Source: Bacillota bacterium (GTDB lineage Bacteria > Bacillota > DTU025). From it: a stretch of DNA of 52,019 nucleotides. Below, piece after piece: positions 1-52,019 of the stretch. The DNA lies in NCBI GenBank assembly GCA_028709305.1, contig JAQVXE010000006.1:1-52019 (forward strand), given 5' to 3'. Position 1 is the stretch's first letter; each line of letters opens with the position of its first letter. The notes under the pieces are model-generated. The model did no database searches. It was not told the origin of the DNA and saw only the letters and a list, made by a program, of their open reading frames with translations. The position numbers were made by a program, and so were the translations under genes.

Positions 1-141
1 GGAGCTGAAAACAGCCTGTTGACGCCTACTCAGGCAAATGAGACTGCTTCATTGCCAGAGAGGAAGCTGTTCTTGCCAAATTGTGCAACTGGCATGCACA
101 AGAAATCGGCTACAACGCAAATGCCTCCCACAAAACGGCCC

Positions 142-171
142 TTGACATCATGTTCGTCAGTTTGATATACT
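142..171 (+). promoter_or_regulatory. veg promoter P1 (sigma-A)
   Basis: TTGACA at 142-147 and TATACT at 166-171 are separated by 18 bp. TGA directly precedes the -10, giving an extended TGn element. The match to the vegetative consensus is close to perfect. The expected transcription start is about 178, which gives a leader of about 70 nt before the veg start codon at 248. Confidence 0.8.
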
Positions 172-183
172 ATTTCACTTCAC

Positions 184-212
184 TTGACTTTCAGCCTTAG
201 CCGTGATAAAAT
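184..212 (+). promoter_or_regulatory. veg promoter P2 (sigma-A)
   Basis: TTGACT at 184-189 and TAAAAT at 207-212 are separated by 17 bp. It lies directly downstream of P1. Its predicted start, about 219, falls at or after the ATG at 218, which argues that veg translation begins at the internal TTG at 248 and not at 218. Confidence 0.75.
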
Positions 213-247
213 AGCAAATGTTGAGGCTTGAAAGGAAGGTGAAGTCG

Positions 248-526
248 TTGGCGGGCGAAAATGTCCTGGACAAGATCAGGGAAGATCTTGATTCGTTTGT
301 GGGCAAACCCGTTAAGCTCCGCGCCAACCAGGGTCGAAGGAAGATTCTTGAGGCTGAAGGCGTTTTGGAGCAAACCTATCCCAGGGTTTTCGTCGTGCGT
401 ATAGATGACGACCCGCGGAGCGTAAAACGGATGTCGTATACCTACGCTGATGTGCTCACCTCGACTGTTGAAGTAAGGGTTAAGAGCAAGGGTGCTGAAA
501 CAAGAATAGGATGCGCTGGGTCGTAG
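248..526 (+). CDS. veg: Veg family protein
   Basis: Small cytoplasmic protein of 92 residues, homologous to Bacillus subtilis Veg, which is reported to stimulate biofilm gene expression. Its biochemical role is not settled. The family signature is visible: KLRANQGRRK near the N-terminus, followed by EGVLEQTYPRVFVV and YTYADVLT. I chose TTG at 248 because AGGAAGG lies 8 nt upstream and the resulting N-terminus aligns with the usual Veg start. The upstream in-frame ATG at 218 would sit on the P2 transcription start. The gene stands alone, with two consensus promoters in front and an intrinsic terminator behind. Finding veg ahead of sporulation genes is typical of Bacillota, although here ispE is 37 kb away. 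Confidence 0.93.
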   Translation: MAGENVLDKIREDLDSFVGKPVKLRANQGRRKILEAEGVLEQTYPRVFVVRIDDDPRSVKRMSYTYADVLTSTVEVRVKSKGAETRIGCAGS

Positions 527-589
527 CTTGCTTTATCGAACGACATCATGACGCACACGTGTTGACCAGAGCGCGACTCGTTACTTGTG

Positions 590-631
590 ACCTCCTTTCC
601 ACGTGATTTGGGAAGGGGGTTTTCTCTTTTT
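590..631 (+). terminator. Intrinsic terminator of veg
   Basis: An 11-bp stem with two G-U pairs (590-600 with 610-620) encloses a 9-nt loop and is followed by the T-rich tract TTTCTCTTTTT. It lies 64 nt downstream of the veg stop. Confidence 0.85.
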
Positions 632-703
632 CACGGAAACCGCTCCTATGGAATATAGATAATCTGCAATGGACAGCGAGTCTGCTGCAGAGGGGCGATT
701 TGG

Positions 704-1723
704 GTGATCCACGAATATCGGGGCGTGATCCATGTCCACAGCACTTTTTCAGATGGACGTGCCGGCATAGACAAGATCATGTCGGAGGCAAACCGTGCTG
801 AAGTCGACTTTTTGATACTGACTGACCATAACGGCATAGAAGCAAAGCTCAGGGGGTACGAAGGATGGTACGACCACTGCCTGCTCCTCGTTGGCGAGGA
901 GATAACCCCCAATACAAATGCCGATCATTACCTGGCCCTCGATATATCAACTGCCATAAGCCCGTCCGATGAACCTCAAGCAAACATTAATGCAGTCCGA
1001 AGGCAGCGCGGGATAGGCATCATTGCCCATCCTACAGGCGGAGCCATCGTCCAGGGCGAGTACTTCGAGTACCCCTGGACGGATTGGGATGCAGGCCGAT
1101 TTGAGGGCATCGAAGTTTGGAACCATGCCTATGACATTACAGGCAGGCCAAAGAATATCTTCCAACTGATTTTCAACATCTTGTTTCCAAGAGCAGCAAT
1201 ATCAGGGCCGATTCAGAGCGTCCTTGATACATGGGACCTCTACAGCCTGAAACAATCCCGTCGGATTCTTGGAGTTGGTGGTGTTGATGCCCACGGGTGG
1301 CCCGGAAGCTATCGGGCTGACTTTGGGACCGTATGCACCTATATTCTGACCGAGGAACCATTCAGCAATGATGCAGTGCGCGATGGTGCCTTGGTATACG
1401 ATGCACTTCGAGCGGGGAGATGCTTCGTGGGCGCCGACAAGGTGGCAAAGGCGAGTGGATTCAGGTGTGAAGTTGCGTGCGGCGAGGATACTTTGCAAAT
1501 GGGCGGGAGAGAGCGCCTTTCAGATGGAGCATGTCTCCAGGTTTGCACTCCGTCCCCAGGGCTTATTCGTCTAATTCACAACGGAGATGCGATCTTGGAG
1601 GGAATTGGCGCAGAACTTGAGGCCATGTTGAACTGCCCCGGAGTCTACCGTGTCGAAGTCAAGCGTCGTGTTTGCGGGAGATATGTGCCATGGATATATG
1701 GCAACCACTTTTTCCTCGCATGA
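704..1723 (+). CDS. PHP-domain metal-dependent phosphoesterase
   Basis: Protein of 339 residues in the polymerase-and-histidinol-phosphatase (PHP) superfamily, which hydrolyses phosphoesters with a two- or three-metal centre. The metal-binding motifs are present in order: HVHS at residues 10-13, LTDHNG around 40-44, a GEE near 64-66, IIAHP around 110, and DAHG near 199. The C-terminal third (about 230-339) resembles the small beta domain found in many CehA/PHP proteins. The start is GTG at 704 with AGAGGGG 7 nt upstream. A weak promoter (TTCACG at 630, TATAGA at 654) may lie between the veg terminator and this gene. The stop overlaps the next start as ATGA, so the two proteins are probably made in equal amounts. 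The substrate cannot be told from sequence; no signal peptide is seen. Confidence 0.85.
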   Translation: MIHEYRGVIHVHSTFSDGRAGIDKIMSEANRAEVDFLILTDHNGIEAKLRGYEGWYDHCLLLVGEEITPNTNADHYLALDISTAISPSDEPQANINAVRRQRGIGIIAHPTGGAIVQGEYFEYPWTDWDAGRFEGIEVWNHAYDITGRPKNIFQLIFNILFPRAAISGPIQSVLDTWDLYSLKQSRRILGVGGVDAHGWPGSYRADFGTVCTYILTEEPFSNDAVRDGALVYDALRAGRCFVGADKVAKASGFRCEVACGEDTLQMGGRERLSDGACLQVCTPSPGLIRLIHNGDAILEGIGAELEAMLNCPGVYRVEVKRRVCGRYVPWIYGNHFFLA

Positions 1724-3210
1724 GCATCATGGAGGTTCAGACCGGACTGGCGCGCCTTGGATTCGACCCGGGAGCCTGCGACGGCAGATACGGGCCTTGT
1801 ACCAGGGATGCAGTGCGCCAATGCCAGGCTGCCTACAGGCTTGTGGCCGACGGAGTTCCGGGGCCGGAGCTGAAGAGGCTGCTCAGCCAGGGTTTGCCTT
1901 CATGCCGCGTGACGGTACACGTTGAGGAAGGTCAGACTCTACGTGGCGTAGCCCGAGCTTGGGGGACTACTGTCGAGGCCTTGCTGGAGGCGAACAGGCG
2001 TAAGCGCTACGAAGACGTCTATGCAGGCGAGAGGCTTGTAATACACAGACGGGCGGTAGGGGCGCTGGTAGAGCCCTGGGACGAGGCTGAGGAGTGTGCC
2101 GGCTATCTAGACATGACGGACGAACTTCCATGGACCCTTGTTCTGCTGCCCATGTTCTCGATTGGCGAAACAGGGGAGATACATTCAGACGGACGTCTGT
2201 CACTGCTTGCACCTGGTTACAGGCAGACTGCAAATGGCAACTTGGCGTCGATTCCTACATCACGGAACAAGCGGGAAAAGGGAAGGCGGGCGGAGCTGCC
2301 AGTCTTGCTGACACCTTCATACACTGGACATGATGTTCGGATGCCGCCCGGAGTCCGGGAGTCTGCGGCCGCCGGGGCGGAGCGGCCTGGGAGAAGCCCG
2401 CGAGCATATGCTCTCCTTTCCGGACCTGGCCACGTCGCCGACGCAACCCTGGCCTGGCTCAAAAGCGGCCGAGCACGGATGGCTGCCGATGCCCGTTCAA
2501 TTGCTGGAAAAGCGGCTATGGCGGGCGTAGCGGGTGTAGCCATAGACATTCCTGGAATAGGTGACGACGAATGCTCCAGATACTCACGGTTCGTCTGTTG
2601 CGTCGCGCGGGAATGCCATAGACGCGGAATCGAACTTGCAGTGGTCGTTCCTGCCCCTCCCACGCAAGGCAACAGGAGTTGTTTTGCCCAGCCTGCTTTC
2701 GTTGGCGGCGGCCTGGAGCATTCCTCAGGTCGCACCCCAGGTCACCCTGGTTCCAGGAGGCGCCTGCCGTGGCCTGGCGGATACGACATAGAGCTATTTG
2801 GCTCCGTCGCTGACCTCGTGCTGCTGGACATCGAGGATCCTGCTTCGTTTTGGGAGAGTGTTGTGTGGGCGTGTGAATATGTTCCCAGGTGGAAGTTGGC
2901 GGCTGTGGTGGAGCTCAGGGCCTGCCGCCCGGAAGCCGACGGACATACCTGCTTGAGCAAGGAAGACCTATACAAGTTCATGGCCAGACATGTAGTGAGA
3001 GAGGGAAGGGATGAGTCCAGCGGGGTCCCGTATCTCCAGTACCGCTCACGTGGCGTTGTGCGGCGCCTGTGGCAGGAGGACGCCGAGAGCCTCGGAAAGA
3101 AACTGCACGCAGTCAATAGGCTTAATATACTTGGCGTCGTCTTTCGAGGCGCCAGGGATGCCCGCGAGCAAGTCCTCAATGAAGTATTTCGCAGGTTCAT
3201 GATCATGTGA
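1720..3210 (+). CDS. Peptidoglycan-binding/LysM protein with degenerate GH18-like domain
   Basis: Protein of 496 residues. Residues about 5-55 form a peptidoglycan-binding type 1 domain (GLARLGFDPG, VADGVPGPEL). Residues about 65-115 form a LysM domain (EEGQTLRGVARAWG). The rest resembles the GH18-like domain of YaaH/SleL-type spore cortex proteins: GVAGVAIDIPGI, then a beta strand ELAVVVPA, DLVLLDIED, and a late segment LWQEDAESLGKKL like the conserved end of that family. The catalytic DxDxE of GH18 is not visible; the equivalent stretch reads AIDIPG. It may bind glycan without cutting it. The start is ATG at 1720, overlapping the PHP stop. An upstream in-frame ATG at 1672 lies inside the PHP gene and is less likely. 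No clear signal peptide is present, which is common for spore-coat and cortex proteins made in the mother cell. Confidence 0.7.
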   Translation: MSIMEVQTGLARLGFDPGACDGRYGPCTRDAVRQCQAAYRLVADGVPGPELKRLLSQGLPSCRVTVHVEEGQTLRGVARAWGTTVEALLEANRRKRYEDVYAGERLVIHRRAVGALVEPWDEAEECAGYLDMTDELPWTLVLLPMFSIGETGEIHSDGRLSLLAPGYRQTANGNLASIPTSRNKREKGRRAELPVLLTPSYTGHDVRMPPGVRESAAAGAERPGRSPRAYALLSGPGHVADATLAWLKSGRARMAADARSIAGKAAMAGVAGVAIDIPGIGDDECSRYSRFVCCVARECHRRGIELAVVVPAPPTQGNRSCFAQPAFVGGGLEHSSGRTPGHPGSRRRLPWPGGYDIELFGSVADLVLLDIEDPASFWESVVWACEYVPRWKLAAVVELRACRPEADGHTCLSKEDLYKFMARHVVREGRDESSGVPYLQYRSRGVVRRLWQEDAESLGKKLHAVNRLNILGVVFRGARDAREQVLNEVFRRFMIM

Positions 3211-3271
3211 CCTCCAGCATATACTCTGTCAGAAGGCGGACTGACCCGCCATTGCCAGGGGGGAGGAACAA

Positions 3272-4882
3272 GTGGGAATTCAGCTCGAGCACAGGCGACT
3301 CTCGATTACGAGGGTATCTGGGCAGGGCATGGCTGAGATCAGCACAGAGCGATCTGTGGCATTGCCTCCGGACCAAGCTGACATATCGGATGACTCCGCC
3401 CACTCAATTCTATGGGCACAGGGCATTCCGATTGTGTCTTCGGTGGAACCCATGGATGGGCAAGTAAAGGTTTCAGGCCATGTGCAATCTACCGTGCTTT
3501 ATGTGGCCAAGGGCGCCCCGGACTTTGTTGCTAAGGCGAAAGTATCCGAGCCGGGGTTTGAAGTGGTGATACCGGCGCCTGGCGTCGCCGTCTCAGACAG
3601 GGCCAAGGTAGACTTGATCCTGTCTCAGCTGGAGGTGGAAAGCACCGGAACACGCGGGCTCCTCCTGGCTGCTACGCTTATGGCCTCAGCAAGCGCTCTG
3701 CGAGATGATGTTGTTGATGTTGCCGTCTCCGCCGAGGCCACAGGCGGGTCGCGCATATCTGTCTACTCTGAGGAGATAAGTGTAGACAGTGTATCCCAGT
3801 CTTTTTCGGAGAGCGTGCAGTTTTCGGAAGTCCTTAGCATACCTGCTGAAAAAGGGGTTTGCTGGGGGCCTGGATCGGCATGCGGAGCGGCAGGAACAGC
3901 CAGGGTTGTTGGCGCCCGGGTCGCAAATGGGAAGGTAGTTATTGACGGGGAGATAGCTGTTGAGATTGCTACAGCTGTTTCCAGAGGGGTTCCGGCTCTG
4001 AGCATACTACGGTTCGAGCGCGTCCCCATTCACGTGTCCTTCGACGTTGCGAATTCTGAGACGGAGGTCACGGCGAGGGCCAAGCTTTCATTCTCTGAGC
4101 TTTCAGTGGATGTGCTTTCCGAATCCGAAGTGAGGGTTTATGGCACAGTCGACGTAGAGGTGGATTTGGTATCATCAGAACACCTGTCTGTCATTATTGA
4201 CATTGATTCTGAAACCCAGGAGATAGTCGACACTGAAACCCGGGGTATTGTGGTGGACAGGGCAGTGGGAGAAGGCAGCATCGACTTGGACCTGCAGGAC
4301 TCGGTCGCGCTCCAATCGATCATGCGCCACTATCCCTTCACCGGAATGGAGGATGTTTCGGGCAGCACAGGATTGCTTGGGTTGTCGGATATGGACATCA
4401 TCGATGATGAGGTGGCGCTCAGAGGGCTCCTTACGGCCAGGGCCATCTTTAGCGATGTAGATGAGGATGATGATGGGCAATTTCCCATCAATTTTGCGTT
4501 GGATATCCCCATAGAGTTTTCGGACACTACTGAGGTTACGGGGGCAAGACCGGGGGACCGCGTAGAGGTAAAGTCTGCCACACATTCGGTGGTCGTGGAC
4601 AAATCGGCGCCGAACAGGTTGGATGTAGAAGGTTCGCTCCGTGTAGATGTGGCGGTTTTCCGTCCCGGTGAGGTGCAAGTGGTCACTTCGGCTGAGGCGA
4701 TTAGCCCTGTAACTTTGGATCCTTATGCGATGACTTTCTATGTGGTTGCTGAAGGAGACACCCTTGCCAGAATAGCAAGGAGATATGGTGTTCCTCCAGA
4801 CCGCATAGCGGCTGCGAATGGAATGTCGGTGACTGAGGAGGTTACCATAGGGCAGAAGGTCTACATCCCCGCCAGACGGTAG
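3272..4882 (+). CDS. SPOCS (DUF3794) repeat protein with C-terminal LysM
   Basis: Protein of 536 residues. About three SPOCS/DUF3794 units are visible (roughly residues 55-150, 200-330 and 355-475), each a valine-rich beta region around phrases such as GQVKVSGHV and EVEVDLV. They are followed by one LysM domain at about 487-534 (EGDTLARIARRYGVPPDRIA ... IGQKVYIP). SPOCS-LysM proteins are found in spore coat and cortex (SafA/SpoVID-like) and are encoded between veg and ispE in many Clostridia, which agrees with this position. The start is GTG at 3272 behind GGGAGGAA. It follows the LysM/GH18-like gene by 61 nt and is probably in the same transcript. It has no signal peptide, as expected for proteins assembled from the mother-cell cytoplasm. 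Confidence 0.85.
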   Translation: MGIQLEHRRLSITRVSGQGMAEISTERSVALPPDQADISDDSAHSILWAQGIPIVSSVEPMDGQVKVSGHVQSTVLYVAKGAPDFVAKAKVSEPGFEVVIPAPGVAVSDRAKVDLILSQLEVESTGTRGLLLAATLMASASALRDDVVDVAVSAEATGGSRISVYSEEISVDSVSQSFSESVQFSEVLSIPAEKGVCWGPGSACGAAGTARVVGARVANGKVVIDGEIAVEIATAVSRGVPALSILRFERVPIHVSFDVANSETEVTARAKLSFSELSVDVLSESEVRVYGTVDVEVDLVSSEHLSVIIDIDSETQEIVDTETRGIVVDRAVGEGSIDLDLQDSVALQSIMRHYPFTGMEDVSGSTGLLGLSDMDIIDDEVALRGLLTARAIFSDVDEDDDGQFPINFALDIPIEFSDTTEVTGARPGDRVEVKSATHSVVVDKSAPNRLDVEGSLRVDVAVFRPGEVQVVTSAEAISPVTLDPYAMTFYVVAEGDTLARIARRYGVPPDRIAAANGMSVTEEVTIGQKVYIPARR

Positions 4883-4897
4883 AAATACGCGCCCGCC

Positions 4898-4965
4898 GCT
4901 GAGGGCCCCGCCGCCCGGTCGATGCAAGATGTTATGCATCGGGCAAGGCGTGAGGGGCCCTCAGC
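4898..4965. repeat. 68-nt nested palindrome
   Basis: Perfect 12-bp outer arms (GCTGAGGGCCCC at 4898-4909 and GGGGCCCTCAGC at 4954-4965) enclose an inner 6-bp hairpin (GATGCA 4921-4926, TGCATC 4935-4940), with partly complementary sequence between. There is no T tract, so it is not a standard intrinsic terminator. It sits 15 nt after the SPOCS-LysM stop and may protect the mRNA 3' end or be a REP-like element. The rest of the 305-bp gap up to 5187 is GC-rich with a pyrimidine run near 5030, and I see no gene in it. Confidence 0.7.
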
Positions 4966-5187
4966 CTGTGCCTGTGCCGTGGGCGCGGTTTACAGGGGGC
5001 GCCATAGTCGGCCCGGCGGTCTTTGCATCCCTCCCCCCTCCCCCGCGTTTTCCTGGAGGAATCGGGGTCGGCGCAGACGAAGAATACTAGGTGCCGCAGG
5101 GCAAGTTTTTGGGAATTCCGGGATGGAACCAATGGTGGGAAATGGCGAGCCCGCGGGCGTAACGTTAGGGATCTGGGGGGACAAGCC

Positions 5188-7680
5188 TTGGATGCAACGA
5201 AGTTTATCAACTCTTTGATGTCGGAATATGACTACAGAAGTCAGGCAGTGCACGTTGAGACAATTCCGCCGAGGGAGGCTTGCCACGCTCCCTTGGCGCC
5301 GCCCCTTGCGCCTGCATTATCCTCCGGCTTGAAACAGATGGGCATAACGGACTTGTACACGCATCAGGCCGAGGCTGTCTCCCGCGTTAGGGCAGGGCAG
5401 GACATAGTCGTAGTTACATCCACAGCCAGCGGGAAGACGCTCTGCTACAATATTCCGGTCATAGAGGCGCTCATGCTAGATGGCGGAGCCACAGCGCTTT
5501 ACATTTTCCCAACTAAGGCACTGGCGCAAGACCAGCAAAGGGGACTCATGCGCTTTGTTGAGCTTGAGCCGAGTCTTCCCATCAAGTCGGGGACTTATGA
5601 TGGCGACACTCCTGATTCCACAAGGCGCAAGCTCCGGGAGAATGCAAATGTTATACTCACGAACCCCGACATGCTCCATCAGGGCATTCTTCCCTCACAC
5701 CCGAGCTGGCGCCGGTTCTTCGCGGGCCTGCGGTATGTAGTAATAGACGAGATCCATGCCTATAGAGGCGTGTTTGGATCAAACGTGGCTAACGTTGTGC
5801 GAAGACTGCGCAGAGTGTGCGCCCATTACGGGTCTGATCCGACATTCATATGCTGCTCTGCAACTATCGCAAACCCCGGGGAACTTGCAGAGGCTATCTG
5901 TGGAAAGCAGGTTGCTGTAGTTGACAATGACGGCGCGCCGAGGGGAGCCCGGAAGTTCGTCTTCTGGAACCCGCCAAGGCTTGACAATACGATGGAGAGG
6001 CGGAGTTCGAACTCAGAAGCTGAGCGGATCATGGTAAAGCTGATTGAGTTGGGGATTCCGACCATAACTTTTGTGCGGGCGCGGGTTGTGGCTGAGTTGA
6101 TATACAGGTACGCGGTGGAGAGCCTCTTGCAGAAGTCGCCGTCGCTTGCGAAGAAGGTCAAGCCATACAGAGGCGGATACCTTCCGAGCGAGCGGAGGGA
6201 GATCGAAAGGCAGCTCTTTTCAGGAGAGCTGCTGGGGGTAGTTAGCACTAATGCTTTGGAATTGGGCATAGATATTGGCTCCCTCGATGCAAGCCTGATA
6301 GTGGGTTACCCGGGAACGATAGCGTCCACATGGCAGCAGGCAGGTCGAGCAGGGCGCAAGGGCGAGGAATCGCTCTCTGTTTTCATCGCCCACGACTTGC
6401 CGATCGACCAGTACCTAATGCGCCACCCTGAGTATTTCTTCGAGCGCTCGCCGGAACACGCAGTCGTCAATCATGCCAACCCCTACATTCTCGTGGGCCA
6501 TTTGCGTACCGCGGCAATGGAAATACCCATAAGTCCGCTGGAACTTCCGGACTTCGGAGAGTACGCTCCGGCCCTCATAGAGCTGCTCGAGGAGAAGGGC
6601 GATGTGCTCAGGACGAGACAAGGCTGGCGTTGGATTGGCCGCGGCTTTCCGGCCAATGATGTGAAGCTGCGAAATATGTCGGAAAACACATATACCATCG
6701 TTGACACCTCATCAGCCGAGGGCAACCGAGTGATAGGCACTATCGATGAGCTGAGCGCATTCGAGCAGGTCCACCCGGAGGCCGTGTACATGCATGAAGG
6801 CGAGACTTATCTAGTATCAGACCTCAATCTTGAGGAGAAGGTAGCCTATATCCACAAGGCGGATGTGGACTACTTTACTCAGTCAGTTACTGAGACGCGT
6901 GTTCAGATTGAGGAGAAAGAGCAGAGCAAGACGTGGAGAAAGAGCGAGGTCGAATTTGGTGACGTAACAGTCACGAACTTGACATACATGTTTCGGAAGA
7001 TCAAGTTTTATGAGCGTGACAGTATTGGGTATGGAAAAATCAGCCTGCCTGAGAACGACATGCCCACTATGGCGGCGTGGATCATGCTTCCAGAAAGCGC
7101 TGCAAAGCTCGTAGCGAGCTTCGGCAGAATCCCGGCGGAGGGACTGATAGGCATAGGCAATGCCGCATCTGCCGTTATTCCCCTCTTCGCCATGTGCGAC
7201 TCAATGGATATTGGGACAGTAGTGGACTCGTCGAACACAGGCGTGCCCACGCTCTTTATCTATGACAGGCACCAGGGCGGCGTGGGATTTTCCCAGAAGG
7301 CTTACAAGATGATCAATGAGGTTATGGAAGCTTGCCTCAACCTGATAGAGAGCTGCACCTGCGAAAATGGGTGCCCGTCGTGTGTGGGTTCGCCCATACC
7401 GCCCTTTGCCCAGCAGGATCCGGATGCCACATCAAGGGGGCGAATCCCCGACAAAGATACGGCTCTGATTATCCTCCACGATCTGCTTGAGATGGAGCCT
7501 TACGTTCCCGCAGGCCCACCCGAGTGGGCGAAGTGGGGAGGCGGCTCGGCTGCGCAAGGCCAGGATGATGCCAGCGGCGGCGCCGGAGCGGGCTACAGTG
7601 AGCAAGATTTCAAGGTAGATGTGAAGCCTCTGCCTGACGGAGTTGAGCGGCGGATCAGGAAGATGATCAACAAGAGATAG
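5188..7680 (+). CDS. mrfA: MrfA-type DEAD/DEAH-box DNA repair helicase
   Basis: Superfamily 2 helicase of 830 residues, very close in layout to Bacillus MrfA (YprA), a 3'-to-5' DNA helicase that acts in mitomycin C lesion repair. Visible motifs are YTHQ (Q-motif), TSTASGKT (Walker A variant), DEIH near residue 187, CSATIANP (motif III), YRGGYLPSERREIE, STNALELGIDIG (motif V) and QQAGRAGRKG (motif VI). A C-terminal MrfA/DUF1998 domain has the zinc-binding cluster CTCENGCPSC. I chose TTG at 5188, which has GGGGGGA 7 nt upstream and starts the protein as in homologues. The longer frame from 5023 has an N-terminus that looks non-coding. The last 60 residues are Gly/Ala-rich and extend past the usual end. 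It stands alone and no strong promoter is seen. Confidence 0.92.
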   Translation: MDATKFINSLMSEYDYRSQAVHVETIPPREACHAPLAPPLAPALSSGLKQMGITDLYTHQAEAVSRVRAGQDIVVVTSTASGKTLCYNIPVIEALMLDGGATALYIFPTKALAQDQQRGLMRFVELEPSLPIKSGTYDGDTPDSTRRKLRENANVILTNPDMLHQGILPSHPSWRRFFAGLRYVVIDEIHAYRGVFGSNVANVVRRLRRVCAHYGSDPTFICCSATIANPGELAEAICGKQVAVVDNDGAPRGARKFVFWNPPRLDNTMERRSSNSEAERIMVKLIELGIPTITFVRARVVAELIYRYAVESLLQKSPSLAKKVKPYRGGYLPSERREIERQLFSGELLGVVSTNALELGIDIGSLDASLIVGYPGTIASTWQQAGRAGRKGEESLSVFIAHDLPIDQYLMRHPEYFFERSPEHAVVNHANPYILVGHLRTAAMEIPISPLELPDFGEYAPALIELLEEKGDVLRTRQGWRWIGRGFPANDVKLRNMSENTYTIVDTSSAEGNRVIGTIDELSAFEQVHPEAVYMHEGETYLVSDLNLEEKVAYIHKADVDYFTQSVTETRVQIEEKEQSKTWRKSEVEFGDVTVTNLTYMFRKIKFYERDSIGYGKISLPENDMPTMAAWIMLPESAAKLVASFGRIPAEGLIGIGNAASAVIPLFAMCDSMDIGTVVDSSNTGVPTLFIYDRHQGGVGFSQKAYKMINEVMEACLNLIESCTCENGCPSCVGSPIPPFAQQDPDATSRGRIPDKDTALIILHDLLEMEPYVPAGPPEWAKWGGGSAAQGQDDASGGAGAGYSEQDFKVDVKPLPDGVERRIRKMINKR

Positions 7681-7755
7681 TTCTTGACGGCGGCGCTGTT
7701 GCGCCCTATGACTTCGACGCATGTGCCTACGGAGCGATGCTTGCACATTACATTT

Positions 7756-7774
7756 GAGTATCATAAATATACTC
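7756..7774. promoter_or_regulatory. Inverted repeat, possible operator
   Basis: GAGTAT and ATACTC (7756-7761, 7769-7774) are separated by 7 nt. The string TATACTCA of the right arm recurs at 7924-7931, over the -10 box of the amino-acid transporter promoter. A shared regulator is possible, but no known operator is recognised. Confidence 0.3.
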
Positions 7775-7900
7775 ACCAATCACGATTTCACTCGTGGCGG
7801 CCATTCACTCCCCCCTGAATTCCGGCAAACCGATACCCATCCCATACTGGGCCAACTGCATTACTAGCGCCGATGATCTGCCACGCACATGCTTCGCCTG

Positions 7901-7929
7901 TTGACACCAGACCCCAGGGAGCGTATACT
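7901..7929 (+). promoter_or_regulatory. Sigma-A promoter of amino-acid ABC operon
   Basis: TTGACA at 7901-7906 and TATACT at 7924-7929 with a 17-bp spacer. Transcription should begin near 7936, leaving a leader of about 38 nt before the GTG start at 7974. Confidence 0.85.
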
Positions 7930-7973
7930 CATGCAATAGATGTGTATTATGTTTGGAGGAGGGGTCATCTGTC

Positions 7974-8717
7974 GTGAAAAGACTGTTAGCCCTTGTATGT
8001 TTATCTTCATTAGTTGTGGCCGCTCTCGTAGCGCCTGGTGTTGGTGCAGCTAAACCTGTTCTCAAGGTGGGAACAAGTGCCGATTTCCCGCCATTTGAGT
8101 TTCAGGATGAGAAGACGGGAGAGTATCTTGGTTTCGATCTCGATCTGATCAGAGCAATCGGAGACGCAATTGGAATGGATACTCAGATTGTCAATACTGG
8201 TTGGGATGGATTGATACCCGGCCTTATGACTGGAAACTATGATTGCATTGCATCGGCAATGACCATTACTGACGAGCGTCTCAAGGCAGTCAGTTTTTCG
8301 GACCCATATTTCAGCGCCGGGCAAGTTGTAGTGACTATGGCCAAGGACACCAAAATAAAGTCAGTTTCCGACCTGGAGGGCAAGAGTATATCAGTTCAGA
8401 TAGGCACCACCGGGGATCTAGTGGCATCTGACATTAAGGGCGTAACAGTCAAGCGCTTCAATTTGGCTCCAGATGCAATTCAGGAACTGAGGAATGGGGC
8501 TTCCCATGCCTGCATAATAGACTTGGCAGTGGCCTCTCAGATAGCCAGGGAATACAAGGACATCAAGTATGGCGCTCCATTCACAATGGAATACTACGGA
8601 ATTGCCATCAACAGGAGCAATACCGGCCTGCTCAAGAAGATAAATCGAGGCCTGGCAATGGTGAAGGCTTCCGGAAAGTACGACGAGATATACGATAAGT
8701 GGTTTGCAGGCAACTAG
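7974..8717 (+). CDS. Amino-acid ABC transporter substrate-binding protein (family 3)
   Basis: Secreted solute-binding protein of 247 residues that captures a polar or charged amino acid and delivers it to the permease encoded next. Family 3 features are clear: KVGTSADFPPFEF, then GFDLDLIRAIGDAIG, GLIPGLMTGNYDCIASAMTI and SFSDPYF, ending in YDEIYDKWF. The signal peptide is a basic start, a hydrophobic core to about residue 22, and a signal peptidase I-like site after VGA. There is no lipobox Cys at the cleavage point, whereas monoderm Bacillota normally lipidate such proteins; a soluble periplasmic form fits a diderm envelope. The start is GTG at 7974 with GGAGGAGGGG about 9 nt upstream; an upstream in-frame TTG at 7953 overlaps that ribosome-binding site and is rejected. 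Confidence 0.92.
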   Translation: MKRLLALVCLSSLVVAALVAPGVGAAKPVLKVGTSADFPPFEFQDEKTGEYLGFDLDLIRAIGDAIGMDTQIVNTGWDGLIPGLMTGNYDCIASAMTITDERLKAVSFSDPYFSAGQVVVTMAKDTKIKSVSDLEGKSISVQIGTTGDLVASDIKGVTVKRFNLAPDAIQELRNGASHACIIDLAVASQIAREYKDIKYGAPFTMEYYGIAINRSNTGLLKKINRGLAMVKASGKYDEIYDKWFAGN

Positions 8718-8750
8718 GGCCAGGTTCATTGCCTTAGCCTGGACCATTGA

Positions 8751-8795
8751 GGCCGTGCCCGCCTTGGGCTGAGAGCAGCCCGGCTGCGCACGGCC
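8751..8795 (+). other. Intra-operon stem-loop
   Basis: GGCCGTGC (8751-8758) pairs with GCACGGCC (8788-8795), and GGGCT/AGCCC pair inside it. CCTTTT follows. The position between binding-protein and permease genes is typical of stems that keep the binding-protein mRNA more abundant by partial termination or 3'-end protection. Confidence 0.6.
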
Positions 8796-8867
8796 CCTTT
8801 TGGGTGCGCGACCGCATCTGATTCTAGGCGGACTATCGTGAGAAGATGACACTTTGGGGGAGTTACC

Positions 8868-9527
8868 GTGGTTCTCGACTTTTCCATTATTCCGGGCATC
8901 ATGCCTGCCTTGATGACCGGCGCTAAGATGACCATAGAGCTTGCGGCAATAGCAGTTGCCATCGGCCTTGTAATAGGTTCATTTGCTGGAATAGCGCGAG
9001 TCAGTGGGAATCGCGTGGTCAAGATTATTGCCGGCACATACGTAGATTTCATTCGGGGGACGCCTCTTTTGGTGCAGCTCTTTCTCGTCTATTTCGGGTT
9101 GCCCACGCTAATACATAGGCCTGTGCCAGCCTTCATGGCTGCCATAGTTGCCATGGGCATAAACAGCGGAGCCTACGTGGCCGAGATAGTGAGGGCAGGA
9201 ATACAGTCGATAGATAAGGGGCAGACGGAGGCGGCCAGGTCATTGGGGCTTACCAGCGCACAGACGATGAGATACATCATTTTTCCGCAGGCGTTTCGGA
9301 GGATTATCCCCCCGCTGGGCAACGAGTTCATTGCAATGCTGAAAGATTCGTCGCTCGTATCCGTAATTGCGCTCGAAGACCTTCTGCGAAAAGGACAGGT
9401 CGTCATCACCAGGACATTCAGGCCCTTTGAGGTTTACGCTGTAGTGGCCCTGATATACCTTGTGATGACATTGGCCATTTCCAAACTTGTGAGTTGGTCA
9501 GAAAGAAAACTGAGGACGGTTGGATAA
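8868..9527 (+). CDS. Amino-acid ABC transporter permease
   Basis: Inner-membrane permease of 219 residues in the His/Glu/Gln (HisM/GlnP) family. About five membrane segments are visible, beginning with [19 protein letters not shown]. The family hallmark [15 protein letters not shown] lies near residues 62-76, and the EAA loop that docks the ATPase is [20 protein letters not shown] (about 121-140). The start is GTG at 8868 with GGGGGAG upstream. The last 8 nt overlap the ATPase gene, so translation is coupled. It works as a homodimer, or with a second permease not seen here. Confidence 0.93.
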
Positions 9528-10251
9528 ATTGATTAGGACTTGCGGACTCAAGAAATCATTTGGACATAACGAGGTGCTGCACGGGATAGACGCAACAATC
9601 AATCCCCATGAAGTCGTGGTGGTTGTGGGACCGTCAGGTTCCGGCAAGAGCACTTTTCTACGCTGCCTCAACTTGCTGGAGAAGCCGACCGAAGGAGAGA
9701 TACACTTCAACGGCCAGCTGATAACTGCTCCAGGAGTTAATGTTAACGAGATCCGTCGGGAGATGGGGATGGTGTTTCAGGGTTTCAACCTCTTTCCACA
9801 CCTCACGGTGCTTGACAATGTTACGCTTGCCCCAAAGACTGTACGCCACATCCCGAGCTGCGAGGCTGACGAGATTGCCAGAGACTTGCTTCGGAAGGTG
9901 GGCATTGCAGACAAAGAGAGAGCCTACCCGCAGGAATTGTCAGGAGGGCAACAGCAGCGTGTAGCCATTGCCCGTGCCCTTGCCATGAAACCCATGGCCA
10001 TGCTTTTCGACGAACCCACGTCAGCACTGGACCCGGAGATGATAGGCGAGGTTCTGGACGTGATGAAAACCCTTGCCGGAGAGGGTATGACCATGGTCGT
10101 GGTCACCCATGAGATGGGTTTTGCCGCCGAAGTCGCTGATCGTGTTCTTTTCATGGATGACGGATTGATTGCGGAAGAAGGACCGCCTGCGCAGGTGCTT
10201 GGCAACCCGCAGAATCCGCGGACAAAGGCGTTCCTAGGAAAGGTATTGTAG
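9520..10251 (+). CDS. glnQ: Amino-acid ABC transporter ATP-binding protein (GlnQ type)
   Basis: Cytoplasmic ATPase of 243 residues that powers the transporter. Walker A is GPSGSGKS (about residues 34-41), the Q-loop is in [15 protein letters not shown], the signature is LSGGQQQR, Walker B is [12 protein letters not shown], and the switch His is in VVTHEMGF. Length and motifs are those of the polar amino-acid uptake family. The start is TTG at 9520, inside the end of the permease gene, with GAGG just upstream; TTG at 9529 is a possible alternative. It is the last gene of the three-gene operon. Confidence 0.93.
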
Positions 10252-10285
10252 GCGCGCTTTGATCCTCCCAGGGTGTATTCGAAGA

Positions 10286-10358
10286 ATGGGCCATGCCACT
10301 TTCATCCTGATATCTAGGAAACTTCAGGAGGAAAAGGGGCGTGGCCCATAGAAGTTTC
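10286..10358 (+). other. Pseudoknot-like interleaved inverted repeats
   Basis: Stem 1 pairs 10286-10297 with 10338-10349 (12 bp, one G-U). Stem 2 pairs GAAACTTC 10318-10325 with GAAGTTTC 10351-10358 (8 bp). The arms interleave, giving an H-type pseudoknot topology with loops of 20, 12 and 1 nt. It lies between the glnQ-type gene and the broken lipoprotein gene. It may be a structured RNA leader, a pair of alternative hairpins, or the remnant of a small mobile repeat. Confidence 0.5.
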
Positions 10359-10399
10359 AATACGTACCCAAGTGATGGCATGGATGGGAGGTTAGCCAG

Positions 10400-11093
10400 A
10401 TGGGCAAAACGCGTTTCCTTTCGTTCATTAGCTTACTGGCTGCTATTTGCGTAATCTGCCTAACAGCTGCCGGATGCAGCATAGGCGACTACACGTATGT
10501 GGAACTTCCGGTGAGGGCCTCTTGGGAGCCGCCCTTGCTTCGCAAAGGTGTTGATTCGGAGTACGTGCTCACTTCCAGCCTGGGGAGGGGAGGCGAGCTA
10601 AGAGTGCAGCTAGATCTTGGTCCCCTGCCTCACGATCTTGAGCCCGAGTCTATTGCGCGAGCAATATTGAGGCTACCCTGCCAATCCTTTTCCTTGTGGC
10701 ACACAACCCCTTTCCAGTGCCAGACTTTCTCATGATGTAGGGTGGGAAATGAGGGATTTCGGCGGATACGTTTATCGCTCCCAATACATAGATACCGACG
10801 TCAAGCGTCTTACTTTCGATATCACGGAAGCGATAAGAGCGTGGGTTCCCGGCACTCCCAATATGGGCCTTAGGGTGAAGCAAAAACCTCCGATAAAACT
10901 AGATGGGCCCACATGGAGTGTTTTGAAAGGCCGAGACGAACGTCTGGAGAAGATTCTGAAGATGATGGACGGACGCCTGAAGAGCGCTACGAAGGATCGG
11001 CTCGAAACGATTGAACGGCCGATAGCTATAGTACGCATTAAGAAAGTAGAAGAGGCACCTCCCGAGTCTGACGACCTCTATCCAACTGACTGA
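10400..11093 (+). pseudogene. Frameshifted DNRLRE-domain lipoprotein
   Basis: The first part (10400-10735) encodes a lipoprotein signal with lipobox TAAGC and the beginning of a DNRLRE-type beta domain (SEYVLTSS, ARAILRL), then runs into a stop. The second part continues in the +1 frame, which is open from 10671 to the stop at 11093, and carries the rest of the domain (DVKRLTFDITEAIRAWVPG, NMGLRVK) and a charged tail. DNRLRE domains are normally continuous over about 160 residues, so one extra base between 10671 and 10733 splits the gene. The CCCCTTT run at 10707-10713 is the likeliest place. Either the gene is dead or the base is a sequencing error. The product would be a surface or periplasmic lipoprotein of unknown role. 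Confidence 0.65.
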
Positions 11094-11523
11094 GTCTCAT
11101 ACGCATATAAAGAGCGATGCCACTGTATCGTTTCCGCTTTTTTCTGTGCTATGGGCCGCCTGTGCCTTGATCCGCAAGTCCCTGTCCTCACTGCCCATCT
11201 ATACACCCAAACAGTCAGAATAATCGGCTAGCCTGGGCCTCGGCAACACCACGAAGCTGGAGGACATTGGCCACAACTACGACCCTCCAAGCAAGGCAGG
11301 CGCTCTCGCCTACCCGTGTCTGAGTCAAGCCCCAGTAGGTGGACTTAGCGAATACTTGTGTGCGAAATGTGAGGTTGCCCGGCCACATGGCCAGTTCAAT
11401 ACTGTCCTTGTGTACGGCTTAATTCAGCCCATCTGGCTGATTTCAACATTGACACAACGATATAAACTTACAGATAACTAAGTATATGCTTGCATCGTCC
11501 AAGATGGTGGAAGGTGTCGCAAA
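11094..11523. other. 430-bp stretch without a recognisable gene
   Basis: One frame is open for about 85 codons (roughly 11230-11483) with a CAKC motif, but it has no start codon or ribosome-binding site and no family I recognise. It may be the remnant of a lost gene. The last 75 bp hold the candidate promoter of the receiver protein. Confidence 0.5.
11449..11478 (+). promoter_or_regulatory. Possible promoter of receiver protein
   Basis: TTGACA at 11449-11454 is perfect. GATAAC at 11473-11478 follows after an 18-bp spacer and matches the -10 at four of six positions. It would give a leader of about 40 nt. Confidence 0.4.
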
Positions 11524-11868
11524 ATGCGGATTTTGATTGTGGATGACAGATGGGAAGTACGCGCAGGGTTAAGAGCCCTGCTTGAACAGGAACCGGATGT
11601 ATCAGTGGTGGATGAAGCGGTTGACCTTGACGGTCTTCTGGCTAAAACCACCAATACCCAGCCTGATGCGATTCTCCTTGACTGGGGCTTTGATACGATG
11701 TCCGGTAGCGAAACTCTTGGCCGTTTGCGGCCACTTTGCCCCCAGGCGCGGATAATCGTTCTCAGCGTTCGCCAGGAGGTTCGTGATCTGGCGTTTGAGT
11801 GTGGCGCTGATGGATTTGTGCTCAAAGGTGACCTAGCAGAGACGGTGCTTGCTGAAATCCGAGGCTGA
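11524..11868 (+). CDS. Receiver-only response regulator
   Basis: Protein of 114 residues consisting of a single REC domain. The acidic pair is Asp7-Asp8, the phosphoacceptor is Asp53 in AILLDWGF, the switch Ser is in IIVLSV, and the conserved Lys is Lys101 in VLKGD. Its sequence resembles the REC half of NarL/LuxR regulators, but the frame stops where a DNA-binding domain would begin, and no helix-turn-helix remnant is seen in the 240 bp that follow. It could pass phosphate on, act as a phosphate sink, or be a truncated regulator. The start is ATG at 11524 with GGTGGAAGG upstream. It is the gene before the giant protease and faces the same way; a kinase and LuxR regulator lie on the other side of that locus. 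Confidence 0.85.
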   Translation: MRILIVDDRWEVRAGLRALLEQEPDVSVVDEAVDLDGLLAKTTNTQPDAILLDWGFDTMSGSETLGRLRPLCPQARIIVLSVRQEVRDLAFECGADGFVLKGDLAETVLAEIRG

Positions 11869-12108
11869 TGTTTGGAGTAGATTCGTGTATCGGAGCTATT
11901 GATTGTCACTTGCGAACATGTTATTGACTTGAGTTTTTCGTCTGACAAGCGTGATTTCTTCGATGAGACCAGGGGGATCATGGCCTGTATGATTTCCCCA
12001 CTACAAGAAAGACGGGTTTTTGCTGATGGCCGCAGGAGCCCGCAATCGAGGTAGACAGGCAGCGGACGATTTTCTTGAGCAAAAACGAAAGAGGGGGAGT
12101 ACCTACAT

Positions 12109-15100
12109 ATGGTGAGAAGGCACTGGAGACTGTCTTACGTCATGACCCTGCTCTTTGTTGCGGCTGCTGTAGCCTGCTCCATCGGTGGACAGGCGTCAGT
12201 CAGTGCGCATACTTACGAGCTTGAGGGGGGATGGCAACCCGGACCGGAAGCCTATCACCCCAGCAGAGTGCTGGTAAGGTTTTCGGACTCCATCTTTGCC
12301 GAAGAGGCTACAGATTCCATAGGTGCCATGGGTTACTCTGTAAGCAATGTTGCGAGCTTTTCGCCTACTGCATATTTTGCGAACGGAGTAAGAATCGGCA
12401 TCGTGGAGATTCCGGAAGGCGAGAGTGTAGACAGGGCCATCGCAGAACTCGACGCCCTTCCTGGAATTGAGTATGCACAGAGGGACTACGTGTACTATCC
12501 AGACTACGTACCAGACCACATATTGGCCAACGACAAGTACTTCGATAGGATGTGGGGTCTCAACAATGAGATGCTGCCTCCTGAATACTGGGACCCCTAC
12601 ATGCAGGGTGAACCGGTGTACGATGCGGACATAGACGCGGCTGAGGCCTGGATGACCTTCACAGGATCCCCGGAGCTTGTAGTCGCTGTGATAGACAGCG
12701 GCACCTACATCTACCATCCAGACCTATTCGCCAACATCTGGGTCAATGAGGGAGAGATACCCGGGAACGGCATTGATGACGATGGAAACGGCTACATCGA
12801 TGACGTGTACGGTTGGGACTTCTTCAACAATGACAACACTGTCTTTGATCCAGAAGAAAGAGACCAATATGGGAGACTTGCAGACCAACACGGAACCCAC
12901 GTCTCCGGAACTATCGGCGCCGTATCCAACAACGATATCGGCGTCACGGGAATCAACTGGAACGTGCGGGTAATGCCCCTCAAGTTCATTGGGGGCGACG
13001 GAGGGTATGCATCCGACGCAATTCTGGCGTTGCAGTACGCAGCCGCCAATGGTGCGGTTGTAGCAAACATGAGCTGGGGCGGAGGCAGCTACGACCAGGC
13101 GCTGAAGGATGCCATAGAGGCATCAGGCATGCTCTGCATAGCTGCGGCTGGCAATGAGGGCGTGGATACCGACATATATCCGCACTATCCTTCCAGCTAC
13201 GATTCGCCGAACCTCATTTCTGTGGCTGCAAGCATGATGAATGATGAGCCTTGCGACTATAGCCATATGGGCAATTGGAGCACGAACTATGGCAGATCTA
13301 CTGTCGATCTGTTCGCTCCGGGCGGGTTCATCCTCTCGACGATCGCGCCGGATCCGCCTCCAGCTCCAGGGGAAGCCCCCGGGGAGGCTTATTCGTTCTA
13401 CTATGGCACGTCTATGGCGACGCCTCACGTTACTGGCGTAGCTGCGCTGCTGGCAGGCAAATACCCGCGTCTGCCTCTATATCCGGGAGCCTCCGGAAGC
13501 GTGGAGGGTTCGCCTAACGTCAGAGATATCATCCTGAATTCCGTTGACAAGAAAGCATCCTTCAGAAATGGATGTGTGACTGGCGGGCGTCTCAATGCCA
13601 ACAACGCGTTGAATTGGGAGATGGGCCCAATCATTACCTCGGCAGTGGCAGAGCCTGAGTATGGTCCGCCGCCTCTTGAGGTAGAGTTTGCAGCGTCGGC
13701 AATCGATCCTGCAAGCGAGATTGCGTCAGTATGGTGGGATTTCGGCGATGGAAGCCAGATCGTGGAGGACTACAACGCCACCCATACATACGAGGAACAG
13801 GGTGAATACACCGCCTCGTTCCACGCAGTGAATACAGTCGGTATAGAGAGTGTGGCAACAGTCGAAATCAGAGTCTACCTGCCGCCTACGATAGGCGTCA
13901 GCCCGACTTCGCTTGCCTCCACACTCAAATGGGGTGAAACCACGACTGAGCAGATCACAATAGCCAACACAGGCCTTGGTGATCTTCACTATAATATCGA
14001 CGTTGAGGTCGACTTGTTGGCGCCGGACGGAAAGCCGATGGGCTCAAGCGGGGCCTTCCTGCAGCCACTGGGGGCAGGTGGACCCGATCATTACGGTCTC
14101 TTCTGGATCGACAGTGATCACCCTAACGGACCGCTGTTCGATTGGCGAGACATCTCAAAGATCGGAACGAAGATCACACTTCGCGACGACAGAGACAAAA
14201 GAGTCGATCTGCCCTTTGCATTCCCATACTACGGAGAGACAAAGACGAGGGTGCGCATTGGCTCGAATGGATATCTCACTTTCGGCAACTACGGGAAAGT
14301 TCCTATGTATCATGAACTTCCCGATCCAGCAGATCCTAACGATGTGGTAGCCGTATTCTGGACTGACCTCAACCCAGAGCAGGGCGGCTACGTGTACTAC
14401 TACGAAGACGAGAACGAGTTCATAGTCCAGTACGATAGAGTAGCAAGACATAATTCACCTGAGCGGTACACGTTCCAGGTGATTCTGACACCGGACGGGA
14501 ACATAACCTTTAACTATCTGGAGATGGGCGATTCCCGTCTCGATGAGGCATCCATCGGAATCGAGAATTCCACAGGCACTGATGGGCTTGGAGTGGCCTA
14601 TAGACAGAATTATGTCCACGACAATCTCACAGTCAAGTTCATTCCTGTCTGGATCAACGTTGATCCAGTTGCAGGCGTAGTGAGCCCCGGGGATGCCCAG
14701 GATGTCAGCGTAACGCTTGAGGCAGGAAAGCTTCCTCAGGCTGACTGGCGGGCTAAGCTAATCATCAACAGCGACGATCCAGTAAATGCTGCTGTTAGTG
14801 TTGATACTGTTCTCGCAGTTGAATCGATGATTCCGCCTAGGATAACTTCGATCGAGGCGCAGCCTTGGGCGGGAGAACCACCTCTCGAGGTGCATTTCTC
14901 CGCCGAGGTTGTTGATGTTGACGGCGAGATCGTCGACATCGTATGGAATTTCGGAGACGGCAGCGACCCAGTATCAGGGATGCTGACGACGACTCACACC
15001 TATGAAATACAGGGCAACTACACAGCCACCCTCACTGTCACCGACGACGACATGCTCAGCAGTGAGGCGACGGTAAACATCATGGCCTCTCCAATACCTG

Positions 15101-18100
15101 ATATCGGCGTCGAGCCTTCCCGGTTCGTGGAAGTGGTTCGCGCGCATCGCACTCGCACCGATAAGCTGACTATTGTCAACAATGGCGGTGCTGACTTGAG
15201 TTTCACTGCCACAACAGCAACTACACAGCCGCCAACGTTCAAGTGGCTCTCGGTGAATCCCGCAAGCGGCACTGTGCCTGCTGGGGGAAGCATGGATATT
15301 GAGGTCAGGGTAGATCTGACCCCAATTGCCGAAGGCATGCTTGACGGGGTTGTCACGATCGAAAGCAACGACGTGTACAAGCCTTCGGTGACGGTACCCG
15401 TCCAGGTTGAGGTTATTCCCAACCAGCCTCCGACTATCACTGCGTGCGGAGTCAACCCTGGACGCGGACCTGTTGAGACCGTCTTCCAGTTCAGCGGAGC
15501 TGCATATGACGAGGACGGTTCAATAGCCGACATGTACTGGGAATTTGGTGATGGAACGCCTGCAGTGCATCAGGCAATCGCGACTCACACGTATGGAAGT
15601 GAAGGCACATATACTGCTAAGTTCCATGCTGCAGATAATGATGGCTACAAGACTACACAGACGGTTACTGTATACGTGCAGCAACCTCCCTCCGCAGGCT
15701 GGAACCCAAGCCAGATTGCTTTCAGGACGGCTAAAGGACAGTCTGTGTCGGAGAGTCTGACACTGAACAACGGAGGGCCCGGAGCGCTCGTGTTCGGTGT
15801 GGATGAGGTAATGGGTGCCTCACCCATGCTCGAACGTGTAGATGGAATAGGCTATATGGCAGATCCTTACGCCCTCACTACAGAGGGGATGTTCCGTGAG
15901 AACGTCCATGCAGCACGCTCTCAGTTCCTGCCTGATGCTGTGGGCGCAATTATCAAAAGTTGGATCTCCCCGCTGCCAATTGCAGTGACGTGGGGGCTTG
16001 GCGCCAACTACAATTCGGGCGAGCTCGTAATAGGCGATCCTTCCATGAAGGAAGACTTCGTGGTTACGAGCGAAGGTCGCGCTACCGGGAAGAGCTATCG
16101 AACTGACTGGGCCGGAGCCTGGGCTGCTGACATGGCCTTTGATGGCGAGTACATCTGGCAGGTCAACGTTGGCGGCGACAACGGCATATACAAGCTCAAC
16201 CCCGACACCGGAGAGGTAGTAGGCTTCATTAGGGATGGCGCGTGGACTCACACGGCACAGAGGGGCCTGGCATACGACGTCAACGATGATACCTTCTACG
16301 TAGGCGGATGGCTTGACCATCAGATCTACAAGATCAAGGGCGAAAGCTGGGACAATCCTGGCGAGGTGCTTGACCAGTGGGAGATGGTAGTGGGCATTGC
16401 GGGCCTTGCATACCACCCCACGGCGAACATTCTGGTGGTTACGGCCAATTCGAGGCCCGACATGATCTACTTCGTCGATCCGATCACGCATAACACCATC
16501 GCACAGCTTCCACACCCTGCAGGAAGGGAAAACTGGGGCGCCGGCTGCGAATTTGACCCTACCGGCAACCTGTGGGTCGCTTCCATGGGGAACAACATGG
16601 TCTACCTGATCGATACCGGGCTTGGCCCGATCGTAGATTGGCTCACGTGGAGGCCTGCAAGTGGCGTGGTGCCAGCGGGCGGATCTGTAGACATAACAGT
16701 GACAGCGGATACGTCGCGCCTCGGACCGGGCACCCATGACGGCAGGGTAACGATCTTCACCAATGATGTGGAATACCCGCTGATCACGGTCCCCGTCATT
16801 TTGGAAGTGGCGCACGCTCCTAAGATAACAGAAGCAACAGCAACTCCTGCCATTGGAGAACCCCCACTTGAAGTGGAGTTCCATGCAGCAGTTGAGGCTC
16901 CCGATACGCCGCTCGTAAGCTACGGATGGAATTTCGGCGACGGGACAAGCGCTGCCGGATTCGATGCAACGCATACGTATGCTGCAGCAGGCGTTTACAA
17001 TGCGGTATTTACCGTCACCGACCAGCTGGGCGGCACTGCCAGAGCAGAACTGGTGATCGATGTGCGTCCGCTTCCACGGGCCACACTCGATCCAACTGAG
17101 ATCGAGTTCACGCTCTCGCCTGTCAGCACTGCCACGCGCACTCTGACGCTTGGAAATGTGCAGGGCAATGCGGACTTGAACTTCGAAGTGAAGCCCAGAA
17201 GAGGAAATGTTCCGACAGTAGCGTTGCCCAAACGCACCGGCATGCCGGCTGAGCCGTACGCCAAGACGGCGATCGGGCTCTACGAGCCGCTCGATCCTGA
17301 GATCGTCAGGATGCTTGATGAAGCTCTGCAGCTTGACGCCGTGGGCGGCGGCATCCTGTCGTGGCCTGTGCCTAGCGTCGTTGAATACGCGTGGGGACTC
17401 GGGTTCGATGAATCGAACCTTTGGATAGGAGATCCATTCAGCAACACTGCCCATGTGGTGACACCGGAAGGTGTTCATACCTTGACCAGGTTTGGGACTC
17501 CATGGTCAGCGGATTGGGCTGCTGACTTGGCGTATGACGAGAACCACAACCTGATGTGGCAGGTAAATGTGGGCGGAGACAACGGAATCTACGGCATGAA
17601 TCTGACCACAGGCGAAGTTGAGGCGGTCATTGCAGACGGCGCCTGGACAGGAGTCGATCAGCGTGGCCTTGCTTACAACAACGCCAACGACACCTTCTAC
17701 ATCGGCGGATGGAATCAGGACATCATCTACCACATCAAGGGCCTAAGCTGGGATAACCCCGGTGAAATCCTTGAGCAGTGGTCATTCCCAGTTGCCATCG
17801 CCGGGCTTGCTTGGCACCCCAGCGGAGTGCTGTGGGTAGCCAACAATGGAGCGCCTGACATGATATACGCACTGGATACAGAGACACACGCAGTGATCTG
17901 CCAGTTCCAGCATCCAGGCAGACTCGACTACAGCGGAGCGGGTCTTGCGCTTCATGAGGACGGCAACCTGTGGGTGACTTCGCAGAAGGAAAAGAGGATA
18001 TATCTAGTCGATACTGGCATGCCTACGGTACCGGGCGTCAATGTCAGTCCCGCACGGGGTGTGGTCCCCATGGGCGGTACAACTGAACTGGAGATCGCTT

Positions 18101-21100
18101 TCGACGGGTCGAAGATGGGCGCGCCGGGCGAAGATGTGCGGGTGCACGTGGAGGTCGCAACTGACGATCCAGCGAGTCCCTCGCTCTACGCTAACGTCGT
18201 TGTTCATCTGGAGGATGGGCCTTCGATTGACGAAGTTACTGCATCTCCAACGATAGGCGATCCTCCTCTCACAGTGACCTTCGATGCTACTGTGAGCCCC
18301 GGGGCAAAACCCATAGCTGATATATGGTGGGATTTCGGAGACGGGTCAGATCCAGTGCACGATGCCCATGCTGAGCACATATATGATGAACTCGGCGTGT
18401 ACAACGCGTGCGTGCACGTTGTCGACGAGGTGGGGCTCGAGGTCACGGCCGAAGTGGCCATCACTGTACAGTGGCTGCCTAAGCTGGAGGTAGAGCCGGG
18501 TTCGTTTGACAAGATAATCGATGCTGGCAGCGTAGATCAGGATAACCTCAGAGTGAGCAATCCAGGCACAGGGCCTATGAACTTCCAGATAAGCACGGCC
18601 CCCAGCTTCGCTCAGAGCCCTGAATGGAAGCAGTATGCTGCTTCTGAGAAGGTGAAGGGCGACTTTGAGGCAGAACCGCGCGGATTCGCCGGCGCAGGAG
18701 CGGGCGGACCCGACAAGTTCGGATATGTCTGGATGGACAGCAATCAGGCCAACGGACCCCAGTTCGACTGGTCTGACATCAGCGAGCTTGGCACGCGCGT
18801 ACCGCTGTTTGACGAATCAGGAGTGACGGTGCGTCTTCCGTTCGAGTTCCCGTTCTACGGCGAATTCCATAGATTCATCGGAATCGCCTCAAACGGATAT
18901 CTCTCGTTCGACCAGGGTGCCCTCAAGAGGTTCCCTGAGAACAGCCCGATCCCGAACGCAGATGATCCCAACTACCTGATGGCAGCCTTCTGGGACGACC
19001 TGGATCCCAGTGCAGGCGGTGGCGTGTACTACTACCATGATGAGTCGAGCGATCGCTTCATCGTCCAGTACAACAACGTGCCGCAGTGGGGTTCAGACTC
19101 GGTCTACACATTCCAGATAGTTCTGGAGCCCGACGGCACAATAACGTATCAGTACCTGTCTATGATTGGCGATGTTACATCCGCCACCATAGGCATTGAG
19201 AACGGAACAGGTGAAGACGGCCTGCAGGTGGTCTACAATGCCCCCTACATCGAGGACGGGCTCGCTGTAGCCTTCTCGCCTGTAGGATCAGTGCTTGAAG
19301 TCAACCCCGAATCCGGACTGCTGATTGGCGGCGCAAGCCAGGATGCGGTCGTAACATTCGGTTCGGCAAGGGCGACTCCGGGCACATACTCACTCTACCT
19401 GTACGTAACAGCTGATGACCCATTCCGTCCGTTTGCGGCGATCCCAGTACGGCTCAAACTCAACCTGCCTCCTGAGGCAAGCGTTAGCGCGCCGGCGGCA
19501 GGAGTTGAATGGCACGGAGAATCCGAGATCATCTGGACGGGTTCCGACCCTGACGATGAGGCTGATTCTCTCTCGGTCGATCTGTACTGGACTCGCGACG
19601 GCGAGAATTGGAACGAGATCGCTACGGGTGTAGAGAACACCGGCTCCTACCTGTGGAACACCAACAACGTGGGTGCCGGCGGCGACACCTTCCAGGTGCG
19701 CGTCGTGGTTCGCGATCCGGCCGGAGCGCGTGCTGAGTACGTAACGGACATGTTCACGATTGTGAATCTTGCTCCAGTTGCGTCATTCAGCTTCGAGCCG
19801 GCAGAACCAACAATCGAGAGCGTTATCAAGTTCACTGATGAGTCTGCTGACGATGGCACTATCGTAGCATGGCATTGGGAGTTCGGAGACGGAGCGGAAA
19901 GCGATGAGCAGAACCCAGAACACAAGTATGACTCTAAGGGTTCGTACATGGTGAAGCTCGCAGTTACCGACAACGGCGGGTTGACTGGAACAACGGAGCT
20001 GCCTGTGGAGGTAGTCAACTCTGCTCCTGTAGTCAAGCTGATGGTTCCTGAAGCTGACTCTGTGTGGACAGCTAATCAGATAATGAATATCGAATACGAG
20101 GCATCAGACGTCGACGGCGACGAACTTGCAATCACCCTGGAATACGACTGCATCGGAGACGACTTCGGCTGGGGCACGATCGCAGTGGATCAGCCGAATA
20201 CAGGAACCTATGCATGGGATCTGTCGAGGGTGAAGGAGAGCGGACGCTACGTTGTAAGGGTCATAGCGACAGACGTCGATGGCGCAAGCGTTGAGGCCAC
20301 AAGCGGCGAGTTCACGATCGCGTTGAACACAGCGCCAATTGCGGCGTTCAGCGTCAGCCCATCCCCTGCTACCAAGCGGGACGTAGTCAAGTTCACAGAC
20401 GAGTCTACAGATGACGGTCGGATTGTGGCATGGCACTGGGAGTTCGGAGATGGCGCAGAAAGCGACGAGCAGCATCCCGAGCACCAGTACGCAGCAAAGG
20501 GCGTCTTCACTGTAAGGCTTACGGTTACTGACGATGGAGGGCTCTCTGCAACTGGTGAGCAGATGGTGGAGATAGTGAACACGGCCCCTGAAGCTGAGGT
20601 GATTGCACCTGTAGCAGGATCGATGTTCACTTCCGGCAAGCCGATCATGATCGAGTACGAGGCTACAGATGCAGATGAAGATGAACTTGAGATCACATTC
20701 GAGTATCGTTTCCTTGGCGACAGTCTCGGGTGGAAGGTCATAGCTGAGGATCAGGCAAACACCGGGAAGTACGCGTGGGACGCCTCCAAACTGGAGAAGG
20801 GCGGCGCGTACCAGATTCGTGTCACGGCCTGCGATCCTGACGGAGACGTCGGACAGGGAACAAGTGATGAGTTCATCGTAGTGATGCTCTCGAAGACGAT
20901 TATTGCAGCGCCGAATCCCGCTTCAGACGAAGTAGTGTTCTACTACAACATCGCAACAGATGGGACCCTGTACGTATATGACATATCTGGAAGACTGGTG
21001 CACAGCATGGAGCTGTCAAGCGCCGATACTGCGTGCCAGTGGAACCTCATGTCAGGCGGCAGACCTGTCGCAAACGGCATCTACCTCTATGTGGTAGTGT

Positions 21101-21147
21101 CGGATGGTGCCAAGTCTGAAGTAGGTCGGCTCGTGATAGACCGGTAA
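12109..21147 (+). CDS. Giant secreted subtilisin with PKD, propeller and C-terminal sorting-type domains
   Basis: Secreted serine protease of 3012 residues. Order: signal peptide (1-33); inhibitor-like propeptide (about 43-125); S8 catalytic domain with Asp196, His261, oxyanion Asn349 and Ser435 (GTSMATPH). Seven PKD domains lie at about 507-590, 909-994, 1107-1190, 1570-1654, 2038-2121, 2555-2636 and 2741-2823, most with WxFGDG. Two NIDO-like modules lie at 656-847 and 2198-2391, and two beta-propellers with WQVNVGGDNGIY at about 1248-1508 and 1738-1971. HYDIN/BACON-like Ig strands separate them, and three Ig-like repeats flank the last PKDs. The end (about 2928-3012) resembles a type IX type-A sorting or FlgD-Ig domain: PNPASDEV, YDISGRLV, GIYLYVV. 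The start is ATG with GAGGGGGAG upstream. It probably degrades extracellular protein or polymer-bound substrates at the cell surface. All catalytic residues are present. Confidence 0.93.
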   Translation: MVRRHWRLSYVMTLLFVAAAVACSIGGQASVSAHTYELEGGWQPGPEAYHPSRVLVRFSDSIFAEEATDSIGAMGYSVSNVASFSPTAYFANGVRIGIVEIPEGESVDRAIAELDALPGIEYAQRDYVYYPDYVPDHILANDKYFDRMWGLNNEMLPPEYWDPYMQGEPVYDADIDAAEAWMTFTGSPELVVAVIDSGTYIYHPDLFANIWVNEGEIPGNGIDDDGNGYIDDVYGWDFFNNDNTVFDPEERDQYGRLADQHGTHVSGTIGAVSNNDIGVTGINWNVRVMPLKFIGGDGGYASDAILALQYAAANGAVVANMSWGGGSYDQALKDAIEASGMLCIAAAGNEGVDTDIYPHYPSSYDSPNLISVAASMMNDEPCDYSHMGNWSTNYGRSTVDLFAPGGFILSTIAPDPPPAPGEAPGEAYSFYYGTSMATPHVTGVAALLAGKYPRLPLYPGASGSVEGSPNVRDIILNSVDKKASFRNGCVTGGRLNANNALNWEMGPIITSAVAEPEYGPPPLEVEFAASAIDPASEIASVWWDFGDGSQIVEDYNATHTYEEQGEYTASFHAVNTVGIESVATVEIRVYLPPTIGVSPTSLASTLKWGETTTEQITIANTGLGDLHYNIDVEVDLLAPDGKPMGSSGAFLQPLGAGGPDHYGLFWIDSDHPNGPLFDWRDISKIGTKITLRDDRDKRVDLPFAFPYYGETKTRVRIGSNGYLTFGNYGKVPMYHELPDPADPNDVVAVFWTDLNPEQGGYVYYYEDENEFIVQYDRVARHNSPERYTFQVILTPDGNITFNYLEMGDSRLDEASIGIENSTGTDGLGVAYRQNYVHDNLTVKFIPVWINVDPVAGVVSPGDAQDVSVTLEAGKLPQADWRAKLIINSDDPVNAAVSVDTVLAVESMIPPRITSIEAQPWAGEPPLEVHFSAEVVDVDGEIVDIVWNFGDGSDPVSGMLTTTHTYEIQGNYTATLTVTDDDMLSSEATVNIMASPIPDIGVEPSRFVEVVRAHRTRTDKLTIVNNGGADLSFTATTATTQPPTFKWLSVNPASGTVPAGGSMDIEVRVDLTPIAEGMLDGVVTIESNDVYKPSVTVPVQVEVIPNQPPTITACGVNPGRGPVETVFQFSGAAYDEDGSIADMYWEFGDGTPAVHQAIATHTYGSEGTYTAKFHAADNDGYKTTQTVTVYVQQPPSAGWNPSQIAFRTAKGQSVSESLTLNNGGPGALVFGVDEVMGASPMLERVDGIGYMADPYALTTEGMFRENVHAARSQFLPDAVGAIIKSWISPLPIAVTWGLGANYNSGELVIGDPSMKEDFVVTSEGRATGKSYRTDWAGAWAADMAFDGEYIWQVNVGGDNGIYKLNPDTGEVVGFIRDGAWTHTAQRGLAYDVNDDTFYVGGWLDHQIYKIKGESWDNPGEVLDQWEMVVGIAGLAYHPTANILVVTANSRPDMIYFVDPITHNTIAQLPHPAGRENWGAGCEFDPTGNLWVASMGNNMVYLIDTGLGPIVDWLTWRPASGVVPAGGSVDITVTADTSRLGPGTHDGRVTIFTNDVEYPLITVPVILEVAHAPKITEATATPAIGEPPLEVEFHAAVEAPDTPLVSYGWNFGDGTSAAGFDATHTYAAAGVYNAVFTVTDQLGGTARAELVIDVRPLPRATLDPTEIEFTLSPVSTATRTLTLGNVQGNADLNFEVKPRRGNVPTVALPKRTGMPAEPYAKTAIGLYEPLDPEIVRMLDEALQLDAVGGGILSWPVPSVVEYAWGLGFDESNLWIGDPFSNTAHVVTPEGVHTLTRFGTPWSADWAADLAYDENHNLMWQVNVGGDNGIYGMNLTTGEVEAVIADGAWTGVDQRGLAYNNANDTFYIGGWNQDIIYHIKGLSWDNPGEILEQWSFPVAIAGLAWHPSGVLWVANNGAPDMIYALDTETHAVICQFQHPGRLDYSGAGLALHEDGNLWVTSQKEKRIYLVDTGMPTVPGVNVSPARGVVPMGGTTELEIAFDGSKMGAPGEDVRVHVEVATDDPASPSLYANVVVHLEDGPSIDEVTASPTIGDPPLTVTFDATVSPGAKPIADIWWDFGDGSDPVHDAHAEHIYDELGVYNACVHVVDEVGLEVTAEVAITVQWLPKLEVEPGSFDKIIDAGSVDQDNLRVSNPGTGPMNFQISTAPSFAQSPEWKQYAASEKVKGDFEAEPRGFAGAGAGGPDKFGYVWMDSNQANGPQFDWSDISELGTRVPLFDESGVTVRLPFEFPFYGEFHRFIGIASNGYLSFDQGALKRFPENSPIPNADDPNYLMAAFWDDLDPSAGGGVYYYHDESSDRFIVQYNNVPQWGSDSVYTFQIVLEPDGTITYQYLSMIGDVTSATIGIENGTGEDGLQVVYNAPYIEDGLAVAFSPVGSVLEVNPESGLLIGGASQDAVVTFGSARATPGTYSLYLYVTADDPFRPFAAIPVRLKLNLPPEASVSAPAAGVEWHGESEIIWTGSDPDDEADSLSVDLYWTRDGENWNEIATGVENTGSYLWNTNNVGAGGDTFQVRVVVRDPAGARAEYVTDMFTIVNLAPVASFSFEPAEPTIESVIKFTDESADDGTIVAWHWEFGDGAESDEQNPEHKYDSKGSYMVKLAVTDNGGLTGTTELPVEVVNSAPVVKLMVPEADSVWTANQIMNIEYEASDVDGDELAITLEYDCIGDDFGWGTIAVDQPNTGTYAWDLSRVKESGRYVVRVIATDVDGASVEATSGEFTIALNTAPIAAFSVSPSPATKRDVVKFTDESTDDGRIVAWHWEFGDGAESDEQHPEHQYAAKGVFTVRLTVTDDGGLSATGEQMVEIVNTAPEAEVIAPVAGSMFTSGKPIMIEYEATDADEDELEITFEYRFLGDSLGWKVIAEDQANTGKYAWDASKLEKGGAYQIRVTACDPDGDVGQGTSDEFIVVMLSKTIIAAPNPASDEVVFYYNIATDGTLYVYDISGRLVHSMELSSADTACQWNLMSGGRPVANGIYLYVVVSDGAKSEVGRLVIDR

Positions 21148-21162
21148 TCAAAGGTGCTTGCA

Positions 21163-21205
21163 GATGTGGGTGTGGGCGGCTGCGCGCAGCGCGACTGCCC
21201 ACATC
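21163..21205 (+). other. Stem-loop between protease and barrel genes
   Basis: GATGTGGG (21163-21170) pairs with CCCACATC (21198-21205), with an internal GCTGC/GCAGC stem. No T tract follows. It may set the expression ratio of the very long protease mRNA and the downstream barrel gene. Confidence 0.45.
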
Positions 21206-21261
21206 CGCGGCAAGCGCCTCTATCTACCTTGCTGGAACTACAGAGTAGGAGGGGCGAGCAA

Positions 21262-22146
21262 ATGCGAACAAAGACACATGCGATGTCCCTGGTTTTGGCT
21301 CTCATACTGTGCCTGGCATCGTCGGCGATATCCTTCGCCGAGGAGGACCCTGTGGGAACTGCAGCCATGATGGGCATAGGAATGGGGGCGCGCGCCCTCG
21401 GAATGGGCGGCGCAGGCATTGCTATAGCTGACGATGCGTCTACTATATACTACAACCCCGCTGGGCTTGGCCTGATTCAAGGCAGGGCCGTAACATCACT
21501 TTACACGAACCATCACGGCGCAGCAGGGTACCTCGCTGCGGGCTACGCCCAGAAGAACATGGGCGCGGGCATCTTGAGGTTGGATGCATCAGGGATCGAC
21601 AAGACAGATGAGTTTGCAGATGTCATTGGCGTATTTGGCGCTACTGAGCTGACTGCAATGGCTGGATATGGAAGGACGGTAATCCCTGGCCTTTCAGTGG
21701 GCGGCTCAGTGAAATACTACAGTCAGACCTTGCCTGCAAACTCGGGCTCAGGAGTTACCGGAGACATAGGTGTGCTGTATGAGGTGGGCAGTGGAAATTT
21801 CAGAGTGGGCGCTGTGGCCAGGAATGTAGTTGGGGCGGTCAAGTATGATGAAGGGGCGTCTGACTCCTTCGACCGCTCATACGGCATTGGAGCTGCCTTC
21901 AGGCCGACGGAGCCGCTTCTCATTGCAGCCGATGTTGTAATTGAGGACGGAGTTGAGGCAAGAGCGGGCGCCGAATACAGCTTCGGCAGCATTACGGTGC
22001 GTGCCGGTGGGTCGTTCGGGGCAGGTAGTAGCTCGCTTTCAGCGGGCGCGGGCTTTGCGGCGTCTGTATTCACAGTGGACTACGCATATCAGACCCACAG
22101 CGTGCTGCCTGATAGCCATAGATTTTCCTTGAACCTGAAATTCTAG
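21262..22146 (+). CDS. PorV/UPF0164-type outer-membrane beta-barrel protein
   Basis: Exported protein of 294 residues. A signal peptide ends near SFA at residue 25. The start of the mature protein carries the PorV/PorQ/UPF0164 hallmark: GARALGMGGAGIAIADD followed by YYNPAGLG. The rest is alternating beta strands rich in Gly and aromatic residues, ending in FSLNLKF with a terminal Phe, the recognition signal for insertion by the outer-membrane BAM machinery. In Bacteroidota, PorV receives cargo bearing C-terminal sorting domains from the type IX translocon. Here it lies 114 nt after a protease with such a domain. The start is ATG at 21262 behind AGGAGGGG; the longer upstream frame from 21154 covers the intergenic stem-loop and is rejected. 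Its precise function in this organism is unknown. Confidence 0.85.
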   Translation: MRTKTHAMSLVLALILCLASSAISFAEEDPVGTAAMMGIGMGARALGMGGAGIAIADDASTIYYNPAGLGLIQGRAVTSLYTNHHGAAGYLAAGYAQKNMGAGILRLDASGIDKTDEFADVIGVFGATELTAMAGYGRTVIPGLSVGGSVKYYSQTLPANSGSGVTGDIGVLYEVGSGNFRVGAVARNVVGAVKYDEGASDSFDRSYGIGAAFRPTEPLLIAADVVIEDGVEARAGAEYSFGSITVRAGGSFGAGSSSLSAGAGFAASVFTVDYAYQTHSVLPDSHRFSLNLKF

Positions 22147-22180
22147 CCCAGGCGGGTAATGGTTAAGCCAGGAGATTGTG

Positions 22181-22242
22181 CTTGATCCAGGAGTAGAGGC
22201 TGAAGAGGCCAAATCGTCTACAAGGCGATCTCCTGGATCAAG
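22181..22242. terminator. Inverted repeat between convergent genes
   Basis: CTTGATCCAGGAG (22181-22193) and CTCCTGGATCAAG (22230-22242) form a perfect 13-bp stem with a 36-nt loop. CACTTTTCACTTC follows on the plus strand. A competing pairing (CCAGGAGAT near 22168, ATCTCCTGG near 22228) is also possible. The likely role is termination of the barrel-gene transcript and of the opposing kinase transcript. Confidence 0.6.
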
Positions 22243-22254
22243 TCACTTTTCACT

Positions 22255-24843
22255 TCACTCGTCGGCACTCGGGCCACGCCACTTTGCCACCACTTCTGTA
22301 CCGCCATCCCGTTTGCTCTCTATCACTACACTAGCTCCTATCTCCGCGGCGCGCTCGTGCATTATGCGAATGCCAAGACGGTGTGCGGGTATGGAGTGGA
22401 TGTCGAATCCGCGGCCGTCATCCCCAACGATTAGGGTCACGGAAAGCTCATCGCTGATGGCGGTTGACTCTATGTTTTCACATTCTAGTTTCACCCACGC
22501 TGAAGCAGCGGCAGAATGCTTTACGATATTGCTGACGGCTTCCTGAGCTATCCTGTAGAGCGCTACCCGAACCTGAGCTGGGGGCGAGCAGGTAGCCAAG
22601 TCGCGTATGACTAGTTCAATGGGTATGTCTGCACGTCCACTTGTGGCTTCTACAAGCTGCTTAAGGAGCTCCGGCAGAGCAACTTCCATGAGCGTAGCTG
22701 GCCTCAGCTCAAGGAGGAGTGATCGCATTTCGGCAAGTGCGCCTCTGGTGAGCTGTCTGAGCTGTTCCAGGCGCTTGCGCCCCTCAGCTTCGCTGTTCGC
22801 CCACAGCTTGGGGAGAACCTCTGCCATGAGGCTTGCGGAGAAGAGTGTCTGTGTTACCGAGTCATGCAACTCCCTTGCCAGCCTGCTCCTTTCGGCGGCT
22901 ACAGCGGCCTCCTCCGCTTCTTCCCTAAGCTGGGTGTTTTCGATTGCAAGACTGGTTTGGTCTGCAAAGGAAACAGCAAGATTCAGCTCTTCTTGGGAGA
23001 ATACGCGAGGCATGGCGAAGCAGAGCACAATAGCCCCGTGGATGCTGCTCTTTCCGGCTAGAGGAATGGCGAGTAAGCTATGGAAGCGACCTGTTGCCCA
23101 AGAAGGCCACCAGTCAGTTCGGGTTCTTGCAGAGCCAAGCTCAGACGGCCATGAGTAATCATATGCCACTTCCTCTGTATCTGAGGCCACAACAGGGCGC
23201 CCTGTAGCAACAGACCATCCTACTAGGTCCCTTGTTACGGGGATGGTGACGTGGGCTCGGAGGCTACCATAGGGTTCAGGAGGAAGACTGTGCGTGGCTA
23301 CAACCCGCAGTCCTTCACCCTCTGCTTCCAGTCTATAGAGCACTGCAGCCTCTGCGCCCAAGAACTCCGCTGCTTGAGCCATGATGAGGTCGAGCACCTC
23401 TTCCAGAGCCCGGTTTGAATTGAGGGCTGCAAGGATCTCGCGGAGCCCTTCTGCGACTCGACGGCGTTGCTCGATCTCGCGGGTGCGTTCTTCGATGCGC
23501 AGCTCGAGCTGTGCATACTCAGCCTCCAGTTTCTCCTTTGCCTGCCTTTGCTCAATAGCCACGCGTACAAGTCGAGCGGCAGTCTCAAGGGCACGCACCT
23601 CTACCCTGGAAGGCGTTCGAGCGGCCCGATGATACATGGCAAATACTCCAAGGACCCTCCCATCGTCACCTACTACAGGTTGTGCCCAGCATGCCTTCAA
23701 ACCATAGGCCAAAGCCAGGCCTCGAAGGCCTTCCCAACGGGGATTGGTGGCGATGTTGTCAATCACTATCCGCCTCTTGAAGTGCGCTGCAGCTCCACAT
23801 GAACCCGCCATGGGGCCGATCTCCAGACCGTCTATGGCCTGAAGGTAGTCGTCTGGAAGACTGACGCTGGCGCCGATGTGCAGATGCTTGCCCTGGGCGT
23901 CTGCGAGGAGAATGAGACCTGACATTCCCGGGGATTGTTCCTCAAGCATGCTGATGAGAGCCCGCAGCGTTTCGGTGAAAAGCCCGCCCGTGGCCAAGAG
24001 CTCCAGGAACCTGCTTTGCCCCTCTTGTATGGCCTGAGCACGCCTGGCTTCAGTGACGTCTCGCACCATAACAATGGATCCCGGCTCTGAAAGGGGAGCG
24101 AACCGGGCCTCATACACACGGCTTTGGAAGCCGCTTCCCACAGCGTACTCGATAGTGGCTACAGCGCCTCCAGTCTCCGAAGGGTCCAGGACTTCTATGC
24201 CTGGCGAAGACCGGGCAGCCGTTTCTTCCGTGGATCCAGCATCATGGGCTATCCACGCCTCGCGCGCCGCCTGCTCCACCTTGGCAAGCGCCCATTCTAC
24301 TTGGCCTACTGTCTCAGAAGGGACGATGTCCTTCAGATGTGCTCCGATGAGGACTTGAGGTGTGCCAAAGAAATCACGGAGATTTCCGCCGTAACAGCCG
24401 AGGATGAAGCCATCCTTTGTCAGGACCAAACAGACATCCGGCAGGCCGGCAAGGACGGCTGATTCGAGGGTGACAGTGACATTGATAGCAACTTCAACGA
24501 TGCTCAACACGCCTGATTCATCAGTTACAGGGAATGCGTATATGTCCCAGCTGCTTGTGGCTGCTCCGGGAGGCCCTCCGGTCGCCTGCCCCTTCAGGAC
24601 GACCCTGTCATATGTAGCTTCTCCGCATAGCGCGCGATGGTATCGTGCAGTCCAGTCGGGAAGAGACTCCCCAATGAGTTGTTGAATATTTACCCCGGGC
24701 ACTACGTTGGATGCGGGGGTTCTCCCGAGACGAGCGGCGATTCCTACCCACACGTTGTCGCAGCGGAGAATAGCCAGATTATGATCGAGGAAGGCAGTAC
24801 CTATGGATGAGCTGAGGGAGTTGAAATGCTCTTGTTTGCTCAA
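22255..24843 (-). CDS. PAS/GAF sensor histidine kinase (NarL-partner, HisKA_3)
   Basis: Sensor kinase of 862 residues without membrane segments. Two PAS-like domains (about 7-130 and 130-275) are followed by a GAF domain (about 285-420), a coiled coil (about 420-470), a second GAF domain (about 475-640), HisKA_3 dimerisation with His660 in ARELHDSVTQTLF, and an ATPase domain ending the protein (RIAQEAVSNIVKHS, DDGRGFD). This type phosphorylates LuxR/NarL regulators, and one is encoded just upstream on the same strand, 59 nt away. The ligand is not evident; tandem PAS/GAF domains suggest a cytoplasmic or diffusible signal. The start is TTG at 24843 with GGGAGG about 9 nt upstream. The gene converges on the barrel gene. 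Confidence 0.92.
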   Translation of the reverse strand: MSKQEHFNSLSSSIGTAFLDHNLAILRCDNVWVGIAARLGRTPASNVVPGVNIQQLIGESLPDWTARYHRALCGEATYDRVVLKGQATGGPPGAATSSWDIYAFPVTDESGVLSIVEVAINVTVTLESAVLAGLPDVCLVLTKDGFILGCYGGNLRDFFGTPQVLIGAHLKDIVPSETVGQVEWALAKVEQAAREAWIAHDAGSTEETAARSSPGIEVLDPSETGGAVATIEYAVGSGFQSRVYEARFAPLSEPGSIVMVRDVTEARRAQAIQEGQSRFLELLATGGLFTETLRALISMLEEQSPGMSGLILLADAQGKHLHIGASVSLPDDYLQAIDGLEIGPMAGSCGAAAHFKRRIVIDNIATNPRWEGLRGLALAYGLKACWAQPVVGDDGRVLGVFAMYHRAARTPSRVEVRALETAARLVRVAIEQRQAKEKLEAEYAQLELRIEERTREIEQRRRVAEGLREILAALNSNRALEEVLDLIMAQAAEFLGAEAAVLYRLEAEGEGLRVVATHSLPPEPYGSLRAHVTIPVTRDLVGWSVATGRPVVASDTEEVAYDYSWPSELGSARTRTDWWPSWATGRFHSLLAIPLAGKSSIHGAIVLCFAMPRVFSQEELNLAVSFADQTSLAIENTQLREEAEEAAVAAERSRLARELHDSVTQTLFSASLMAEVLPKLWANSEAEGRKRLEQLRQLTRGALAEMRSLLLELRPATLMEVALPELLKQLVEATSGRADIPIELVIRDLATCSPPAQVRVALYRIAQEAVSNIVKHSAAASAWVKLECENIESTAISDELSVTLIVGDDGRGFDIHSIPAHRLGIRIMHERAAEIGASVVIESKRDGGTEVVAKWRGPSADE

Positions 24844-24902
24844 TGGCTATTTCCTCCCTTCATACAAGGGACCGATGCGCGAAATTCTGAAGGAAAACAG
24901 GG

Positions 24903-25607
24903 CTACTCTACCAGATCATTCTGCAATGCCATGGCCACTGCCTCGGTGCGAGTGCGGACGCCCATTTTCGAGAGGATGTTGCTTACGTGGAATTTCACCG
25001 TAGAGTAGCTTATGAACAGCTTGTGGGATATCTCGCGGTTTGTCAGGCCATCTGCCATCGCAGCCAGCACTTCCAGCTCGCGGTCGGAAAGCTTGGGCTT
25101 GAGGTTATCCCCTTTGGGCTCTCGAACCGAGGCTTTGATCAGCGCCTCAGTAACCTCAGGGGCGAGCGTTGGACGCCCTGCATGGGCTGCCCGGATTGCG
25201 CTGGCCAGCTCATCAGCTGATACATTCTTGAATAGATATCCGATGGCCCCCGCCTTCAGGGCGTTCTGGATCAAATGTTGTTCCTTGAAGCTTGTAAGGG
25301 CGATCACTTGAATGCCTGGATGAGAGACCCGAATGGCTTGAGTAGCCGTAGCCCCATCCATATCAGGCATGACAAGATCCATGAGGATGACGTCTGGAAG
25401 CATCTCAGAACAGAGTTCCACAGCCTCGCGCCCGTCGCGCGCTTCTCCGGCAAACTCCAGGTCGTCGTAGACCTCGAGAAACGCTCTGAGACCACTCCGC
25501 ACCATGGCATGATCATCCACAATCATCACACGAATACGGTGCGTTTCACTCAAGCAGAAACGTGCCGTCGGCAGCCTTCGGTTTGGGCCAAAGGAAGGTA
25601 ACGGCAC
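24903..25607 (-). CDS. LuxR/NarL-family response regulator
   Basis: Response regulator of 234 residues from the GTG at 25607. The REC domain has the acidic pair in MIVDDHAMV, phosphoacceptor Asp77 in ILMDLVMPDMDG, and Lys in LFKNV. A LuxR-type helix-turn-helix follows (LSDRELEVLAAMADGLTN, ISYSTVKFHVSNILSK). It is the evident partner of the downstream kinase, forming an RR-HK operon. The first 20 or so residues before RVMIVDD are unusual, and the GTG is only 2 nt from GGGAGG, so translation may begin further in, for example at the TTG encoding LSETHRIRV. Its target genes are not known; the divergent redoxin gene and the neighbouring protease locus are candidates. The 230-bp divergent region (25608-25837) has no clear consensus promoter. 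Confidence 0.93.
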   Translation of the reverse strand: MPLPSFGPNRRLPTARFCLSETHRIRVMIVDDHAMVRSGLRAFLEVYDDLEFAGEARDGREAVELCSEMLPDVILMDLVMPDMDGATATQAIRVSHPGIQVIALTSFKEQHLIQNALKAGAIGYLFKNVSADELASAIRAAHAGRPTLAPEVTEALIKASVREPKGDNLKPKLSDRELEVLAAMADGLTNREISHKLFISYSTVKFHVSNILSKMGVRTRTEAVAMALQNDLVE

Positions 25608-25837
25608 TGCCTCCCTTCTAAGCGTCTTTCTACATAGGTTGCTTCATACACAAGAGCGGTATTGAATACTTTTACAAAGGTTCTACAGAGAGCTGAGAAA
25701 ACCCTGTTTGTGTTAGCACAATTTTGGTGAGCCGTGCCTATTGCTTCTCTATGAATGACGAATCTGTTTTGCAGAACCTGAGAATTGTAATAGTGGCCTA
25801 GCCTCCGTTCGTACACATTCCAACGGAGGGATCTGTA

Positions 25838-26605
25838 ATGGAAAGAGCAAAACGAGTTTTCGTGAGGACTGGCAAAGCAGGACCCGACGGGCCGTCGTTC
25901 GCTGGCCCGACTTCAGGTGCGATGGAAGTTGCCGAAGAAGAACGGTACAGGCAGCTATGGAAATGGGACTGGGCTACAGTGCGAACCCGGCTTGGCAGGC
26001 GGCTATCTCCGGATATGCCTAAGGGGACTCTACTCAAGTTGGCTCGAATCGGTGCATGGTTTGTGCTAGTCGGTTTGATCCTTGGAGTAATATCGGGAGG
26101 GATATTCATAGGGCCCTTTGGCGCGTACATCAAGAAGCCACCACGCGCGCCCATGGATTGCGAGCCCGATGATGGCATCATACTTGTGCGGCCTTCTCCC
26201 GGCTACCGTGCCCCTAATTTCGTAGGCAGGCTGCCTGACGGGACAGTAGTCTCACTTGACGATTGCGCAGGCCTGCCAACAGTGCTCGTCTTCTTCAGGA
26301 CATCATCTGCGCCGTCGATAGCGCATATGCCAGCCGTCGACCGGCTCTATCGCGAGGGTAAGGGGCAATGTTACGTCATGGCTATAGCCGTATTCGACAG
26401 AGAAGATGATGTGGGACGGTGCGGAGGCGCAAACGACTGGAGCGTCCCGATGATCGCCGATACCCGAGGCGAAATAGCCCAAGCCTATGACATTACCGCG
26501 CTGCCTACTACGTTCATCATAGACGCGCACAGGGTCATAAGGGACCTCAGAATAGGCACAATGACTTATGCAGAGTTAGAGCGAGCCCTCAAGACTTCCT
26601 ATTGA
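25838..26605 (+). CDS. Membrane-anchored thioredoxin-fold protein lacking CxxC
   Basis: Protein of 255 residues. A basic cytoplasmic N-terminus of about 70 residues precedes one membrane helix (about 73-100, FVLVGLILGVISGGIFIG). An extracytoplasmic thioredoxin/TlpA-like domain follows: APNFVGRLPDGTVVSLDD, the redox-loop position, and the cis-Pro motif ALPTTFIIDAH near 225. At the active site, where TlpA proteins have WCxxC, the sequence is RTSSAPSIAHMP, so both cysteines are serines (157 and 160). Thiol-disulfide chemistry is therefore unlikely; a binding or chaperone role is possible. The start is ATG at 25838 with GGAGGG 7 nt upstream. Its 3' end overlaps the convergent PAP2 gene by 17 bp. 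Confidence 0.8.
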   Translation: MERAKRVFVRTGKAGPDGPSFAGPTSGAMEVAEEERYRQLWKWDWATVRTRLGRRLSPDMPKGTLLKLARIGAWFVLVGLILGVISGGIFIGPFGAYIKKPPRAPMDCEPDDGIILVRPSPGYRAPNFVGRLPDGTVVSLDDCAGLPTVLVFFRTSSAPSIAHMPAVDRLYREGKGQCYVMAIAVFDREDDVGRCGGANDWSVPMIADTRGEIAQAYDITALPTTFIIDAHRVIRDLRIGTMTYAELERALKTSY

Positions 26606-27473
26606 ATACCGCCTTGAACATCAGGGGAGCTCCATAAGTTCCCCATAGGGCCATCATTGAGTAGCGCAGCACTTGCCAGAAAGAACCCTCAGGCAGAATG
26701 GCCTTTAGCCCGTAACGTATCCCAGCAAGAACTGCCAGGCCCCACACAACCTTGACTACCTGAACGAGGAGGCATGCTCTGACGTCGTATTTGACGTATT
26801 CCTTCTCCAGAGCATGTCCAATCCCGAGGCCCATGATGAACCCGAGCAGGCTCGCAGACTCCCTGGCCAGTTCGAAGCTGATGGAGGATAGAGCATAAAC
26901 CACGCCAGGGATTACTATTGATGCCGCCACAGCAGTGCTTACAGATACCTTGTTCTTGCGACGTGCCAAACTGCGCTCCAGATACATGTAGAGCTGGACA
27001 ATGATCAGCCCCAGGGCTGTGCCGACAAGCACATCCGCGGGGTAGTGAACTGTTGCGTAGACCCTCGTAAGGCCCACAGCTGCGACAATGATGACGCTGA
27101 GGGCAGTGAACCATCCGCGCTTCACCTGCCAGGCAGAGTAGGCCCAGAATGTAGACGTCCCCTGTGCGTGGCCACTTGGGAAGGACCATCCCGTCCCCGT
27201 GTCAACCAAGAAGCTTGGGGCATCGAGGTGGGGGTATGCAACATAAGGGCGCGGCACTTTGAAAATGAATTTCAGGCCCACATTTGTGTAAGATGAGATG
27301 GAAGTTATCATTCCTAGGCTGAATCCCAGGCGCTTGTTCACACACCAGTAGATAATGGGTATGGCGATCATGTAGAAGGAAACCGAGCCCAGGTCGGTCA
27401 CGATTTTCACTATCTTGTCGAGGCCGGGAGTAGCGATGCTTCGGAAGAATTCAAAGACTAGAGAACCTGTCAA
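26589..27473 (-). CDS. PAP2-superfamily membrane phosphatase
   Basis: Integral membrane phosphatase of 294 residues with several hydrophobic segments. All three PAP2 signature motifs are present: KFIFKVPRP (KxxxxxxRP), FPSGHAQG (PSGH) and TRVYATVHYPADV (SRxxxxxHxxxD, with Thr in place of Ser). Such enzymes dephosphorylate lipid phosphates such as undecaprenyl pyrophosphate or phosphatidic acid; the exact substrate cannot be assigned. I chose TTG at 27473, which has GGAGGTGG 6-9 nt upstream and begins LTGSLVFEFFRS. The longer frame to 27599 runs into the promoter of the divergent transposase-like gene. The 120-residue C-terminal membrane part after the catalytic core is longer than in minimal PAP2 proteins. 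Confidence 0.88.
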   Translation of the reverse strand: MTGSLVFEFFRSIATPGLDKIVKIVTDLGSVSFYMIAIPIIYWCVNKRLGFSLGMITSISSYTNVGLKFIFKVPRPYVAYPHLDAPSFLVDTGTGWSFPSGHAQGTSTFWAYSAWQVKRGWFTALSVIIVAAVGLTRVYATVHYPADVLVGTALGLIIVQLYMYLERSLARRKNKVSVSTAVAASIVIPGVVYALSSISFELARESASLLGFIMGLGIGHALEKEYVKYDVRACLLVQVVKVVWGLAVLAGIRYGLKAILPEGSFWQVLRYSMMALWGTYGAPLMFKAVFNRKS

Positions 27474-27561
27474 AATCGACCACCTCCGGATGAGGATTTC
27501 GTCAAGAGAAAGCGGAATCCTCTGAGCTGTCCAAGCCCATAGGGAGCGTCCCAATATATGG

Positions 27562-27591
27562 TTGACACATATGATGTGGTTATGGTAAAAT
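27562..27591 (+). promoter_or_regulatory. Sigma-A promoter of transposase-like gene
   Basis: TTGACA at 27562-27567 and TAAAAT at 27586-27591 have an 18-bp spacer and an extended TGG before the -10. The -35 overlaps the left terminal repeat. Confidence 0.75.
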
Positions 27592-27624
27592 GTGGGCAAT
27601 CACCTTGCCGGAGGTATTCGCCCT

Positions 27625-28677
27625 ATGGAGTTACCCCTGTCACTGCTCAGGTCTGATATTTCCTCGACTTTCCGCATATGGCCGGAGGGAGAGAGAATTG
27701 GCACGCTCGATGTTGTTTACGTCAAGAGCCACAATCCTCTGGGCCCGTTACCCGAGCCCATTATTTGGCGTCGGAAGCTTCCGCTCTTTGTGGGTGAGGT
27801 CCGAGAGGCCGCAATGCCCCATGGGCCCAGGTGCCCGGATTGCAAAGGCACACGGGTTGTGCGAAACGGGAAACGCAAGGGTATACAGCGCTATCGTTGC
27901 AAGGAATGCAGGAGATGCTTTACTGAACTCACGGGCACACTGTTTGAGGGATTGCACAAGCGAGAGGAGTTTCTTCGTTTTTGCGTGTGCATGGTAAGGG
28001 GACTTTCAGTGCGCCGAGCTGCCCAGGAAGCCGGGATTTCCAAGAACACATCTTTCGATTGGCGGCACAGGATAATATCTGTGCTCGCAAAGGCCGATTC
28101 CGATGTCAGGCTCGATGGAATAGTTGAGATAGCCCAGTGGCCGTTTATTCTAATGGACAAGGGCCAGCACGGGCAGGCCCCAAGATCTTCATCTCGCAAA
28201 CGCCGACGATACTCCAGCTTCCTCCGGAACGATCCTGATCAGCAGAAGGGCTTCCTCCTTTTTGCGATAGACAGAACTGGAAGAGCACGCGCCGAGCTAA
28301 TAATACCTGAGGACGGCAGGACATTTGGGTCGGCCATGAGAAACATCGTCTCGAAGAATGCCAAGGTATGCGCGAGCAAGGGACCTGGCATATGGCGCCC
28401 GGTCACGGACTACCCTGAGCCTATCTACTGGCAAGGATTGTGGAAAGGGCGGAAGTACGTGAAAGACCAAGCGTTAATGCACCCGCTCTTTCATTCGAAC
28501 AATGCTAGGTGGTTGATATACGAGTTTCGGAACTGGATGAGACGGTTCTGCGGCGTATCCACCAAGTATCTGCTCAGATATGTATCGTGGTTCTGGCGAG
28601 TGGTATCCTATGGCTTTATGAGGGATGAGCATGCGGCGAAAGTTGTTCTCTTTGATGCCCTGGGGTCAACCTCTTGA
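27625..28677 (+). CDS. IS1595-like transposase, catalytic residues apparently lost
   Basis: Protein of 350 residues. After an unusual N-terminal extension of about 65 residues there is a zinc ribbon (CPDCKGTRVV, YRCKECRRCF) and a helix-turn-helix (LSVRRAAQEAGISKNTSFDW). A region aligning with the IS1595/ISXO2 transposase core follows, ending with HSNNARWLIYEF and GVSTKYLLRYVSWF, like the conserved C-terminus. The expected VEVDET is VEIAQW, and the expected second acidic motif (TDxxxAY) reads ASKGPGIW, so the DDE triad is not apparent. The frame is fully open and has a strong promoter. The start is ATG at 27625 with GGAGG upstream; an upstream GTG at 27592 abuts the -10 and is rejected. It could be a fixed, DNA-binding derivative of a transposase. 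Confidence 0.72.
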   Translation: MELPLSLLRSDISSTFRIWPEGERIGTLDVVYVKSHNPLGPLPEPIIWRRKLPLFVGEVREAAMPHGPRCPDCKGTRVVRNGKRKGIQRYRCKECRRCFTELTGTLFEGLHKREEFLRFCVCMVRGLSVRRAAQEAGISKNTSFDWRHRIISVLAKADSDVRLDGIVEIAQWPFILMDKGQHGQAPRSSSRKRRRYSSFLRNDPDQQKGFLLFAIDRTGRARAELIIPEDGRTFGSAMRNIVSKNAKVCASKGPGIWRPVTDYPEPIYWQGLWKGRKYVKDQALMHPLFHSNNARWLIYEFRNWMRRFCGVSTKYLLRYVSWFWRVVSYGFMRDEHAAKVVLFDALGSTS

Positions 28678-28854
28678 CTTCGCAGAGCAGACCATATGTG
28701 GTATTCGCCAGGTGAACGAGGTGAGGATTGGGCTAATGCAATAGGGGAGCAGTTGGTCGGCGGCAGGTTTGGATCTCGTGCTGTAAGTGCTAGTTCAATG
28801 TCTTAAGATAGGGCTTTGGGCGGAAAGCATCAACCCGAAATTGGGACAAACCGT

Positions 28855-28868
28855 ATGCGGGCCCGCAT
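28855..28868. promoter_or_regulatory. 14-bp perfect palindrome
   Basis: ATGCGGGCCCGCAT lies 86 bp before the kinase start and 7 bp outside the right terminal repeat of the IS-like element. It is probably an operator or part of a structured leader; no known regulator site is recognised. Confidence 0.45.
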
Positions 28869-28882
28869 GAGTACACAATGTC

Positions 28883-28898
28883 CGTGTATGCATACACG
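28883..28898. promoter_or_regulatory. 16-bp perfect palindrome, likely operator
   Basis: CGTGTATGCATACACG is a perfect palindrome. A possible -10 (TATAGT, 28907-28912) lies 8 bp downstream, so a bound protein would cover the -35 region. It is a good candidate operator for the PfkB-kinase gene. Confidence 0.55.
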
Positions 28899-28953
28899 TG
28901 GCTATTTATAGTACATGAACAAAGAAAAGATGCAGATTAGGAGGGAAAAGCAC

Positions 28954-29835
28954 TTGATACTTAGTCTTGGTGATGTTATGATAGACGCATATTTTTTCAC
29001 ACCCAATTCGCGCCACCCTCGTACCGACACTATCGGCCGTGTTGAACTTGCGTCCGGTGGGTCGGCTGCGAACTTTGCCGTCTGGGTGGCTCGCCATGGT
29101 CACGCATCTGGGTTCATAGGCCGTGTGGGGAATGATTTCCTCGGCCACGCCCTGGCGAAGGAGCTGGAATCTGAAGGAGTCCAGCCCTTCATTGTATTTG
29201 ATCCTCAGTGTGGCACTGGACGAGTTGGGGTGATCGTCTCGGAGGACGGCGAACGCGACATGATCTGTGATAGGCGTGCAAACACCCGCCTGTCCCCTGA
29301 TGACATCCCTTGCGAGGCTATCAGGAAGGCGAGATGGTTGCACATATCCGGATACGCGTTCTTCGAGCCTGGCCCTGCCGGAGCGGCTCGGAAGGCCATG
29401 GAAACAGCATTGGCAGCAGGCGTTCCCATATCAGTTGACCCCGCTGCCTATTCCTTTATTAACGCCGTGGGAAGGGGTGATTTCCTCAAGCTATGTTCCG
29501 GCGCGACGGTCATCCTCCCAAACCTGGATGAGGGCCGTGCCATCACTGGGTTTGCTGATCCGTTGGATATTGCAAAGAGCCTTGCAGAGGATTTCCCCGT
29601 GGTTGCCCTCAAGCTTGGCGCAGACGGCTGCCTCGGCTTGTCGCGGTATGAACCCAAGCCGATCCGTTTGCTTCCGGTCCCCGCCGAGGTGGTAGATACC
29701 ACTGGCGCTGGCGACGCCTTTGGAGCCGGTTTTGTGATGGCCTACTCCTGGGGCGAGGGACTTGCAGAGAGCCTTGCACGCGGGAATCAACTTGGCGCCG
29801 CAGCCGTTTCGCGTGTGGGTGCCCAAAGCCTATAG
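28954..29835 (+). CDS. PfkB-family carbohydrate kinase
   Basis: Cytoplasmic sugar or nucleoside kinase of 293 residues in the ribokinase/PfkB family. It has the first signature (GGSAANFAVWVARHG) near residues 35-49 and the second (DTTGAGDAFGAGFV) near 249-262, whose Asp in GAGD is the catalytic base. The substrate (for example KDG, fructose or ribose) cannot be read from sequence. I chose TTG at 28954 because AGGAGGG lies exactly 8 nt upstream and the protein then begins LILSLGDVMIDAY as in the family. The ATG at 28915 lies 5' of that ribosome-binding site. It stands alone behind two palindromes and converges with the YdcZ-type gene 11 bp away. Confidence 0.9.
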   Translation: MILSLGDVMIDAYFFTPNSRHPRTDTIGRVELASGGSAANFAVWVARHGHASGFIGRVGNDFLGHALAKELESEGVQPFIVFDPQCGTGRVGVIVSEDGERDMICDRRANTRLSPDDIPCEAIRKARWLHISGYAFFEPGPAGAARKAMETALAAGVPISVDPAAYSFINAVGRGDFLKLCSGATVILPNLDEGRAITGFADPLDIAKSLAEDFPVVALKLGADGCLGLSRYEPKPIRLLPVPAEVVDTTGAGDAFGAGFVMAYSWGEGLAESLARGNQLGAAAVSRVGAQSL

Positions 29836-29846
29836 GTCTTGGGCAG

Positions 29847-30287
29847 CTAGTTCAGGAGTATCCTGGCTCCCACGGCAAGCAGCACGAGCCCAAGTATCTT
29901 GACTGGGCTGAACGCTATGGGCCTGACACCAAGCCAGCCCAAGTGGTCGATGATTGCGGCAGTCCCAATTTGGCCGACTATGATTGCGGTTGTGGCGTTA
30001 ACGGCTCCGACCTTTCGGATTCCGTAGGCCACTGCAATTGTGATCAAGGGTCCAACGGGCCCGCCGAGGAGGCTCCACCAAGGAGCGGCTCCCAGTCGAG
30101 CAAGTCCTCCACCGTTCAGTCCTGCGGCGAGTCCTAATCCGGCGAGAAGAGTTCCGGAGGCTGAAACCACGAAAGTAGTCTCCCAAAGTCCAATTGCATT
30201 TGCGGCAGTGGAATTGACGGCACCTTGAAAGGCCATCGCTATTCCGCTTCCCACTGCAATGGCAAATGCTGGGTTTGCAATAGTCAT
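29847..30287 (-). CDS. YdcZ/DUF606-family small membrane transporter
   Basis: Membrane protein of 146 residues with about five hydrophobic helices (AIAVGSGIAMAFQG, TTFVVSASGTLLAGLGLAAG, WSLLGGPVGPLITIAVAYG, and two more), ending PVKILGLVLLAVGARILL. Length and motifs match the DUF606 branch of the drug/metabolite transporter superfamily, which often works as paired or dimeric small permeases. The substrate is unknown. The start is ATG at 30287 with AAGGGTGG upstream. The open frame continues to 30728, but its first 147 codons read like non-coding sequence and cross the oppA promoter region, so I exclude them. Confidence 0.85.
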   Translation of the reverse strand: MTIANPAFAIAVGSGIAMAFQGAVNSTAANAIGLWETTFVVSASGTLLAGLGLAAGLNGGGLARLGAAPWWSLLGGPVGPLITIAVAYGIRKVGAVNATTAIIVGQIGTAAIIDHLGWLGVRPIAFSPVKILGLVLLAVGARILLN

Positions 30288-30507
30288 TACAACGCCACCC
30301 TTCCAGAGCATATGAAGCAGACATGGCTCTGAATAGCTAGTCTGTGTAAATAAGGGTCGACTATTACACGAATATCGTTGGCAGGATTTCTGCTGGGTGG
30401 AGAGAATACTGCACTTAATAACCATGTGGGTGGAAACGGATACTCCATGAAAGTCTACTAACTGGAATATCTGCCCCACAAGCAAAAAATGAAGGAGGTC
30501 ACTTCGG

Positions 30508-32118
30508 ATGCGGATGCGTAGATCGATGCTGTTGTTAGCATGCTTTATGACTTTTCTGCTGATTGCCCCTACTGGCTTTGCAGCAGAGAAACTGGCTAAG
30601 AAGCAGGTCCTCAGCTTTAATGTGGGAACAGAACCGTCGACGCTTGACCCCGCTATATCCACTGGCGTGCCGGAGGCCATCATCGAGCTTAACTGCTTTG
30701 AGGGTCTCACGAGGATGGATGAGAACAACGTGCCTCAGCCGGCCATAGCAGAGAGCTGGACAGTCAGCCCTAATGGTCTGCTGTACACGTTCAAGCTGCG
30801 AAAGACCAAGTGGTCAAATGGGGAGCCTTTAACCGCGCATGACTTTGAGTGGTCATGGAAGCGCGCATTGGCACCTGAGACCGCTTCCGAGTATGCCTAC
30901 CAGCTGTGGTATATCAAGAACGGAAGAGCGTACAACGAAGGAGCCCTGAAAGACCCCTCACAGGTGGGCGTTAGGGCAGTTGATGACTATACTCTACAGG
31001 TAATGCTGGAGAATCCGACACCTTACTTCCTCCAGCTCTGCAACTTCCCAACCTTGATGCCGGTTTACCGCAAGGTTGTGGAGAAGGATCCCGAGGGTTG
31101 GTTCTACGAGCCCAAGAACTACATTGGCAACGGCCCTTACAAGATGGTATCTTGGCAGCATAATGCCAAGATAGAGCTGGTGCCCAACCCGAACTACTGG
31201 AACAGGCAGAAGGTTGGCATGGAGCGGCTCGATTTCTACTTGATAGATGATATTAATACCGCTCTTTCGATGTTCGAGACAGGTCAGCTGGACTGGTTCG
31301 ACGCGCCGCCGACTGCGGAAATAGAACGTTTGGAGAAGCAGGGCTACCTGAAGAAGTCTGAGTACATTGGGACCTACTACTACATGTTCAACGTAACCAA
31401 GAAGCCCCTTGATGACGTGAGAGTCCGCAAGGCTCTGACGTTGGCCATCGACCGGCAGACTCTGATCGACAGGGTGGTCAGGGGCGGGCAGCTTCCGGCG
31501 CTTGCCTATGTCCCGTACGGACTCGGCGATGCAACGCCTGATAAGGACTTCCGCGAGATTGGCGGAGACTACTTCAAGGAAGACCTGGCGGCTGCTAGGA
31601 AGCTTCTTGCTGATGCGGGATACCCCAATGGCAAAGGCTTCCCGACGTTGACAATCCTCTACAACACCAGCGAAAACCACAAGAAGATCGCCGAGGCTAT
31701 TCAGGAGATGTGGAAGAAGAACCTCGGGATCGACGTGAGGCTGACTAACCAGGAATGGCAGGTTTACCTGGATTCCCGCACCCAGCTCGCCTACGAGGTT
31801 GCTCGTGCAGGCTGGATCGGCGATTATCTCGATCCTATGACCTTCCTCGACATGTGGGTCACTGGCGGCGGGAACAATGATACAGGCTGGGGCAACAAGA
31901 AGTACGATGAGATGATTTTCGGAGCTCAGGCAGAGGTGGATCGCACTAAGCGTGCGAAGATGCTTCATGAAGCTGAGACAGTTCTCATGAACGAGATGCC
32001 GATCATGCCCATCTACTTCTATGTTAACCTGACCGTGATCAAGCCGTGGATCAAGGGCGCCTTCAGGTCGCCGCTGGGATTCATCGACTTCTCAACCGCA
32101 TACGTGCTTGAGCATTAA
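30508..32118 (+). CDS. oppA: Oligopeptide ABC transporter substrate-binding protein
   Basis: Exported peptide-binding protein of 536 residues, family 5. Typical features are LSFNVGTEPSTLDPAI at the mature N-terminus, ESWTVSPNGLLYTFKLR, a NGEPLTAHDF motif, IGNGPYKM and RKALTLAIDRQTL. The signal peptide is cleaved after GFA near residue 25, with no lipobox Cys, so the protein is likely soluble in a periplasm. The start is ATG at 30508, 8 nt after AAGGAGGT. It heads the oppABCDF operon. The 220-bp divergent region upstream (30288-30507) shows no convincing sigma-A promoter. Confidence 0.94.
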   Translation: MRMRRSMLLLACFMTFLLIAPTGFAAEKLAKKQVLSFNVGTEPSTLDPAISTGVPEAIIELNCFEGLTRMDENNVPQPAIAESWTVSPNGLLYTFKLRKTKWSNGEPLTAHDFEWSWKRALAPETASEYAYQLWYIKNGRAYNEGALKDPSQVGVRAVDDYTLQVMLENPTPYFLQLCNFPTLMPVYRKVVEKDPEGWFYEPKNYIGNGPYKMVSWQHNAKIELVPNPNYWNRQKVGMERLDFYLIDDINTALSMFETGQLDWFDAPPTAEIERLEKQGYLKKSEYIGTYYYMFNVTKKPLDDVRVRKALTLAIDRQTLIDRVVRGGQLPALAYVPYGLGDATPDKDFREIGGDYFKEDLAAARKLLADAGYPNGKGFPTLTILYNTSENHKKIAEAIQEMWKKNLGIDVRLTNQEWQVYLDSRTQLAYEVARAGWIGDYLDPMTFLDMWVTGGGNNDTGWGNKKYDEMIFGAQAEVDRTKRAKMLHEAETVLMNEMPIMPIYFYVNLTVIKPWIKGAFRSPLGFIDFSTAYVLEH

Positions 32119-32163
32119 TAGATCGCTCACAGGCATGCACGTATCTATATGAACCATCAGTGC

Positions 32164-32200
32164 CCGGGGGCATGCACGGGTGACCGGAGCAAGCCCCCGG
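32164..32200 (+). other. Stem-loop between oppA and oppB
   Basis: CCGGGGGC (32164-32171) pairs with GCCCCCGG (32193-32200) across a 21-nt loop, without a T tract. It is probably an mRNA-stabilising or attenuating hairpin that raises oppA over the membrane components. Confidence 0.6.
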
Positions 32201-32225
32201 CTCTGGCATTTGACGGGAGCTGATA

Positions 32226-33158
32226 TTGGTGGGTTCATATGTCCTTAAGAGGTTACTGTCTGTAGTACTAGTCATATTCATTGTGTCGACTGCAACGTTT
32301 GTTTTGATGCACGCTATACCCGGCGGCCCGTTCAAGCGAGAGAAGGCGCTGCCCCCCGCGATTCAAAGAAACATAGAAGAGCGGTATAAGCTTAATGATC
32401 CGCTTTGGAAGCAGTATGTTGACTACATCGGCAACTTGTTCCGAGGCGATCTCGGGCCTTCGTACAAGTACCTGGGACGATCGGTAAATGACATCATCCG
32501 AGAAGGGTTCCCTATCAGTGCTCAGCTGGGACTTGCGAGTGTCGCTTTCGCCCTGCTGTTAGGGATTCCGTGCGGGATAATATCAGCGCTCAAGCAGAAC
32601 AGATGGCAAGATAACATCATCATGGCTGTTGCTATCATAGGCGTATCTGTTCCCAGCTTTGTAATGGCGACATTGCTGATGTACGTGTTTGCTGTGAAGC
32701 TTAGGTGGCTGCCTGCTGCCATGTGGGGAACGCCGAAACACATTGTGCTGCCCGTGCTGGCTCTGGCAGGGTTCCCTACTGCCTTTTTCGCCCGGCTGAT
32801 GCGGTCGAGCACCTTGGATGTTCTGTCGCAAGACTACATCAGAACAGCCAGATCCAAAGGGCTTTCGTGGGCGGCCGTCGTCTACAAGCACGTGATCAAG
32901 AATGCGATTCTTCCCGTGGTTACTTACCTGGGGCCTTTGGTTGCAGGAATAGTCACCGGGAGCTTTGTTGTCGAGAACATCTTTGCCATACCCGGACTGG
33001 GACGCTACTATGTGACCAGCATTTACAATAGAGACTACACAACCATAATGGGCGTTACAATCTTCTACAGTGCTCTCTTGGTCCTGCTGAATTTCGCGGT
33101 GGACATCGCATACGGTTGGATCGACCCCAGGATCAAGCTGACGGACGCAAAGGAGTGA
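32226..33158 (+). CDS. oppB: Oligopeptide ABC transporter permease
   Basis: Inner-membrane permease of 310 residues. It has the OppB/DppB N-terminus (YVLKRLLSVVLVIFIVS, then a periplasmic loop IPGGPF), about six membrane segments, the EAA-type loop (YIRTARSKGLSWAAVVYKHV) that contacts the ATPases, and a C-terminal FAVDIAYGWIDPRIK typical of the family. The start is TTG at 32226 with GGGAG upstream; GTG at 32229 is a possible alternative. It forms a heterodimer with OppC. Confidence 0.94.
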   Translation: MVGSYVLKRLLSVVLVIFIVSTATFVLMHAIPGGPFKREKALPPAIQRNIEERYKLNDPLWKQYVDYIGNLFRGDLGPSYKYLGRSVNDIIREGFPISAQLGLASVAFALLLGIPCGIISALKQNRWQDNIIMAVAIIGVSVPSFVMATLLMYVFAVKLRWLPAAMWGTPKHIVLPVLALAGFPTAFFARLMRSSTLDVLSQDYIRTARSKGLSWAAVVYKHVIKNAILPVVTYLGPLVAGIVTGSFVVENIFAIPGLGRYYVTSIYNRDYTTIMGVTIFYSALLVLLNFAVDIAYGWIDPRIKLTDAKE

Positions 33159-33164
33159 GAGGCT

Positions 33165-34079
33165 GTGGAATACAATGTTGAGATGTTCAAACCCATCCAA
33201 AAAGACATCAAGAGTGCGGAAGCTATTGTGCGTCCATCAGTTACCTACTGGCAAGATGCGTGGCGCAGACTGAAACAGAACCGGGGGGCTATGATAGGGC
33301 TGTGGACCATCGTGGCAATCATCGCAATTGCCATATTCGGCCCAATGGTCTCGCCGTACAGCTACTCCGACCAGAACCTGGAGGAGCAGAACCAGTTTTG
33401 CAGTTCAAAGCATTGGCTGGGCACTGACGACCTGGGGCGCGACCTCCTAACTAGGATAATGTACGGCGCCAGAATCTCGCTTACGGTTGGATTCTTGGCG
33501 AGCTTGATCAATCTTACTGTTGGAGTAATATACGGCGGGATTTCAGGTTTTTACGGCGGGACGACCGACAATATTATGATGCGCATAGTTGAGGTGCTCA
33601 ATGCCATCCCTATGCTCCTCTATGTCATATTGCTAATGGTCATTCTTGAGCCGGGGCTTCAAAACATTCTCATAGCGCTCGGTCTTGTATACTGGCTGGG
33701 CATGGCGAGGATAGTTAGGGGTCAGGTTCTCAGCTTGAAGGAGCAGGATTTCGTCCTGGCTGCGCGCACAATCGGCGCCAGCAACTGGCAGATCATCACC
33801 AAACACCTGATCCCAAATGCGATGGGGCCGATCATTGTCACGGCGACGCTCAACATACCGTCGGCCATATTCACCGAAGCCTTCTTGAGCTTCATTGGGC
33901 TTGGGGTGAACGCGCCCATGGCGAGCTGGGGCGTGTTGGCGTCAGATGCGCTGCAAAGCTTCAGATCATACCCTTGGCAGCTGTTCTTCCCGGCCATAGC
34001 AATAAGCATTACTATGTTCGCGTTCAACTTCTTGGGGGATGGCCTTCGGGACGCTCTAGACCCCAAGCAGCGCAAGTAA
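33165..34079 (+). CDS. oppC: Oligopeptide ABC transporter permease
   Basis: Inner-membrane permease of 304 residues, partner of OppB. A cytoplasmic N-terminal stretch (WQDAWRRLKQNRGAMIG) precedes the first helix. HWLGTDDLGRDLLTRIMYGAR is the classic OppC/DppC motif, shown here within about 20 residues near position 83-103. The EAA loop (VLAARTIGASNWQIITKHLI) and the ending FNFLGDGLRDALDPKQRK are also as expected. The start is GTG at 33165 with AAGGAG upstream, 6 nt after oppB. Confidence 0.94.
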   Translation: MEYNVEMFKPIQKDIKSAEAIVRPSVTYWQDAWRRLKQNRGAMIGLWTIVAIIAIAIFGPMVSPYSYSDQNLEEQNQFCSSKHWLGTDDLGRDLLTRIMYGARISLTVGFLASLINLTVGVIYGGISGFYGGTTDNIMMRIVEVLNAIPMLLYVILLMVILEPGLQNILIALGLVYWLGMARIVRGQVLSLKEQDFVLAARTIGASNWQIITKHLIPNAMGPIIVTATLNIPSAIFTEAFLSFIGLGVNAPMASWGVLASDALQSFRSYPWQLFFPAIAISITMFAFNFLGDGLRDALDPKQRK

Positions 34080-34109
34080 CCGGTGGACATAGAGTAGGGG
34101 GGATACCTC

Positions 34110-35120
34110 TTGGACAGACTTTTGGAAGTTAGAAACGTCAGTACATCGTTTTTCACATATTCAGGCGAAGTCAAGGCAGTCCGTGATGTGAGCTTCCACG
34201 TGGACACCGGTGAGGCAATTGCGATTGTTGGCGAGTCTGGCTGTGGAAAGAGCGTTACGGCGCTTTCTATAATGCAACTCGTGGCCCCTCCTGGGAAGAT
34301 CACGAATGGCGAGATCATCTTCAATGGCCGCGATCTATTGAAGCTGGGCGAGAACCAGATGCAACACGTGCGGGGAAATGAGATCGGAATGATATTCCAA
34401 GACCCCATGACATCGCTCAACCCAGTTCTGACAATCAAGAATCAGATTGTCGAAACCATAATGCTTCACCAGAAAACATCCCGTGAGCAGGCGACCCGAA
34501 GGTGCATAGAACTCCTTCACATGGTGGGGATTCCCTCGCCCGAGCGGCGCTTGGGGTCGTATCCTCACGAGTTCAGCGGAGGGATGAGGCAAAGGGTCAT
34601 GATTGCAATGGCGCTTGCCTGTAACCCGATGCTTCTCATTGCCGACGAGCCTACGACTGCTTTGGACGTTACGATTCAGGCTCAGATAATAAGCCTCATG
34701 GCGGAGCTCAAGAAGAAGCTCAACATGTCTATCATCCTGATCACCCATGACCTTGGTGTGGTTGCAGGGTTGGCCCAGCGTGTGCTAGTGATGTATGCTG
34801 GGAAGGTAATCGAGACCGGAACGGTACGCGACATCTACTACCACGCTCAGCATCCTTACACATGGGGCCTTCTCAAGTCTGTGCCGAGGTTGGACGATGA
34901 AGAGAAGAAGAAACTAGTGCCTATTTTGGGCCAGCCTCCGGACTTGATCAGTCCTCCGGCCGGATGCCCGTTTGCTCCCAGGTGCGACTGGGCAATGTCG
35001 ATATGCGCTAACGTCCCGCCTGACTATACTGAGCTCTCAGATCATCATAAGGTCGCCTGCTGGCTGCAGCACCCGATGGCACCGACGTATGATCGGGTGG
35101 AGAGAGGGGGCGTGGCCTGA
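34110..35120 (+). CDS. oppD: Oligopeptide ABC transporter ATPase
   Basis: ATPase of 336 residues. Walker A is GESGCGKS, the Q-loop is in MIFQDPMTSLNP, the signature is FSGGMRQRV, Walker B is LLIADEPTTALD, and the switch His is in ILITHDLGVV. The C-terminal oligopeptide-transporter extension carries CPFAPRCDWAMSIC, the Cys-containing motif of OppD/DppD. The start is TTG at 34110 with TAGGGGGGA upstream. Its stop shares one base with the oppF start, so the two ATPases are translated together and form a heterodimer. Confidence 0.94.
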   Translation: MDRLLEVRNVSTSFFTYSGEVKAVRDVSFHVDTGEAIAIVGESGCGKSVTALSIMQLVAPPGKITNGEIIFNGRDLLKLGENQMQHVRGNEIGMIFQDPMTSLNPVLTIKNQIVETIMLHQKTSREQATRRCIELLHMVGIPSPERRLGSYPHEFSGGMRQRVMIAMALACNPMLLIADEPTTALDVTIQAQIISLMAELKKKLNMSIILITHDLGVVAGLAQRVLVMYAGKVIETGTVRDIYYHAQHPYTWGLLKSVPRLDDEEKKKLVPILGQPPDLISPPAGCPFAPRCDWAMSICANVPPDYTELSDHHKVACWLQHPMAPTYDRVERGGVA

Positions 35121-36091
35121 TGGAGCCATTGATTGAAGTAAAAAATCTGAAGAAGTACTTTAGTGTTGGCGGAGGAGTTTCACGTGGCAGGAAAGGAACG
35201 TTGAAGGCTGTCGACGGCATCAGTTTCAGCATACCCAAAGGCCAGACTCTCGGACTTGTTGGTGAGAGCGGGTGCGGCAAGACCACTGTGGGCAGGACCA
35301 TATGCAGACTTTACGAGCCGACCGCCGGCGAAGTGATATTCGACGGGGTTCCGGTCTTCTCGATCCACCCCAAGCAGATGCTGCCGATAAGGCGCAAGAT
35401 GCAGATGATCTTTCAGGACCCGTACGCCTCTCTGAACGCGCGTATGACTGTGGGCGACATTATCGGCGAGCCCATCGACATACACAACCTTGCCAGCAGC
35501 AAGGAAGAGAGGTTGGAGATGATACACGAACTCCTCCACACTGTAGGGCTCAGCCCTGAACATGCAACCAGGTTCCCGCATGAGTTCAGCGGGGGCCAGA
35601 GGCAGAGGATCGGGGTTGCGCGGGCTCTTGCTGTGGAGCCGAGTTTCATCATATGTGACGAGCCCATATCTGCGTTGGACGTGTCCATTCAGGCGCAGGT
35701 AATCAACATGCTTGAGGAGCTGCAGCAAGAGCGCGGCCTGACGTACCTCTTCATAGCCCACGACCTTGCAATGGTAAAGCATACAAGCCACCGAGTGGCG
35801 GTGATGTACCTCGGGAAGATTATGGAGCTCGCCAAAAGCGTGGAGCTTTACAGAAACCCGCTCCATCCTTATACTAAGGCATTGATGTCGGCGATCCCCA
35901 TTCCCGATCCTGATGTAGAAGACGAACGGGAGAGGATCATCCTTGAGGGGGATGTCCCCAGCCCGATCGATCCTCCGCCGGGATGCCGCTTCAAGTCGAG
36001 GTGCAGCTACGCCATGAAGGTTTGTGGCGAGGAGGAACCTGAACTGCGCGACTTTGGTGGGCATCATGTTGCTTGCCATCTCATCAAGTAG
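35120..36091 (+). CDS. oppF: Oligopeptide ABC transporter ATPase
   Basis: ATPase of 323 residues, partner of OppD. Walker A is GESGCGKT, the Q-loop is MIFQDPYASLNARM, the signature is FSGGQRQRI, Walker B is FIICDEPISALD, and the switch His is in FIAHDLAMVKH. The C-terminal extension has GCRFKSRCSYAMKVC. ATG at 35120 overlaps the oppD stop. It is the last gene of the operon; no T-rich terminator is seen in the following 155 bp. Confidence 0.94.
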   Translation: MEPLIEVKNLKKYFSVGGGVSRGRKGTLKAVDGISFSIPKGQTLGLVGESGCGKTTVGRTICRLYEPTAGEVIFDGVPVFSIHPKQMLPIRRKMQMIFQDPYASLNARMTVGDIIGEPIDIHNLASSKEERLEMIHELLHTVGLSPEHATRFPHEFSGGQRQRIGVARALAVEPSFIICDEPISALDVSIQAQVINMLEELQQERGLTYLFIAHDLAMVKHTSHRVAVMYLGKIMELAKSVELYRNPLHPYTKALMSAIPIPDPDVEDERERIILEGDVPSPIDPPPGCRFKSRCSYAMKVCGEEEPELRDFGGHHVACHLIK

Positions 36092-36246
36092 AGAAGAAGC
36101 CGGATGGCTCTCCAGGGCGCATCGCCCGGCGGCACATCTGTCAGTGCTGCCGAGTGGTGCGCTCTTCTTCATAACCGTGCCCGCTGCGGGCAGAATCTGT
36201 AATACAGCAAAGCAATATCTTATACTGCAAGGGAGGCGGCAAATAG

Positions 36247-37503
36247 TTGAAGAAAGCAAAGATTGTCTATGCCGGCGCTTTCGCCCTGGCGATTGTCGCG
36301 GTTGTGGCCATGGCCATGGCCAGCCATGTCTGCTTCGCGAACCCCCATTCGCCTGCGGGAGCCGCGGCTCAGGTCCAGGCTAAGGCGGAGTTTTACAGCG
36401 CAGTTCCTGCTCCGGAGATAGCAGCCAACGCCGGAATGCTTGTGGATGCGGAAACAGGCCAGATCCTCTTCTCCATGAATCCTGATGAGAGGTTGGCGCC
36501 TGCTTCCATAACGAAAATCATGACTATGTTGATAGTCATGGAACATGTTGATGAAGGCAAGATTTCGCTGGACGACACTGTTGTTGCGAGCCGTGAGGCG
36601 TCCATGATGGGTGGATCACAGGTCTACCTGAAAGAGAAAGAGCAGGCTTCGGTGGAAGACTTGATGGCCGCTACAGCCATAAGATCTGCCAACGATGCAA
36701 GTTATGCGCTGGCAGAGGTCGTCTCGGGCACTGCAGACGCCTTTGTTGAACTAATGAACGCCAGGGCCGCCGAACTTGGGATGTCGAATACCCATTTCAT
36801 GAACCCAGAGGGCCTCGACGACCCTAACCATTACACTACGGCCAGGGACATAGGGATAATGTCCCGTGAGCTTCTGGCGCATCCCAAGATCCTGGAGTGG
36901 ACCAGCACATGGATAGGGAAGATGCGCGGGGGGACGTATGATCTATTCAATACTAATAGGCTTATCAAGGAGTACGAAGGCGCGGATGGGCTGAAGACCG
37001 GGCAAACGGATACGGCCGGCTGGTGTCTTGTGGGAACTGCTCAACGTGGCGGAACGAGGCTTCTTTCGGTAGTTCTGGGCGCTGCAAGCGACGGGGACAG
37101 GGTTGGGGAAACCTCAAAGCTTCTGGACTACGGTTTCCAGAAATTCGAGCGAACGCGGTTTATCGACGCCGGCAATTCCGTGGGGATGATTCATGTTCCT
37201 TCTGCTGCAAATCAGGATGTGACGGCGGTGGCGGCAGAAGATCTTGTGCTGCTTTCTCCGAGGGGACTAGCATCTGAGATAGAGGTGCACTTCGAGCCTG
37301 TTCAGCAGGAGATATCAGCCCCAATCGAGAAGGGACAACCGTTAGGTCGCGCGGTGGTTAGGATGGCGTCAGGAGAGGAACTAGGGTCGACGCTCGCCGT
37401 TGCTGAGGCTGATGTTCCCCGCGCCAACGCCATAGTGAGGGCGTGGAGGGCAATTGTCCGTTTCTTCTCAGGGCTGTTTGGGGGAAGAGGAACGAAAGCC
37501 TAA
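36247..37503 (+). CDS. dacF: D-alanyl-D-alanine carboxypeptidase (DacF/PBP5 type)
   Basis: Penicillin-binding serine carboxypeptidase of 418 residues that trims the terminal D-Ala from peptidoglycan stem peptides. A signal peptide or anchor covers residues 1-31. The three active-site motifs are present: SxxK as Ser87-Ile-Thr-Lys90 in APASITKIM, SxN in RSANDASYAL, and KTG in GLKTGQTDTAGW. A PBP5 C-terminal beta domain follows, and the final RAWRAIVRFFSGLFG is an amphipathic membrane-binding helix. In Bacillus dacF is a sporulation gene, but this could equally be the vegetative DacA-type enzyme. The start is TTG at 36247 with GGGAGGCGG upstream. A TATACT -10-like box lies at 36221 without a good -35. 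ispE follows after 30 nt. Confidence 0.92.
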   Translation: MKKAKIVYAGAFALAIVAVVAMAMASHVCFANPHSPAGAAAQVQAKAEFYSAVPAPEIAANAGMLVDAETGQILFSMNPDERLAPASITKIMTMLIVMEHVDEGKISLDDTVVASREASMMGGSQVYLKEKEQASVEDLMAATAIRSANDASYALAEVVSGTADAFVELMNARAAELGMSNTHFMNPEGLDDPNHYTTARDIGIMSRELLAHPKILEWTSTWIGKMRGGTYDLFNTNRLIKEYEGADGLKTGQTDTAGWCLVGTAQRGGTRLLSVVLGAASDGDRVGETSKLLDYGFQKFERTRFIDAGNSVGMIHVPSAANQDVTAVAAEDLVLLSPRGLASEIEVHFEPVQQEISAPIEKGQPLGRAVVRMASGEELGSTLAVAEADVPRANAIVRAWRAIVRFFSGLFGGRGTKA

Positions 37504-37533
37504 GAGGCGGCGTGCTGCCTGGGATGTGGTTCT

Positions 37534-38535
37534 ATGAACGTTGTTGAGAGCAGAGCCTGGGCCAAAGTGAACCTTGCTTTTGGCATCGTCGGCCCCAGGC
37601 CGGACGGTTACCATGATATTGCAAGTGTAATGCACCGCATAGGGCTTGCAGACGCGATCAGAATCGAGCGTCTGGACATCGATTCGGGATTTGAAGCAAA
37701 CATACGGGTCAGCGTTTTCCCGAAGGTGGTGCCAGATGGCATGGATAACATAGCCTATCGCGCCGCTCAGGCCTTCTTTGAAAGCACGGGGGAGCGTGGC
37801 GCTGTTTCGATCAACATTGAGAAGAGAATACCTGTTGCTGCTGGGCTTGGAGGAGGCAGCGCCGACGCTGCAGCCGTACTGGCAGGCATGAACCGGCTGT
37901 GGGCGAGGCCACTTGCAGAAGATGAGCTGCTTTGTGTGGCCCGTTCCATCGGCGCAGATGTGCCATTCTGTCTTCTATGCCATGGCGATCCTCCCAAAGC
38001 CTGGGCGGCTCTGGCAGGCGGAATTGGCGATCGTCTTGCGACGCTGCCGCCGCTGCCGGGCATTCCTGTGGTTCTTGCAAAGCCTGCTGCGTCTCTCTCA
38101 GCCGGTCAGATCTACGGCATGTGGGACGCTCACATGGCCGAGGCGGGCGGTGAGGAATGTGCGGGCGCCTGCAGGAGCGAGAAGCCCACAACGATGGCTA
38201 GGGCTTTGGCAGACTGGATGCGATCGCAAGATTGGCGCGGTCTGGAGATAACGCAGGCGGCACCTTTCATGACAAACGAACTGGAACCCCTTGCGGCCCG
38301 GATATGCCCCGAATTGCTCGGGGTCAAAGCTGCGCTGCTGGAACTGGGGGCTGTGGCTGCGCTAATGAGCGGCAGTGGACCTACTGTGTATGGCCTGTTC
38401 CAGTCGGATGATTCTGCATATGCTGCTGTCCAAGGTCTCCGAGAACGGGCAGCTACGCTTTCCGAATGGGGACGACTCGATGTCTTCCTTACGTGGGCAG
38501 GGCCTCGGCCGGCTGTTGGGCCTGGACTTCCTTGA
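37534..38535 (+). CDS. ispE: 4-diphosphocytidyl-2-C-methyl-D-erythritol kinase
   Basis: GHMP-family kinase of 333 residues that phosphorylates CDP-methylerythritol in the non-mevalonate isoprenoid pathway. Motif 1 is AKVNLAFGIVGPRPDGYHDI at the N-terminus, the ATP-binding glycine loop is PVAAGLGGGSADAAAVL (about 105-121), and the C-terminal GHMP motif is ALMSGSGPTVYGLF. The enzyme is longer than the usual 280-300 residues, with an insertion around 195-225 (EAGGEECAGACRSEKPT). The start is ATG at 37534 with a modest ribosome-binding site. ispE near veg and spoVG is the conserved Bacillota arrangement. Confidence 0.94.
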   Translation: MNVVESRAWAKVNLAFGIVGPRPDGYHDIASVMHRIGLADAIRIERLDIDSGFEANIRVSVFPKVVPDGMDNIAYRAAQAFFESTGERGAVSINIEKRIPVAAGLGGGSADAAAVLAGMNRLWARPLAEDELLCVARSIGADVPFCLLCHGDPPKAWAALAGGIGDRLATLPPLPGIPVVLAKPAASLSAGQIYGMWDAHMAEAGGEECAGACRSEKPTTMARALADWMRSQDWRGLEITQAAPFMTNELEPLAARICPELLGVKAALLELGAVAALMSGSGPTVYGLFQSDDSAYAAVQGLRERAATLSEWGRLDVFLTWAGPRPAVGPGLP

Positions 38536-38586
38536 TGCAGGTCAAGTCTGCAAGGTATCCAATTTAGCTGTCGAAGAGGGAATGAG

Positions 38587-39363
38587 GTGAGCGGCACGAT
38601 GCGTGTAGATGTGGCAATCCTGGCCGGGGCAGAGAACACCGGACGTCTGGCTGAGGTTTCGGATGCGAAATACGAGGCCACGGTGGAGATAGGCGGAAAG
38701 CCAATGGTGGAATGGGTTTTAGACGGTGTGCTGTCGGCAAAGTCTGTGGATCGCGTAGTAATCGTCGGCCCATCAGATGCATTGCAGCCTATTGTTGACA
38801 GGAAGAATATTGGCCACAGGGTTTTGCTTGTTGGGCGCAGTGGGAACATGATTGACAATCTCATGGCCGGGCTCAACGAAATCGCCGATGACAGGAAGGC
38901 CATGATAGTTGCTGGAGATGCCCTGTTTATCAAGGGAGAATCTCTCGACGGGTTCGTGGCAATGTGCGAGCGGGACCCGGCTGAAGTTCACTATGCTGTA
39001 GTTGCGCGTGAAGCAATTGAGGCTGAGTTTCCCGGTGTGGAGAGAACCTATGTCAAGTTGGCGGATGGCATGGTGACCGGCGGAAACGTATTTGTGGTGG
39101 ATCCTCCTTCAGTGCGAAAGAACCAGGCCATTATTAGAAAGGCCCTTGACATGCGAAAGAACCCTGTTGCATTAGGCTCGCTATTAGGGCTACCCATAAT
39201 AGTGAAGTACTTGTTCGGAAGGCTCTCTATTGCTGATGCTGAGCGAAGAGTGTGGAACAAGCTTAGACTACGTGGCAGAGGGGTTATTGTGCCATATGCA
39301 GATATAGGCGTAGATATCGACAAGCCCAGCGACGTGGAGCTTGCCTTGCGCATGCTTGCTTAG
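38587..39363 (+). CDS. MobA-like NTP transferase domain protein
   Basis: Predicted nucleotidyltransferase of 258 residues with the GT-A/MobA-like fold. The N-terminus ILAGAENTGRLAEV is a variant of the LAGGxGxRMG nucleotide loop, KYEATVEIGGKPMVEWVL follows, and VAGDALFI provides the metal-binding Asp. The C-terminus GVDIDKPSDVELA resembles nucleotidyltransferases that end in IDxPxDLxxA. The substrate is unknown. Genes of this family sit between ispE and spoVG in many Clostridia. The start is GTG at 38587 with GAGGG 8 nt upstream. The usual GTG/ATG-rich N-terminus also allows ATG at 38599. Confidence 0.85.
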   Translation: MSGTMRVDVAILAGAENTGRLAEVSDAKYEATVEIGGKPMVEWVLDGVLSAKSVDRVVIVGPSDALQPIVDRKNIGHRVLLVGRSGNMIDNLMAGLNEIADDRKAMIVAGDALFIKGESLDGFVAMCERDPAEVHYAVVAREAIEAEFPGVERTYVKLADGMVTGGNVFVVDPPSVRKNQAIIRKALDMRKNPVALGSLLGLPIIVKYLFGRLSIADAERRVWNKLRLRGRGVIVPYADIGVDIDKPSDVELALRMLA

Positions 39364-39434
39364 CTGTCTGTGGGCCCCGATGCCTTGAAATTCACAAGAA
39401 GTTAGTTGACTCATCGATCTTTGCGGAGGTGTAC

Positions 39435-39815
39435 ATGTTGAAGAACGTTGTTGCTACCGACGGCGCGCCTGCGGCTATAGGCCCGTATTCGCAGGGGATC
39501 ATAGCTGGGCAGTTTGTTTTTGTGTCAGGCCAGACGCCCCTTGATCCGACAACGGGGAAGCTTGTGGAGGGTGGAATTAGGGAACAGACCGCAAGGGCGC
39601 TCGACAATATCGTGGCGGTACTTGAGGCTGCTGGAACAAGGCTGGACAATGTAGTTAAGGTAACCGTCTATCTTGAAGACATGAATGATTTTGGGGAAAT
39701 GAATGACGTCTATGCTTCATATTTCGTCTCCGAACAGCCTTCACGATGCGCTATCGAAGTTTCAAGGCTCCCTAAAGACGCAAAAGTGGAGATAGATGCC
39801 ATAGCGATCATATAG
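39435..39815 (+). CDS. ridA: RidA family enamine/imine deaminase
   Basis: Protein of 126 residues (RidA/YjgF/YabJ) that hydrolyses reactive 2-aminoacrylate and similar imines. Family motifs are GAPAAIGPYSQGI, FVFVSGQTPLDP, the catalytic Arg region SEQPSRCAIEVSRLPKDA, and VEIDAIA at the end. It functions as a trimer. The start is ATG at 39435, 5 nt after GGAGG; GTG at 39429 overlaps that site. It is the yabJ equivalent and lies directly upstream of spoVG as in Bacillus; purR, found beside it in Bacillus, is missing. Confidence 0.95.
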   Translation: MLKNVVATDGAPAAIGPYSQGIIAGQFVFVSGQTPLDPTTGKLVEGGIREQTARALDNIVAVLEAAGTRLDNVVKVTVYLEDMNDFGEMNDVYASYFVSEQPSRCAIEVSRLPKDAKVEIDAIAII

Positions 39816-39862
39816 GATGGCTGAGACCGCACAAGACAAGGCCGCGCCATGCGCCTGAATTA

Positions 39863-39878
39863 TCGCGCAAAAGCGCGA
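39863..39878 (+). other. Short hairpin after ridA
   Basis: TCGCGC and GCGCGA are separated by AAAA. There is no T tract. It lies between ridA and the spoVG promoter and may be a weak terminator. Confidence 0.35.
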
Positions 39879-39895
39879 ATAAGAAGCTGTTATGG

Positions 39896-39920
39896 AGGAT
39901 TTTCCTGGAATGCGTAGAAT
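39896..39920 (+). promoter_or_regulatory. Sigma-H-type promoter of spoVG
   Basis: AGGATTT (39896-39902) and GAAT (39917-39920) are spaced 14 bp apart, with GTA before GAAT, matching the sigma-H consensus RnAGGAwwW-N11-RnnGAAT. spoVG of B. subtilis is a classic sigma-H target, so position and sequence agree. Confidence 0.75.
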
Positions 39921-39972
39921 AGGAACAGAGTAGGGGAACAACTACTGCATTTCCATGAAAGGTGGGCGCGGT

Positions 39973-40230
39973 GTGAACATCACAGACGTGAGAGTGCGTA
40001 GAGTCAACACTGCAGGCAAGATGCGGGCTATTGCGTCAGTCACCTTTGACAACGCATTTGTGGTCAGAGACATACGAGTTATTGAAGGGCATAAGGGGCT
40101 GTTTGTGGCAATGCCGAGCAGGAAAACCCCTGACGGACAGTTCCGCGACATCGCTCACCCTGTAACACAGGAAGCACGCGACATCATTGAAGAGGCAATT
40201 ATCTCTGTCTATCATGAACTAGGAAGCTAG
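39973..40230 (+). CDS. spoVG: Septation/sporulation regulator SpoVG
   Basis: Nucleic-acid-binding regulator of 85 residues. The conserved sequence begins [10 protein letters not shown] and includes [30 protein letters not shown] and FRDIAHPV, which are diagnostic. In Firmicutes it influences asymmetric septation and many stationary-phase genes and binds RNA or DNA. The start is GTG at 39973 with AAGGTGG about 7 nt upstream; ATG at 39955 lies before that site and would add six atypical residues. A sigma-H-type promoter precedes the gene. Confidence 0.96.
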
Positions 40231-40529
40231 CATATTCTTTGGTCTGATGGGCTTTGGTGGTAGAGCACGGTCGGTGGCTCAAGCACGCCACCTAATTGGC
40301 CAGACAGCATAGATCATGCAAGCGTGGCAACTCAAGATTGGTCCACGGGCATCTGACGTAGCGTGCATGCCTCGCCTGTTGTGAGATGGCGAAGTTGCGG
40401 TTCCCCGATGCGCCGCGCCTGGATGCTTGAGATTTCGTTTCTCGGTGGCCCCTGAGAAGGGCCACCCTTGCTTTGGTGCCTTTCGGTATCTTCGACGGCT
40501 CCGTGCCTGTGCACTTATGCAGTGGATAT
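40231..40529. other. Gene-free region between spoVG and tRNA-Gln
   Basis: No convincing coding frame is present. GGTGGCCC (40444-40451) and GGGCCACC (40459-40466) form a strong hairpin followed by CTTGCTTT, which may end the spoVG transcript. The rest shows no recognised element. Confidence 0.5.
40444..40475 (+). terminator. Possible terminator downstream of spoVG
   Basis: An 8-bp perfect GC-rich stem with a 7-nt loop is followed by a short, interrupted T tract. It lies 214 bp after spoVG and before the tRNA promoter. Confidence 0.45.
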
Positions 40530-40558
40530 TTGCTCACTGGCCCGTGTTGTGCTAAAAT
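40530..40558 (+). promoter_or_regulatory. Promoter of tRNA-Gln
   Basis: TTGCTC (40530-40535) and TAAAAT (40553-40558) have a 17-bp spacer. Predicted transcription starts near 40565, just ahead of the tRNA. Confidence 0.7.
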
Positions 40559-40574
40559 ATGTACTGCTTTAGGA

Positions 40575-40648
40575 TGGGGCGTAGCCAAGTGGTAAGGCAC
40601 GGGACTTTGGATCCTGCAGCCCAGGTTCGAATCCTGGCGCCCCAGCCA
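40575..40648 (+). tRNA. tRNA-Gln (UUG anticodon)
   Basis: The cloverleaf closes by eye: acceptor TGGGGCG with CGCCCCA, D stem GCC/GGC, anticodon stem CGGGA/TCCTG with loop CTTTGGA (anticodon TTG), and T stem CCAGG/CCTGG with loop TTCGAAT. Discriminator G and the 3' CCA are encoded. It is a single-gene transcript with its own promoter and terminator. Confidence 0.96.
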
Positions 40649-40665
40649 TGTTTTTGCAAGTCTTC

Positions 40666-40696
40666 GACAGGGCAAATGCCCTGTCTTTTCTTCTTT
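40666..40696 (+). terminator. Intrinsic terminator of tRNA-Gln
   Basis: GACAGGGC (40666-40673) pairs perfectly with GCCCTGTC (40678-40685) around an AAAT loop. TTTTCTTCTTT follows. Confidence 0.92.
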
Positions 40697-40742
40697 CAGG
40701 TTGCGACCCTTGGCAGGAATACCTCGGGGCCCGCGCATACGG

Positions 40743-40771
40743 GAGAGCGAGGCCATGATGGCCTCGCTCTC
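40743..40771. repeat. 12-bp perfect hairpin
   Basis: GAGAGCGAGGCC and GGCCTCGCTCTC surround a 5-nt loop. It lies between the convergent tRNA and SASP genes. Neither side has a T tract, so its role is unclear: a backup bidirectional terminator or a structural element. Confidence 0.5.
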
Positions 40772-40867
40772 ATCTGGACAGATCTTTGTCTTCGAAGACC
40801 TTGATCTTGCGAGTTTCAAAACTGGTTACGATTGTTTTTCGGGGAAGCTAGCTGGATTCGGTATTGT

Positions 40868-41176
40868 CTACTGAGTTGGCAAGTTGCCTTGCCACGTAGT
40901 CCCTGTCAGGTCCTGTGTTGGAACGAATTCCTGAAATCCCTGCTTAACGCCGGCCATGGTTGTTGCAGCCAATGAGGCCTGGGCTGCCTCAATCATCCGC
41001 TTGACCATGTTTCCGCCGACCGATCCGCAATCACGGGCGCTTAGGTTGCCCCAGTAATCCCCCTGAATGAGATGGGTTGGAATATTTAGCTCGTTGGCAA
41101 TTTCATACTTCATCTGATCAAGAGCTTGTCGCGCTTGGGGGACTAGTGTTCTTTTGCTCCTACGGCTTCTTGGCAT
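40868..41176 (-). CDS. Alpha/beta-type small acid-soluble spore protein
   Basis: DNA-binding spore protein of 102 residues that coats and protects the spore chromosome from UV and heat. The family motifs are ALDQMKYEIANELNI, which holds the germination-protease (GPR) cleavage region, and GSVGGNMVKRMIEAAQ. It is longer than the usual 60-75 residues: an Arg-rich start (PRSRRSKR) and a C-terminal tail of about 35 residues (TTMAGVKQGF through LTGTTWQGNL). The start is ATG at 41176 with GGAGGTGG upstream. It is oriented against the surrounding operon. sspF lies in the same neighbourhood in Bacillus. Expression should be forespore-specific (sigma-G). Confidence 0.9.
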   Translation of the reverse strand: MPRSRRSKRTLVPQARQALDQMKYEIANELNIPTHLIQGDYWGNLSARDCGSVGGNMVKRMIEAAQASLAATTMAGVKQGFQEFVPTQDLTGTTWQGNLPTQ

Positions 41177-41218
41177 GTTTCCACCTCCACTGCGATGCTG
41201 TGTACATTCTTTGCTCAG

Positions 41219-41248
41219 CTTGATGGGGATATGTTAGTAAACGTATGC
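41219..41248 (-). promoter_or_regulatory. Possible sigma-G promoter of SASP gene
   Basis: On the minus strand GCATA (41248-41244) fits the sigma-G -35 GMATR exactly. CATCAAG (41225-41219) follows after 18 bp but matches the -10 CATWMTA at only four of seven positions. Confidence 0.3.
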
Positions 41249-41282
41249 CGATGTACACTCCGATTGCCAACGTCGTGAAAAG

Positions 41283-41311
41283 TTGACGAGGTAGTATGAT
41301 TGGTATATGCT
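41283..41311 (+). promoter_or_regulatory. Promoter of glmU operon
   Basis: TTGACG (41283-41288) and TATGCT (41306-41311) have a 17-bp spacer. It lies about 55 bp before the glmU start, in the region divergent from the SASP gene. Confidence 0.55.
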
Positions 41312-41365
41312 CAAGGTGTTTGAACAGTGGTTCCGATACTGGACTAATTTGGCGGAGTGAATAAT

Positions 41366-42709
41366 ATGGCATCTTTCGTGGGCCTTGTGTTAGCAGCAGG
41401 GCATGGCAAACGGATGAAGTCGACGCTTCCTAAGGTTCTTCATCAGGTTGCCGGTATTCCCATGATCGACCATGTCGTCGGCGTATTAGTTCGCTCCGGT
41501 GCATCGCGTACGGTTGTCGTTGTTGGGTACGGCGGCGAGGTGGTCGAAGAGCATCTTGCCGGGCGTGCAGATGTAGTTTGGCAGAAAGAGCAATTAGGCA
41601 CGGGCCATGCTGTGTTATCGGCAGGCCCGGCTTTTCATGGTTACGATGGCAATATTGTCGTCATGCCAGGAGATGTGCCACTTGTCACCCCTGAAACCAT
41701 AGAAGAACTGGTAGATAATCACGCCAATAGCGAAAATGGTGCAACCATCCTTACCATGCACGTTGAGGATCCAACGGGTTATGGGAGAATCGTAAGAGAT
41801 TCACAAGGAAATGTTGCCGCCATAATAGAACACCGCGATGCAACGGAGGAGATCCGCGCCGTGCGCGAGGTCAATACCGGTGTTTTTTGTTTCGACAAGA
41901 AGAAACTTTTCGACGCACTTCCATGTCTGTCAAGTCAGAACGAACAAGGTGAATACTATTTAACAGACGTAATCAAGGTCATGATATCTCAAGGGCTTTC
42001 GGTGGGAGCAGTTGCTCTCCAAGATGCGTCTGACGGGCTCGGGATTAACTCCCGCGTTCAACTTTCTGAGGCTGAGCTGATTATGCGCAACCGCAAACGG
42101 GGCGAGATGATGGAGTGTGGGGTAACTATGATCGATCCGTCAACTACGTTTATTGACGCAAACGTGGAGATTGGGCCTGATACAATTATCATGCCTTTTA
42201 CGGTCATAGCCGGAAACAGCAAGATCGGAGGGTCCTGCAATATCGGCCCCTATGTCTATATCTGCGATTCAGAGGTAGGCAATGAGTGCAATATTGGCCC
42301 ATTCTCCTACCTGCGTCCGGGCACTTCGCTTTCGGACCATGTAAAAGTGGGCGACTTTGTTGAAATCAAGAAGAGCTCAGTGGGCGAGGGAAGCAAGATT
42401 CCTCACCTGAGTTATATAGGAGACACGGTTATGGGCTCCCACGTAAACATCGGGGCTGGAACAATTACATGCAATTATGATGGAACAACCAAAAACACTA
42501 CGATAATAGAGGACGGCGCTTTTGTGGGAGCGAACTCTAATCTGGTTGCTCCGGTAAAGGTTGGCCGAGATGCATACATTGCAACTGGGTCCACAGTTAC
42601 TTCCGATGTTCCACAAGGAGCTCTAGCCATTGGAAGAGCCCGACAGGAGAATAAGGAAGGATGGGTTGCGAGAAGCAGGGCGGCTCAATCTTCCAAGGAG
42701 GAGAAGTAG
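41366..42709 (+). CDS. glmU: Bifunctional GlcNAc-1-P uridyltransferase/GlcN-1-P acetyltransferase
   Basis: Enzyme of 447 residues making UDP-GlcNAc for peptidoglycan. The N-terminal uridyltransferase has [18 protein letters not shown] and the GTGHAV motif, with VMPGDVPLV carrying the metal-binding Asp. The C-terminal left-handed beta-helix acetyltransferase is marked by hexapeptide repeats ([41 protein letters not shown]). The start is ATG at 41366, 8 nt after GGCGGAG; GTG at 41357 overlaps that site. prs begins 2 nt after its stop. glmU-prs is a conserved pair in Bacillota. Confidence 0.97.
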
Positions 42710-42711
42710 CT

Positions 42712-43659
42712 ATGGACGCATGTCACCGGAAGTTGAAGATCTTTGCAGGCAATTCCAACCCCAAGTTGGCGGAGGAGATCGCTGCCAACCTTGAAACAGA
42801 ACTTGTCAAGTCCCAAGTCGGCAGATTCAGCGATGGCGAAATAAGCGTGCAGATATTCGAGAGCATAAGAGGTGCAGATGTATTTGTCATACAATCCCTA
42901 TGCGCTCCTGTGCACGACAATGTCATGGAGCTTCTGATAGTCATTGATGCCCTCAGGCGTGCGTCTGCAAGATCCATTACCGCCGTTCTGCCATACTACG
43001 GCTATGCCAGGCAAGACAGGAAGTCACAACCTAGAGAGCCGATAACCGCAAAACTGCTGGCCAATCTGATTACTGCGGCAGGGGCTTCACGGGCTCTTAC
43101 TATCGACCTGCATGCGCCCCAGATTCAAGGGTTTTTTGACATACCTGTCGACCATCTCAAGGCTGCCCCCATTCTCTCACAGCATCTGGAGGCGAGGGGG
43201 TTGAAGGGATGCGTAATCGTCTCCCCTGATGTGGGCGGGGTCACTCGCGCCAGGGGAATCGCTGAACACCTCGACAGTTCGCTGGCTATCGTGGACAAGC
43301 GTCGGCCGAGGCCGAATGTGTCGGAGGTTATGAACATAATCGGGGATGTTTCCGGAAAACCAGCAGTGATCGTAGATGACCTTGTGGACACTGCGGGCAC
43401 TCTGTGTCAGGCAGCGGATGCGCTTATCGAGGCGGGGGCGACTGAAGTTAGGGCATGTTGCACTCATGGAGTCTTGTCGGGGCCGGCGATTGAGCGGCTT
43501 GCCGGTTCGCAGATTAAGGAGCTCGTAGTTACCAATACTATTCCCTTGGGCAAAGAGAAACAGACCGACAAGATATCCGTCCTGTCAGTAGCGCCTCTTT
43601 TTGCAGAGGCGATCAGGCGTATCTATCTTGAGCTTTCGGTCAGCATACTGTTTGACTAA
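42712..43659 (+). CDS. prs: Ribose-phosphate pyrophosphokinase
   Basis: Enzyme of 315 residues that makes PRPP from ribose 5-phosphate and ATP for nucleotide, His and Trp synthesis. Motifs are [26 protein letters not shown], the flexible loop [14 protein letters not shown], the metal-binding [18 protein letters not shown], and the PRPP loop [11 protein letters not shown]. The start is ATG at 42712 with AAGGAGGAG upstream. The longer frame from 42661 lies inside glmU. The Bacillus gene ctc, normally between prs and pth, is absent. Confidence 0.97.
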
Positions 43660-43680
43660 TCTTCCATAGTGGGTATTAAC

Positions 43681-44244
43681 ATGTTCCTTATAGCAGGCCT
43701 CGGAAACCCTGGATCACGGTATGAGTGTTCCAGGCACAATATTGGTTTCATGACAGCCGACCGCATTGCCCTGGAGCTGGGTGCTGGGAAGTTCCGGAGG
43801 GCACCGTACTGCCTGAGCCTTGTGGCAATGGCGAGGTTTGCAGGCGCGGATGCGTTGATCGTAAAGCCGCAGACCTACATGAACAACAGCGGAGTGGCTG
43901 TAGCAAGAGCGACCCGATGGCACGGTGTGGGCCCGGAGTCGCTAATTGTCGTATACGATGACATGGATCTTGAGGTAGGAAAGATACGCATTCGTGCCAA
44001 GGGCAGCGCTGGCGGACACAAAGGTATGGGCTCTATCATAGATCATATGGGCACAGAAGAGATCACCCGGGTGCGTATTGGAGTTGGCAGGCCTCCCCCC
44101 TGGGAGGACTCAGCCGACTATGTGCTTAACACTTTCACTCGCGAAGAGCTTCCTATCATGTCGGATGCGGTTATTAGCGCGATTTCCGCCATACTATGTA
44201 TTATAGAGGACGGCATCGGTGCCGCGCAGACCCGCTTTAACTGA
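43681..44244 (+). CDS. pth: Peptidyl-tRNA hydrolase
   Basis: Enzyme of 187 residues that frees stalled tRNA from peptidyl-tRNA. It begins FLIAGLGNPGSRYECSRHNI, which holds the catalytic His, then KPQTYMNNSG, VVYDDMDLEVGKIRIR with the catalytic Asp, and GSAGGHKGMGSII. The start ATG at 43681 gives the family N-terminus; GTG at 43669 adds four residues and is possible. It is the Bacillus spoVC equivalent and lies 22 nt after prs. Confidence 0.96.
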   Translation: MFLIAGLGNPGSRYECSRHNIGFMTADRIALELGAGKFRRAPYCLSLVAMARFAGADALIVKPQTYMNNSGVAVARATRWHGVGPESLIVVYDDMDLEVGKIRIRAKGSAGGHKGMGSIIDHMGTEEITRVRIGVGRPPPWEDSADYVLNTFTREELPIMSDAVISAISAILCIIEDGIGAAQTRFN

Positions 44245-44297
44245 GTTGGGTCTTGCGCCGCTTCCGGTGTGCCACATTTCCCCAAGGGGGTATGGGG

Positions 44298-47200
44298 TTG
44301 ACGGGAATAGTCGACCTTCTGCTTGACTCTGCCATATTCAAGGATGTCTTGAGAAGAGTTGAGCAGGGATCAAGCTCCACACATATCTCTGGCCTTTCAG
44401 GCTCGCAGAAGTCCCTATTCATATCGGGGCTGTTTCGTCATGCCCGGAGCACGATTTTCGTGGTTACCGCCACACAGCAGGATGCTGAAAGCCTGTCGGG
44501 GGATATCGCTACCTTGATAGGCCCTGAACGCGTATTTGTCTTTCCGGCAGTCGACGTGATGCCCTATGAGGAGACGCCGATGAGCGCTGACCTTTCAGCC
44601 GCCCGCGCCAAAGCCCTTGCAGCCCTGGCCGGCGGCATGAAGTGCGTGGTATTGGCGCCTGCGCGCGCACTGGGGAGAAGAATGGTGCCCGTGGATCTGT
44701 TCGGACAGGCCATGTTCAGCATTAGAGTGGGCGAGGTTCGGGATCTTGAGGCACTAGTGCGTACGCTAACGCGATGCGGATATGAGATCTTGGGTAAGGT
44801 AGACGGTCGTGGGCAGGCCAGTGTGCGCGGTGGCATCATCGATGTCTTTCCGCATGACGCGGATCGTCCAGTTCGGATCGAGTTTTTTGGTGATGAGATA
44901 GAGTCCATTAGGCTCTTTGACCCTGAAACCCAGCTGTCACAGGAGTGGCTGGATGAGGCAACAATTGCTCCTGCGAGGGAGTTTCTTTATGACAGCGGCC
45001 AGCTCAAGAGGGCGTGCACGAGGATCCGCGAGGAGCTTGAACGAGTGGACGGGAGTGTGGCCCGAAGCCCCTCTTCTGCTGCGTTGATGGTCCATACCAG
45101 AAACCAGCTGCGTGAGAGGGTTATGCATCATCTTGAACGTTTCGAGACTGGGACCTACTTCGACAATGATGAGCAGTATCTCCCGTTCTTCTATGAGGAA
45201 CGTGTGACGGTGGCTGATTGGGCTGGCGATGCATTGTTCGTTGTTGATGAGCCCATCAGGCTCAAGGAAGCTCTTGCCGGTTACGAGGCCGACATACGGG
45301 AGACGTATGCGGCGTTGCTTGAGGCGGCCATGGTCCTTCCATCTCAAGCAGACCTGTACATGGATGCTGCGGAGGTTGGGGAGTCTGTTAGGCGGCAGCA
45401 GATCGTTGCCATGTCCCTACTTGCCAGGGCGGCAGATGGCGATGGCAGTGACCGGTTCGAGGGGATCCTGCCTGCTGCTCTAGACAACATAGTGGCCCAG
45501 ACGAAACAGGCGGAGATATTCGCAGGCCGACTCGACGATCTTATCCACGAGATCAAGAATTTCCGCAAGCGGCAGTACAGAGTGGTATGCGTGGCGTCGA
45601 CTGCGGAAAGACGTGCAAGACTTGCCGAACTCTTCGAGGAGAAGGGCATCTTGCCTATCTTGAACGATAGATTGCAGTCCGTGCCTGAGGTCGGCACAGT
45701 GAATCTAGCCGAAGGCGAACTCTCTTCCGGATTCCAGTGCACCGATATCAAGCTTCTAGTTCTTACCGAAGCTGAGATATATGGGCGGCGGAAGAAGAGG
45801 CGGCGGTTTGCCGGCGTCGAAGAGGGCGCGCGGATCGCCAGCTACACGGATCTATCGCCTGGGGACTACGTAGTCCACGTGAATCATGGAGTTGGAAAGT
45901 ACGGCGGAGTGCAGACTTTGGAGGTGGCGGGGGTCCAACGCGACTACCTCCTGGTTCAATATGCCGGTGAGGACAGGGTGTATGTCCCCACTGACCAGGT
46001 TGCTCTCTTGCAGAAATACATAGGGATGGAAGATTCACCGCCTCGCCTGAATAAACTTGGAGGGACAGAATGGACGCGTGCCAAGACCAGAGTGCGCGAG
46101 TCGGTGCAGGACATGGCAGAAGACCTTCTCAGATTGCATGCGGCCAGGGAGTCGGTAAAGGGCTATGCGTTCTCACCCGACACCGTATGGCAGCAGGAGT
46201 TTGAAGATCTCTTTCCTTACGAGGAGACGCCTGATCAGTGGCGGTCCATAGTTGATGTGAAGCACGACATGGAAAGGCCTATTCCCATGGACAGATTGCT
46301 CTGCGGGGATGTGGGGTTCGGCAAGACTGAGGTGGCGCTCCGAGCGGCTTTCAAAGCCGCGGTCGACGGAAAGCAGGTTGCGGTGCTGGTTCCCACAACC
46401 ATCCTTGCTCAGCAGCATTACGCCACGTTCTCAGAGAGATTCGGCGGATTTCCGATGGAAGTGGCGATTTTGTCAAGATTCCAGTCGGACGCGGAACAAA
46501 GACGAGTTATTCGAGGTCTCAAGATGGGGTCGGTTGATGTGGTCGTTGGAACCCATCGCTTGCTCTCACAGGACGTGCGCTTTCGCGACCTGGGCCTTGT
46601 AGTCGTCGACGAGGAACAAAGGTTTGGCGTGGCCCAGAAGGAACGCTTGAAGGAACTCCGGAAAGAAGTTGATGTTCTCACGTTGACGGCAACGCCTATT
46701 CCCAGGACTCTCCATATGGCTATGGCAGGGGTTCGAGACATGAGCCTCATGGAAACCCCGCCAGAGAATAGATTTCCCATAAGGACGTATGTAGTGGAGA
46801 AGAACGAGAGCCTCGTAAGGGAAGTGATTCTCAGGGAGATCGACCGCAACGGGCAGATCTACTTCGTCCACAACAGGGTGCACGACATAGAGGAGGTAGC
46901 CGCAAGGCTCAGCCGACTCGTCCCTGAAGCGTCGATAGGTATTGCTCATGGCCAGATGCCGGAGGATCGGCTTGAGCAGGTAATGCTACAATTTATGGCA
47001 CGAGAGTTTGATATTCTTGTTTGCACGGTTATAATAGAATCTGGTATTGATATTCCGAATGTCAACACCATAATCATTGATGACGCCCATAACCTTGGGC
47101 TTGCACAACTCTACCAGCTGCGTGGACGGGTGGGAAGAACGAATAGAGTGGCCTATGCGTACCTTCTGTTCAAGCGGGATGCGGCCCTCAGCGAAATCGC

Positions 47201-47870
47201 AGAGAAGAGGCTGGCTGCGATTCGGGAGTTCACGAGTTTGGGGTCGGGCTACAAGATAGCCATGCGGGACCTTGAGATACGCGGGGCAGGAAATATTCTC
47301 GGTCCTGAACAGCATGGCCATATTGCGGCGGTCGGATTTGAGATGTACTGCAGGCTCCTGGAAGAAACCATAAGTGAGCTCAAGGGCGACAGGAGGGAAC
47401 CAGAACCGCCGCCGGTTGTGATTGACCTTACTGTTGACGCGTACGTGCCTGACTCCTATGTTCCTGATTCGCGGCAGAAGATTGAGGTTTACAAGAAGAT
47501 CAACGGTATCGAATCTCTTGAGGACGCGTCGGATCTCTCCAAGGAGTTAATCGATAGATTTGGGCCATTGCCGCTTCCTGTCGATAACCTCATTGCCATT
47601 GCTGCGTTGAAGGTCCTCGCAAGGGAGCTGGGAGCCGTAAGTATCGCCAGTGAAAGAAATGGAGTAGTCGTGCGATTCGCCGACGGGGTGCGCTATGCAT
47701 ACGGCGACCTGATGAGGATTGCCAGACCATTCACGGGAAGAGTAGCGTTCGCGGCAGGGAAGACGCAAAGGCTCAGGGTTAAAACACATGGAATGTTGGA
47801 AAGAGAGATCTTGCACACTCTGATGAATATCCTATCTGAGATGAGGCAGAGCGTAGCAGCAAATCAATGA
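44298..47870 (+). CDS. mfd: Transcription-repair coupling factor
   Basis: ATP-dependent translocase of 1190 residues that removes stalled RNA polymerase at DNA lesions and recruits UvrA. Order: UvrB-like N-terminal module (to about 330), RNA-polymerase interaction domain of the CarD/TRCF type (LSPGDYVVHVNHGVGKY through VYVPTDQVALLQ), helicase core with GDVGFGKTEVALRA (Walker A), VVVDEEQRFG (DEEQ box), TATPIPRTL and QLRGRVGR, then the C-terminal TRCF domain (DAYVPDSYVPD). The start is TTG at 44298, 7 nt after AAGGGGG; ATG at 44292 is only 1 nt from that site. Length agrees with the family (about 1150-1180). Confidence 0.96.
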   Translation: MTGIVDLLLDSAIFKDVLRRVEQGSSSTHISGLSGSQKSLFISGLFRHARSTIFVVTATQQDAESLSGDIATLIGPERVFVFPAVDVMPYEETPMSADLSAARAKALAALAGGMKCVVLAPARALGRRMVPVDLFGQAMFSIRVGEVRDLEALVRTLTRCGYEILGKVDGRGQASVRGGIIDVFPHDADRPVRIEFFGDEIESIRLFDPETQLSQEWLDEATIAPAREFLYDSGQLKRACTRIREELERVDGSVARSPSSAALMVHTRNQLRERVMHHLERFETGTYFDNDEQYLPFFYEERVTVADWAGDALFVVDEPIRLKEALAGYEADIRETYAALLEAAMVLPSQADLYMDAAEVGESVRRQQIVAMSLLARAADGDGSDRFEGILPAALDNIVAQTKQAEIFAGRLDDLIHEIKNFRKRQYRVVCVASTAERRARLAELFEEKGILPILNDRLQSVPEVGTVNLAEGELSSGFQCTDIKLLVLTEAEIYGRRKKRRRFAGVEEGARIASYTDLSPGDYVVHVNHGVGKYGGVQTLEVAGVQRDYLLVQYAGEDRVYVPTDQVALLQKYIGMEDSPPRLNKLGGTEWTRAKTRVRESVQDMAEDLLRLHAARESVKGYAFSPDTVWQQEFEDLFPYEETPDQWRSIVDVKHDMERPIPMDRLLCGDVGFGKTEVALRAAFKAAVDGKQVAVLVPTTILAQQHYATFSERFGGFPMEVAILSRFQSDAEQRRVIRGLKMGSVDVVVGTHRLLSQDVRFRDLGLVVVDEEQRFGVAQKERLKELRKEVDVLTLTATPIPRTLHMAMAGVRDMSLMETPPENRFPIRTYVVEKNESLVREVILREIDRNGQIYFVHNRVHDIEEVAARLSRLVPEASIGIAHGQMPEDRLEQVMLQFMAREFDILVCTVIIESGIDIPNVNTIIIDDAHNLGLAQLYQLRGRVGRTNRVAYAYLLFKRDAALSEIAEKRLAAIREFTSLGSGYKIAMRDLEIRGAGNILGPEQHGHIAAVGFEMYCRLLEETISELKGDRREPEPPPVVIDLTVDAYVPDSYVPDSRQKIEVYKKINGIESLEDASDLSKELIDRFGPLPLPVDNLIAIAALKVLARELGAVSIASERNGVVVRFADGVRYAYGDLMRIARPFTGRVAFAAGKTQRLRVKTHGMLEREILHTLMNILSEMRQSVAANQ

Positions 47871-47907
47871 CACCATCAGTCAGTAATATGCAGGAGGGTA
47901 TTGAGGA

Positions 47908-48465
47908 ATGAGAGCTACTGGAATTGTCAGACGCATCGACGAACTGGGAAGAATTGTGGTACCTAAAGAACTTCGAAGGAGCCTTCGAATACACGAAGGT
48001 GATTCAGTCGAGATATATGTGGATCCAAAAGGAAGCGTAGTGCTGAAGAAGTACTCGCCTGTGGCTCAACTCAAGGATGTAGCTTCCGATATGGCTGAAT
48101 CCCTATCGTCATCATCAGGCGATGTAGCCCTCATATGCGACAGGGATACGGTAGTAGCTGCATCCGGGCCACACAAGGAGGAGCTTCTGGGACGCCGCGT
48201 AGGCCGTGCTGTAGAGAAGGCAATGGTCGAGAAGCAGGCGCTAATGGTCCACTTCAGCGGAGGCGGAGATGCGTCCAGCATTTTGGCGAATGAAGGGCCG
48301 GATTCGATTGCCATGATTTCCGCTGCCATTGCTCCTATCATCGCAGACGGTGACTCTGTCGGTGCTGTGATAGTCGGCACAACTTCCAACGACTCTACTG
48401 TAGGCGACCTTGAGGAAAGCTTGGCAATTACGGCTGCGGGATACTTGGCAAGGCAGGTGGCATAA
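47908..48465 (+). CDS. spoVT: Stage V sporulation regulator SpoVT
   Basis: Transcription factor of 185 residues. An AbrB-type swapped-hairpin DNA-binding domain (MRATGIVRRIDELGRIVVPK, through RRSLRIHEGDSVEIYVD) is followed by a GAF-like domain (VALICDRDTVVAASG, ITAAGYLARQ). In Bacillus it tunes sigma-G-dependent genes in the forespore. The start is ATG at 47908 with AGGAGGG upstream, 37 nt after mfd. Gene order mfd-spoVT-flippase matches Bacillus. Confidence 0.96.
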   Translation: MRATGIVRRIDELGRIVVPKELRRSLRIHEGDSVEIYVDPKGSVVLKKYSPVAQLKDVASDMAESLSSSSGDVALICDRDTVVAASGPHKEELLGRRVGRAVEKAMVEKQALMVHFSGGGDASSILANEGPDSIAMISAAIAPIIADGDSVGAVIVGTTSNDSTVGDLEESLAITAAGYLARQVA

Positions 48466-48513
48466 ACGAACAGCAACCGGGATCAGACGTCATTTGTTCG
48501 GGGTGCCGCGCTT

Positions 48514-50145
48514 ATGGCGGCAGCCGGAGTGATCAGCCGGATACTCGGCGCTGTCTATCGAATTCCGCTTGCTAATACCATTGGCGATGAAGGCATAGGG
48601 TTGCTCGAGCTCGCGCAACCGCTGTATAATTTTTTCCTTGTGGCTTCAGTGGCGGGGTTGCCGCTTGCAGTTTCGAAACTTGTGGCGGAACGCATGGCAG
48701 TCGGCGATGAGCGCGGATCCTTCCGCATATTGAAGGTTGCAACCATCATGATGCTATGCACTGGGCTTGCATCTGCGTCATTCATGTATCTTGGAGCTGA
48801 TTGGCTTGCAGAACGGATCTACCACGACGTGCGGGTAGCGCTTGCCATACGGGCAATTGCTCCCGCCCTTTTTTTCGTTACAGTCATGTCGGCTTTCCGA
48901 GGGTATTTCCAGGGATGCCAGGACATGGGGCCATCCGCTGCGTCGCAGGTAGTAGAGCAGTTCATCCGCGTGGGCACAATGCTTTTGCTTGCCACAACTC
49001 TGATGCCTCGCGGCGTGGAGTACGCCGCTGCCGGTGCTGCCTTGGGAGCCGTTACAGGCGGCATGGCCGGCCTTGCATACCTTCTGTTTGTGTACGTCCG
49101 AAGGATTGGCGCGGCCAGCATCGAAAAGGGCAGAGGCAAGGAAAAGAGCGGGCGAGTGAGAATCCGTGCAGGCGAGAGAGGCAAAGCCGTAAAGACGGCG
49201 GGGCGGAGAGAAGAAACAACCTGGGAGCTGTTGACGGCCATATTCGCGATTGCGCTGCCAGTTGCGATCGGGGCATCTGTCTTGCCAGTTGTTAGAGCGA
49301 TCGATTCAGCCATGGTGCCAGCGCGCCTTGGGGTTGCAGGTTTTCCCTCTGAAAATGCCACAGCCCTGTTTGGACAGTTGAGCGGAATGGCGCTTCCCCT
49401 TGCATACTTCCCCAACGTTCTTACGATTGCACTCGCGTCAAGCATAGTGCCGGCGATTTCTGAAGCATTGGCTGTGGGCAGCAGAGCGGGGGCTGAGAGA
49501 CGGGCCCGAGCTGCAATGAGGCTCACGGCCCTGATAGCTCTTCCTGCCGGGTTCGGGCTATGGACACTCAGCTTGGAGATATGCAGTCTTGTCTATGGGC
49601 GGCCTGAAGTTGGGCGGGTGCTTGCGGCGCTTGCTCCTGCCTCGGCATTTCTCTGCGTGCTTCAGACGTCCGGCGCGATCCTGCAGGGCATGGGATATCC
49701 GGGAGCCCCTGTGAAGAATTTGCTGGTAGGCTCAGCTGTCAAGGTGGTATGCGAGTGGTGGCTTACAGGGCTACCTCAGCTGAATGTGGCCGGCGCCGCG
49801 ATCAGCACATCTGTAGGATTTGGAGTGGTTGCCCTGGCCAACATGGCGGATGTGGTAAGGAGGCTCGGGCGCGGGGCCGGAGCGGGCCTTGCTGCTGAGT
49901 TTGCAAAGCCTGCTATATCTGCTGCGATAATGGCGGCAGTGGCCAGAATCGCCTACTCGTCCTTGGCCAAGATGACGGGACGGGCTGGGCTTGCGACAAT
50001 CCTTTCCATAGCGGCGGCAGCTGTGACTTATTTTGTGGTGATGCTTGCCATCGGGGGAATTGCCGAGGCCGACATCGAGATGATCCCAAAGATTGGGACG
50101 CCCCTGGCTCGCATTCTTGCGCGGTTGGGCCTGGTGAAGGCGTAG
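48514..50145 (+). CDS. SpoVB/MATE-like polysaccharide flippase family protein
   Basis: Membrane protein of 543 residues with about 12-14 helices, of the MOP/MurJ-SpoVB-Wzx group that flips lipid-linked sugars. It begins AAAGVISRILGAVYRIPLAN and has FRGYFQGCQDMGPSAASQVV and ILQGMGYPGAPVKNLLVGS, as in SpoVB. A basic loop of about 45 residues (KGRGKEKSGRVRIR onward) separates the two halves. It is the yabM equivalent. The ATG at 48514 has a poor ribosome-binding site. The in-frame codons before it, from just after the spoVT TAA, encode TSFVRGAAL, which matches the family N-terminus, but no ATG, GTG or TTG is present there. The real start is therefore uncertain. Confidence 0.88.
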   Translation: MAAAGVISRILGAVYRIPLANTIGDEGIGLLELAQPLYNFFLVASVAGLPLAVSKLVAERMAVGDERGSFRILKVATIMMLCTGLASASFMYLGADWLAERIYHDVRVALAIRAIAPALFFVTVMSAFRGYFQGCQDMGPSAASQVVEQFIRVGTMLLLATTLMPRGVEYAAAGAALGAVTGGMAGLAYLLFVYVRRIGAASIEKGRGKEKSGRVRIRAGERGKAVKTAGRREETTWELLTAIFAIALPVAIGASVLPVVRAIDSAMVPARLGVAGFPSENATALFGQLSGMALPLAYFPNVLTIALASSIVPAISEALAVGSRAGAERRARAAMRLTALIALPAGFGLWTLSLEICSLVYGRPEVGRVLAALAPASAFLCVLQTSGAILQGMGYPGAPVKNLLVGSAVKVVCEWWLTGLPQLNVAGAAISTSVGFGVVALANMADVVRRLGRGAGAGLAAEFAKPAISAAIMAAVARIAYSSLAKMTGRAGLATILSIAAAAVTYFVVMLAIGGIAEADIEMIPKIGTPLARILARLGLVKA

Positions 50146-50178
50146 CAGAAGGTAAATATTGCGGAAGGCGTGGTAGAT

Positions 50179-51021
50179 ATGGCTGATGTAGATAGGTCGC
50201 TACAGAGCGAACGAGCTGAAGAGGGCATGCCGCAATGCGACTACCCTGCGGACAAGCTTGTCAAGATCATGGCTAGGCTGCGTGGTCCGGGCGGGTGCCC
50301 TTGGGACCATAAGCAGACATCATCTTCTCTGAAACCATATGTGATCGAAGAGGCGTATGAAGTTGTTGAGGCGATTGACAGCGGCGATCCTGCCCTGCTC
50401 TGCGAGGAACTTGGAGACCTGCTCCTGCAAGTAGTCTTTCATTGCCAGATTGCAGACGAAGAGGGGATTTTCGATTTCAACGATGTAGTGGAGGCTATCA
50501 GCGCGAAGCTGGTGCGTCGACACCCGCACGTGTTCGGAGATGTAGAAGCAAGCGATGCCGGCACTGTCTTGCGAAACTGGGAACGGATCAAGCAGAAGGA
50601 GAAGGAATCGCATGGTGGGGCGCCTGCGTCCATCCTTGATGAGGTCCCGCAGTACTTGCCAGCTCTTATGCAGGCGGCGAAGATCCAGGACAAGGCGAGC
50701 CGGGTCGGCTTTGACTGGGAGTGCGCAGAGGATGCCTCTGCCAAGGTGTGGGAGGAGACTGACGAGCTCAAGGAGGCTATGGCGTCAGGGGATGAGGCGA
50801 AGATCCGCGAAGAACTGGGAGATCTTCTCTTCGCCGTTGTGAATGTGGCGAGGCTCCTTGACGTAGACCCTGAGGAGGCCTTGAGACGCACTAATTCGAA
50901 GTTTGCGTCAAGGTTCAAGTTCATCGAGCACAGGGCTGACGAAAGTGGAATTGCCCTGGAGGAAATGACATTCGACGAGATGGACGCCATATGGGATGAG
51001 GCCAAGGGGAAAGGCCTCTAG
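50179..51021 (+). CDS. mazG: MazG nucleoside triphosphate pyrophosphohydrolase
   Basis: Enzyme of 280 residues that hydrolyses NTPs and dNTPs to monophosphates, removing damaged nucleotides. Two MazG units are visible, each with an EExxE-type metal site: CPWDHKQTSSSLKPYVIEEA and EELGDLLLQVV in the first, VWEETDELKEA and EELGDLLFAVVNVARLL in the second. The start is ATG at 50179 with GGAAGG 10 nt upstream; GTG at 50170 touches that site. In Bacillus the corresponding YabN is fused to a tetrapyrrole methylase-like domain, which is missing here. Confidence 0.95.
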   Translation: MADVDRSLQSERAEEGMPQCDYPADKLVKIMARLRGPGGCPWDHKQTSSSLKPYVIEEAYEVVEAIDSGDPALLCEELGDLLLQVVFHCQIADEEGIFDFNDVVEAISAKLVRRHPHVFGDVEASDAGTVLRNWERIKQKEKESHGGAPASILDEVPQYLPALMQAAKIQDKASRVGFDWECAEDASAKVWEETDELKEAMASGDEAKIREELGDLLFAVVNVARLLDVDPEEALRRTNSKFASRFKFIEHRADESGIALEEMTFDEMDAIWDEAKGKGL

Positions 51022-51034
51022 GTGTTTTGCCTAG

Positions 51035-51063
51035 GCATTATGTGGTCTGAATGGGCATAAACA
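51035..51063 (+). promoter_or_regulatory. Possible sigma-E promoter before yabP
   Basis: GCATTAT (51035-51041) and CATAAACA (51056-51063), 14 bp apart, resemble the sigma-E boxes KMATATT and CATACANT imperfectly. yabP is sigma-E dependent in Bacillus, which supports the reading. Confidence 0.35.
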
Positions 51064-51140
51064 TCCATAGGACAAAGTGTTCTTCCAGTGGGGGAGGCGC
51101 GTGTTCCATACGCGAAGTTTTGTCCGAAGGAGTGGTGCCG

Positions 51141-51452
51141 ATGGCCGCCAAAGGACCTGACTTGACTGATGAGGCAAGGCGGAAGCGCCCTGGCCTCCAG
51201 CACAGAGTCGTGATGGTCGATCGTGAAAGCATGATGGTAGACGGGGTAGCCAACGTAGAGAGCTTCGATGATGAGGAGATAATCCTTGATACAAATGCGG
51301 GAGTGCTCACTGTGACCGGGCATGATCTCCACATACGCCAGCTCAATCTGGAGGATGGGACTATCGAGATCGAGGGGTACGTGGAGACGTGTGACTACTT
51401 TGACGAAAGTCCTAAAAGAGGACGCGGCTTCTTGGGAAGGCTGCTCCGATAG
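51141..51452 (+). CDS. yabP: Sporulation protein YabP
   Basis: Protein of 103 residues in the YabP/YqfC sporulation family. The conserved core is HRVVMVDRESMMVDGVANVE, then DEEIILDTNAGVLTVTGHDLH, IRQLNLEDGTIEIEG and the terminal RGFLGRLLR. It is needed for sporulation in Bacillus; its molecular role is unknown. The start is ATG at 51141 with GAAGGAG 9 nt upstream; the longer frame from 51051 covers the intergenic region. rqcP (yabO), which precedes yabP in Bacillus, is absent. Confidence 0.93.
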   Translation: MAAKGPDLTDEARRKRPGLQHRVVMVDRESMMVDGVANVESFDDEEIILDTNAGVLTVTGHDLHIRQLNLEDGTIEIEGYVETCDYFDESPKRGRGFLGRLLR

Positions 51453-51701
51453 GCGAGGGAAGATTCGTCCGAGCGCCCGAGGCGGTCGGGGGCTTGGGCG
51501 AAGGAGTGTTCCACTGTTGAAGAGCGCTAGCGGACACTGGAAAATGATGAAGCTACATAGGATTCAGTAGAAATGCGACGAATACTGTGACAATGCGAGG
51601 CGACAAGTGAAGATATCCAGGTTGCACCATGCAGTCCTGTCTGAACCTACTAATGGAATCGCGTGGAGCCTGGAGGAATAGGCCTCGCCGGGGGACCGTA
51701 T

Positions 51702-52019
51702 ATGCCAAGAAAGCCAAAACGGAGTGCGCCGAGGCGCAGCAGAAAGAGATCGACGCGGAAGAAGCAGGGAATGAGCTTTGGACTCACAGTTGTCACCGGG
51801 ATCTTGGGTGTAATCATCAGTCCGCTTGTCTTTGTAGTATCTTTGTTTCGTCCGTCGATGAAAATACATAAACGCTGGATAATATCGCTCGGAGTAATGA
51901 TTGCGATCTTCGCCGTGTATTCATGGGCAGGCGTGAAATATGTTGACGAGATGTCGGCTCAGGCCCTCAACATACTGGGGGACTATGGTTCTGCCCGCAT
52001 TGAAGTGAGGGACATGCCT
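51702..52019 (+). CDS. Membrane protein, C-terminus beyond window
   Basis: Open frame of 106 codons that runs off the end of the window. The N-terminus is strongly basic (PRKPKRSAPRRSRKRSTRKK). Two hydrophobic segments follow (about residues 25-48, FGLTVVTGILGVIISPLVFV, and 58-77, WIISLGVMIAIFAVYSWAGV), with a positively charged loop between them and the beginning of an extracytoplasmic or cytoplasmic domain (YVDEMSAQALNILG). The start is ATG at 51702 with GGGGGA 6 nt upstream. It sits where yabQ or divIC would be expected, but I do not recognise either. The 249 bp between yabP and this gene (51453-51701) hold no clear gene. Confidence 0.7.
   Translation, partial: MPRKPKRSAPRRSRKRSTRKKQGMSFGLTVVTGILGVIISPLVFVVSLFRPSMKIHKRWIISLGVMIAIFAVYSWAGVKYVDEMSAQALNILGDYGSARIEVRDMP

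Follow-up and report, generated by a model that had tools for sequence, protein, structure and literature searches.

The locus between the PAP2 and pfkB genes of a Bacillota bacterium of the DTU025 lineage probably encodes a vertically inherited, domesticated DNA-binding protein that descends from an IS1595 transposase, is catalytically dead and regulates its own expression, a reading to which we assign a probability of about 60%. The gene lies in a window of 52,019 nucleotides, which is the whole stretch of DNA that was analysed (contig JAQVXE010000006.1, assembly GCA_028709305.1).

The element, its ends and its protein

The reading frame runs without a stop on the forward strand from an ATG at 27,625 to a TGA at 28,677 (350 aa), and a GGAGG ribosome-binding site, identified by direct reading, stands 10 nt 5' of the ATG (27,610-27,614, +). 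At the borders of the element, GTCCCAATATATGGTTGAC (27,548-27,566) and the reverse complement of the right end, GTCCCAATTTCGGGTTGAT, are identical at 15 of 19 positions, and a genome pattern search returns these ends at 27,548-27,565 (+) and 28,830-28,847 (-). The terminal repeat reaches ~10 bp farther outward on each side, where it forms a degenerate CATAnnnnCTGTC... box; the left box spans 27,538-27,564 (+; core GTCCCAATATATGGTTGA at 27,548-27,565, from the box search and direct reading) and the right box 28,831-28,857 (-; core at 28,830-28,847, from the pattern and box searches). Both ends are present in most intact copies of the family. The IS1595 family makes an 8-bp target site duplication (PMC8101967; Siguier 2009 cited there). 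Inspection by eye showed none at the window copy, nor at the copies for which both flanks were printed, and the copies may be too old.

To judge from its sequence, the protein is clearly homologous to IS1595 transposases. A zinc ribbon of the CxxC...CxxC type with invariant cysteines occupies residues 70-95 in the profile models (27,832-27,909, +; 70-96 in the profile search), and its score of 49 bits against NF050000, the NCBIfam IS1/IS1595 zinc domain (cut-off 28), identifies it as IS1595-type, with Pfam zinc-ribbon models scoring 14.9-25.4 bits, under their own cut-offs. The helix-turn-helix region comprises helices 113-159 (27,961-28,101, +; from the structure model and the profile search, which places the motif at ~125-150). 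Over the transposase as a whole, the protein scores 68.7 bits (E 6e-19) on the IS1595 model NF033547, against a cut-off of 75 and 214 bits for a canonical relative (L174), and 13.1 bits on PF12762, against a cut-off of 27; all class members except one likewise score below the curated IS1595 family cut-off. The AlphaFold model of the 350-aa protein (pLDDT 78.6, pTM 0.75) keeps the strand and helix order of an RNase H-like domain at residues 166-308 (28,120-28,548, +; structure model and Foldseek), and the catalytic positions fall within it. The best PDB match in Foldseek is the IS256-family transposase ISCth4 (probability up to 0.97, E ~1e-3), followed among DDE transposases by a far weaker match to Sleeping Beauty; no Foldseek match passes E 0.001. 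Since the RNase H-like core is kept and the catalytic acids are gone, the fold is present without the active site.

The alignment with canonical relatives locates this loss. At the first catalytic position the window protein reads VEIAQW where the relatives have VE-x-DET, with Ala170 in place of Asp (28,132-28,134, +), and at the second it reads CASK against C[TS]D, with Ser251 in place of Asp (28,375-28,377, +). What we take to be the third position, from the alignment together with the identity of the family's third residue, is Arg295 (28,507-28,509, +), which replaces the Asn, or its equivalent, of the HIQ[NH]-x-N motif. No class member detected in the eight genomes that carry the family has the full DDE-type (or DDN) set. 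At the first position the residue is A, N, S, V, G, H or M, with D in a single case; the second shows free variation, and R, K and N account for most residues at the third. Residues of the structure that flank these positions are retained across the family. The sequence-only reading had reported the near-matching ends, the intact frame with its zinc ribbon and helix-turn-helix, and the replacement of the acidic motifs, all of which stand.

A catalytic triad at shifted positions, which that reading had named as evidence against itself, is ruled out by the alignment, which contains no newly conserved acids. It is likewise very improbable that the protein still catalyses transposition by means of other residues. 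This explanation draws on the fact that copies and box pairs have spread though the sole recognised protein is without the canonical residues. However, E168 and D216, which alone among the acids are nearly invariant, are common in canonical relatives too and are thus structural rather than replacements, the canonical positions vary freely, and, although one member (L019) retains the first Asp and members of the L010 group carry Glu at the second position, no member has both.

Catalytic loss and selection across the class

Relatives of the window protein occur in eight of the 12 class genomes, which places them in six genera and two families. The sample consists of draft assemblies with many contigs, five of the 12 failing to reach 90% completeness or to stay within 5% contamination, and repeats are likely to be collapsed in them. 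A tree inferred with a fast method places all class members on the same side of a single branch (support 85) and shows the copies clustering by host lineage. On this phylogenetic evidence, catalytic loss is ancestral to the class-wide family rather than private to the window copy. The sequence-only reading had proposed that catalysis was lost and the frame then selected; selection is borne out by the stationary orthologues described next, but the loss is class-wide and not an event of this copy.

Selection was measured on two genes, L003 in the window's genome (G000) and L006 in its congener G002, which are orthologous by position: a 2.5-kb alignment spans the gene and its flank, and three neighbour genes match. 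Their dN/dS is 0.223 (bootstrap 0.161-0.308), with values of 0.151 (0.090-0.247) in the RNase H and C-terminal part, 0.19 in the zinc ribbon and helix-turn-helix part and 0.59 in the N-terminal arm. Their dS of 0.639 is close to the 0.625 of the adjacent gene, as expected of a copy that stayed in place. Upstream of L003, G000 retains the promoter but no longer a recognisable box. In addition, paralogues in G008 have dN/dS of ~0.18-0.32 (NG86). Substitution rates thus indicate that the family proteins are under purifying selection, including in the dead domain, and for the one orthologous pair this is firm.

The history of the window copy can be read from its site. PAP2 and pfkB are adjacent, with little between them, in six of the seven other family genomes (G002 to G007), which makes the element an intruder at this site; comparison with G002, where only a relic remains, gives an approximate insertion extent of 27,522-28,860. 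The PAP2-pfkB gap of G002 is ~216 bp and includes this relic of the window frame (blastn E 5e-6), which under standard scoring reaches 44, against 19.3 +/- 2.1 and a maximum of 30 in 2000 dinucleotide shuffles. A lenient alignment score of the relic did not beat shuffles; the relic is accepted because standard scoring and blastn agree, and the main selection argument therefore rests on L003/L006. Given the relic, the insertion probably predates the split from G002, and a dS of 0.63 between the species corresponds to ~0.3 substitutions per site on each line. None of 500 unconstrained frames simulated at 0.3 substitutions per site was stop-free, so selection has most likely preserved the window frame, to judge from its persistence since an insertion whose date rests on a single 57-bp relic.

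These results make it quite improbable that the gene belongs to an ordinary decaying insertion sequence whose frame has not yet been broken. Truncation or a frameshift affects many copies elsewhere and the same insertion has decayed in G002, as this explanation would have it, but it does not account for the dN/dS of 0.22 in the stationary orthologues, for the failure of neutral frames to stay intact at the age that the relic implies, or for an ancestral loss common to many intact frames.

Other copies differ in number and condition among the genomes. G000 holds a second copy on contig C92 (50% identical), in which a stop lies just 5' of the first ATG, a further one on C147 (46% identical) and one broken copy; several identical mobile copies, which the sequence-only reading had also named as evidence against its case, are absent from this genome, where the other copies are 46-50% identical or broken. 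G007 contains ~8 copies, most of them 87-95% identical to each other, with several contigs breaking inside copies, and G008 contains six, ~79-87% identical, at different loci; several copies in both genomes are broken, as in an ordinary insertion sequence. No neighbour gene is conserved among the copies, whose contexts differ except in the L003/L006 pair. At four G007 copies (L128, L130, L131 and L144), similarity between copies continues for ~76-131 bp beyond the promoter-side box; the true ends of the elements may thus lie farther out there, or the elements may adjoin another repeat. Two G008 copies, L025 (C21) and L027 (C37), share ~140 bp of extra left-side similarity compared with the other copies.

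The spread within lineages after catalytic loss (~8 copies in G007, six loci in G008) favours a further explanation, in which selection acts at the level of the element: the dead protein would aid its own family, as a repressor or end-binding partner, and an unseen active transposase would move all elements with such ends in trans. Two box-pair sites of G002 that are empty in G001 point the same way, as does a truncated 165-aa fragment with an STD motif in G003 (L226, C11:2958-3455), which may be the remains of a canonical IS1595-type transposase and may mean that such a relative was once present in the class. However, neither of two curated models finds a complete canonical IS1595 transposase in the 12 class genomes, and L003 and L006 sit at a fixed site, with the upstream box unrecognisable in G000, yet are constrained. 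We therefore regard element-level selection as rather unlikely, and favour a domesticated protein that is kept in place by selection.

Catalysis-free relatives also occur outside the class, in G078, G348, G150 and a Gemmatimonadetes genome, which suggests that such losses may be common. Those of G078 (L177 and L181) are IS1595-like proteins from a distant Bacillota family, and L177 is flanked by inverted repeats CTGTCCGNNNNNCGTGTTGG that match at 16 of 20 positions. The two copies in G150 (L176 and L180) have the zinc ribbon, helix-turn-helix and C-terminal motif, and most of their RNase H-like core is gone. The relative from another phylum (L058, Gemmatimonadetes MAG JADGQX010000225.1) has an intact long frame. 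A literature search whose reach ended at subscription journals found no description of catalysis-free IS1595 proteins.

The promoter and the dispersed boxes

The promoter of the window gene (27,562-27,591, +) overlaps the left end of the element. Its -35 hexamer, TTGACA (27,562-27,567), lies inside the terminal repeat and is separated by an 18-bp spacer from an extended -10, TGGTAAAAT (27,583-27,591), for a total of 11 of 12 consensus bases, in agreement with the consensus extended -10 promoter that the sequence-only reading had placed at this end. The arrangement recurs in all 18 copies examined: on its inner edge the terminal repeat carries a TTGACA-like -35, followed after 17-18 bp by a TG-extended -10.

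Boxes of the same kind are dispersed through several genomes. A search with the outward-extended repeat CATAnnnnCTGTCnnAnTnnnnGGTTG (~27-30 bp, up to two mismatches), controlled by the reversed pattern, found 28 boxes against 0 in G000, 22 against 1 in G002, 21 against 1 in G006 and 20 in G007 (controls 0-1). G003 has an intact gene and two boxes against two in the control, so the link between gene and boxes is not strict. Half of the 28 boxes in G000 form facing inverted pairs that resemble REPINs; close facing pairs number seven in G000, seven in G002 and six in G006, and their members are mostly 80-280 bp apart, with one pair at 610 bp. No shared sequence was detectable among the spacers of these pairs, or between them and the full element.

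The boxes are conserved in place. Orthologous boxes of G000 and G002 share 93.6% identity, compared with 83.5% for flanks and 55-71% for short spacers, and mismatches number 27 of 420 positions in boxes against 832 of 5049 in flanks (p = 3e-9). In G001, a congener in which no gene copy was detected, boxes are absent at the two syntenic sites tested, which are the sites noted above as box pairs in G002. Because the boxes are the element's own ends, their spread could merely record past transposition.

Two further observations concern the surroundings of boxes. A lineage-specific box variant, CATTGCGGCTGTGTCAGTTGGCGGTTG, occurs several times in 26 kb around the only copy in G005 (L206 and L207, C40:7750-33892). 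At one site shared by G000 (L091, C181:46962-49103) and G002 (L092, C331:585-2289), a gene that we take from its translation to be S41-peptidase-like lies between two facing boxes, in the manner of a passenger. A longer partner element with its own transposase was considered for these box-bounded regions of 2.1 kb (G000) and 1.7 kb (G002) and rejected, as they carry this gene instead.

The sequence-only reading had suggested DNA binding for self-regulation or for control of the neighbouring kinase gene. Self-regulation is likely in view of the promoter embedded in the terminal repeat, but the likely targets now extend to boxes dispersed across the genome. Nothing apart from proximity speaks for control of the kinase gene, pfkB, and no sign that the element regulates pfkB or PAP2 emerged. 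The sequence evidence suggests that the family proteins probably act as DNA-binding proteins on these ~27-30-bp boxes. The zinc ribbon and helix-turn-helix would bind the box, and the dead RNase H-like domain with the C-terminal helices would maintain a dimer linking the two boxes of a pair. At the left box, binding would switch off the protein's own promoter, and at dispersed boxes it would be useful to the cell, for example in local control of transcription or in DNA looping.

The simplest reading of how copies and box pairs spread after catalytic loss is an enzyme acting in trans. It is possible, though we think it unlikely, that the locus forms part of a two-part system like that of REPINs, in which a selected, non-catalytic IS1595-derived protein and the inverted box pairs that it binds still spread through another enzyme or through unusual chemistry.

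Relation to known systems

The element is IS1595-like by descent, and resembles the ISXO2-like members in its zinc ribbon, helix-turn-helix, RNase H-like order, C-terminal FxGVxTKYL motif and single frame between inverted repeats (PMC8101967). In L057, a canonical DDE member of a Desulfuromonadales genome, GTCCCAATTAGCTGTTG stands just 5' of the frame and is close to the window box. Unlike IS1595, the family here has lost catalysis throughout, scores below the cut-off, shows selection on a stationary copy and yielded no 8-bp duplication; because it departs from IS1595 in catalytic residues and curated score, the protein is not filed as an IS1595 transposase. IS1595-type MITEs are also short sequences bounded by element ends, but the box pairs differ in their unrelated spacers and in the conservation of boxes at orthologous sites.

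TnpA_REP (RAYT) with its REP and REPIN sequences is alike in having a transposase-derived gene that is kept like a host gene and bordered by boxes of the same kind as those dispersed, as short intergenic sequences, in inverted pairs with variable spacers (PMC8266576, PMC3116915). It has been called the first prokaryotic domesticated transposase, and its catalytic centre is kept (PMC8266576). TnpA_REP belongs to the HuH enzymes, has a conserved catalytic centre and usually occurs in one copy, whereas the window family is of the RNase H type, non-catalytic and present in several copies; the window protein is an RNase H-fold IS1595 homologue and has no HuH motif with tyrosine, and the boxes, unlike those of the REP system, are not themselves palindromes. 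By analogy, the workings of the system described here would be closest to those of TnpA_REP and its REPINs, though the fold differs and catalysis is absent.

RNase H-type transposases that have turned into plain DNA-binding proteins are known in eukaryotes. The family described here raises the question of how elements spread after catalytic loss and, if our reading is true, it would mean that bacterial RNase H-type transposases can also become plain DNA-binding proteins.
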